From Acidobacterium sp. (lineage in GTDB: Bacteria; Acidobacteriota; Vicinamibacteria; Vicinamibacterales; UBA2999): DNA of 39,239 nucleotides. The translations under genes were made by a program, and so were the position numbers. Shown piece by piece: positions 1 to 39,239 of this stretch. The notes below the pieces were generated by a model. That model was not told where the DNA came from. It was given only the letters and a program-made list of their open reading frames with translations, and made no database searches. The DNA is taken from positions 1-39,239 of the forward strand of contig NSIL01000023.1 in NCBI GenBank assembly GCA_002737365.1, written 5' to 3'. Within the stretch, counting starts at the first letter, position 1. The number at the start of each line of letters is the position of its first letter.

Positions 1-2066
1 ATGCGCGACGCCGACTCGCCGAACAGCGTGGCGTTGACCGCAAAGGCCCGGCTAAAGCCGGACGCCACATCAGCTGTGGTGTCCGGCTTTAGCCGGACCT
101 CGGCGAGCTCGGCGGTGACGCCGATGTCGCCGCTGTTGAAGGTGCACTCAGCCAACGTGATGGCGAGGCCACCCTCCGAACAATCGTGCGCCGACTCCAC
201 CAGGCCGCCGCGAATCAGCGAGACGATCAATTTCTGAACGGCTGCTTCGCGAGAGAGATCCAGTGCGGGCGGCTGACCTGCTACCGTGCCGTGCATGGTC
301 GCGAGGTATTCGCTGCCGCCAAGTTCACCCAGATTATCCCCCAGCAATACCACCGTCGCGCCCGCCTGTTTGAACGCGCGGGTCGTGGTCTTTGACGCGT
401 CTTCGAGCAGGCCGACCACACCCAGCACCGGCGTCGGGAAGATGGCGCGGCCCTCGGTCTCGTTGTAAAGGCTGACGTTACCGCCGGTGATCGGAATGCC
501 CAGCGCCCGGCAGGCATCGCCGATGCCGCGAACGGCCTCGCCCAGTTGCCACATGATCTCGGGCCGCTCGGGATTACCAAAGTTGAGGTTGTTGGTGCCG
601 CCGATCGGCTCGCCGCCCGCACAGGCCACGTTGCGCGCGGCCTCGGCGACGGCCAACATCGCACCGCGATGCGGATCGAGATAACAGAACCGGCCATTGC
701 CGTCGACCGACACCGCCAGTCCGGTGTTGGTCCCCTTCACGCGCACGACGGCAGCTGACATGCCGGGCTGGGCGATGGTGTTGGTGCCGACGCTGTGGTC
801 GTACTGGCCGTAGGCCCACCGCTTGCTGGCGATGGTCGGGACCGTCAGGAGGCGATCGAACGCGTTCTGCGCCGCCGGCGGCGGGCCCAGGTCACCGAGC
901 GACAGCTTCTGCACATCCTGCTGCCACGACGGTTCCTGCATGGGGCGGCGATAGACCGGGGCTTCATCGGTCAGCCCGCGGTTCGGGACGTCGGCCACCA
1001 GCACGCCGCGCTCGTGGATCTTCAGTCGTGAACCCTCGACCACTTCGCCAATCTGCACGGCATGCAGGTCCCACTTCTCGAACACCGCAGTCACTTCGTG
1101 CTCGCGGCCCTTTTCGACCACCAGCAGCATCCGCTCCTGCGATTCCGACAGCATGATCTCGTACGGCGTCATGCCGGTTTCGCGTTGCGGGACGTGCATC
1201 ACGTCGATGGTCATGCCAAGACCGCCGCGCGATCCCATCTCGGAAGTCGCACACGACAGGCCTGCCGCGCCCATATCCTGGATGCCGAGCACCGCGCCGG
1301 TCGTCATGACCTCGAGGCAGGCTTCCATCAGCAGCTTCTCCATGAACGGGTCGCCCACCTGCACGGCCGGTCGCTTCTCAGCCGACTTCTCGTCGAACTC
1401 GGCCGACGCCATGGTGGCGCCGTGAATACCGTCGCGGCCGGTCCTGGCGCCGACATAGAACACCGGGTTGCCGGCACCCCTGGCGGCACCCTTGACGATG
1501 CCATCGATGCGGGAGATGCCAAGACACAACACGTTGACCAGCGGATTGCCCGAGTACATGTCGTCGAAGACGATCTCGCCGCCGACGGTAGGAATGCCGA
1601 TGCTGTTGCCGTAGCCCCCGACGCCGGCCACGACGCCCTCGAAGATGCGGCGAGCCAGCGGCTGGTCGAGCGAGCCGAAGCGCAAGGCGTTGAGCAACGC
1701 GATCGGGCGCGCGCCCATGGTGAAGATGTCACGGATGATGCCACCGACGCCGGTCGCAGCGCCCTGGTAGGGCTCAATGAACGACGGGTGGTTGTGGGAT
1801 TCAATCTTGAAGACCGCGCACAGCCCGCCGCCGATGTCGACCGCGCCGGCGTTTTCGCCCGGTCCCTGCACGACGCGCGGGCCGGTGGTCGGCAACGTCT
1901 TCAGGTGCACGCGCGAGCTCTTGTAGCTGCAGTGCTCGGACCACATCACCGAGAACAGGCCCAGCTCCAGCAGGTTGGGCTCGCGGCCCATCAGTTCGAG
2001 GATCCGCTGGTACTCGTCCGGCTTGATGCCGTGTCGTTCCAACACTGCCGCGTCGATGACTGCCAC
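1..2066 (-). CDS. purL: Phosphoribosylformylglycinamidine synthase subunit PurL (partial, 3' end outside window)
   Basis: Synthetase subunit of FGAM synthase (de novo purine synthesis, step 4): converts FGAR, ATP and PurQ-derived ammonia to FGAM in the cytoplasm. Translation starts [14 protein letters not shown] and contains the small-PurL landmarks [34 protein letters not shown] and, near the window edge, [11 protein letters not shown] and LFGESASR. About 688 codons are present of roughly 740 usual for the small form, so some 50 C-terminal residues are missing. The GTG start at 2066 lies 7 bp after the purQ stop, with GAGGT upstream. It is the last visible gene of the purB-purS-purQ-purL run; the separate purS and purQ fit the three-subunit enzyme. 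Oddity: just before LFGESASR the protein carries about 20 extra residues ([17 protein letters not shown] region) encoded by a palindromic DNA element at 48-96. Confidence 0.95.
48..96. repeat. Palindromic (REP-like) element in frame inside purL
   Basis: Bases 48-63 (CCGGCTAAAGCCGGAC) are perfectly complementary to 81-96. After one G.T pair the stem continues with 65-69 pairing 75-79, leaving a 5-nt loop at 70-74. Each arm is itself nearly palindromic (CCGGCT-AA-AGCCGG), so the element could form a compound hairpin or cruciform. On the coding strand it is read without stops as part of a variable loop of PurL. It has the architecture of a REP/MITE-type element; no transposase is visible nearby. 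Confidence 0.8.
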
Positions 2067-2073
2067 GCTGTCG

Positions 2074-2775
2074 TTACCTCGAGAGAGATGCGAGCGCCTG
2101 AACGGCCGAGGCAAAAATGACGCGACCGTCCGCGCTGCCCAACTGGGCCTCGGCCGCGCGCTCGGGGTGCGGCATCAGCCCCACGACGTTACGTTGCCGG
2201 TTGCAGATGCCGGCGATGTTGTTGAGCGAGCCGTTGGGATTGTGCTCCGGGGCCACCACGCCCAGCGGGTCGGCATAGCGAAAGATCACCTGGCGATGTT
2301 GTTCCAGTTCGGACAGCACCTCTGGTGATGCGTAGTAGTTGCCCTCGCCGTGCGCGATCGGCAGGTGCAGCACCTGCTGCGATTTACAGGCTGCCGTGAA
2401 CGGCGTGTCCGTGTGCTCGACGCGAACCGGCACCAGCCTCGAGACGAACTTGATGCGATCGTTGCGCACCATCGCGCCCGGCAGCATGCCCGCCTCAAGC
2501 AGCACCTGGAAGCCGTTGCAGATGCCGAGGACCGGGCCGCCGCGATCCGCGAACGCCTTGACCGAGGCCATGATCGGCGAGAAGCGGGCGATCGCGCCGG
2601 TGCGCAGGTAGTCGCCGTGCGCGAACCCACCCGGCAGAATCACCACGTCAGCACCCTGCAGGTCGGTGTCCTTGTGCCACACCAGCGCCGCGTCTTCCCC
2701 GAGCACAAACGAGGCGGCGTAGAACGCGTCGTAGTCCGAGTTCGACCCGGGAAACACGACGACCGAGAACTTCAT
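2074..2775 (-). CDS. purQ: Phosphoribosylformylglycinamidine synthase subunit PurQ (glutaminase)
   Basis: Class I glutamine amidotransferase subunit of FGAM synthase, supplying ammonia to PurL. The 233 residues match the usual length. The nucleophile elbow GICNGFQ places catalytic Cys at residue 86; the MPHPER motif supplies His203 and Glu205. The N-terminus [13 protein letters not shown] and the [12 protein letters not shown] segment (about 47-58) are typical of PurQ. Its ATG overlaps the purS stop (ATGA, 2772-2775), indicating translational coupling, and its stop lies 7 bp before the purL start. No frameshift or unusual insertion is seen. Confidence 0.97.
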
Positions 2776-3014
2776 GGCAGCACCTCGACGCGATAGCTCT
2801 CGATCACCGGGTTGGCGAGCAGCTTGTCAGCCATCTCGGTCACCCGCGCCTTGGCCGTCGCGACGTCGGTCGCACTCAGCTCGACTTCGAAGAACTTGCC
2901 TTGCCTCACATCCTGCACGTCTTGGTAGCCCAGCGTGACCAACGCGTCGGCGACCACGCGGCCCTGCGGATCGAAGACGGATGGTTTCAGGGTTACGTAT
3001 ACACGGGCGCGCAT
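2772..3014 (-). CDS. purS: Phosphoribosylformylglycinamidine synthase subunit PurS
   Basis: Small (80 residue) structural subunit that bridges PurL and PurQ in the three-component FGAM synthase of most bacteria and archaea. The start [18 protein letters not shown] and the segment [25 protein letters not shown] are characteristic of the PurS fold, and length is standard. The gene sits 3 bp after the purB stop and overlaps purQ by 4 bp, inside the operon. Its presence confirms that the neighbouring PurL is the short form and not the fused PurL/Q enzyme. Confidence 0.96.
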
Positions 3015-3017
3015 TCG

Positions 3018-4313
3018 TTATCCTCCAAAGACCCGCGAAAATACGGCGTCGACATTACGGAGCTGTTCCTTCAGGTCGAATGCCTTCTCAATCTCCACCG
3101 CCGGCAGCACCGTGGTGATATCGGCATCGGCCAGCAACAGCGGCTTGAAGTCCAGCTGCTCGTGGAACGAGCGCATGGCGTTGCGCTGGACCCACTCGTA
3201 AGCCTGCTCGCGCGACACGCCGTGACGCGCCAACTCCAGCAGCACCTGCCCAGAAAACACCACGCCACGCGAGCGATTCAGGTTGGCGAGCATGCGGTCG
3301 GGAGACACCACCATGCCGCTGACGATGCGGGTGAAGCGTCGCAGCATGTGGTCGAGGGCGATGAAGCTGTCGGGCAGGATCACGCGCTCGACCGACGAGT
3401 GCGAGATGTCGCGCTCGTGCCACAGCGCGATGTTCTCCATCGCCGCCATGGCATTGCTGCGCATCAGCCGGGCCAGGCCGACAATCTGTTCGCAGCCAAT
3501 CGGGTTGCGCTTGTGCGGCATTGCCGACGAGCCCTTCTGCCCCTTGGCAAACGGCTCTTCAACTTCGCCGATCTCGGTCTTCTGCAGGCCGCGAATCTCC
3601 AGCGCGAACTTCTCGAGGCAGGCGGCGGTAATGGCCAGCGCGCTCAGCAACTCGGCGTGGCGATCGCGCTGAATCACCTGCGACGAGACCGCGTCAGGCG
3701 CGAGACCCAGGCGGCGGCAGACCTCCGCCTCGATCGACGGATCGAGGTGCGCGAAGGTACCAACCGCGCCGGAAATCATGCCGACCCGCACGCCTTCGCG
3801 CGCGCGACGGACGCGTTCGATCGAGCGGGTGATGTCGGCGTACCACAAGGCCAACTTCAAGCCGAAGGTCATGACCTCGGCGTGGACGCCGTGCGTCCGC
3901 CCGATCATCGGCGTGTCCTTGTGTTCGACGGCGCGGGCCTTGACCGCATCGGCAAGTCCGGCGAGCAGCGTCAGGATGACGTCGCAGGCCTCGACCATTT
4001 GCACGGCCTGTGCGGTGTCGATGACGTCAGAGGAAGTGAGCCCGAAGTGCAGCCAGCGTGCCGACGGCCCGACCTTTTCAGCCACCGAGGTGGTGAAGGC
4101 GATCACGTCGTGCTGGGTGATTTTCTCGATTTCGTCGATGCGGGCGATGTCGAAGGCGCCCTTGGCCCGCAGGTCGCGCGCGGCCTCGGCGGGCACGATG
4201 CCGGCCTCGGCCATGGCCTCGGCCGCGGCAATCTCTACCGCGAGCCAGGTTTCGTAGCGGCGCTGGTCGCTCCAGATGCGACCCATTTCGGGGTTGGTAT
4301 AACGCGCGATCAT
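3018..4313 (-). CDS. purB: Adenylosuccinate lyase
   Basis: Fumarase/aspartase-superfamily lyase acting twice in purine synthesis: SAICAR to AICAR plus fumarate, and adenylosuccinate to AMP plus fumarate. The 431 residues fit the bacterial family. The superfamily signature GSSAMPHKRNPIG lies at about 261-273, with the mobile catalytic serine loop at its start. RTHGVHAE (about 139-146) holds the catalytic base histidine region, and TSSDVIDT (about 93-100) is the conserved substrate-binding stretch. The ATG at 4313 follows a heptamer repeat that separates it from the upstream M16 gene. It is followed after 3 bp by purS. Fully intact. Confidence 0.97.
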   Translation of the reverse strand: MIARYTNPEMGRIWSDQRRYETWLAVEIAAAEAMAEAGIVPAEAARDLRAKGAFDIARIDEIEKITQHDVIAFTTSVAEKVGPSARWLHFGLTSSDVIDTAQAVQMVEACDVILTLLAGLADAVKARAVEHKDTPMIGRTHGVHAEVMTFGLKLALWYADITRSIERVRRAREGVRVGMISGAVGTFAHLDPSIEAEVCRRLGLAPDAVSSQVIQRDRHAELLSALAITAACLEKFALEIRGLQKTEIGEVEEPFAKGQKGSSAMPHKRNPIGCEQIVGLARLMRSNAMAAMENIALWHERDISHSSVERVILPDSFIALDHMLRRFTRIVSGMVVSPDRMLANLNRSRGVVFSGQVLLELARHGVSREQAYEWVQRNAMRSFHEQLDFKPLLLADADITTVLPAVEIEKAFDLKEQLRNVDAVFSRVFGG

Positions 4314-4348
4314 GATCGGGGATTGGGAATCGGGGATCGGGAATCGGG
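4314..4348. repeat. Heptamer tandem array (GATCGGG type) between M16 gene and purB
   Basis: Five contiguous 7-nt units: GATCGGG, GATTGGG, AATCGGG, GATCGGG, AATCGGG. They fill the whole gap between the purB start codon and the stop codon of the upstream M16 peptidase gene, so the array sits directly upstream of the purB start and would lie in the transcript leader. It has the same 7-nt period as the arrays in purD, eno, the glycosyltransferase gene and downstream of rpsU. Confidence 0.85.
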
Positions 4349-4349
4349 G

Positions 4350-5618
4350 TTAAAGGGCAAGGTGCTCCTGGGTGACCTTGAGACCGTTCACGTTTCCCAG
4401 CACGGTGACCGCGAGCGATCCGTTGACGAAGAATCGCTCCGCCAGCTTCAGCACGTCTTCCGCCGTGACGCGCTCGATCGACGCCAGCATTTCGTCCAGG
4501 CCGTCAGTGCGGTCGCGGTACATCTCCTGACGAGCCAGGTGCGACATGCGGCTCGAGGTGCTCTCGAGGCCGAGCATCAGCGACCCCTTGAGGTGGTCCT
4601 TCGCGCGCCGCAGTTCGCTCGCGTCGAGGCCGCCGGCCTTCATCTGCCGAATCTCCGCGACGACCACATCGATCAGTTCCGCCACCACGTCGTTGCTGCA
4701 CCCAGCGTAGATGCTGAGGGCACCAGAATCCTGGTACGACGACAAGCCCGAAAACACCGCGTAGGCCAGGCCACGCTTCTCGCGGACGTTCTGGAACAGG
4801 CGCGAGCTCATCGAGCCGCCGAGCGTGGTGTTGAGCGCATAGCCGGCGTACCGTTCCGGGTGGTGCTGTGGCAGGGCCGGCGTGCCGAACACGACGTGAC
4901 TCTGCTCCAGATCCTTCTTGCGAATCTGGATCGTCGACGCGGTGATCGGCACCGTGTGCTCGGCTTCGGGGCCACGGTGCGGAATCTGCGCGAGCGCGCG
5001 TTCGAGCAGCGCCTGCACGTGGTCGTGCTCGAGATTGCCGACGGCGACCACTACGAAGTTCTCGGCCACGTAGGTGTCGCCAAAATACTTCTTCAGGGTG
5101 TCGCGATTGAGGGCGTTGACGCTGGCGGGGGTGCCGAGAATAGGACGGCCGAGCGGATGGCCGCTCCAGAAGCCTTCGGCGAAAATCTCGTGGACCAGAT
5201 CGTCGGGCGTGTCCTCGACCATCTTGATCTCTTCGAGGATGACCTTCTTTTCTTTCTCGATGTCGTCGTCGGCCAGCAGCGGATTGCTGATCAGGTCGGC
5301 GAGGATCTCCACGGCGAGCGGGAGGTGCTCGTCCAGCACCTTCAGGTAGTAGCCGGCGTATTCCTTGGAGGTGAAGGCGTCGATCTGGCCGCCGATCGAA
5401 TCCACCTGCTGAGCAATTTCTTCGGCCGACCGGCTGGGTGTGCCTTTGAAAAGCATGTGCTCGACGAAGTGCGCGATGCCCATGCTTTCCGACGGCTCGT
5501 GCCGCGACCCCCGTGTGAGCCAGATGCCGACGGCAACCGAGCGCACGTGAGGCATCCGTTCGGTGGCAAGACGAACACCGTTGGCAAGGACGGCGCGACG
5601 AATGTTGGGCTCAGACAC
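4350..5618 (-). CDS. M16 family zinc peptidase (processing-peptidase-like)
   Basis: Zinc metalloprotease of the insulinase/mitochondrial processing peptidase family. The inverted zinc motif HFVEH lies at residues 50-54 (His50, Glu53, His54), and the distal ligand glutamate sits in the KKVILEEIKMVEDTPDD segment near 130, the spacing expected for M16B. The C-terminal half has the glycine-rich GGSMSSRLFQNVREKRGLAYAV segment in two parts, typical of the non-catalytic domain. The 422 residues match single-chain bacterial enzymes such as YmxG/PepR types. No signal peptide is visible, so it is probably cytoplasmic. Start is GTG at 5618. It heads the purine operon, separated from purB by only the heptamer array. 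Substrate unknown. Confidence 0.93.
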   Translation of the reverse strand: MSEPNIRRAVLANGVRLATERMPHVRSVAVGIWLTRGSRHEPSESMGIAHFVEHMLFKGTPSRSAEEIAQQVDSIGGQIDAFTSKEYAGYYLKVLDEHLPLAVEILADLISNPLLADDDIEKEKKVILEEIKMVEDTPDDLVHEIFAEGFWSGHPLGRPILGTPASVNALNRDTLKKYFGDTYVAENFVVVAVGNLEHDHVQALLERALAQIPHRGPEAEHTVPITASTIQIRKKDLEQSHVVFGTPALPQHHPERYAGYALNTTLGGSMSSRLFQNVREKRGLAYAVFSGLSSYQDSGALSIYAGCSNDVVAELIDVVVAEIRQMKAGGLDASELRRAKDHLKGSLMLGLESTSSRMSHLARQEMYRDRTDGLDEMLASIERVTAEDVLKLAERFFVNGSLAVTVLGNVNGLKVTQEHLAL

Positions 5619-5671
5619 TGTGTGGGATTCTGCCGCAGATAACCAGTTGCGACAGAGGAAGTTACTGCCAA

Positions 5672-5680
5672 ATCATATCA
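5672..5680 (-). promoter_or_regulatory. Possible extended -10 promoter for the M16-purB-purS-purQ-purL operon
   Basis: Read on the minus strand the bases give TGATATGAT, an extended -10 (TGn followed by TATGAT), about 55 nt upstream of the GTG start of the M16 gene. The -35 match is weak (CTGTCA with a long spacer), consistent with reliance on the extended -10. No purine riboswitch-like structure was recognised. Confidence 0.35.
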
Positions 5681-5910
5681 CGCAGCCGACGGGGACTGAC
5701 AGCCTGAATCCGCATCAGGTGGACTCGGCCCAATCGAGGTGCGTTGGTTCGATCTCAGGGTATTTTAGGGACATGGCACGGCGGACATCCCCAAGGTGAC
5801 GCTGGATGTGCTCATGAAGACGCTGCAAGAGCCGCAAAGCGACAAGCACAGCAGGAAGACGCGCTCTCGTCACGCGTCGTCGATGCGCGTGCGGTTCGCC
5901 AGCTAGGGTC

Positions 5911-5930
5911 GACGATCCCCGATCCCTGAC
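5911..5930. repeat. Degenerate heptamer repeat upstream of rlmN
   Basis: GATCCCC followed by GATCCCT (5914-5927) with partial flanking copies. The reverse complement (AGGGATC, GGGGATC) resembles the GGGATCA and GATCGGG units of the eno and purB arrays. Only two or three copies remain, so this is a weak or decayed array 15 nt before the rlmN start. Confidence 0.5.
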
Positions 5931-5945
5931 AGTAAACTGTCTCCG

Positions 5946-6970
<1,025 letters not shown>

Positions 6971-6974
<4 letters not shown>

Positions 6975-8176
6975 AGACGCCGGGTGTGCTTTTCCCGAGA
7001 TGGCTGTGGAAATCCACACCCGGCGTCATCGCGCTGCTGTTTGCGGGCGGCTGCGCCGGTGAGCCACAGTCGTGGGCGGCGCTCAAGAAGCAACTGCCCG
7101 GCATGGAATCCGAGCAGCGAGACGCGGCGGTCGAGAAGTTCATCGCCGCCAGGGGCGGCACGCCGATCGTCGAGAACCAGACGCGGCTGGTGTTCTTTGC
7201 CAGGGACGTCAATGGCCTCACCCCGCGCGTGGTCGGCGACTTCAACGCGTGGGCTGCCACACCGCAGGGCTACGACGCGGCCATCGGCAAGATGACCCGC
7301 ATCGACGGCACGACGTGGTCGTACCTCGAAAGCACGGCGTACACCAATGCGCGCGCCGAGTACGTGCTGTTCTTCGACGCTGAGGCGGCCGCCGATCCGC
7401 TGAATCCCCGCACGGTGCAGGCATACGCCGGCCCTCGCTCGGAGGTTCGCATGCCGTTCTGGGTCGCAACTCCGGAAGTGGATGACGAGGCGGAGGTGCC
7501 AGCCGGTGAGCTGTTGGCCGAGACGGTCATTTCTCGAGCGCTCCTGGGTCCGCGACGCCTGTGGATCTACTTGCCACCAGGCTATTCAGCCGCGACGGAT
7601 ACGTTGTATCCCGTGATGTACCTCCTGGACGGCGGCAACTACGTCGAGAAGATGAACGTGCCGCGCATTCTGGATCGGCTGATCGCGCGCAGGACTATCC
7701 CGCCGGTGATCGCCGTGTTCTCGGAACCCGGCGATCGGCAGGAGGAATACACACGCAATCCGCGGTGGCGCGCGTTCATCACTAGTGAATTGGTGCCGCA
7801 GATCGACAAGCGCTTCCGCACGTTCCCGGCGCCGGACCACCGCATTATTCTCGGCAGCTCACTCGCCGCCTATGGCGCCGTGGATCTTGCGGTCGAGTTC
7901 CCCTCGGTCTTTGGCTTGTGCGCCGCCATCGCCCCGCCCGACCAGACTGCCTCGGTCATCGCCAACCAACCCCGCGCGCGAGCCGCCGCAGTGTCGATCC
8001 GGTTCTTCGTCTTGGGCGGCGTGTATGACGCCATGGTAGATGGCGCTCGTCGCCTGCGCACGACCCTGGACGGCGTCAACGCGCCGGTGACCTATTTGGA
8101 AGTGCCGGAAGGCCACAACACCAACACCTTCCGGGCGCATCTGGATGACGCGATCAAGGCGTTGTTAACGCCCTAG
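6971..8176 (+). CDS. Putative lipoprotein: CBM48/E-set domain plus esterase D-type alpha/beta hydrolase
   Basis: 401 residues from the ATG at 6971, which overlaps the rlmN stop. The N-terminus has a short basic region, a hydrophobic stretch and a possible lipobox FAGGC, with Cys28 as the lipidated residue. Residues about 70-165 form a CBM48/glycogen-branching-type E-set domain (RVVGDFNAW). Residues about 185-400 are a PF00756 esterase like enterochelin esterase (LYPVMYLLDGGNY). The nucleophile elbow is GSSLAA with Ser297, unlike the more usual GxSxGG, and His382 in PEGHNT is the likely catalytic histidine. Probably a periplasmic or envelope esterase; substrate unknown. Its 3' end overlaps purD (opposite strand) by 12 bp. 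A perfect inverted repeat lies in the signal-peptide region. Confidence 0.85.
6976..7027. repeat. 13-bp perfect inverted repeat within the signal-peptide coding region
   Basis: Bases 6976-6988 (GACGCCGGGTGTG) are the exact reverse complement of 7015-7027, with a 26-nt spacer. The arms begin just after the start codon of the esterase lipoprotein gene and encode the two TPGV segments of its leader. In mRNA the hairpin would lie at the very start of the coding region and could affect initiation or coupling to rlmN. Confidence 0.75.
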
Positions 8177-9454
8177 CGCCTTCTGACCGATGTCTCTCCT
8201 GAACTGCACCCCGTTGAAGTGAATCTTGCTGGCCGCCTCGTAGGCGCGCGCGATCGCGGTCGCGAATGACGGCGCCGTGGCGACCACGGTGAGGACGCGT
8301 CCACCAGCGGTGACCAGGTCGGCCCCTCGCTGTTTCACGCCGGCGTGAAACACCATCACGTCGGGACAATCACGTTTCACCTCGTCCAGACCCGTGATGA
8401 CGTCGCCGCTGCGAACCTCGCCGGGATAGCCGTGCGCGGCGAGGACGACGCCAACGGACACGCGCCGGGCTCCGGGATCCGGGATCCGGGACCCGGACAA
8501 CCGGCCTTCTGCCGCAGCCGTCAGGAGCGGAGCGAGTGGCGCCGCGAGCAAGGGCAACACGACCTGCGCCTCGGGATCCCCGAAGCGGACGTTGAACTCG
8601 ATCACCTTGGGGCCATCGGCCGTCAGCATCAAGCCGCAGTACAGGAATCCGCGGAACGGCGTGCCTTCGGCGGCCATTCCGTCGAGCACGGGCTTGACGA
8701 TCTCGCGCTCGACGCGCGCTTGCAGCGCCACGGTCATCAGCGGACTTGGCGAAAACGCACCCATGCCGCCAGTGTTCGGGCCCTCGTCGTGGTCGAAAAT
8801 GCGCTTGTGATCCTGGGCCGACAGCAGCGGCACGTAGTGTTCACCGTCGGCCACGACAAAGAACGACACCTCGGGTCCGGTCAACATCTCTTCAAGAACC
8901 ACGCAGGCGCCGGCGTCACCAAAGCTGCGGTCGATCATGGCCGCGTTCACGGCCGCTTCGGCAGTGGCGCGGTCGGGCGCAACCACGACGCCCTTGCCGC
9001 CGGCGAGGCCGTCGGCCTTCACGACGAGCGCGTCGCCAAACTCGCCGGATCGGATGGCGGCGAGCGCCGCGGCAGCGGTCGTGCACACGCGATAGTGCGC
9101 GGTCGGCACGTGATGCCGCTGCATGAAGTGCTTGGCGAAGGCCTTGCTGGTCTCGAGCTGCGCCGCAGCCCTGGTCGGGCCGAAGACCAGCCGGCCTTCG
9201 GCGGCGAGCCGGTCGGCCAACCCGAGGCCGAGCGGGGCCTCCGGGCCGACCACGGTCAGGTCGATCCGCTCGCGCGCGATGAGCCGAACGACGGCATCGG
9301 TGTCGAGGATGTCGAGGGGTTCGGTGGTAACGGACGCCACAGACATTCCGGGGTTGCCGGGAGCGCAGAGTAAGTAGTCAACGCCCGGTTCGCGACCCAG
9401 CGTTTGGGCCAGGGCATGCTCGCGCCCGCCGGAGCCGATAATAAGGATGCGCAT
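8165..9454 (-). CDS. purD: Phosphoribosylamine-glycine ligase
   Basis: ATP-grasp enzyme of purine synthesis step 2, joining phosphoribosylamine and glycine to give GAR. The 429 residues start MRILIIGSGGREHALAQTL, the typical N-terminal domain. KADGLAGGKGVVVA (about 146-159) is the ATP-grasp loop, HDEGPNTGGMGAFSP (about 222-236) is conserved in GARS, and RFGDPEAQ (290-297) is the family signature. Intact except for an in-frame heptamer array that encodes SGSRIPDPGAR around residues 320-330, between the ATP-grasp and C-terminal domains. It stands apart from the other pur genes in this window and is convergent with the esterase gene. Confidence 0.96.
   Translation of the reverse strand: MRILIIGSGGREHALAQTLGREPGVDYLLCAPGNPGMSVASVTTEPLDILDTDAVVRLIARERIDLTVVGPEAPLGLGLADRLAAEGRLVFGPTRAAAQLETSKAFAKHFMQRHHVPTAHYRVCTTAAAALAAIRSGEFGDALVVKADGLAGGKGVVVAPDRATAEAAVNAAMIDRSFGDAGACVVLEEMLTGPEVSFFVVADGEHYVPLLSAQDHKRIFDHDEGPNTGGMGAFSPSPLMTVALQARVEREIVKPVLDGMAAEGTPFRGFLYCGLMLTADGPKVIEFNVRFGDPEAQVVLPLLAAPLAPLLTAAAEGRLSGSRIPDPGARRVSVGVVLAAHGYPGEVRSGDVITGLDEVKRDCPDVMVFHAGVKQRGADLVTAGGRVLTVVATAPSFATAIARAYEAASKIHFNGVQFRRDIGQKALGR
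8464..8498. repeat. Heptamer tandem array (TCCGGGA) in frame inside purD
   Basis: Three perfect TCCGGGA units at 8471-8491, flanked by degenerate units GCCGGGC (8464-8470) and CCCGGAC (8492-8498). The array is read through in the purD frame as a Gly/Pro/Arg-rich linker just before the C-terminal domain (VSVGVVLAAHGYPG). The unit belongs to the same TCCGG family as the first array in eno. Confidence 0.85.
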
Positions 9455-9661
9455 TAGCAGTTTTAGGGCGATTGACTTCCGGGGTGAGGACTAGCTTCCT
9501 AAGTCATTGATAACACTAATCTTATATGTGTTATCTGTGTCATCTGCGGCCTTGTCTGCGTTTGTGATAGCCTAGCATACTTGTCCCGTCGCCGATTGGA
9601 GCCAGTATCTGGTGATCTGGCGAACGAGGACGAAATATTAGCCGGAAGGGGGTGACTACAG
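9455..9661. other. Intergenic region upstream of rpsU with an inverted repeat
   Basis: 207 bases between divergent purD and rpsU. An 8-bp perfect inverted repeat GATAACAC/GTGTTATC lies at 9509-9516 and 9528-9535. On the minus strand the adjoining bases read as near-repeats of a 9-mer (CAGATGACA, CAGATAACA). This stretch has clearly more A+T than its surroundings. A weak promoter for rpsU may be TTGTCT (9552) with a -10-like CATACT about 18 nt later. A strong ribosome-binding site (AAGGGGGTGA) is near 9645-9655. Confidence 0.45.
9509..9535. repeat. 8-bp inverted repeat in an AT-rich patch before rpsU
   Basis: GATAACAC (9509-9516) and GTGTTATC (9528-9535) are perfect reverse complements around an 11-nt AT-rich spacer. 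It could be an operator, or the end of a small dispersed repeat of the ACACAGAT type. Position between divergent genes allows either reading. Confidence 0.5.
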
Positions 9662-9859
9662 ATGGCCGAAGTGAAATTGCAAGAAGGTGAGTCGATCGAA
9701 AGCGCGTTGCGACGTTTCAAGCGCAAGGTGCAGCAGGAAGATATCATCAAGGACATCAAGAAGCACTCTTTCTACTTGAAGCCGGGAGACAAGCGTCGCG
9801 CGAAGCAGGCGCTCGCCCGGAAGCGCAATCGCAAGAAGGCACGACGCGAGACGGAATAA
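9662..9859 (+). CDS. rpsU: 30S ribosomal protein S21
   Basis: Small basic ribosomal protein of the 30S subunit, needed for efficient initiation on mRNA. The 65 residues contain the family landmarks ESIESALRRFKRKVQQE and KKHSFYLKPGDKRR, followed by a Lys/Arg-rich tail (KQALARKRNRKKARRETE). A strong Shine-Dalgarno (AAGGGGGTGA) precedes the ATG at 9662. In many bacteria rpsU is next to dnaG/rpoD or a GatB/Yqey gene; here it is alone between purD and the STAS gene. It is followed immediately by a heptamer array. Confidence 0.96.
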   Translation: MAEVKLQEGESIESALRRFKRKVQQEDIIKDIKKHSFYLKPGDKRRAKQALARKRNRKKARRETE

Positions 9860-9887
9860 GGCTTAAGGCTTGGGGCTTGGGGCTTGG
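9860..9887. repeat. Heptamer tandem array (GGCTTGG) directly after rpsU stop
   Basis: Four contiguous 7-nt units, GGCTTAA then GGCTTGG three times, beginning at the first base after the rpsU stop codon. Bases after the array, to 9994, hold only a short imperfect hairpin (CCTCA...TGAGG near 9898-9920) and the leader of the STAS gene. Confidence 0.85.
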
Positions 9888-9994
9888 GTTGACCAGGCCT
9901 CAGGACCCAAGTCGTGAGGTTCTGATCTCGTGGTAGCATTCGACAGCTTTTAGGGCGTTTCTAAGAGTTTTACCGACGCAGGGGATCTAAGCGA

Positions 9995-10333
9995 ATGGAA
10001 ATCGTCGAACGCACCGTGAACGATGTGACCGTGCTCGACCTCAAGGGCAAGATGACCCTGGGCGAGGGCGACGAGTTGCTGAAGGACAAGATCAACAGCC
10101 TGCTCGCCGCAGGCAAGAAGAAGTTGTTGCTCAATCTCGAAGGCGTGCCGTACATCGATAGCGCCGGCCTGGGCGAAGTGGTTCGGACCTACACGACGGT
10201 CAGCCGCCAGGGTGGCAGCCTCAAGCTGCTCAACCTGACCAAGCGCATCGAGGATCTCCTTTCGATCACGAAACTGCTGACGGTATTCGACACCTTCGAC
10301 TCGGAGGCGGAAGCCGTCAAGAGCTACAAGTAA
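9995..10333 (+). CDS. STAS-domain anti-sigma factor antagonist
   Basis: A 112-residue single STAS domain of the SpoIIAA/RsbV type, a cytoplasmic switch protein that binds an anti-sigma kinase when unphosphorylated. The phosphorylatable serine lies in YIDSAGLGE (Ser56), the classic position. The central strands VTVLDLKGKM and KKLLLNLEGV are typical. No anti-sigma kinase (RsbW) or PP2C phosphatase is within the window. The gene abuts the next one: the GTG start of the UbiA homologue follows its stop directly, so the two are probably co-transcribed. It may regulate envelope or glycan synthesis post-translationally, which is inference. Confidence 0.92.
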   Translation: MEIVERTVNDVTVLDLKGKMTLGEGDELLKDKINSLLAAGKKKLLLNLEGVPYIDSAGLGEVVRTYTTVSRQGGSLKLLNLTKRIEDLLSITKLLTVFDTFDSEAEAVKSYK

Positions 10334-11230
10334 GTGGCGAGGCGGTCCACGGTCGCGAACCTGATCATTTCGCTGCGACCGGATCAGTGGACCAAGAACC
10401 TGCTGGTCTTTGCGGCGCTGGTTTTTGCTGTCAAATTGCTCGACCCGGCCGCCTTGGCGCATGCTTCGGCGGCCTTTTTGATTTTTTGTGCACTGTCGGG
10501 AGCCGTCTATCTCATCAACGACGTCTCCGATCGGGAGGCTGACGCGCTGCATCCGATCAAGCGGATGCGGCCGATTGCCTCGGGCGCGCTCTCGCCCGTC
10601 GTCGGCCTCAGTTGGGCCATGGCACTGAGTGTGGTCGCGCTGGCGGCAGCCTACTGGCTGCAGCCGCTGTTTGCGGTTTCTGCTTCGGCGTACCTGGCGC
10701 TCTTCGTCTTGTACACGCGGTGGTTGAAGCACATCGTGATCCTCGACGTCATGTCGATCGCGATTGGCTTCGTGCTCCGGGCCGAGGCAGGTGGATTGGT
10801 AATTGGCGTGCCGGTCAGCGACTGGTTGCTGGTCTGCACGCTTCTCGGGGCGTTATTCCTTGGCCTGGCGAAGCGGCGGCATGAAATCACCATGCTGGGC
10901 GACGGGGCGAAGGGACACCGCCGAATCTTGGAGGAGTACGATCCGTACTTGCTCGATCAGATGATCGCCATCGTAGCGGCAGCGACCCTTGTCGTCTACG
11001 TGATCTACTGCGCGAGCCCTGAAACGGCCGAGCGGTTCGGCACCAGGTTATTGGTGCTGACCACGCCGTTCCCGAGTTACGGCATTTTCCGGTACCTGTA
11101 CCTCGTGCATCGCAAGCACGGCGGCGGCAGCCCATCGGACATGCTGTTACGGGACCGCCCGCTGCTCAGTTGCGTGGCGCTGTGGGGCATCGCAGTAATC
11201 CTCATCATCTATCGGCCGTACGCGTCGTAA
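10334..11230 (+). CDS. UbiA-family polyprenyl-phosphate phosphoribosyltransferase-like membrane protein
   Basis: 298-residue integral membrane prenyltransferase-fold protein with about 8-9 hydrophobic helices. The Asp-rich motif LINDVSDREADALHP (about 57-71) followed by KRMRPIASG is typical of UbiA members close to decaprenyl-phosphate 5-phosphoribosyltransferase (Rv3806c-type). LRAEAGG and LFLGLAKRRHE are further landmarks of that subgroup. The reaction would transfer 5-phosphoribose from PRPP to a polyprenyl phosphate, giving a lipid-linked pentose donor. Start is GTG, directly after the STAS stop. Its position ahead of four glycosyltransferases supports a role in making a lipid-linked sugar for a surface glycan. 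A quinone-type UbiA is less likely from the motifs. Confidence 0.83.
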   Translation: MARRSTVANLIISLRPDQWTKNLLVFAALVFAVKLLDPAALAHASAAFLIFCALSGAVYLINDVSDREADALHPIKRMRPIASGALSPVVGLSWAMALSVVALAAAYWLQPLFAVSASAYLALFVLYTRWLKHIVILDVMSIAIGFVLRAEAGGLVIGVPVSDWLLVCTLLGALFLGLAKRRHEITMLGDGAKGHRRILEEYDPYLLDQMIAIVAAATLVVYVIYCASPETAERFGTRLLVLTTPFPSYGIFRYLYLVHRKHGGGSPSDMLLRDRPLLSCVALWGIAVILIIYRPYAS

Positions 11231-11238
11231 ACTGGGAA

Positions 11239-12525
11239 TTGCCGCGTTCAACAGTCGCCATCGTCAAGACCTCGCCGGCTACGGTCCTTCGGGACACGCA
11301 CGCGGTGATGAACCTGGCCGGTTACCAGGACGTCATCGCGAAGGACGCCGACACCGCGCTCAAGGTCAACATCTCGTGGCACTTTTTCTTCCCCGGCTGC
11401 TCGACCACGCCGTGGCAGCTCGACGGCGTGATCCGCGCCATGAAGCAGGACGGCTACGATCCGTCACTGCTCCACGCCTGCCACAACCGCACCGTCGTCA
11501 TTGACGCGCATCTTGGTGAGGAAGCCAACAAGCAACTGCCGGTCGTCCAGGCGCACGGCCTTCGCAACGTGCACCTCTACGAGGGCGACGAGCCGTGGAT
11601 CAGTGTCCGCGATGCCGTCGGCAGCGCGCTAGCCGATAAGTTCCTGTGCCTGAATGAGGTCTATCCCGACGGCTTCATGATCCCGAAGCGCTTCATTGGG
11701 GAGAACATCATCCACCTGCCGACCGTGAAGACGCACGTCTTCACGACCACGACCGGGGCCATGAAGAACGCGTTTGGCGGGTTACTGAACGAGCGCCGCC
11801 ACTGGACGCATCCGGTGATCCACGAAACGCTGGTGGACCTGCTGATGATCCAGAAGAAGATCCACCGCGGCGTGTTCGCGGTGATGGACGGCACCTTTGC
11901 CGGCGACGGTCCCGGACCGCGTTGCATGGTGCCGCACGTCAAGAACGTGATGCTGGCCAGCAGCGACCAGGTGGCGATCGATGCAGTGGCGGCCAAGCTG
12001 ATGGGCATGGATCCCATGTCGATCAAGTACATCCGCATGGCACATGACCTGGGTCTTGGCTGCGGCGATCCGCGCGAGATCGAGATCACCGGCGATCTCG
12101 AAGCGGCCAAGGAGAACTGGCACTTCACCGGCCCGTTCAAGAAGATGACGTTCGCGTCGAAGATGCAGCATTACATCTACTGGGGACCGCTGCGCCGGCC
12201 GATCGAATGGTCGCTAAAGACGGTGTTGGCGCCGTGGGCCTACATCGCGAGTGTGATCTACCACGACAGCTTCTGGTATCCCGTCAACGGCGCGGCACAG
12301 ATGCGCGAGGCGTTGTCGAGCCCATGGGGGCGGCTGTTTGAGAACTGGGAGCAGTTGACACCCGACGCCAATGGCTATCCGCAGGTGGGCGAATCGCCCG
12401 CCGCGATCACGCGTGCCGGCATGCACGCATTCAGACAGTCCATCGGTATTCTCGGCACCTGCATCGCAGAGGCGCCCGAGTTTGCCAGCCGGAAGCGCCG
12501 CCACCAGGCGCAGTCCGGATCCTGA
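11239..12525 (+). CDS. DUF362 domain-containing protein
   Basis: 428 residues from a TTG start at 11239, 8 bp after the previous stop. I chose this start because the family begins with a VAIVKT strand a few residues in, and no ATG or GTG lies closer. DUF362 landmarks include NIIHLPTVKTHVFTTTTGAMKN, GVFAVMDGTFAGDGPGPR and SDQVAIDAVAAKLMGMDP. No ferredoxin-type Cys cluster is present, so this is the version without the 4Fe-4S domain. The family's biochemical role is not established. Here it lies between a polyprenyl-phosphate enzyme and glycosyltransferases, suggesting a role in the same glycan pathway. The C-terminal 100 residues (after about 310) are outside the conserved core. Confidence 0.85.
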   Translation: MPRSTVAIVKTSPATVLRDTHAVMNLAGYQDVIAKDADTALKVNISWHFFFPGCSTTPWQLDGVIRAMKQDGYDPSLLHACHNRTVVIDAHLGEEANKQLPVVQAHGLRNVHLYEGDEPWISVRDAVGSALADKFLCLNEVYPDGFMIPKRFIGENIIHLPTVKTHVFTTTTGAMKNAFGGLLNERRHWTHPVIHETLVDLLMIQKKIHRGVFAVMDGTFAGDGPGPRCMVPHVKNVMLASSDQVAIDAVAAKLMGMDPMSIKYIRMAHDLGLGCGDPREIEITGDLEAAKENWHFTGPFKKMTFASKMQHYIYWGPLRRPIEWSLKTVLAPWAYIASVIYHDSFWYPVNGAAQMREALSSPWGRLFENWEQLTPDANGYPQVGESPAAITRAGMHAFRQSIGILGTCIAEAPEFASRKRRHQAQSGS

Positions 12526-12538
12526 GGATGTTAAGTCG

Positions 12539-13591
12539 ATGAGCGAGTTCACCATTCGTTCCGAGTCGGTCGATGTCGAGCAGATCATGAAACAGATCCG
12601 CGCCCGCATTCTCGAGAAGCGCGGCGTCGACTACACCGAGGATCAGATTCGCGAGCTGGCCAGCGTGCGGCTCGAGAAGTTCCTGGAGCCGCGCAACCTG
12701 CGCTCCGACCTGCTGGAGCAGTTCCGCCGCAGCCGGCCCCGGGTCGAGCGCACACCGCTCGAACCGCCAGTCATCGAGGCTCCGTACGCGTTCGATGACC
12801 AGACCCTGTTCACTTCACATCGGGCGCCGATGCGGTTGCTCCGCCGGCTGTTTCGCCCATTGCTGAAGCTGTTCTTCAATCCCAACACGCTCAACCAGAT
12901 CCTGCATACTCAGGCACAGTTCAACCTCGACCTGATGAAGCGCGACGCGCGACGCCGGATCGAGCACCATGACGAACTTCAGCAGTTCGAGATCTCGCGC
13001 GGCGAGTGGAATGCCCTGTACTACGAAGTGCTGCACAACCTGGTGATCGAGACCACCCGAACCGGCATCGAGATGCAGAACCTGCGCATGCGGGTGGAGT
13101 CACTCTCCAGCCGGCTCGACTTCAGCGAACGCCGGGTGCGCGCGCTCGAGGGCGTCGTGCAGTACCGGCCCGAAGTGATCCACGCCCCCGCCCGCCGCGA
13201 AGCGGATGAGGATGAACCGGCGGCAGTACCGGCGACGACGAGCTCGTTCGAAGGCTTTGTTCCGGTCGGGCAGCCGGCTCAGAACCAGCCGGGCCAGGGA
13301 CAAGGCGATGCCAACCGCAAGCGCCGTCGTCGTCGCCGCGGACGGCGCGGTGGCGCGGGCGCGCCGGGTGCGCCCGGCATCGGCGGCGCGCCGGGCATGG
13401 CCGGTCAACCAGCCGGTCCGCAAGACGGCGACACTTTTGAAGCCGGCGAAGACGGTCCGGATGACGGCGACGACGGCTTCGATGAGCGCGAGCCGCAGTC
13501 GACCGCCGATGCAACCGACGCATCAGCGGCACCGGCGGTACCCGACGGACCGGTGGTACCGGCGTCTTCCGACGACCACGGCGAGCAGTGA
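12539..13591 (+). CDS. Helical, membrane-peripheral protein with Arg-rich and acidic disordered tail (unknown function)
   Basis: 350 residues, ATG at 12539 with GAGGA upstream. Residues 11-62 (VDVEQIMKQIRARILEKRG) and the basic amphipathic stretch around 93-128 (SHRAPMRLLRRLFRPLLK) resemble the N-terminal segment seen on methyltransferases and glycosyltransferases of O-antigen-type clusters; here no catalytic domain follows. Residues 130-207 are probably coiled coil. Residues about 220-350 are low complexity: an Arg run (about 260-270), a Gly/Ala/Pro repeat (GAPGAPG) and an acidic end. It overlaps the next glycosyltransferase by GTGA. It may be a scaffold that recruits the glycosyltransferases to the inner membrane; this is inference. 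No homologue with known function is recognised. Confidence 0.75.
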   Translation: MSEFTIRSESVDVEQIMKQIRARILEKRGVDYTEDQIRELASVRLEKFLEPRNLRSDLLEQFRRSRPRVERTPLEPPVIEAPYAFDDQTLFTSHRAPMRLLRRLFRPLLKLFFNPNTLNQILHTQAQFNLDLMKRDARRRIEHHDELQQFEISRGEWNALYYEVLHNLVIETTRTGIEMQNLRMRVESLSSRLDFSERRVRALEGVVQYRPEVIHAPARREADEDEPAAVPATTSSFEGFVPVGQPAQNQPGQGQGDANRKRRRRRRGRRGGAGAPGAPGIGGAPGMAGQPAGPQDGDTFEAGEDGPDDGDDGFDEREPQSTADATDASAAPAVPDGPVVPASSDDHGEQ

Positions 13592-15234
13592 AGGTCGCGG
13601 TCGTCGTCCAGCGGTACGGTGCTGACATCAACGGCGGTGCCGAGCAGCATGCCCGTTACGTCGCGGAGCACCTGGCCAAGCACGTCCAGGTCGAGGTGCT
13701 CACGACCTGCGCGCATCGCGATTACATCTCGTGGAAGAACGAGCTGCCAGCCGGCCTGGAGGTCGTCAACGGGATTCCTGTCCACCGCTTCCCGGTGGCG
13801 GTCGAGCGCGACCCGATCGAGTTCGCGAAGTGGTCGGCCAAGGTCTTCACGCAGTCGCACTCGCTGCGCGATGAACTGGCGTGGCTAGATGCCGAAGGGC
13901 CTACCAGCCCGGCGCTCGTCGACCACATCAAGGCGCACGAAGCCGACTACGACTTCTTCATCTTCTTCAGCTTCCGCTATCACCACTCGTTCCACGGCTG
14001 CCGCGCGGTGGCGTCGAAGGCCATTCTGGTGCCGACCGCCGAGCGCGACGGCGCGCTGGGCCTCGGTATCTTCCCGCCCGTGTTCCGCGGCATTCGCGCG
14101 GTCATGTACAACTCGTTCGAGGAACGCGCCCTGATCCAGGGCGTGGCCAACAACCAGTCGGTGCCGGGCGTGGTGGTGGGCGTCGGCTCAGAGATTCCCG
14201 AACGGTCCAATGGCGGGCGCTTCCGCCAGAAGTTCGAGATGCGCGACCGCTTCGCGATCTACGTCGGCCGCATCGACGCGAACAAGGGCTGCCTCGAGCT
14301 GTTCGAGTTCTTCGAACACTACAGCGCGTCGCTAGTCGATGGCATGCACCTGGTGTTGGTCGGCACGCCGCACGTGCCAATTCCCAAGCATCCGCGCATT
14401 CATCACCTGGGCTTCCTCGAAGACCAGGACAAGTACGACGCGATGGCCGCCGCCGAACTGCTGATCATGCCGTCGTATCTCGAAAGCCTGTCGATGGTGG
14501 CGCTGGAGGCCTGGGCCATGGGCAAGCCGGTGCTCGCCAACGCCAAGTGCGACGTACTGCAGGGCCAGTGCATCCGCAGCAACGCCGGCTTGTTCTACGA
14601 CAACTTTCACGAGTTCGCCGAGACGTTGCGGGCGATTGACTCCGGTCCCAGCCTGCAGGCGGCCCTCGGCCGCAACGGGCGCGCGTTCTTCGAGCGCAAC
14701 TATGCCTGGCCGGTGATCGAGAAGAAGTACGTCGACATGCTGGAACAGCTGTCGAAGGAGACACCGGCGCGGACGATGGAGCCGATGCCGGGGTGGTTCA
14801 CGCGCCGCCGGCGCTCGCTGCCGTCCGCTGACAGCATCGTGAAGCAGTTGCCGAATGGGCCGTATCGGGAAGGCAGAAATCAGAAGCCGGAAGTCAGGAG
14901 CGAACGGCCCGCCGTCAGCCAGCCACCGGTGCAGAACCGTCCACAGCCACCCGAACGGCCGCAGTTTCAGCCGCGCGATCAGCGTCGCGATCAAAGACGC
15001 GATCACCGCGGTCCGCGACCGGAGGGCCGTCGGCCCGCCGACTCAGCCCAGGGCAGACCCGCGGCGGGACCGCAAAGCCGACCGAAGCAGGACTCGCCGC
15101 GCCCCCAAGGCGAGCCACAAGCACTACGGCCGGAGGGTGGCAACCGTGGCCGAGACAATCGGCGGGGCGGCCGGCCGCAGCGTCGCCGCAGGTCCGGTGG
15201 CGGTGGTAATGGCGGCGGTAGCGGAGCGAAGTAG
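13588..15234 (+). CDS. GT4 glycosyltransferase with long Arg/Gly/Pro-rich C-terminal tail (paralogue A1)
   Basis: GT-B-fold glycosyltransferase of family GT4. Residues 1-390 are the catalytic core: the N-terminal donor/acceptor domain starts VKVAVVVQRYGADINGGAEQ, and the retaining-enzyme EX7E motif is Glu299...Glu307 in YLESLSMVALEAW. Residues about 400-548 are a disordered tail rich in Arg, Gln, Pro and Gly (RDQRRDQRRDHRG, QRRRRSGGGG), absent from its paralogue at 17505. A heptamer array at 14874-14901 lies at the start of the tail and encodes part of it. GTG start overlaps the preceding stop, and the TAG stop shares a base with the next GTG. Sugar specificity is unknown. Confidence 0.88.
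   Translation: MKVAVVVQRYGADINGGAEQHARYVAEHLAKHVQVEVLTTCAHRDYISWKNELPAGLEVVNGIPVHRFPVAVERDPIEFAKWSAKVFTQSHSLRDELAWLDAEGPTSPALVDHIKAHEADYDFFIFFSFRYHHSFHGCRAVASKAILVPTAERDGALGLGIFPPVFRGIRAVMYNSFEERALIQGVANNQSVPGVVVGVGSEIPERSNGGRFRQKFEMRDRFAIYVGRIDANKGCLELFEFFEHYSASLVDGMHLVLVGTPHVPIPKHPRIHHLGFLEDQDKYDAMAAAELLIMPSYLESLSMVALEAWAMGKPVLANAKCDVLQGQCIRSNAGLFYDNFHEFAETLRAIDSGPSLQAALGRNGRAFFERNYAWPVIEKKYVDMLEQLSKETPARTMEPMPGWFTRRRRSLPSADSIVKQLPNGPYREGRNQKPEVRSERPAVSQPPVQNRPQPPERPQFQPRDQRRDQRRDHRGPRPEGRRPADSAQGRPAAGPQSRPKQDSPRPQGEPQALRPEGGNRGRDNRRGGRPQRRRRSGGGGNGGGSGAK
14874..14901. repeat. Degenerate heptamer array in frame in the glycosyltransferase tail
   Basis: Four 7-nt units: CAGAAAT, CAGAAGC, CGGAAGT, CAGGAGC. 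They encode RNQKPEVRSE near residue 430-440, the border between the catalytic domain and the disordered tail. Unit sequence differs from those in purD and eno, but the 7-nt period is the same. Confidence 0.65.
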
Positions 15235-16427
15235 TGGCGATTGCGATCCACCAGGTGCTCGCCACGCTGGGCTACGGAGATGCCATCGGCCACGAAGTGC
15301 TGGGCATTCAGCAGGTGCTGCGCGGGGCTGGCTACGACTCTGAGATCTTCGTGCAGACCGCCGATCCCCGGCTCGAAGACCTGACGCTCGACTACCGCGA
15401 TCTGGCCGACGCCAGCCATCCCGACAACATCCTGATTCACCATTTTTCGATCGGCTCGCGCGCCTCGCGCGTGGCCTACGCGCTGCCGGATCGGATGGCG
15501 CTGGTGTACCACAACATTACGCCGCCGGAGTACTTCGTCGACATCCACAAGGAGCTGGTGCAACTGTGCTTCCGAGGCCGGCGCGAGCTGGCGCTCTATC
15601 GGGACCGCTGCGACCTGGCCCTGGGCGACTCGGAGTACAACCGCCAGGAACTTGAGGCGCTCGGCTTCCACGCCACCGGCGTGCTGCCGGTCGTGCCGGG
15701 GTTCAGTCACTTGAGCGGACCGGCCAATTACATGCAGGCCGGCCAGTACGACGACGGCTGGGTCAACGTCCTGTTCGTCGGGCGAGTGATTCCCAACAAG
15801 AAATTCGAAGACGTGATCCGGTCGTTCCACGCCTACAAGAAGTGGTTCAACCCGCGGTCGCGCCTGCTGCTGGTGGGCGCCCATTCCGGCTTTGAGCGCT
15901 ACCTGACGCTGTTGCACCAGTTCATCGCCGACTGCGGCGTCTCTGACGTCCACTTCGTTGGGCACGTGTCGAACGAAGAGCTGACGGCCTATTACGAACT
16001 GGCGGACGTGTTCCTGTGCGCGAGCGAGCACGAGGGCTTCTGCGTACCGATCATCGAGGCTTTTCACATGGGCGTGCCGGTGCTGGCGTATGCGGCGACC
16101 GCGGTTCCCGCCACCATGGATGGGGCCGGCGTCTTGTACACCGACAAGGATCCCCTCGCGTTGGCGGCACTGATCAATGCCGTCGTCGACGACCGCGATC
16201 TGCAGGAGCGCATTGTCGACGGGCAGGACGCCGCGCTCGATCGCCTCGAAGCCCGGGATTTCGCGGGCACCCTGCTCGCCTTTGTCGATCAGTTGCTGGC
16301 GACGCCACGTCGCCCGCATCCGCCCGTCGCCTTCGATTTCTGGGATCAGATTCAGGTGGCCGAGGAGCTTGAAGCGATCAAGGCGTACCGGCCGTCGGCC
16401 TTCCTGGCGCTGCCGGCCGCACCATGA
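15234..16427 (+). CDS. GT4 glycosyltransferase (paralogue B1)
   Basis: 397-residue GT-B glycosyltransferase. GTG start at 15234 shares one base with the previous stop. The N-terminal domain contains HHFSIGSRASRVAYALP and YHNITPPEYFVDIH, a pattern shared with the next gene. The C-terminal nucleotide-sugar domain has FVGRVIPNKKFEDVI and the EX7E motif Glu267...Glu275 in EHEGFCVPIIEAF, typical of retaining GT4 enzymes. No membrane segment is visible, so it is probably cytoplasmic or peripheral. It is a paralogue of the gene at 16450 (shared GDSEYNR, YHN(I/V)TP, SEHEGFCVP). Donor and acceptor unknown; context suggests a glycan built on a polyprenyl carrier. Confidence 0.9.
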   Translation: MAIAIHQVLATLGYGDAIGHEVLGIQQVLRGAGYDSEIFVQTADPRLEDLTLDYRDLADASHPDNILIHHFSIGSRASRVAYALPDRMALVYHNITPPEYFVDIHKELVQLCFRGRRELALYRDRCDLALGDSEYNRQELEALGFHATGVLPVVPGFSHLSGPANYMQAGQYDDGWVNVLFVGRVIPNKKFEDVIRSFHAYKKWFNPRSRLLLVGAHSGFERYLTLLHQFIADCGVSDVHFVGHVSNEELTAYYELADVFLCASEHEGFCVPIIEAFHMGVPVLAYAATAVPATMDGAGVLYTDKDPLALAALINAVVDDRDLQERIVDGQDAALDRLEARDFAGTLLAFVDQLLATPRRPHPPVAFDFWDQIQVAEELEAIKAYRPSAFLALPAAP

Positions 16428-16449
16428 ACCTGGCGACCTTGGGATTACG

Positions 16450-17508
16450 ATGATCGTGAACCAGTGGGTGCCGGCGGCGCACAAGGGTGACGCAATTGGC
16501 GATTCGGCGCGCCGGGTCAGGACCCTGCTGCGCGAGCTCGGCCACGAGTCGGAGATCTACGCCCTGACGATCGATGACGAACTGCGCGGCGACGTTCGCT
16601 GGTTTGCCGATCCGGCGGCGAAGCGCGGCGACCTGACGATTTTCCACTTTGCGATGGTGTCGCCGTTGACCGCGGAGTTCGCCCGGCTGCCGGGTGGCCG
16701 CATCCTGCAGTACCACAACGTCACGCCGTCGCATTTCTTTGCGGCCTACGACGCCAACATCTTTCGCCTGACCGCGCTCAGCCGCGAAGACCTGAAGACG
16801 CTGGTCGGGCACACCGATGCGGCGCTGGGCGACTCCGAGTACAACCGCCGCGAACTCGAGAGCTACGGCTTCACCAACACCGGCGTGTTCCCGATCGCCA
16901 TCGATACCGAGCGCATCACGGCGGCGCCGCGGCGGCCGGCCTTGGAGGCGGTGCTGCGAACCGACGGTTTTCTCAACTTCCTGTTTGTCGGCCGAATCGC
17001 GCCGAACAAGAAGATCGAGGACCACATCAAGCTGGCGGAGTACTACAAGCGCTACGTCGACGAGTCGTATCGCTTCATCTTCGTCGGTCGCACCGACGCG
17101 GTGCCTCGCTACTTCGACACGATTCAGGCCCTGCTCGCCGAGTACCGCATGCCACCCGGGCGCTTCCTGTTTCCCGGGCCAGTGCCGGACGAAGATCTCG
17201 CGACTTACTACCGCATGTCGAGCGTCTACATTTCGCTGTCCGAGCACGAGGGCTTTTGTGTGCCTCTGCTCGAGGCAATGGCGGCCGATGTGCCAGTGCT
17301 CGCCTACTCATCGACCGCTGTTCCCGACACGCTGGGCGGGGCCGGCGTGCAGTTTGCGCCGAAAGACCTCGAATACGCCGCTGAGCTCCTGGGGGAGCTC
17401 GCTTACAACGACCCGCTCAGAGCCCAGGTGATATCCAGACAGCGCGCCCGCCTCAACGATTTTGGCGACGCCCGGATCCGCCGTGAGCTCGAAAGGCTGA
17501 CATCGTGA
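16450..17508 (+). CDS. GT4 glycosyltransferase (paralogue B2)
   Basis: 352 residues from the ATG at 16450, chosen because family members begin with an INQ/VNQW strand and a preceding stretch has no homology. Landmarks shared with B1 are YHNVTPSHFFAAYD, LGDSEYNRRELE, FVGRIAPNKKIEDHI, and EX7E in EHEGFCVPLLEAM. It is shorter than B1, mainly at the C-terminus. A 22-bp gap separates it from B1, and its stop overlaps the GTG of the next gene (GTGA). Probably catalyses a later or related transfer in the same glycan; specificity cannot be deduced from the sequence. Confidence 0.9.
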   Translation: MIVNQWVPAAHKGDAIGDSARRVRTLLRELGHESEIYALTIDDELRGDVRWFADPAAKRGDLTIFHFAMVSPLTAEFARLPGGRILQYHNVTPSHFFAAYDANIFRLTALSREDLKTLVGHTDAALGDSEYNRRELESYGFTNTGVFPIAIDTERITAAPRRPALEAVLRTDGFLNFLFVGRIAPNKKIEDHIKLAEYYKRYVDESYRFIFVGRTDAVPRYFDTIQALLAEYRMPPGRFLFPGPVPDEDLATYYRMSSVYISLSEHEGFCVPLLEAMAADVPVLAYSSTAVPDTLGGAGVQFAPKDLEYAAELLGELAYNDPLRAQVISRQRARLNDFGDARIRRELERLTS

Positions 17509-18743
17509 AGATTGCATTCATCGTCCAACGCTACGGCGCCGAGATCCTCGGCGGTTCCGAGTATCACTGCCGCCTGATCGCCGAGCGGCTCGCGGCCAAG
17601 CACGAGGTCGAAGTGCTGACCACGTGCGCGCGCGACTACATCACGTGGGAGAACGAGTATCCCGAGGGCCACGACCGCATCCGTGGCGTCACGGTGCGGC
17701 GCTTCAAGAACGCGAAGACCCGAGACATCAACGCCTTTAACCAGTATTCGGACTGGATTTTTCATCACCCGCATACCCGCGACGATGAGATGTCATGGCT
17801 CGAACAGCAGGGGCCGTGGTGCCCGGCGCTGAACGACTACCTGAACAAGCACCATCGGCAGTACGACGCGCTGATCTTCTTCACGTATCTCTACGCCCCC
17901 ACGGTGTTGGGCCTGGCGATCGATCCGGCGCGCAGCATCCTGGTGCCAACGGCGCACGACGAGCCGGCGATTCATCTCGGCATTTACCGCGAGATGTTCG
18001 CCAAGCCGTCGGCGGTCGCCTTCAATACCGAGGTTGAGAAGAACTTTCTCAAGACGACCTTCGAGTTCAGAGCCGCGGCGGAAGAGACCGTGGGTTGTGG
18101 CGTCGACTTGCTGCCGGACCAGGTGCAGCCGGACGAGCCGGAACCGGAAGACGAGGACGAGATTCACAAGCGCCTGCCGCAGCACCTGCGTGCCCGGGGC
18201 GCGCAGTTCCGCCGCCGCCATCGGCTGCAGGGTCAGTTCCTGCTCTACGGCGGCCGCATCGACGCCGGCAAGGGATGCGAGGAGCTGATCGAGTACTTCA
18301 CCAGCTACAAGGAGCTGGGCGGCGAGGCCGCACTCACGCTGATGGGTGTCAAGCTAATGCAGTTGCCTGAGGTGCCATGGGTCCGCTTCGCCGGGCTCCT
18401 CTCCGAACGCGAACGCCTCCAGGCCCTCGAGGCCGCCACCATCGTGGTGGTGCCGTCGCCGCTCGAAAGCTTGTCGTTGCTGGCGCTCGAGGCGATGGCG
18501 GTCGGCACCCCGATCCTGTGCAATGCCCGCTCAGAAGTGCTGGTCGAGCACTGCGTGAACAGCAACGCAGGACTGTTCTACGCCAACCGGGAAGAGTTCC
18601 TGGAGTGCACCAAGCTGCTCCTGGCCGACGAGCGGATGCGCGATCGCATGGGCCGCAATGGCAAGGAATACATCAAGCGCAATTACCGCTGGGACGTGAT
18701 CCTGTCGAAGTATGACCGCCTGATCGGGTCGCTCCGCCGATAG
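17505..18743 (+). CDS. GT4 glycosyltransferase (paralogue A2)
   Basis: 412-residue GT4 enzyme, clear paralogue of the gene at 13588. Shared landmarks are VQRYGAEILGGSEYH, EVLTTCARDYITWENE, YGGRIDAGKGC and PLESLSLLALEAMAVGTP (EX7E). It differs by an acidic insert (PDEPEPEDEDE) between the two Rossmann domains, and it lacks the long Arg-rich tail of A1. GTG start overlaps the B2 stop. The 3' end overlaps the SCO gene on the opposite strand by 61 bp. It is the last gene of the plus-strand glycan run. Confidence 0.9.
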   Translation: MKIAFIVQRYGAEILGGSEYHCRLIAERLAAKHEVEVLTTCARDYITWENEYPEGHDRIRGVTVRRFKNAKTRDINAFNQYSDWIFHHPHTRDDEMSWLEQQGPWCPALNDYLNKHHRQYDALIFFTYLYAPTVLGLAIDPARSILVPTAHDEPAIHLGIYREMFAKPSAVAFNTEVEKNFLKTTFEFRAAAEETVGCGVDLLPDQVQPDEPEPEDEDEIHKRLPQHLRARGAQFRRRHRLQGQFLLYGGRIDAGKGCEELIEYFTSYKELGGEAALTLMGVKLMQLPEVPWVRFAGLLSERERLQALEAATIVVVPSPLESLSLLALEAMAVGTPILCNARSEVLVEHCVNSNAGLFYANREEFLECTKLLLADERMRDRMGRNGKEYIKRNYRWDVILSKYDRLIGSLRR

Positions 18744-19351
18744 GTCTCGAGCAGCACCTCCAGGTCGGCAATCAGTTTGTCGATGTCATGCGGCAGCGTG
18801 GCGTTGTAGACGCCACGCAGGCGACCCTCGCGATCCACCAGCAGTGCCTTCTCCGTATGAAGGAACTGCTCCGTGGCCGCCTTCCCCGCCTCTAGCCTGC
18901 CGTCATCAGCAAAGTATGACGTGCGCGCGAGCCCGTAGATCTGTTCCGGGTCGCCGGTGACCAGTTTCCACCGATTGGGATCGATCCCCCGGAGTTCGCC
19001 AAACATCGCCAGCATCTCTGGCGTGTCGTCCTGCGGCGTCACCGAGTACGACACAAGGAGGGCGTCGCGCCCGCCAATGGCCTTCTGCACCTTGGCCAAC
19101 TGCATCACCATCGCCGGGCAGATGCCGGCACAGCGCGTGTAGATGAACGAGGCGACGTGCACCTTGCCCATTACGTCGTCGCGCGTGAACGCTGTGCCGC
19201 CCTGGGCGACCAATGAAACATCGGCGATCTGGTGCTTCGACGAGCGGGTCCACCGTGGCGTGAGCTCGGCACTGTCGTAAAACGGCTGCACCGGACCGCC
19301 TGGGCCCTCCCGATGACCGGACCGGCCTGCGCATGCCTCAGACGCCGGCAC
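18683..19351 (-). CDS. SCO1/SenC family protein, apparently lacking its N-terminal anchor
   Basis: Thioredoxin-fold copper chaperone family involved in CuA-site assembly of cytochrome oxidase. The copper-binding Cys pair is in CAGIC (FIYTRCAGICPAMV), and the third ligand is probably His in LPHDID. FYDSAELTPRW is the usual start of the mature domain, but the 20-odd residues before it (from a GTG at 19351) have no signal peptide or membrane anchor, and the open frame runs into the neighbouring kinase gene. The C-terminal approximately 20 residues lie antisense to the glycosyltransferase A2 end. Both ends are therefore unusual. The core looks intact, but export, and thus function, is doubtful if the window is correct as given. 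Confidence 0.78.
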   Translation of the reverse strand: MPASEACAGRSGHREGPGGPVQPFYDSAELTPRWTRSSKHQIADVSLVAQGGTAFTRDDVMGKVHVASFIYTRCAGICPAMVMQLAKVQKAIGGRDALLVSYSVTPQDDTPEMLAMFGELRGIDPNRWKLVTGDPEQIYGLARTSYFADDGRLEAGKAATEQFLHTEKALLVDREGRLRGVYNATLPHDIDKLIADLEVLLETYRRSDPIRRSYFDRITSQR

Positions 19352-20370
19352 GACTGGTCTCGGTGAGCGGCGGACCCAAGACGTGGATCGTGATGCGCAC
19401 GCCGATCCGTTTCGCCGACACGACCGACATCGTACCCGGCTCGTTGATTGTCGTTCCCTACCCCGGGCTCAATGACCCGCTACTCTTTCCCATCCGCTGG
19501 CTCTGGTGGTCGTTGCTGGCGCTCGGCGTCACCGCTGCCTGTTGGTGGCCGCTGCTGCGCCGGCTCACGGTCAGTCTTGGCCGCATGGAACACGCCACGT
19601 CTCAGATCGCCGAAGGCCGCTTCGACACGAGGCTGGGTCTTGCAGGTTCGGACGAAGTGGGCCGGCTGTCAGGATCGATCGAGCGAATGGCCGTGCGGCT
19701 GGGCACGCTCGTCACCGGCCAGAAGCGCTTTCTCGGTGACTCCGCCCATGAGTTGCGGTCGCCGCTCGGCCGGATGCAGGTCGCGCTCGAGATCCTGAAT
19801 ACGCGCGTGCAGGATCCGGAACTCGGCTACCTGCGCGATCTCAAGGACGACGTTGACGCGCTGAGCCGGCTGACTGACGACTTGCTGCAATACGCTCGGA
19901 CGGAACTGTCCGATCGCACGGTCACACTGGTGCCAGTCAACGTCGCCGAGGCGATTGCGAAGGTGGTCGCGCGGGAAGACCGCGCCAGCGTGATTTTTGA
20001 TGTCCGCGTCCCCGCCGAACTGACCGTGAGGGCCGAGCCATCGCTGTTCGAACGCACGGTCTCGAACCTGGTCCGCAACGCCGTAAAGTATGCGGGCGCG
20101 GCCGGGCCAATCGTCATCTCGGCCACGCGGGACACCGCCGGAACGACCATCACGGTGTCTGATTCCGGGCCTGGCGTCGCGCCCGAGTCGGTCGAACGCG
20201 TGTTCGACCCGTTCTTTCGTGAAGATGTGGCGCGGAACCGCAAGACCGGAGGCGTCGGCCTGGGCCTGGCGATAGTCAGAAGCGCGGTGGAGGCATGCGG
20301 CGGAACGGTGAGCTGCCGGAATCGCCAACCGCACGGTCTTGAGGTACGCCTGGTGTGGCCACCGGCGTGA
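19333..20370 (+). pseudogene. Sensor histidine kinase, N-terminally truncated (CpxA/EnvZ-like layout)
   Basis: 345 residues from the first ATG. One membrane segment (about 52-73) is followed by HAMP (LRRLTVSLGRM..), HisKA with His139 in SAHELRSPLGRM, and HATPase_c with N-box NLVRNAVKYA, DSGPGV and GVGLGLAIV. Normal members have a first TM helix and a periplasmic sensor before the part seen here; only the last 50 or so residues of that sensor (PKTWIVMRTPI..) remain. There is no ribosome-binding site at 19333, and the open frame continues upstream only to about 19264. No response regulator gene is adjacent. I call it truncated; a non-ATG start slightly upstream cannot restore the missing TM. 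Confidence 0.6.
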
Positions 20371-20386
20371 AGACCAGGAGGCTGGG

Positions 20387-21850
<1,464 letters not shown>

Positions 21851-21852
21851 GG

Positions 21853-24792
21853 TTAGTGTCCCCTTCGACTCGCACGAGCGGATGGGTCATCCGCTCGTGC
21901 TTGCTCAGGACAAGCTGCGAAGCGAATCTCGAACCGCGTGCCCGTGCCCGGCGTGCTGTCACATTGAATCGTCGCTTCGTGCTCGCGAACAATGCCGTAG
22001 GTGATCGACAAACCGAGCCCGGTGCCCTGGCCAATGGCTTTAGTCGTGAAGAACGGATCGTAGATTCGTGCCAGGTGCTCGGCGGCGATGCCGTTGCCGG
22101 TGTCCGAGACCTCGGCCACCATCTCGCGACCGTCGGCGCGGGTCGAAATGGTCAGCCAGCCACCGCTCGCCATGGCATCGCGGGCGTTGAGGAACAGGTT
22201 GAGGAACACCTGTTGCAGCTTGAACTCGAAGCCGATCACGCGGACCGGCTCGGCCTGCAACTCGCGGCGCACCTTGACGCTGCCCTTGTCGAACTGGTGC
22301 TCAAGCAGCGACAGCACATCGGCAATGACCACATTCAGATCGACGACCGTGCGCTCGGATTGTTCCGCAGCATTGGGCCGCGACAGGTTGAGCAGGCCAT
22401 TGACGATGCGGGCGGCGCGGAAGGTTTGCTTTTCGATTTTCTCGAGCACCTGTGTCCGCGGGTCGGCCTGGTCGGCGTTCTCGAGCAGCATCTGCGTGTA
22501 GCTGGAAATCCCGGTGAGCGGCGTGTTCACTTCGTGCGCCACGCCGGCCGCCAACAGGCCAAGCGAGGCCATCTTCTCCGAGATGCGCAACTGCTCTTCC
22601 AGCTGCGAACGCTCGGTGATGTCCTCGAAGATGACAATCGTGCCGGCCTGCGAGCCACCGGCCAGCGTCTGCAACGGCACCGTCGTGACGTTGACCAGCA
22701 GGCGCGCACCCACGACGCCATCGCCCTGCTCGCCATCGCGGCTCGGTCTGCGCGCCATCAGCGGCACCCGGAAGATCGTGGTGCCATCCGGATGATCGCG
22801 GCGAGCCGCGCTCAGCAACTCGACCAGATGCGCGTCGAACAACTGGTCGACGTGCTGGCCGAGCACAGCCGAACGCTGCGGGCCATAGACGCGTTCGAGT
22901 GCGGCATTCCAACGAACCACGTGGTCGGTTGGTCCCAGCACCAGCAAGCCATCGTCCAGCGACTCGAGAATGTTCTCGTTGAAGGCGTGCAGGCGATCCA
23001 GTTCGGACGCCTTGAGGTGCAACTGCCGGTACAGGCGGCCATTTTCGATCGCCGTGGCCGCTTGTGCCGCTACGGCCGTGACGAGCGCAGTGTCTTCGCT
23101 GCTCAGCGGTTCGCCGCTGGCGCGGCGGCCGAGGCCGAGGATGGCAATCGCCGCGTCTTTGGTCACGCACGGCACGAAGTAGAAAATCCCCGCGTCGCGC
23201 CAGAACTCGACCTCTTCAGCGGAGAACCGTGTCGCCGCCAGCGGATCATCGAGCCGCACGGTGTGGGCGCTGTTGATGCGCGTGCCGACGCCAGAGGCGC
23301 TGACCAGGCGCGGTGGCGCGGCGTCAAAGCCCGCGTGACTGATCACGTCGAAGTCGCCGGCCTCGTTGGCCAGGAAGAACGCCATGCGATCCAGCTCGAT
23401 GGTCTCGCGCACGCGCGTGACCAGGCGATCGGCTAGGCGATTGAGGTCGAGGTCGCTGTTCAACTCGCCGGCAAAGCCGACCAGCGCGCGGCGGTAGTCG
23501 TAGCGATCGCGGTAAAAGGCACGGTCAATGGCTTTCTGCAGGCCGTCCTTCACCGGTTTGGCGAGCAGGATGACGACCACAGTCGCCAGGAACGCGATCA
23601 TCCAGCGGTGTTGCGACTCGCCGGCGAGCATTTCGTTGCCTGACGCGCGGAGGATCAGCACGTAGAGGGCGACAATCGCCGCAACCGCGGAGGTGTAGAC
23701 CAGCAGGCGCTTGAGGATGATTTCCACATCCATGAGCCGATAGCGAATGATGGCTGACGCAAACGCGAGCGGAATGAAGCCCAACGGGATGGCAGTGAGC
23801 TCCATCGGGATCGACGAGTCGGCACCGAGCACAAACGGAATGGCGTAGCCGAGCGCGAACGGAATGGTGCCGAGGGCCGTACCCCACACGATCCAGCGCA
23901 GTTGGCGCTTGACGGTCACCGACCGGGCCCGCCCCAGCGCACGCCGCAGCACCGCCAGGCCGGCCGCGCCGAAAGCGACCAGGTAAACATATTCAAGACG
24001 GTCGAGCAGCGACACGACGCGGATGAAATACTCGGGATCGACGCTCGAGCGCAGCACCGCCAGGGTGCGGGTGGAACCGAGCACCGCGCCAGGCAGGTAG
24101 ATCGCCGGCAACCAGCGCGCCAGTACCGCGGAATAACCCGGTATGTGCGGCCGCTCGGGGAACACCAGCGTGAAGTGCAGGAAAAGCGCCGGCAGCACGC
24201 TCAACGCAATCACATCGCCCCAGTAGAACACCCAGTCAACCCGATCGAGACGACCGCTGAACGAGAAGGTGAACACGCCGAAGAACGCCACCGACAACCA
24301 GAAGAAGTGCAGGGTGGCCTGATCGGTGGGACGCCGCGCCCGGACCGCCGCGCCGACGAGCAACGTGAAGATGCCGACCGCGGCCAGCACGTAATAGAAC
24401 AGGCCCGTGCCGCTCGGCATCGGCGCAAGCGAGACCGTCGCGATTTGCTGAGTGCCCAGCCTGAGCAGGGTGTAGGAGTGGCGGTCACCGGGCTTGGTCT
24501 GGTGCTGTAGATTCAGCACGTCCTGGCGGCCATCCACCGGCTGGTTGTTGATGCCGATCAGCACATCGCCGGGTCGTACACCGGCGCGGCTGGCCGCCGA
24601 CGGCGAGGCCACTTCGGCGGCGACGACGCCGACGGCGCGCTCAACCCACAGCACGCCATCTTCAACTTCAGTGTGGGTCGCGCGGGAAATCACGTTGGCC
24701 AGCCCGAGCGCCAGCAGGCCGAGCGTCACCGCCACCGGCAAGGCTGTTTGCCGCCATTCGCACCACCAGGTTACCGGTCCAGGCACGGACAT
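21853..24792 (-). CDS. PDZ / multi-TM / GAF / PAS sensor histidine kinase
   Basis: About 979 residues from the ATG at 24792; a TTG 30 nt upstream is possible but less likely. Domains in order: first TM (about 18-36), periplasmic PDZ domain (about 55-115, AASRAGVRPGDVLIGINNQPV), about seven further hydrophobic segments (132-410), GAF (about 445-600), PAS (about 610-735, DGLLVLGPTDHVVRWN), HisKA with His753 in GVAHEVNTPLTG, and HATPase_c (NLFLNARDAM, DTGNGI, GTGLGLSITYG). PDZ in a kinase sensor suggests binding of exposed peptide ends in the periplasm, for instance misfolded envelope proteins; that is inference. Forms a tight operon with the NtrC-type regulator, to which it should transfer phosphate. 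Confidence 0.92.
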   Translation of the reverse strand: MSVPGPVTWWCEWRQTALPVAVTLGLLALGLANVISRATHTEVEDGVLWVERAVGVVAAEVASPSAASRAGVRPGDVLIGINNQPVDGRQDVLNLQHQTKPGDRHSYTLLRLGTQQIATVSLAPMPSGTGLFYYVLAAVGIFTLLVGAAVRARRPTDQATLHFFWLSVAFFGVFTFSFSGRLDRVDWVFYWGDVIALSVLPALFLHFTLVFPERPHIPGYSAVLARWLPAIYLPGAVLGSTRTLAVLRSSVDPEYFIRVVSLLDRLEYVYLVAFGAAGLAVLRRALGRARSVTVKRQLRWIVWGTALGTIPFALGYAIPFVLGADSSIPMELTAIPLGFIPLAFASAIIRYRLMDVEIILKRLLVYTSAVAAIVALYVLILRASGNEMLAGESQHRWMIAFLATVVVILLAKPVKDGLQKAIDRAFYRDRYDYRRALVGFAGELNSDLDLNRLADRLVTRVRETIELDRMAFFLANEAGDFDVISHAGFDAAPPRLVSASGVGTRINSAHTVRLDDPLAATRFSAEEVEFWRDAGIFYFVPCVTKDAAIAILGLGRRASGEPLSSEDTALVTAVAAQAATAIENGRLYRQLHLKASELDRLHAFNENILESLDDGLLVLGPTDHVVRWNAALERVYGPQRSAVLGQHVDQLFDAHLVELLSAARRDHPDGTTIFRVPLMARRPSRDGEQGDGVVGARLLVNVTTVPLQTLAGGSQAGTIVIFEDITERSQLEEQLRISEKMASLGLLAAGVAHEVNTPLTGISSYTQMLLENADQADPRTQVLEKIEKQTFRAARIVNGLLNLSRPNAAEQSERTVVDLNVVIADVLSLLEHQFDKGSVKVRRELQAEPVRVIGFEFKLQQVFLNLFLNARDAMASGGWLTISTRADGREMVAEVSDTGNGIAAEHLARIYDPFFTTKAIGQGTGLGLSITYGIVREHEATIQCDSTPGTGTRFEIRFAACPEQARADDPSARASRRGH

Positions 24793-25018
24793 AGCCGTCG
24801 TTGGTTCAGTGTTACCTAACAAGGCAGATCAATCCGGTGATTCCAGAGCAAATCCCATACCACGAGCTCAACCTTGAGTGGCTTGCTAACTCATTGATAG
24901 ATATGATCTTACACCCAAATGACGCCTTTGACACACCGCTTTATCCAAACAGCCGTCGAATCGATCCAAAACTTAGTATGCGCAAAATTGGGCGGGAAAG
25001 GGTCAGGGCCCGAGGCCC
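24793..25018 (+). pseudogene. Lower-GC remnant, possibly C-terminal fragment of a regulator
   Basis: This 226-bp stretch between the kinase and the receptor gene is much richer in A+T than its surroundings. On the plus strand it is open from about 24801 and encodes IPEQIPYHELNLEWLANSL and, further on, TPLYPNSRRIDPKLSMRK. The pattern of helix, loop and closing strand ending LSMRK loosely resembles the C-terminus of LacI/GalR-type regulators. There is no plausible start or upstream domain. It may be the scar of a horizontally acquired gene. The identification is weak and rests on eye comparison only. Confidence 0.3.
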
Positions 25019-25019
25019 T
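25005..25019 (-). terminator. GC hairpin just after the receptor-like gene stop
   Basis: AGGGCC-CGA-GGCCCT forms a 6-bp stem with a 3-nt loop, placed directly after the TAA stop of the outer-membrane protein gene (read on the minus strand). There is no run of U after the hairpin, so intrinsic termination is uncertain. Confidence 0.35.
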
Positions 25020-26917
25020 TAGAATTTGACGGTGAGGCCGCCGACAATCCGCTTGGGCGGACGCACGACGAGGATCTCGTCGTAGACGGAAGCGTTGGCG
25101 AGAGACTCGTGAAACAGGTTGCGGACGCCGACCAGCATCTCCCACTGCGAGGCACGGAAGTTCATGAACGGCAGCGCCTGGTTCACCTGCAGATCGAATC
25201 GCGCGTCGAAGCCGGGGCCCTGTGCGAGCGAGCCCGAGGTGAACGCGCTATTCACCTTGTAGAACACGACGACGCGAGTCGCGGTGATCGGCACTTCGGC
25301 TTGCAGCGAGGTCGTCACGTCGTGGATGCGCTCGTCGTCGCGCACGGACGAGGGCGCCCAGCGCGTCAGCACGGCGTACTCCACCGGGGTCGCGCGCGCC
25401 TGCCAGTTGGCGTGCGACAGCGAGTAGTCCACCGAACCGCGCACGTTCTCGAACAGTGAATGCGTGAAGGTCACGCCGACGCCCCGCACGTTGGCATCGC
25501 CGGCGGCGCCGACGTGGTAGTGGCCGAGCGCGGTCGCGATGCTGTCGTCCTGGCGCAGGCCGAAGACGGTCACGGTTTGATGATCGATCTGCTGCTCGAA
25601 CGCACGCACGCCGATGGTGGCGCCGTTGAACACGCGCTCGAAGCCGACCTCGTAGTTAAGCAGTTCCTGCGTGCGCATGCCCGCCGGGGAAATCGCCGAA
25701 AAGGTGCGCTGCGGTGGCAGGTAGGCGGCGCTCGTCGGCGGCAGGAATTCCTCCGCCCCCGGCGCACTGATGTCGCGCGACGCAGCAAAGCGCAGGCGCG
25801 TGTTCCCGGTGGGCGACAGGGTGGCGGCCAGTCGCGGGCTGAACAACGACGGCCCTGCCTGCAGGTAATCGTAGTGCGCGTAGCTGGCGCCGTAGCTGAC
25901 CGAGAGATACCGCGACACTTCCCACTCGTCGTACGCGAACACCGAACCAACATTGCGCGCGCTATCGGCCACGGCCAACAGCGCGGCGGTATTGCCGCCT
26001 TCATAGCGCTGCAAGCTGTACGACATCCCCATCTGGTAGCGATGCGCCACCGGGGTGGTCACGACGTAGCTGCCAGCGAGCATCCAGGAACTCAAGTCGT
26101 TCTGGTTCATCGCCGCGCGCACGGCCCAGTCGCCGTGCGTGCCGACGGGCGCGCCCAACGAGAAAAATGCCACGCTGCTGGTGCGGTCGAGTTGCAGCAA
26201 CTGCAGCGGATTATCGAACGCGCCGGTGGTCAGCAAGTTGACCTGTCCGCCGAGCGACAGGTCCGAGAACAGTGCGCTGGCGGCTTTCGCCGACGACCCG
26301 ACCGCGCGGCCGAGGAACTGGAACGAGTCGGTGATGAACCAGTCGTCGTCTTGCGGAAGACCGGCCTTAGTCGCGGCCTCGCGCAACACGCCACGCTTCA
26401 AGTGACGCAGGCGCCAGGCAAAGTCGCTTTCGTCGCGACCAGCTTTCGTCGTGATCGGTTCCGGCGCGGCTATTGCGCTCGTGGTCGCGGTGGTGCCGAC
26501 GCCAGCTTCCGCGACCCGGATCGCCTCAGCCGTCGCTTCGCGACGCAGCGTGAACGTCGAGGCGCTGCGCGCGGCGGGTCGCACGTTGACCATGGTGCTG
26601 CGCGGCGCGTGAAAGCCCTGGAGATGCGCACGGAGCACGTACGGGCCCGGCGGCAGTTGCTTCAGCGTGAACTGGCCGGCCTTGTCAGACACGGCAAACG
26701 CGGTCGTGCTGCCGAGTGCGGAGATGACCACGCCATCGAGCGGCTTGCCGGCTTCGTCGGTGACCGAGCCTTCGATGTGGCCGGTAGAGGCGGCGGCGAG
26801 ATTGGTAACGGGAGGTGCGGAAACGAGCCTGACGCCTTGGGCCGAGGCAGGGGTCGAGTGCAGTGCCAACAGGCAGAGCATCGAAACCGAGGCGAGCTGG
26901 CGACGGGGGGTGCCCAT
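25019..26917 (-). CDS. Outer-membrane receptor-like protein with carboxypeptidase-regulatory domain (TonB-receptor-type barrel)
   Basis: 632 residues from the ATG at 26917, which gives a good signal peptide (cleavage after TPASA, then QG). Residues about 45-120 form a CarboxypepD_reg beta-sandwich (GHIEGSVTDEAGKPLDGVVIS). The rest has the alternating pattern of a beta-barrel and ends in a strand with terminal Phe (GGLTVKF), the usual outer-membrane assembly signal. A typical TonB plug is not recognisable between these parts: the linker has WRLRHLKRGVLREAA and DSFQFLGRAVG instead. Length is short for a TonB-dependent receptor. Likely an outer-membrane protein of the Acidobacteriota type; substrate unknown. 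No TonB/ExbBD gene is nearby. Confidence 0.8.
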   Translation of the reverse strand: MGTPRRQLASVSMLCLLALHSTPASAQGVRLVSAPPVTNLAAASTGHIEGSVTDEAGKPLDGVVISALGSTTAFAVSDKAGQFTLKQLPPGPYVLRAHLQGFHAPRSTMVNVRPAARSASTFTLRREATAEAIRVAEAGVGTTATTSAIAAPEPITTKAGRDESDFAWRLRHLKRGVLREAATKAGLPQDDDWFITDSFQFLGRAVGSSAKAASALFSDLSLGGQVNLLTTGAFDNPLQLLQLDRTSSVAFFSLGAPVGTHGDWAVRAAMNQNDLSSWMLAGSYVVTTPVAHRYQMGMSYSLQRYEGGNTAALLAVADSARNVGSVFAYDEWEVSRYLSVSYGASYAHYDYLQAGPSLFSPRLAATLSPTGNTRLRFAASRDISAPGAEEFLPPTSAAYLPPQRTFSAISPAGMRTQELLNYEVGFERVFNGATIGVRAFEQQIDHQTVTVFGLRQDDSIATALGHYHVGAAGDANVRGVGVTFTHSLFENVRGSVDYSLSHANWQARATPVEYAVLTRWAPSSVRDDERIHDVTTSLQAEVPITATRVVVFYKVNSAFTSGSLAQGPGFDARFDLQVNQALPFMNFRASQWEMLVGVRNLFHESLANASVYDEILVVRPPKRIVGGLTVKF

Positions 26918-27016
26918 CTGGACATGGCCGCCCGCCCCCAAGGGTGAGGGAGCGGGCAGTCTCAATAGTTTACGCCTTCGCAGGAGGCCTGTATAGCCGT
27001 CCGGCGGTCGTTTGTC

Positions 27017-28039
27017 CTACCCCTTGATGGTGAACTTCACGTCGCGGGTCAGGGTCTTGTTCGCTGCCTTATCGGTGATTTTGATGGCCAGGCGGTACTG
27101 GCCCTCACCAAACGACGCCAGCGGAACGCTCACGCCACCGGGCACCGGGAACTTGGCCGGGTCAAACTGGGGCGGCAGCATGGACGCGTTGACCACTTGC
27201 GGACTGGTCTTGTTGAAGAACTTCTCCGCACCCGCCTCGGTCTTGTGGAACTCGTATTCGAGGGTCAGATCCGGCTTGCCGCCGGCGTCGAGGCCCGAGT
27301 TGTAGACCTGGAAGAAGATCGACAGCTCGTCGACCTTCTTGAATTCCATGTCGGGGGCCGGCAGCAGTTCCTGGGCGCCGAACACGAAGGGACGCTCGCG
27401 CGCCTCTTCCGGGCCGATGGCTGCGGTCAGCATGTTGACCTTCTCAGCGACCAAGATGGTGCTGGTGTTCAACTCGGCGTTGTAGAAATCCGGCACGGTG
27501 ACCTGCGTCTTGAGCACGCCCATCTTGGCGACGGTGTTCTTCGGCGCCTTCTCGGGCAGGCGCTCCTTGAAGCCGATGTAGACATCGTAGGTGCCGGCGG
27601 TGGCCATGAACACGCGGTTCAGCTTGATGACTTCGTCAGCGAGCTGCGCGGCGGGCACGAAGTGGATGTCGTCCCAGGGGTATTCGACCTTCTTGGCCTT
27701 CGGGTCGGGCACGGCGGCCGGGTTGACGACGCGAATATAAAGCGCCGAGTCGACCTTGGGCGCGTTGTTCAGCGAGATCACCATCGGCACGAAGGTGCGC
27801 GCTTCCTGCGACTTCATGAAGAAGGGCTCGATCGACATCGTGATGTCGCCCGGTACGGGCTGGCCGGCCATCACGCCGTCCACCGTCTTCACGAGCGTCT
27901 CGATCTCAGCCTGCTCTTGCTTGCTGCGCTTCTTCTCGTCCTTCTTCGGAGCCTGCTGCGCAGCTACTCCAGAAGCGGCCAAAGTTGCCGACACCATCAG
28001 CGCGATCGCTACGGCCATTGCACGCCGAAATACCATCAT
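27017..28039 (-). CDS. Secreted protein of unknown function
   Basis: 340 residues from tandem ATGs at 28039/28036, preceded by a strong GAGGGGGA ribosome-binding site. The signal peptide has a hydrophobic run and cleavage after GVAA (before QQAPKKDEKK). The mature part begins with a Lys-rich segment and a short helix (EQAEIETLVKTVDGVMAG), followed by beta-rich sequence with two similar halves: VPMVISLNN and FFQVYNSGLDAGGKPDLTLEY. Such patterns suggest two immunoglobulin-like domains, but I recognise no named family. A good promoter and a short leader hairpin lie upstream. It is divergent from glgC, and its 3' end faces the outer-membrane protein gene on the same strand, with about 100 bp between them. 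Confidence 0.75.
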   Translation of the reverse strand: MMVFRRAMAVAIALMVSATLAASGVAAQQAPKKDEKKRSKQEQAEIETLVKTVDGVMAGQPVPGDITMSIEPFFMKSQEARTFVPMVISLNNAPKVDSALYIRVVNPAAVPDPKAKKVEYPWDDIHFVPAAQLADEVIKLNRVFMATAGTYDVYIGFKERLPEKAPKNTVAKMGVLKTQVTVPDFYNAELNTSTILVAEKVNMLTAAIGPEEARERPFVFGAQELLPAPDMEFKKVDELSIFFQVYNSGLDAGGKPDLTLEYEFHKTEAGAEKFFNKTSPQVVNASMLPPQFDPAKFPVPGGVSVPLASFGEGQYRLAIKITDKAANKTLTRDVKFTIKG

Positions 28040-28059
28040 CAGTTCCCCCTCAAAACGAA

Positions 28060-28080
28060 GGGCGCACTCTTCGCGCGCCC
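28060..28080. other. Leader hairpin between promoter and start of the secreted-protein gene
   Basis: GGGCGC at 28060-28065 pairs with GCGCCC at 28075-28080 around a 9-nt loop. It sits in the predicted 5' untranslated region about 20 nt before the start. It could modulate mRNA stability or translation; no known riboswitch pattern is recognised. Confidence 0.4.
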
Positions 28081-28102
28081 CCTTGTTACTTTCGATCGAT
28101 AA

Positions 28103-28132
28103 ATCATAGAAGGGCCGCCGCCGCCAAGTCAA
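28103..28132 (-). promoter_or_regulatory. Sigma-70-type promoter for the secreted-protein gene
   Basis: On the minus strand TTGACT (28132-28127) and TATGAT (28108-28103) are separated by 18 nt, close to the -35/-10 consensus, about 64 nt upstream of the start codon. This is the best promoter match I saw in the window. A stem GGGCGC/GCGCCC (28060-28065 with 28075-28080) follows in the leader. Confidence 0.6.
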
Positions 28133-28211
28133 CATCGCTAAAGCGCTGTTACACTGGAGGTTTAGCGGCAAAAGTAGAGACATCCGGTGATATCTTGCCG
28201 AAGCTGCCACC

Positions 28212-29486
28212 ATGCTGCGTGACGACGTCCTCGTAATTGTGCTGGCGGGCGGGGCTGGCGAACGGCTCGCACCCTTGACGCGAGACCGCGCCAAGCCTGC
28301 CGTTTACTTCGGCGGTCCGTACCGGATCATCGACTTCGTCCTGAGCAACTGCATCAACTCCGGTTTGCGCCACGTCTTCATCGCGACACAGTACAAGTCG
28401 CTGTCGCTCAACCGCCACATCCGACAGGGCTGGACCGTCGTCTCCGAAGAACTCGGCGAGTTCATCGAGATTCTGCCACCCCAGAAGCGTGTCGGCGAGC
28501 AGTGGTATCAAGGCACAGCCGACGCCGTCTACCAGAATCTATACTCCATCATTCGCGAAGCCCCGAAGTTCGTCGTCGTGCTGGCCGGCGATCACGTCTA
28601 CAAGATGGATTACCAGAAGATGCTGCGGTTCCACCAGGACATGGCGGCCGACGTCACGCTGGCGGCCATCGAAGTGCCGATCGAGGACGGCCGGCGCTTC
28701 GGCGTCGTGGCGGTCGACGAACAGGACAAGGTCACCGCGTTCATGGAAAAGCCGCTGAACCCGCCGGCAATGCCCGGACAGCCGCACCTGGCGCTGGCGT
28801 CGATGGGCATCTACGTGTTCAACAGCGACGTGCTGGTTCGCGCGCTCGAAGAGGATGCGGCCAAGGACGACAGCCAGCACGACTTCGGCAAGAACATCAT
28901 TCCCGCGCTGATCGGCCAGGGACGCACCTTCGCCTATCCGTTTTACGACGAGAATAAAAAGGCGGCGAAGTACTGGCGTGACATCGGTACGCTCGATGCC
29001 TACTACGACGCCCAGATGGACCTGTGCCACATCAATCCCGAGTTCAACATGTACGATCCGGAGTGGCCGTTGCGCACCTACATGCCGCAAGCACCGCCGG
29101 CGAAGTTCGTGTTCGCAGAAGACTGGCGGCGGGGCGAGGCGCAGGACTCGCTGATCTCGCAGGGCTGCATCGTCTCGGGCAGCCGCATTCACGGCAGCAT
29201 CCTGTGCCCGAACGTGCGCGTGCACAGCTTCTGCAGCATCGAGCAGGCGATCCTGATGCCGGGCGTCAAGGTGGGCCGCCACGCCCGGATCCGCAAGGCG
29301 ATCATCGACCGCGACGTCGACATCCCGCGCGGCGCGACGATTGGCTTCAACGCTGAAGAGGATCGGCGCCGGCACACCGTCTCGGAAAACGGCGTGGTCG
29401 TGGTGGCGCTCGGCGAAGACCCATCCGTCGCGCCGATCACCGAAGAAGCGTTGCGACTGGAAGCAGAAGCTGACCGACGCGGATAA
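28212..29486 (+). CDS. glgC: Glucose-1-phosphate adenylyltransferase
   Basis: ADP-glucose pyrophosphorylase, the first committed step of bacterial glycogen synthesis (glucose-1-phosphate plus ATP to ADP-glucose). The 424 residues match the family. The nucleotide-binding loop LAGGAGERLAPLT (about 11-23), KPAVYFGGPYRIIDFVLSN (about 28-46) and WYQGTADAVYQN (about 98-109) are diagnostic. The C-terminal left-handed beta-helix is seen in SGSRIHGSILCPNVRVHS and GRHARIRKAIIDRDV. First gene of the plus-strand operon with eno and gpmA, linking carbon storage to lower glycolysis. The usual allosteric control by glycolytic intermediates is family knowledge. No glgA in the window. Confidence 0.96.
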   Translation: MLRDDVLVIVLAGGAGERLAPLTRDRAKPAVYFGGPYRIIDFVLSNCINSGLRHVFIATQYKSLSLNRHIRQGWTVVSEELGEFIEILPPQKRVGEQWYQGTADAVYQNLYSIIREAPKFVVVLAGDHVYKMDYQKMLRFHQDMAADVTLAAIEVPIEDGRRFGVVAVDEQDKVTAFMEKPLNPPAMPGQPHLALASMGIYVFNSDVLVRALEEDAAKDDSQHDFGKNIIPALIGQGRTFAYPFYDENKKAAKYWRDIGTLDAYYDAQMDLCHINPEFNMYDPEWPLRTYMPQAPPAKFVFAEDWRRGEAQDSLISQGCIVSGSRIHGSILCPNVRVHSFCSIEQAILMPGVKVGRHARIRKAIIDRDVDIPRGATIGFNAEEDRRRHTVSENGVVVVALGEDPSVAPITEEALRLEAEADRRG

Positions 29487-31590
<2,104 letters not shown>

Positions 31591-31614
<24 letters not shown>

Positions 31615-31911
31615 CTCTTCCGCCGCGATCCGCAGGGAGCGGAGGAAGCGGCGGTCGTTCACCGTCATGTCGAACGGCTTGCGCGCCACCAGGGCCTTCG
31701 AGGTGGAGGTCACCGTGGCCGGCACGGCCGCGCCCACGCTCTGGGGCTGCCCGCGATTGACAAAACCGACCACGGCCTCGAGATTCACCTTCATCTCGTA
31801 ACCGGCCGCGCGTGCCCGCTCGCGGCACGCTTCAACTTCGGCACTTTCGGAAACAGCGGCGGCAATGGAGTCAGCCAGCTCTCGGGCGAACCGGTTTACC
31901 ACGTCATCCAT
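31591..31911 (-). CDS. Small conserved-looking protein of unknown function
   Basis: 106 residues from the ATG at 31911, chosen because AAGGGAG precedes it by 7 nt; an upstream in-frame start at 31956 is possible. The N-terminal half is helical ([30 protein letters not shown]), with parts acidic and basic; the segment [14 protein letters not shown] looks like a beta strand pair. The C-terminus ends in a helical [15 protein letters not shown]. No family recognised. The gene is convergent with gpmA, overlapping its 3' end by 24 bp. The good ribosome-binding site and codon pattern favour a real gene. Confidence 0.65.
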
Positions 31912-32165
31912 AGGACGGCTCCCTTCCGTGGGGCGAACCTCCGGGTTCACCCGCATTTCGCCAATCGGCTGGGACCGTCGGCATTTGCCGATGCGTGACC
32001 CACCTGGCGGCGGGCAGACAGCGGCGAATAGTCGTCATTCGGTGGGACGATTGAGTCAGGAAATTACGTGACATTCTATGAAGGGGCTGGTGTCGTGTCA
32101 AGGGCAGAATGCTATAAGTTGTGTTTTTCCTGTGACTTGGGCGGATACCCACGGGAGCGCGTAAA
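31912..32165. other. Divergent intergenic region with a possible extended -10 promoter for the mutase
   Basis: 254 bases between the small minus-strand gene and the mutase. On the plus strand TGCTATAAG (32110-32118) is an extended -10-like site about 48 nt upstream of the mutase start; the -35 region is weak. A short hairpin GAACC-GGTTC is near 31939-31951. GGGAG (32154-32158) is the probable ribosome-binding site of the mutase. Nothing else is recognisable. Confidence 0.4.
32110..32118 (+). promoter_or_regulatory. Possible extended -10 promoter of the mutase gene
   Basis: TGC followed by TATAAG matches an extended -10 element (TGn-TATAAT, one mismatch). It lies in an AT-rich patch of the otherwise GC-rich intergenic region, at a suitable distance from the start codon at 32166. 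No good -35 is seen. Confidence 0.4.
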
Positions 32166-33725
<1,560 letters not shown>

Positions 33726-33743
33726 TTTACGTAAACCGAAAAA

Positions 33744-34712
33744 GTGAAGCAGGTTCCTTTACTCTCGGTCGAGAACCTCACGACGGTGTTCGACGTCAAG
33801 CCGCGGCCCGTGGTGGCCGTGAACGACGTGTCGTTCGAAATCCGCAAGGGTGAAACCCTCGGATTGGTTGGGGAGTCGGGAAGCGGCAAGTCGGTTACCG
33901 CCTTCTCAATCATCGGACTGCTGCAGCCGCCCGGCCGCGTTGCCGGTGGGCGCGTGATCTTCCAGGGCCGCGATCTGGCGAAGCTGCCCGAGCCGGAGAT
34001 GCGTACGGTGCGCGGCGCCGGCATTGGCTTCGTGTTCCAGGAACCCATGGCGGCGCTGAACCCGGTCATGCGGGTCGGCGCGCACATCGCTGAGGCGCTG
34101 ATCGTGCACGGCATGGCGTCAAAGACCGCAGCCCGCGCCAAGGCGATCGAGTTGCTGCGAGCCGTCAAGATCACCGACCCCGAGAAGCGCGTGGACGATT
34201 ATCCTCACCAGCTTTCGGGCGGCATGCGCCAGCGCGTGATGATGGCGGTGGCGTTGGCCTGCAAGCCGCCGCTGCTGATCGCCGACGAACCCACGACCGC
34301 GCTCGACGTGACCGTCCAGGCGCAAGTCCTCGAGCTGCTGCGCGACATGAAGCAGCAGTTCGACTTGTCGCTGCTGCTCATCACTCACGACCTGGGCGTG
34401 ATCGCGGAAACCGCGGACCGCGTCGCGGTGATGTACGCCGGACGCATTGTCGAGCAAGGCACGGTGCGCGAGATTTTTTACCAACCGAAGCATCCATACA
34501 CGCGAGGCCTGCTGGCGTCGATCCCCGGCGGCGACGCCGGCTCGCGCCTGCGGGCCATCGACGGCACGGTGCCCAACCTGGCCTCGCTGCCACCGGGCTG
34601 TTGGTTTGCGCCGCGCTGCCGCGATCGCATGCCGGTTTGCGACATCGCCTTCCCGCCGGTGACAGGCGCGGATCACTCAGTACGGTGCTACCTGCATGGA
34701 GGCCAGCCGTGA
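33744..34712 (+). CDS. Oligopeptide/dipeptide ABC transporter ATP-binding protein (OppD/DppD type)
   Basis: 322-residue ATPase for peptide or nickel import. Walker A GESGSGKS (43-50), signature LSGGM (157-161), Walker [13 protein letters not shown] (about 177-188) and the Cys-bearing C-terminal oligo_HPY region ([14 protein letters not shown]) are all present. GTG start at 33744, chosen because the family begins at the LLSVENL strand. It overlaps the second ATPase by GTGA. No permease or substrate-binding gene is in the adjacent genes, so the membrane partners are elsewhere or missing. Upstream neighbour is the mutase, 18 bp away, probably co-transcribed. Confidence 0.92.
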
Positions 34713-35590
34713 CGCCGCTCGTCGAGGTCAAGAACCTCGTCAAGCACTTCGAACGCGGCGGCGGCTTGTTCCGCGCCAAGACGGTCGTCAAGGCCGTCGA
34801 CGATGTGAGCTTCGTGGTGAATGAGGGTGAGACGTTTGCGCTGGTCGGCGAATCGGGCAGCGGCAAGAGCACGACCGGCCGTTGCATGCTCAGGCTGATC
34901 GAGCCCACGTCAGGCGAGGTGCTGTTCCGCGGCAAGCACGTGCTGGGCTACTCGAGCGCAGAGATGCGGGCGGCCCGGCGCGACATGCAGATGGTGTTCC
35001 AGGATCCGTTCTCGTCGCTCAATCCCCGCATGCGCGCGTTCACCATTGTCGAAGAACCACTGGTCATTCATTCGATTGGGTCGAAAGCCGACCGACGCGC
35101 GCGCGTCGCGGATCTGTTCAAGCTGGTCGGCCTTGACCCCGCACACCTCGAGCGTTATCCCCACGAGTTCAGCGGCGGGCAGCGTCAGCGCATTGGCCTG
35201 GCGCGCGCGCTCGCGCTGAACCCCTCGTTCATCATCGCCGACGAGCCGGTCTCGGCACTCGACCTCTCGATCCAGGCGCAGGTGATCAACCTGCTGATGG
35301 ACCTGCAGGAACAGCTCAAGCTGACCTACTTGTTCATTGCCCATGACCTTCGCCTGGTGCGGCACATTTCGACGCGCGTGGCGGTCATGTATCTGGGCCG
35401 CATCGTCGAAATGGGCGGCACTCCAGGGATTTTCGCGAACCCGCAGCATGCCTACACCAAGGCGCTGCTCTCGGCTGTTCCGGCGACCAATCCCGACGTG
35501 CCCCGCGCCCGGATCGAACTGGATCCCACGCTGGTGTCGCACGGCGCGCCGCTCCGGCAGATCTCCGAAGGGCACTTCGCCGCGGTGTAG
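34709..35590 (+). CDS. Oligopeptide/dipeptide ABC transporter ATP-binding protein (OppF/DppF type)
   Basis: 293-residue partner ATPase. GTG start at 34709 overlaps the OppD-type stop and has GGAGG 7 nt upstream. Walker A GESGSGKS (47-54), Q-loop [11 protein letters not shown], signature FSGGQRQR (154-161) and Walker [12 protein letters not shown] are typical. The C-terminus ends without the Cys-rich CxFxxRC segment often seen in OppF, so the oligo_HPY tail is shortened ([11 protein letters not shown]). Together with the preceding gene it forms the heterodimeric ATPase of an importer whose permeases are not in this window. Convergent with the LolD-type gene, 6 bp away. Confidence 0.92.
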
Positions 35591-35596
35591 GGCCGC

Positions 35597-36316
35597 CTAC
35601 GCGTGTGGGGCGTGGACTGCCGCCGGGTTGACCGGCGTCTGCCGGATGTCCTTCGCTACTTCGCCGTCGCGAATCGCGATCACGCGATGCGCGTACGCCG
35701 CGATGTCGGCTTCGTGCGTGACGACGATGATCGTGTTGCCGGCCTCGTGCAAGCGCGCAAACAGCGCCATGATTTCCGCGCCGGTTTTCGAATCGAGGTT
35801 ACCGGTCGGCTCGTCCGCCAGCAGGATCGACGGGTTGTTGACGAGCGCGCGGGCAATCGCCACGCGCTGGCGCTGGCCGCCTGACAACTCGTTCGGCTTG
35901 TGGCTCATGCGGTTGGTCAGTTCGACCTTCTCAATTGCCACCTTGGCCTGCTCGAGTCGCGCCGACTTCGACATCCCGGCATACACCAGCGGCAGCTCCA
36001 CGTTGTGGAGCGCCGAGGCGCGCGGCAACAGGTTGAAGGTCTGGAACACGAACCCGATCTCTTCGTTGCGGATGCGGGCCAGCTCGTTGTCGTTCATCTC
36101 GCTGACCATCTTGCCGTTCAGCAGGTAGGTTCCTTTGCTGGGCGTGTCGAGGCAGCCGACCAGGTTCATCAGCGTCGATTTGCCGGAGCCCGAAGGCCCC
36201 ATGATGGCCACGTACTCGCCACGCTCAATGGTAATGGAGACCCCGCGCAAGGCATGAATCTCCTCATCGCCCATGACGTAGGTCTTCCACAGGTCTCGGG
36301 TTTCAATCAGCGGCAT
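35597..36316 (-). CDS. ABC transporter ATP-binding protein (LolD/MacB family)
   Basis: 239-residue ATPase of the MacB/LolD/FtsE superfamily, used for mechanotransmission type exporters (lipoprotein release, macrolide or peptide export). Walker A GPSGSGKS (40-47), signature LSGGQ (144-148), Walker [13 protein letters not shown] and the LPLVYAGM segment before the signature are typical of this group. The FtsX-type permease is not adjacent: the neighbours are the convergent Opp ATPase and, upstream on the same strand, a J-domain gene. Exact transporter cannot be told from the ATPase alone. Confidence 0.92.
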
Positions 36317-36382
36317 ATCAGCAGTCTATCGTCTCCCGAAGTAGACGCCGAAACCAGCCCGGGGGTTTCGGCATCGGGGCCG

Positions 36383-37204
36383 CTACTTGCAGATCTGGTC
36401 GATCAGCTTGCGGACGGCGGCCGGAACTTCGGCGGGCAGATGGGGTTTCCAGTCGCTGGCATTGACCACGACCACCGAGAGCTGGTCCGGGCCATCGGCG
36501 GGTATTCGCTGGCGGGCAGCGGCTTCGAGGGCCTGGTCCAGATCCCTGGGCCGCGCCAACTGCCGACCCACCAACAGCACCACGACCGGGGACTTGCCAA
36601 CGTGGACCTTGGTCCGGGCTGCGACATTCCAGGCCTCGGCGACCGCCGCGGCATCGACGACCTCGACGGCCTTCACCAGCACGCGGGGCGGATGGCTGCC
36701 CAGGAAGCGCGGCTTCGCCAGCGGCACGAGCGCCGTGTCAAACCCGCGGACCACTGGCATCTCGACCGCGCCAAACACCGTCTCCACGGCCGCGCGCACC
36801 TTGCCGGCGATCGCCCGGCGCAGGATGTGATCGCGATCCGCGCGCTCCCCGTCAAACCGGTGCCGGCTGGCGGCGGGGGCCTGGACATCAGCGTGATCAC
36901 GCTCGCCGGCCGATCCAGCCGGCGGCTCCGCTACGTCACTGGGCCGGGACGCGGGTTCGGCGACCGGGGGCGGGACGATGTCGATGACGCCAGCGTCGTA
37001 CTGCTCGCGCATGGCCGGGTCGCTGAGCGTTTTATAGGCGACGGTGAGTTCGGCCGCGCGGGTAGTGGCCATCTCCTGGAACTCAAGACCCAGGTGAATC
37101 ACCTTGTCGGGATGGTAGCGGGCAATCTCTCGTCGAAACGCCTTCTTGATGGTGTCGGCATCGGCGGCGGGCTCGACGCTCAACAGGTCGTAGTAGTTCT
37201 TCAG
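36383..37204 (-). CDS. J-domain (DnaJ-like) protein with unknown C-terminal domain, probable CTG start
   Basis: 273 residues if started at CTG 37204. From there the protein reads LKNYYDLLSVEPAADADTIKKAFRREIARYHPDK, given here in two parts: KNYYDLLSVEP and FRREIARYHPDK. Helix I (YYDLL) and the HPD motif are both needed for a J-domain. The next in-frame start, TTG at 37183, would remove helix I. A Shine-Dalgarno AGAAGG lies 7-8 nt before the CTG, and the CTG overlaps the stop of the PilB-type gene (CTGA). The C-terminal two thirds are Pro/Ala-rich linker plus an alpha/beta domain (VVRGFDTALVPLAKPRF, SPVVVLLVGRQ) of no recognised family. Likely an Hsp70 co-chaperone linked to pilus or secretion. 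Confidence 0.75.
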   Translation of the reverse strand: MKNYYDLLSVEPAADADTIKKAFRREIARYHPDKVIHLGLEFQEMATTRAAELTVAYKTLSDPAMREQYDAGVIDIVPPPVAEPASRPSDVAEPPAGSAGERDHADVQAPAASRHRFDGERADRDHILRRAIAGKVRAAVETVFGAVEMPVVRGFDTALVPLAKPRFLGSHPPRVLVKAVEVVDAAAVAEAWNVAARTKVHVGKSPVVVLLVGRQLARPRDLDQALEAAARQRIPADGPDQLSVVVVNASDWKPHLPAEVPAAVRKLIDQICK

Positions 37205-39201
37205 GGCATGCCCTTCTTGAACTCGGTGACGTTAGTCATGGCCGGCGGCAACTCGCGCGTCACTTTCCGCTGGCGCAATCGTCGCTCGCTGCGCGCTTCG
37301 GTGGCGCGCGCGCAATAGGGACAGAAGGTCCAACCTGGCTGCAGGCTGCGCGAGCAGCCCGGGCAGTCGCCACTCAAGCGACGGCCGCAACTCGGGCAGG
37401 CCACGAAATCAAGCGCTACCGGGCCCATGCAGCCCGGGCAGACGCTGCTCACCTCGCGCACCTCCGTGACTACCCGCAGCAACTCCTCAGCAGTGGTCAG
37501 ACCCGCCTTCACCTTGGCCAACGCATCATCGCCAAGCGCCAGCATACCAGTCGACTGGGCCACTTCCCGGATGGCATCTTCGGAGGCCCGCTGCGCGATC
37601 ATCCGGCGGATGCGGTCAGTAACTTTCATGACCTCGTAAATGCCCATGCGGCCCTTGTAGCCGGTGAGATGGCAGGCCTCGCAACCGACGGGACGATAGA
37701 ACGAAATGTTCGCAGCTTCCGCCTCACTAATGCCGAGCGCGCGCAGCGTGTCGGGGTCGGGGGTGTACTGGCGGCGGCAGGCGGGGCACAAGCGACGAAC
37801 CAGGCGCTGCGCGACGATACCGATGGTGGCCGATGCGATCACGTATGGCTCGACACCGATGTCGGCAAGGCGCGTCACCGCCGACGGCGCATCGTCGGTG
37901 TGCAGCGTGGTCAACACCAGGTGGCCGGTCTGCGCCGCCTGCATGGCGATGCGGGCAGTTTCGTTATCGCGAATCTCGCCGACCAGGATCACGTCGGGGT
38001 CCTGGCGCAGTATCGAGCGTAGCGCGCTGGCAAAAGTCAGCTTGATCTTCTCGTTGACCTGCGTCTGGTTGATGCCCGGGAGCTGATATTCGATCGGATC
38101 TTCAATCGTGATGACGTTGGTCCGTTCCGACTGTACAGCCATCAGCGCCGAGCACAGCGTAGTGGTCTTGCCGCTGCCGGTGGGGCCGACTACGAGGATC
38201 ATGCCGTGCTGGAACTTGAGAAAGCCGCGCAGGTCGTTCAGCGCCGAGGCCGAGAAGCCGAGTTCCTCGAGCGGCGGCACGCCGCGATTCTGGTCGAGGA
38301 CGCGCAGCACCATCTTCTCGCCGTGCAGCGTGCGCAGGGTCGAGGCGCGGAAGTCGACGTCCTTGCCGTCTTCGGTGGCGACCCGGACACGGCCGTCCTG
38401 CGGTAACCGCTTCTCGGCGATGTCCATGCCCGCCATGATCTTCAGGCGCGCGATCAGCCCTTCGTGGACCCACTTGGGCAGGTCCATCACTTCCTTCAGC
38501 AGGCCGTCCAGGCGATGCCGGATCAGCACGCCCTTTTCCATGGGCTCGACGTGCACGTCGCTGGCGCCGGCCTTGATGGCGCTCTTCACCACGAGGTCGA
38601 CCAGGTCGATGATCGGCGCGGCTTCGCTACGTTCCTTCAGGCCGGCGATCGGCTCGTAGCCGTCGTCGTCGGCACGACGCGTCAACGACGACTCGGTGCC
38701 GGGCTGGTTGTCGCGAGGGGCCTGACGCGGCGCCGGCACGCTGCCGCCTTGCGCACCGGTGGTGCGCATCAGCGCCTTGTCGGGATAACCGGCGGCGATC
38801 GCCTCGAGGATGTCGGCGCGGGTCGCGACGACCTGCTTGATACGATAGCCGGTCTGAAATTCCAGGTCCTGCACGAGGCTGAATAGCAGGGGGTCGGCCA
38901 TGGCCACGGTCAGCAGGTTCTTGTCGAGCCGAACCGCGACGCACGACCGCTTCAACGCGACGTCCTTGGCGATCAAGATCACGGCGGCGGCCTCGGGCGG
39001 ATTCTCTGACAAATTCAGGTACGGGAAGCCCAGTTGATAGGCCAGGGCCTTGGCGATCTGGCGCTCCGTGGCGAGGTTCACGCGCACGAGTACCGCCCCG
39101 AGCCGCTCGCCCGTACGCTTGTGTTCGGCCAACGCCGACTGCAGGTCTTCGTCGGTGATGAGACCCGCCTGAATCAGGCACTCACCAAGCTTCTTGCGCA
39201 T
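37201..39201 (-). CDS. PilB/GspE-type secretion ATPase with C-terminal double zinc ribbon
   Basis: 666-residue hexameric traffic ATPase powering type IV pilus extension or type II secretion. N-terminal MshEN domain (about 1-140, LGECLIQAGLITDEDLQSAL). The T2SSE core has Walker A GPTGSGKT (339-346), Asp box IEDPIEYQLPG, Walker B DVILVGEIRD and HLVLTTLHTDD. The family's own zinc site is Cys472/475 and Cys507/510. After the core come four more CxxC pairs: 588/591, 602/605, 613/616 and 627/630, a double-zinc-ribbon-like addition not found in standard PilB/GspE. Usual length is about 560-580, so the extension adds roughly 85 residues. ATG at 39201 with AGGGGA upstream. Its stop overlaps the J-domain gene. 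Confidence 0.94.
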   Translation of the reverse strand: MRKKLGECLIQAGLITDEDLQSALAEHKRTGERLGAVLVRVNLATERQIAKALAYQLGFPYLNLSENPPEAAAVILIAKDVALKRSCVAVRLDKNLLTVAMADPLLFSLVQDLEFQTGYRIKQVVATRADILEAIAAGYPDKALMRTTGAQGGSVPAPRQAPRDNQPGTESSLTRRADDDGYEPIAGLKERSEAAPIIDLVDLVVKSAIKAGASDVHVEPMEKGVLIRHRLDGLLKEVMDLPKWVHEGLIARLKIMAGMDIAEKRLPQDGRVRVATEDGKDVDFRASTLRTLHGEKMVLRVLDQNRGVPPLEELGFSASALNDLRGFLKFQHGMILVVGPTGSGKTTTLCSALMAVQSERTNVITIEDPIEYQLPGINQTQVNEKIKLTFASALRSILRQDPDVILVGEIRDNETARIAMQAAQTGHLVLTTLHTDDAPSAVTRLADIGVEPYVIASATIGIVAQRLVRRLCPACRRQYTPDPDTLRALGISEAEAANISFYRPVGCEACHLTGYKGRMGIYEVMKVTDRIRRMIAQRASEDAIREVAQSTGMLALGDDALAKVKAGLTTAEELLRVVTEVREVSSVCPGCMGPVALDFVACPSCGRRLSGDCPGCSRSLQPGWTFCPYCARATEARSERRLRQRKVTRELPPAMTNVTEFKKGMP

Positions 39202-39239
39202 CGTCCCCTTCGCGCCCGACGGATTCAGATCCGTCAGCG

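Follow-up and report, generated by a model that had tools for sequence, protein, structure and literature searches.

The run of genes studied here lies in the window (the whole 39,239-nucleotide stretch of Acidobacterium sp. contig NSIL01000023.1 that was analysed) and is a real, conserved bacterial glycan-assembly gene cluster. Its UbiA protein belongs, by sequence, with the mycobacterial phosphoribosyl-lipid synthase (PPPRS/DPPRS family), and its DUF362 protein, as judged from a predicted structure and from profile alignments, is LarA-like and keeps three residues of the nickel-pincer site. This DUF362 protein may be the sought-after user of the nickel-pincer nucleotide (NPN) in genomes that make NPN without a known purpose.

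The seven open reading frames (ORFs) named in the original prediction (UbiA, DUF362, a helical protein and four glycosyltransferases of family GT4) are all present on the forward strand and form the tight run that had been described, consecutive frames overlapping or being separated by gaps of at most 22 bases (Table 1). The true beginning of the run is found ahead of UbiA, where rpsU is followed by a STAS gene; the latter precedes UbiA in most of the relatives examined (identity 68-100%). A core composed of STAS, UbiA, the coiled-coil (helical) protein and the four GT4 enzymes recurs within the order (Vicinamibacterales by record titles), and the succession coil-GT1-GT2-GT3-GT4 was also encountered in six loci from other Acidobacteriota classes; since many related genomes repeat the same gene order, it goes beyond chance. 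The proposed conservation of a UbiA-DUF362-GT order across Acidobacteriota thus stood as regards the core, which is not confined to one genome, and fell as regards DUF362, which is an insert. The neighbourhood clusters were derived from composition-filtered ORFs, the genomes being GC-rich and abounding in long antisense ORFs (the filter drops some coil genes, in whose place an antisense cluster, c18, appears); in the labels used below, G000 is the window genome, other G numbers are relative genomes and L numbers individual loci.

Table 1. Features of the glycan-assembly run and of its upstream flank (positions within the window).
Feature	Position	Strand	Basis
rpsU (ribosomal protein S21), directly upstream of the run	9662..9859	+	PF01165, 70.9 bits
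Protein with a STAS domain (anti-anti-sigma type), opening the operon	9995..10333	+	PF01740, TIGR00377 over cut-off
UbiA-fold polyprenyl-phosphate phosphoribosyltransferase (PPPRS/DPPRS family, by sequence)	10334..11230	+	NF008977, 8j8j, tree
UbiA Asp motif N62-D-x-x-D66-x-x-x-D70 (NDVSDREAD)	10517..10543	+	sequence; alignment to 8j8j
DUF362 protein, 428 aa, predicted LarA-like fold, candidate nickel-pincer-nucleotide enzyme	11239..12525	+	PF04015, AF2 model, VIA-align, hhalign
DUF362 codons H166 (11734-11736), K176 (11764-11766), H191 (11809-11811)	11734..11811	+	hhalign to LarA
Helical scaffold-like (coiled-coil) protein	12539..13591	+	alignment, AF2; no Pfam family
GT1, GT4-family glycosyltransferase, Arg/Gly-rich tail	13588..15234	+	PF00534, PF13692
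GT2, GT4-family glycosyltransferase	15234..16427	+	PF00534
GT3, GT4-family glycosyltransferase, GT2 paralogue	16450..17508	+	PF00534; start from homologues
GT4, GT4-family glycosyltransferase, GT1 paralogue	17505..18743	+	PF00534; one blastp cluster with GT1

In line with the original prediction, the Pfam/NCBIfam scan found no flippase, polymerase or export gene inside the run, nor a MATE flippase, GT-C gene, phosphatase gene or arabinosyltransferase; within the part of the window ORFs that was scanned, two oligopeptide-type ABC ATPases (33744-35590) are situated 15 kb off and are unlinked to the run. All four glycosyltransferases carry GT4 domains (Pfam) and are enzymes of common kinds. The helical protein has no Pfam/NCBIfam family and is made up (alignment A2, AF2) of a VDVEQIM-x-QIR module, a long helix and an Arg/Gly-rich disordered tail; its AF2 model, weak overall, places the helix at residues 115-206 and leaves the tail mostly at pLDDT below 50. 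The module of its N-half was found in no second protein across 13 genomes (one match per genome).

The polyprenyl-phosphate phosphoribosyltransferase-like character originally ascribed to UbiA is borne out by the agreement of family models, solved structure and tree. Besides matching PF01040, the protein scores 297.1 bits with NF008977 (cut-off 234), 215 with NF008978 (cut-off 207) and 131 against 8j8j (the solved structure of mycobacterial Rv3806c), in which NDVRDVEAD lines up with its own NDVSDREAD (N62-D70). According to the available text of PMC11127046, the equivalent residues of Citrobacter ORF15 were mutated and shown to be needed. In a tree of 26 rows it groups with the PPPRS proteins, from which ten other UbiA proteins are separated by a 100/99 branch; among the eight of these ten that were scanned, four exceed the cut-off for heme o synthases, two satisfy the UbiA-like polyprenyltransferase model (their best matches being quinone models) and two are closest to chlorophyll-type models. 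L213 and L214, initially labelled as 'other', fall on the PPPRS side of the tree and match PPPRS models. A quinone or heme UbiA identity was rejected on the family scores together with the tree. In mycobacteria, the conversion of ribose to arabinose on the lipid is carried out by DprE1/DprE2. The suggested search for DprE1 elsewhere in the genome, for which the ALO domain (PF04030) was used as marker, gave no match in the window genome, nor in 54 of 59 other genomes; the marker being absent from the window genome, arabinose formation via DprE1 was rejected, and the known arabinose route is unlikely.

The DUF362 protein (its TTG start at 11239 being inferred from homologues) matches PF04015 with 72.3 bits (Pfam gathering cut-off 24) and touches a single NCBIfam family, NF052623 (Npun_F2552), at 42 bits, far under the cut-off of 500; neither PF09861 nor a LarA NCBIfam model matched it at E 0.001. 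Aligning its AF2 model with VIA-align returned only LarA superfamily entries in the top five (6d6z: Z 12.4, rmsd 3.8, 221 aligned; 7s91: Z 11.7; 9eia: Z 11.6; 9eid: Z 11.5; 9q3j: Z 11.2), the next row having a Z of 5.2; Foldseek alone retrieved nothing under E 0.001 in PDB or viral structures. The predicted resemblance concerns mainly the LarA N-domain, and the substrate-binding C-domain of LarA is mostly not covered (the DUF362 C-terminus is long and helical), so the substrate of DUF362 may be something other than a 2-hydroxy acid.

At the level of profiles, hhalign joined 40 diverse DUF362 sequences to 11 LarA sequences (alignment A3; L171, with an in-frame stop, was excluded from the 12) over 187 columns with P 2.8e-6 and probability 88, as against P 0.048 for the best of 60 column-shuffled LarA controls, 0.12 for the reversed one and 0.65 for the coil profile. 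The alignment pairs H166, K176 and H191 of DUF362 with H163, K173 and H189 of A3, i.e. the L. plantarum catalytic His174, the cofactor Lys and the nickel His200, and the three are conserved in 39/40, 40/40 and 37/40 of the diverse sequences, respectively. Used alone, the narrow DUF362 profile A1 gave no LarA alignment and no credible match to solved structures (one at E 0.65); the window's DUF362 type alone and the second type alone did not align with LarA either (0.08 and 0.58). Model confidence is lowest (pLDDT under 50) in the motif loop, residues 172-192. H82, invariant in the window's type and present in 12/40 of the diverse set, is left off the second catalytic His of LarA (His108) by hhalign. 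The original description of DUF362 as a family without assigned biochemistry can therefore be amended, the predicted fold and the three retained site residues pointing to LarA.

LarB and LarC are makers of NPN. Both are encoded in the window genome (LarB 290 bits; LarC 204 bits, with both domains), which has no match to LarA (PF09861) and only one to PF04015, namely the DUF362 of the run. Among 149 Acidobacteriota, LarC was found in 43 of the 44 genomes with this DUF362 versus 62 of the 105 without it (Fisher 3e-7, kinship ignored), the latter count showing that LarC is common regardless. It was also present in 46 of 50 genomes that bear DUF362 and whose titles name another phylum or none; in the 60-genome set the link was weak (41/44 with DUF362, 11/15 without; Fisher 0.06; G026, with a fragment, omitted). 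Three genomes (G009, G031 and G042) have DUF362 and LarB with no LarC match, and two (G017 and G040) have LarB and LarC with no match to LarA or DUF362. The 14 control genomes include two, S. elongatus and H. volcanii, that possess LarC and PF04015 without LarA; C. glutamicum and M. jannaschii have LarC but neither PF04015 nor LarA, and Bacteroides ihuae has PF04015 with no LarC match. No lar gene adjoins DUF362 in the loci examined, save LarB in G052, so the neighbourhood supports NPN use little.

On these grounds the DUF362 protein probably binds NPN. It might instead have the LarA fold and motif without NPN, its pocket serving another metal, nucleotide or phosphate reaction (e.g. that of a 5-phosphatase). 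Such a role would accord with the predicted nature of cofactor use, with the B. ihuae case, with the absence of LarC in 5 of 25 Acidobacteriota genomes that have only weak DUF362 matches, and with a run devoid of a phosphatase gene; however, we deem it improbable given the near-constant company of LarC and this DUF362 and the retention of the three LarA site residues, and operons lacking DUF362 would need a phosphatase all the same.

DUF362 is an insert that separates UbiA from the coil gene, and it adjoins UbiA in 34 of the 44 DUF362-bearing genomes of the order; its standing as a fixed core member was rejected, as the operon core is found lacking it in many genomes. Two deeply split DUF362 types occupy this same slot, the UbiA-DUF362 adjacency recurs in L066 (titled Latescibacterota) and L044, and the window type is extremely conserved (52 sequences, mean column identity 78%). 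A UbiA match is absent from 59 of 80 loci harboring the same DUF362 at 74-81% identity (40 of the 59 span more than 2 kb on both sides), which belong to records titled Planctomycetota, Chloroflexi, Latescibacterota, Verrucomicrobia, Acidobacteria and others and have varied neighbours. Eight neighbours outside the operon (Fe-alcohol dehydrogenase, FtsH-type protease, kinase, radical SAM, DUF1571, P-domain protein and two family-less ones) give no pointer to function.

The spread of UbiA-less loci over several phyla, the occurrence of the core operon without DUF362 and the persistence of the LarC link outside Acidobacteriota would all suit an NPN enzyme acting on a small molecule of general metabolism and placed in the glycan operon for shared expression only; the use of one slot by two deeply split types and the renewed adjacency in L044 and L066 speak against this, and we hold it to be fairly unlikely. 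An ordinary locus of the lipopolysaccharide/O-antigen type, with DUF362 incidental and UbiA merely supplying ribose, would agree with the common kinds of GT4 enzymes, with a core conserved without DUF362 and with the Citrobacter precedent (available text of PMC11127046), but it appears very unlikely, leaving unexplained both the two types in one slot and the extreme conservation.

We tentatively favour the reading that DUF362 uses NPN within the glycan pathway, whichever lipid or sugar is its substrate, and give it slightly less than an even chance. An old acidobacterial operon (STAS, PPPRS-type UbiA, helical scaffold and four GT4 enzymes) would assemble a glycan, and some members of one order (Vicinamibacterales, going by record titles) would have acquired a DUF362 gene between UbiA and scaffold. 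UbiA, judging from its family, would convert PRPP to polyprenyl-phosphate-ribose 5-phosphate at the inner membrane; DUF362, binding NPN supplied via LarB and LarC of the genome, would remove hydride from a C-OH carbon and return it to the opposite face; the scaffold would gather the GT4 enzymes, which would build the oligosaccharide. The chances that DUF362 performs such isomerase chemistry are about even. Of the substrates within the pathway, the pentose carried by the UbiA lipid would be the likeliest (ribose being turned into an arabinose- or xylose-type sugar); this role is nonetheless doubtful because the same DUF362 so often occurs without UbiA. The broadest version, in which DUF362 is a second NPN enzyme family distinct from LarA that covers much of the LarA-less cofactor makers, and its operon member is a single-protein polyprenyl-phosphate-pentose epimerase replacing DprE1/DprE2, seems to us unlikely.

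According to the available text of PMC11796402, about 15% of the genomes surveyed there carry larB, larE and larC while lacking larA, and another cofactor user is held to be likely; we found no paper assigning NPN to DUF362 in the open-access literature searched, as far as its accessible text goes. A DUF362 protein with LarA site residues, the sole one in a LarA-less genome with LarB and LarC, makes the question of the missing NPN user testable. If true, the assignment would provide the first biochemical role for the widespread DUF362 family and, should the substrate guess hold, a new way to arabinose- or xylose-type lipid donors.

Among known systems, the Npun_F2552 family (NF052623, other DUF362 proteins) resembles the protein only through the 42-bit match, which is far under cut-off, and differs from it in that the latter has 428 aa and a long helical C-terminus; in the available text of PMC11770544, DUF362 serves only as an outgroup from the same Pfam clan. 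The LarA superfamily (DUF2088), made up of NPN-dependent racemases and epimerases, shares with it the predicted N-domain fold, the His-x9-Lys motif and the later His, and the window genome encodes LarB and LarC, but the C-terminal part of DUF362 is mostly unmatched and PF09861 misses it. With the mycobacterial DPPRS-DprE1/DprE2 arabinose pathway (Rv3806c, 8j8j) the run has the UbiA family and Asp motif in common, whereas the genome lacks an ALO-type DprE1 match and the run an arabinosyltransferase. A pentose lipid donor outside mycobacteria, originally put forward as a novelty, had already been published (shown for Citrobacter, with Pseudomonas cited, in the available text of PMC11127046). Compared with the three-component pentofuranose systems of Citrobacter youngae O1/O2 described there (PPPRS, flippase and GT-C), only the PPPRS is present within our run, which is without the fused phosphatase domain, MATE flippase and GT-C gene and has instead four GT4 enzymes and a helical protein. 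Both nevertheless combine a PPPRS-type UbiA for lipid-linked ribose with adjoining glycan genes, and both place an optional extra gene beside the PPPRS: DUF362 here, and in Citrobacter an SDR epimerase that decides between ribose and xylose.

The run of genes described in the original prediction, in which a UbiA-type protein, a DUF362 protein, a helical scaffold-like protein and four GT4 glycosyltransferases follow one another closely, is indeed present in the source genome (G000, assembly size 3.05 Mb). Upstream of it, as read from the sequence, purD lies on the opposite strand, and the run is followed by an SCO1-type gene, by a gene for a histidine kinase, and by a sigma-54 regulator together with its kinase. 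The operon is headed by a very well conserved anti-anti-sigma (STAS) type protein (68-100% identity among relatives), which suggests that the glycan genes are under partner-switch control. In many relatives, too, the operon is trailed by members of two gene clusters (c13, of which one member was scanned, and c12) that correspond in place and size to the window's sigma-54 regulator and its kinase. The predicted model of the scaffold protein consists of a long helix and a disordered tail; both this protein and GT1 carry long, probably disordered, Arg/Gly-rich C-terminal tails, which perhaps serve as a common tether.

Positions of the gene run and of the associated features (window coordinates, unless a locus is named)
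Feature	Positions	Strand	Remark
Close run rpsU, STAS, UbiA, DUF362, helical protein, four GT4 glycosyltransferases	9662-18743	+	
STAS anti-anti-sigma type protein	9995-10333	+	heads operon
Scaffold protein	12539-13591	+	Arg/Gly-rich tail
GT1	13588-15234	+	Arg/Gly-rich tail
Sigma-54 response regulator and PDZ-GAF-PAS histidine kinase	20387-24822		3' of operon
DUF362 and larB in relative G052	L105:9197-11224		divergent

Two NCBIfam models for decaprenyl-phosphate phosphoribosyltransferases are matched above their cut-offs by the UbiA protein, which scores <45 bits with quinone, heme and chlorophyll models. Among solved structures, 8j8j and 8j8k were the sole relatives found, both representing the mycobacterial enzyme. 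In a 26-row tree it is placed with the mycobacterial enzyme and, as had been anticipated, apart from quinone and heme prenyltransferases: ten other UbiA proteins of the order lie past a 100/99 branch, and the eight of these that were scanned had a heme, quinone or chlorophyll-type best match. Matches above the cut-off of NF008977 were present in 54 of the 60 genomes (G000 and 59 relatives).

The UbiA-DUF362-GT order, whose conservation across Acidobacteriota was to be checked, was recovered in part. Among 20 stretches around UbiA taken from relatives (mostly ones without DUF362 adjoining UbiA), DUF362 was absent after UbiA in 17 and in its slot in two, the last being a second, unrelated UbiA; within the 17, two (L114 and L120) reach the contig edge ahead of the GT genes, and the scaffold gene is named in part of them only, its presence in G041, G043, G045, G052 and G055 being known from the profile search. 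This profile matched all 12 genomes of the order and 19 of 137 others (phylum sample, n=149). The scaffold-GT1-GT2-GT3-GT4 order is kept in six out-of-class stretches among the 14 read, UbiA adjoining the scaffold gene in two of the six, and the window's DUF362 had no match in any of the 14. The glycan module is thus old, and DUF362 is a later insertion.

By protein search, DUF362 was found in 49 of the 60 genomes (full-length in 44), and falls into two types by identity to that of the window: 76-100% (27 genomes, G000 counted) and 45-50% (17). It adjoins UbiA in 34 of the 44 (coordinates compared by eye). Scanning named genomes brought up 270 relatives; the top 80 of these are 74-95% identical and come from records titled Acidobacteria, Planctomycetota, Chloroflexi, Latescibacterota, Verrucomicrobia and others. 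UbiA is present in 21 of these 80 loci. Among the 21 are L066, from a Latescibacterota-titled record, and L044, whose title names no phylum and whose DUF362 clusters near Latescibacterota; both have a UbiA of the same family. About three quarters of the loci contain no UbiA (59/80, though 19 of the 59 span <2 kb on one flank or the other), which counts against a tie of DUF362 to this glycan. Mean column identity across 52 window-type DUF362 is 78%, and on a 45-row tree of chosen sequences the 'beside UbiA' label changes five times, and well-supported branches require at least three of these changes. That DUF362 also stands alone in other phyla is a warning that its substrate may be something other than the lipid-linked pentose. 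In five Latescibacterota-titled loci (L064, L065, L067, L070 and L077) DUF362 lies between an esterase-like gene (c19, a PF22244 match in L064) and one for an unassigned ~345-aa protein (c17); L071 has c19 only. The operon start of L018 (STAS, UbiA, DUF362, scaffold) is 78-96% identical to that of the window, and its record title (Acidimicrobiia) is probably wrong.

DUF362 and DUF2088 (LarA, the nickel-pincer-nucleotide, NPN, racemase) share one Pfam clan, according to PMC11770544. The AlphaFold model of DUF362 (mean pLDDT 77.9, pTM 0.84) returned, by structure comparison, five top entries all of the LarA superfamily (Z 11.2-12.4; next entry 5.2); Foldseek alone gave no E under 0.001. With hhalign, 40 diverse DUF362 (12 window-type, 8 at ~46-50% identity and 20 others from 14 genomes) matched 11 LarA from relatives at P 2.8e-6, and the 20 others alone at 6.4e-7; the window type alone gave 0.08, the second type 0.58 and both together 0.37 (best of 60 column-shuffled LarA controls: 0.048). 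In this alignment H166, K176 and H191 of DUF362 fall on H163, K173 and H189 of the LarA set (spacings of 10 and 16 residues). In L. plantarum LarA the cofactor lysine is Lys184. The histidines on either side of it, His174 and His200 (named in PMC12611868 and PMC11851776), are 26 residues apart. Conservation among the 40 is 40/40 for K176, 39/40 for H166 and 37/40 for H191; in an outlier, L202, an Asn is found close to where the catalytic His would be expected, as in the LarA subfamily of PMC12611868, though the alignment is uncertain there. DUF362 is the interesting part of the locus, probably a nickel-pincer protein that does not belong to the LarA family as known; that it binds the cofactor is likely.

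G000 encodes LarB and LarC (both domains) and a single PF04015 match, with no match to LarA (PF09861), which is likewise unmatched in all nine genomes of the genus. Across the 60 genomes LarC exceeded its cut-off in 53, LarB in 55 and LarA in 17. In the phylum sample LarC occurs in 43 of 44 genomes with a window-type DUF362 match (>350 bits; the exception, G071, is 75% complete) versus 62 of 105 without, the latter including 25 with weaker matches only (Fisher 3e-7, kinship ignored); counted by family, 24/25 versus 26/34 (125 genomes with a family listed). It was also found in 46 of 50 genomes queried for 52 named loci without an acidobacterial title (L018 left out; no matched background). LarC is frequent even without window-type DUF362, which counts against an NPN link, and within the 60 genomes the link is weak (41/44 versus 11/15, Fisher 0.06) because G009, G031 and G042 have DUF362 and LarB with LarC unmatched. 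G017 and G040 have LarB and LarC with neither LarA nor DUF362 matched, which may point to another user of NPN or to a gap in the assembly. Two of the 14 controls, S. elongatus and H. volcanii (LarC and PF04015, no LarA match), fit the NPN reading, but in C. glutamicum and M. jannaschii LarC is matched and LarA and PF04015 are not, and B. ihuae has PF04015 with LarC unmatched. About 15% of genomes, many cyanobacteria included, hold larB, larE and larC without larA (PMC11796402).

Also counting against the link, a lar gene adjoins DUF362 at one locus only among those examined (larB in G052, ~0.1 kb apart); DUF362 there also lies upstream of a mutS2-like gene (read by eye). That DUF362 is an NPN enzyme of general small-molecule metabolism, placed in the operon for shared expression only, we regard as rather unlikely; its use of NPN within the glycan pathway is plausible, and we propose it tentatively. 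UbiA would produce lipid-linked ribose 5-phosphate, an unlinked phosphatase would remove the phosphate, and holo-DUF362 would invert a pentose hydroxyl by transferring a hydride on NPN. The GT4 enzymes would be held by the scaffold protein. A membrane position of DUF362, perhaps via helix 321-360 of the model, is a guess, since its best 19-residue stretch has a Kyte-Doolittle mean of only 1.1. The DprE1 marker had no match in G000, and this, together with the optional presence of DUF362 beside UbiA, fits such a pentose inversion. A pathway akin to the Citrobacter one described below is reportedly found in Azorhizobium. The novelty claimed for a pentose donor outside mycobacteria does not stand, as PMC11127046 describes such chemistry in Gram-negatives, citing Pseudomonas and reporting in Citrobacter a polyprenyl phosphoribose synthase accompanied by a flippase of the MATE type and an enzyme of the GT-C type. 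According to the same paper, the presence or absence of an optional Citrobacter epimerase gene sets xylose or ribose.
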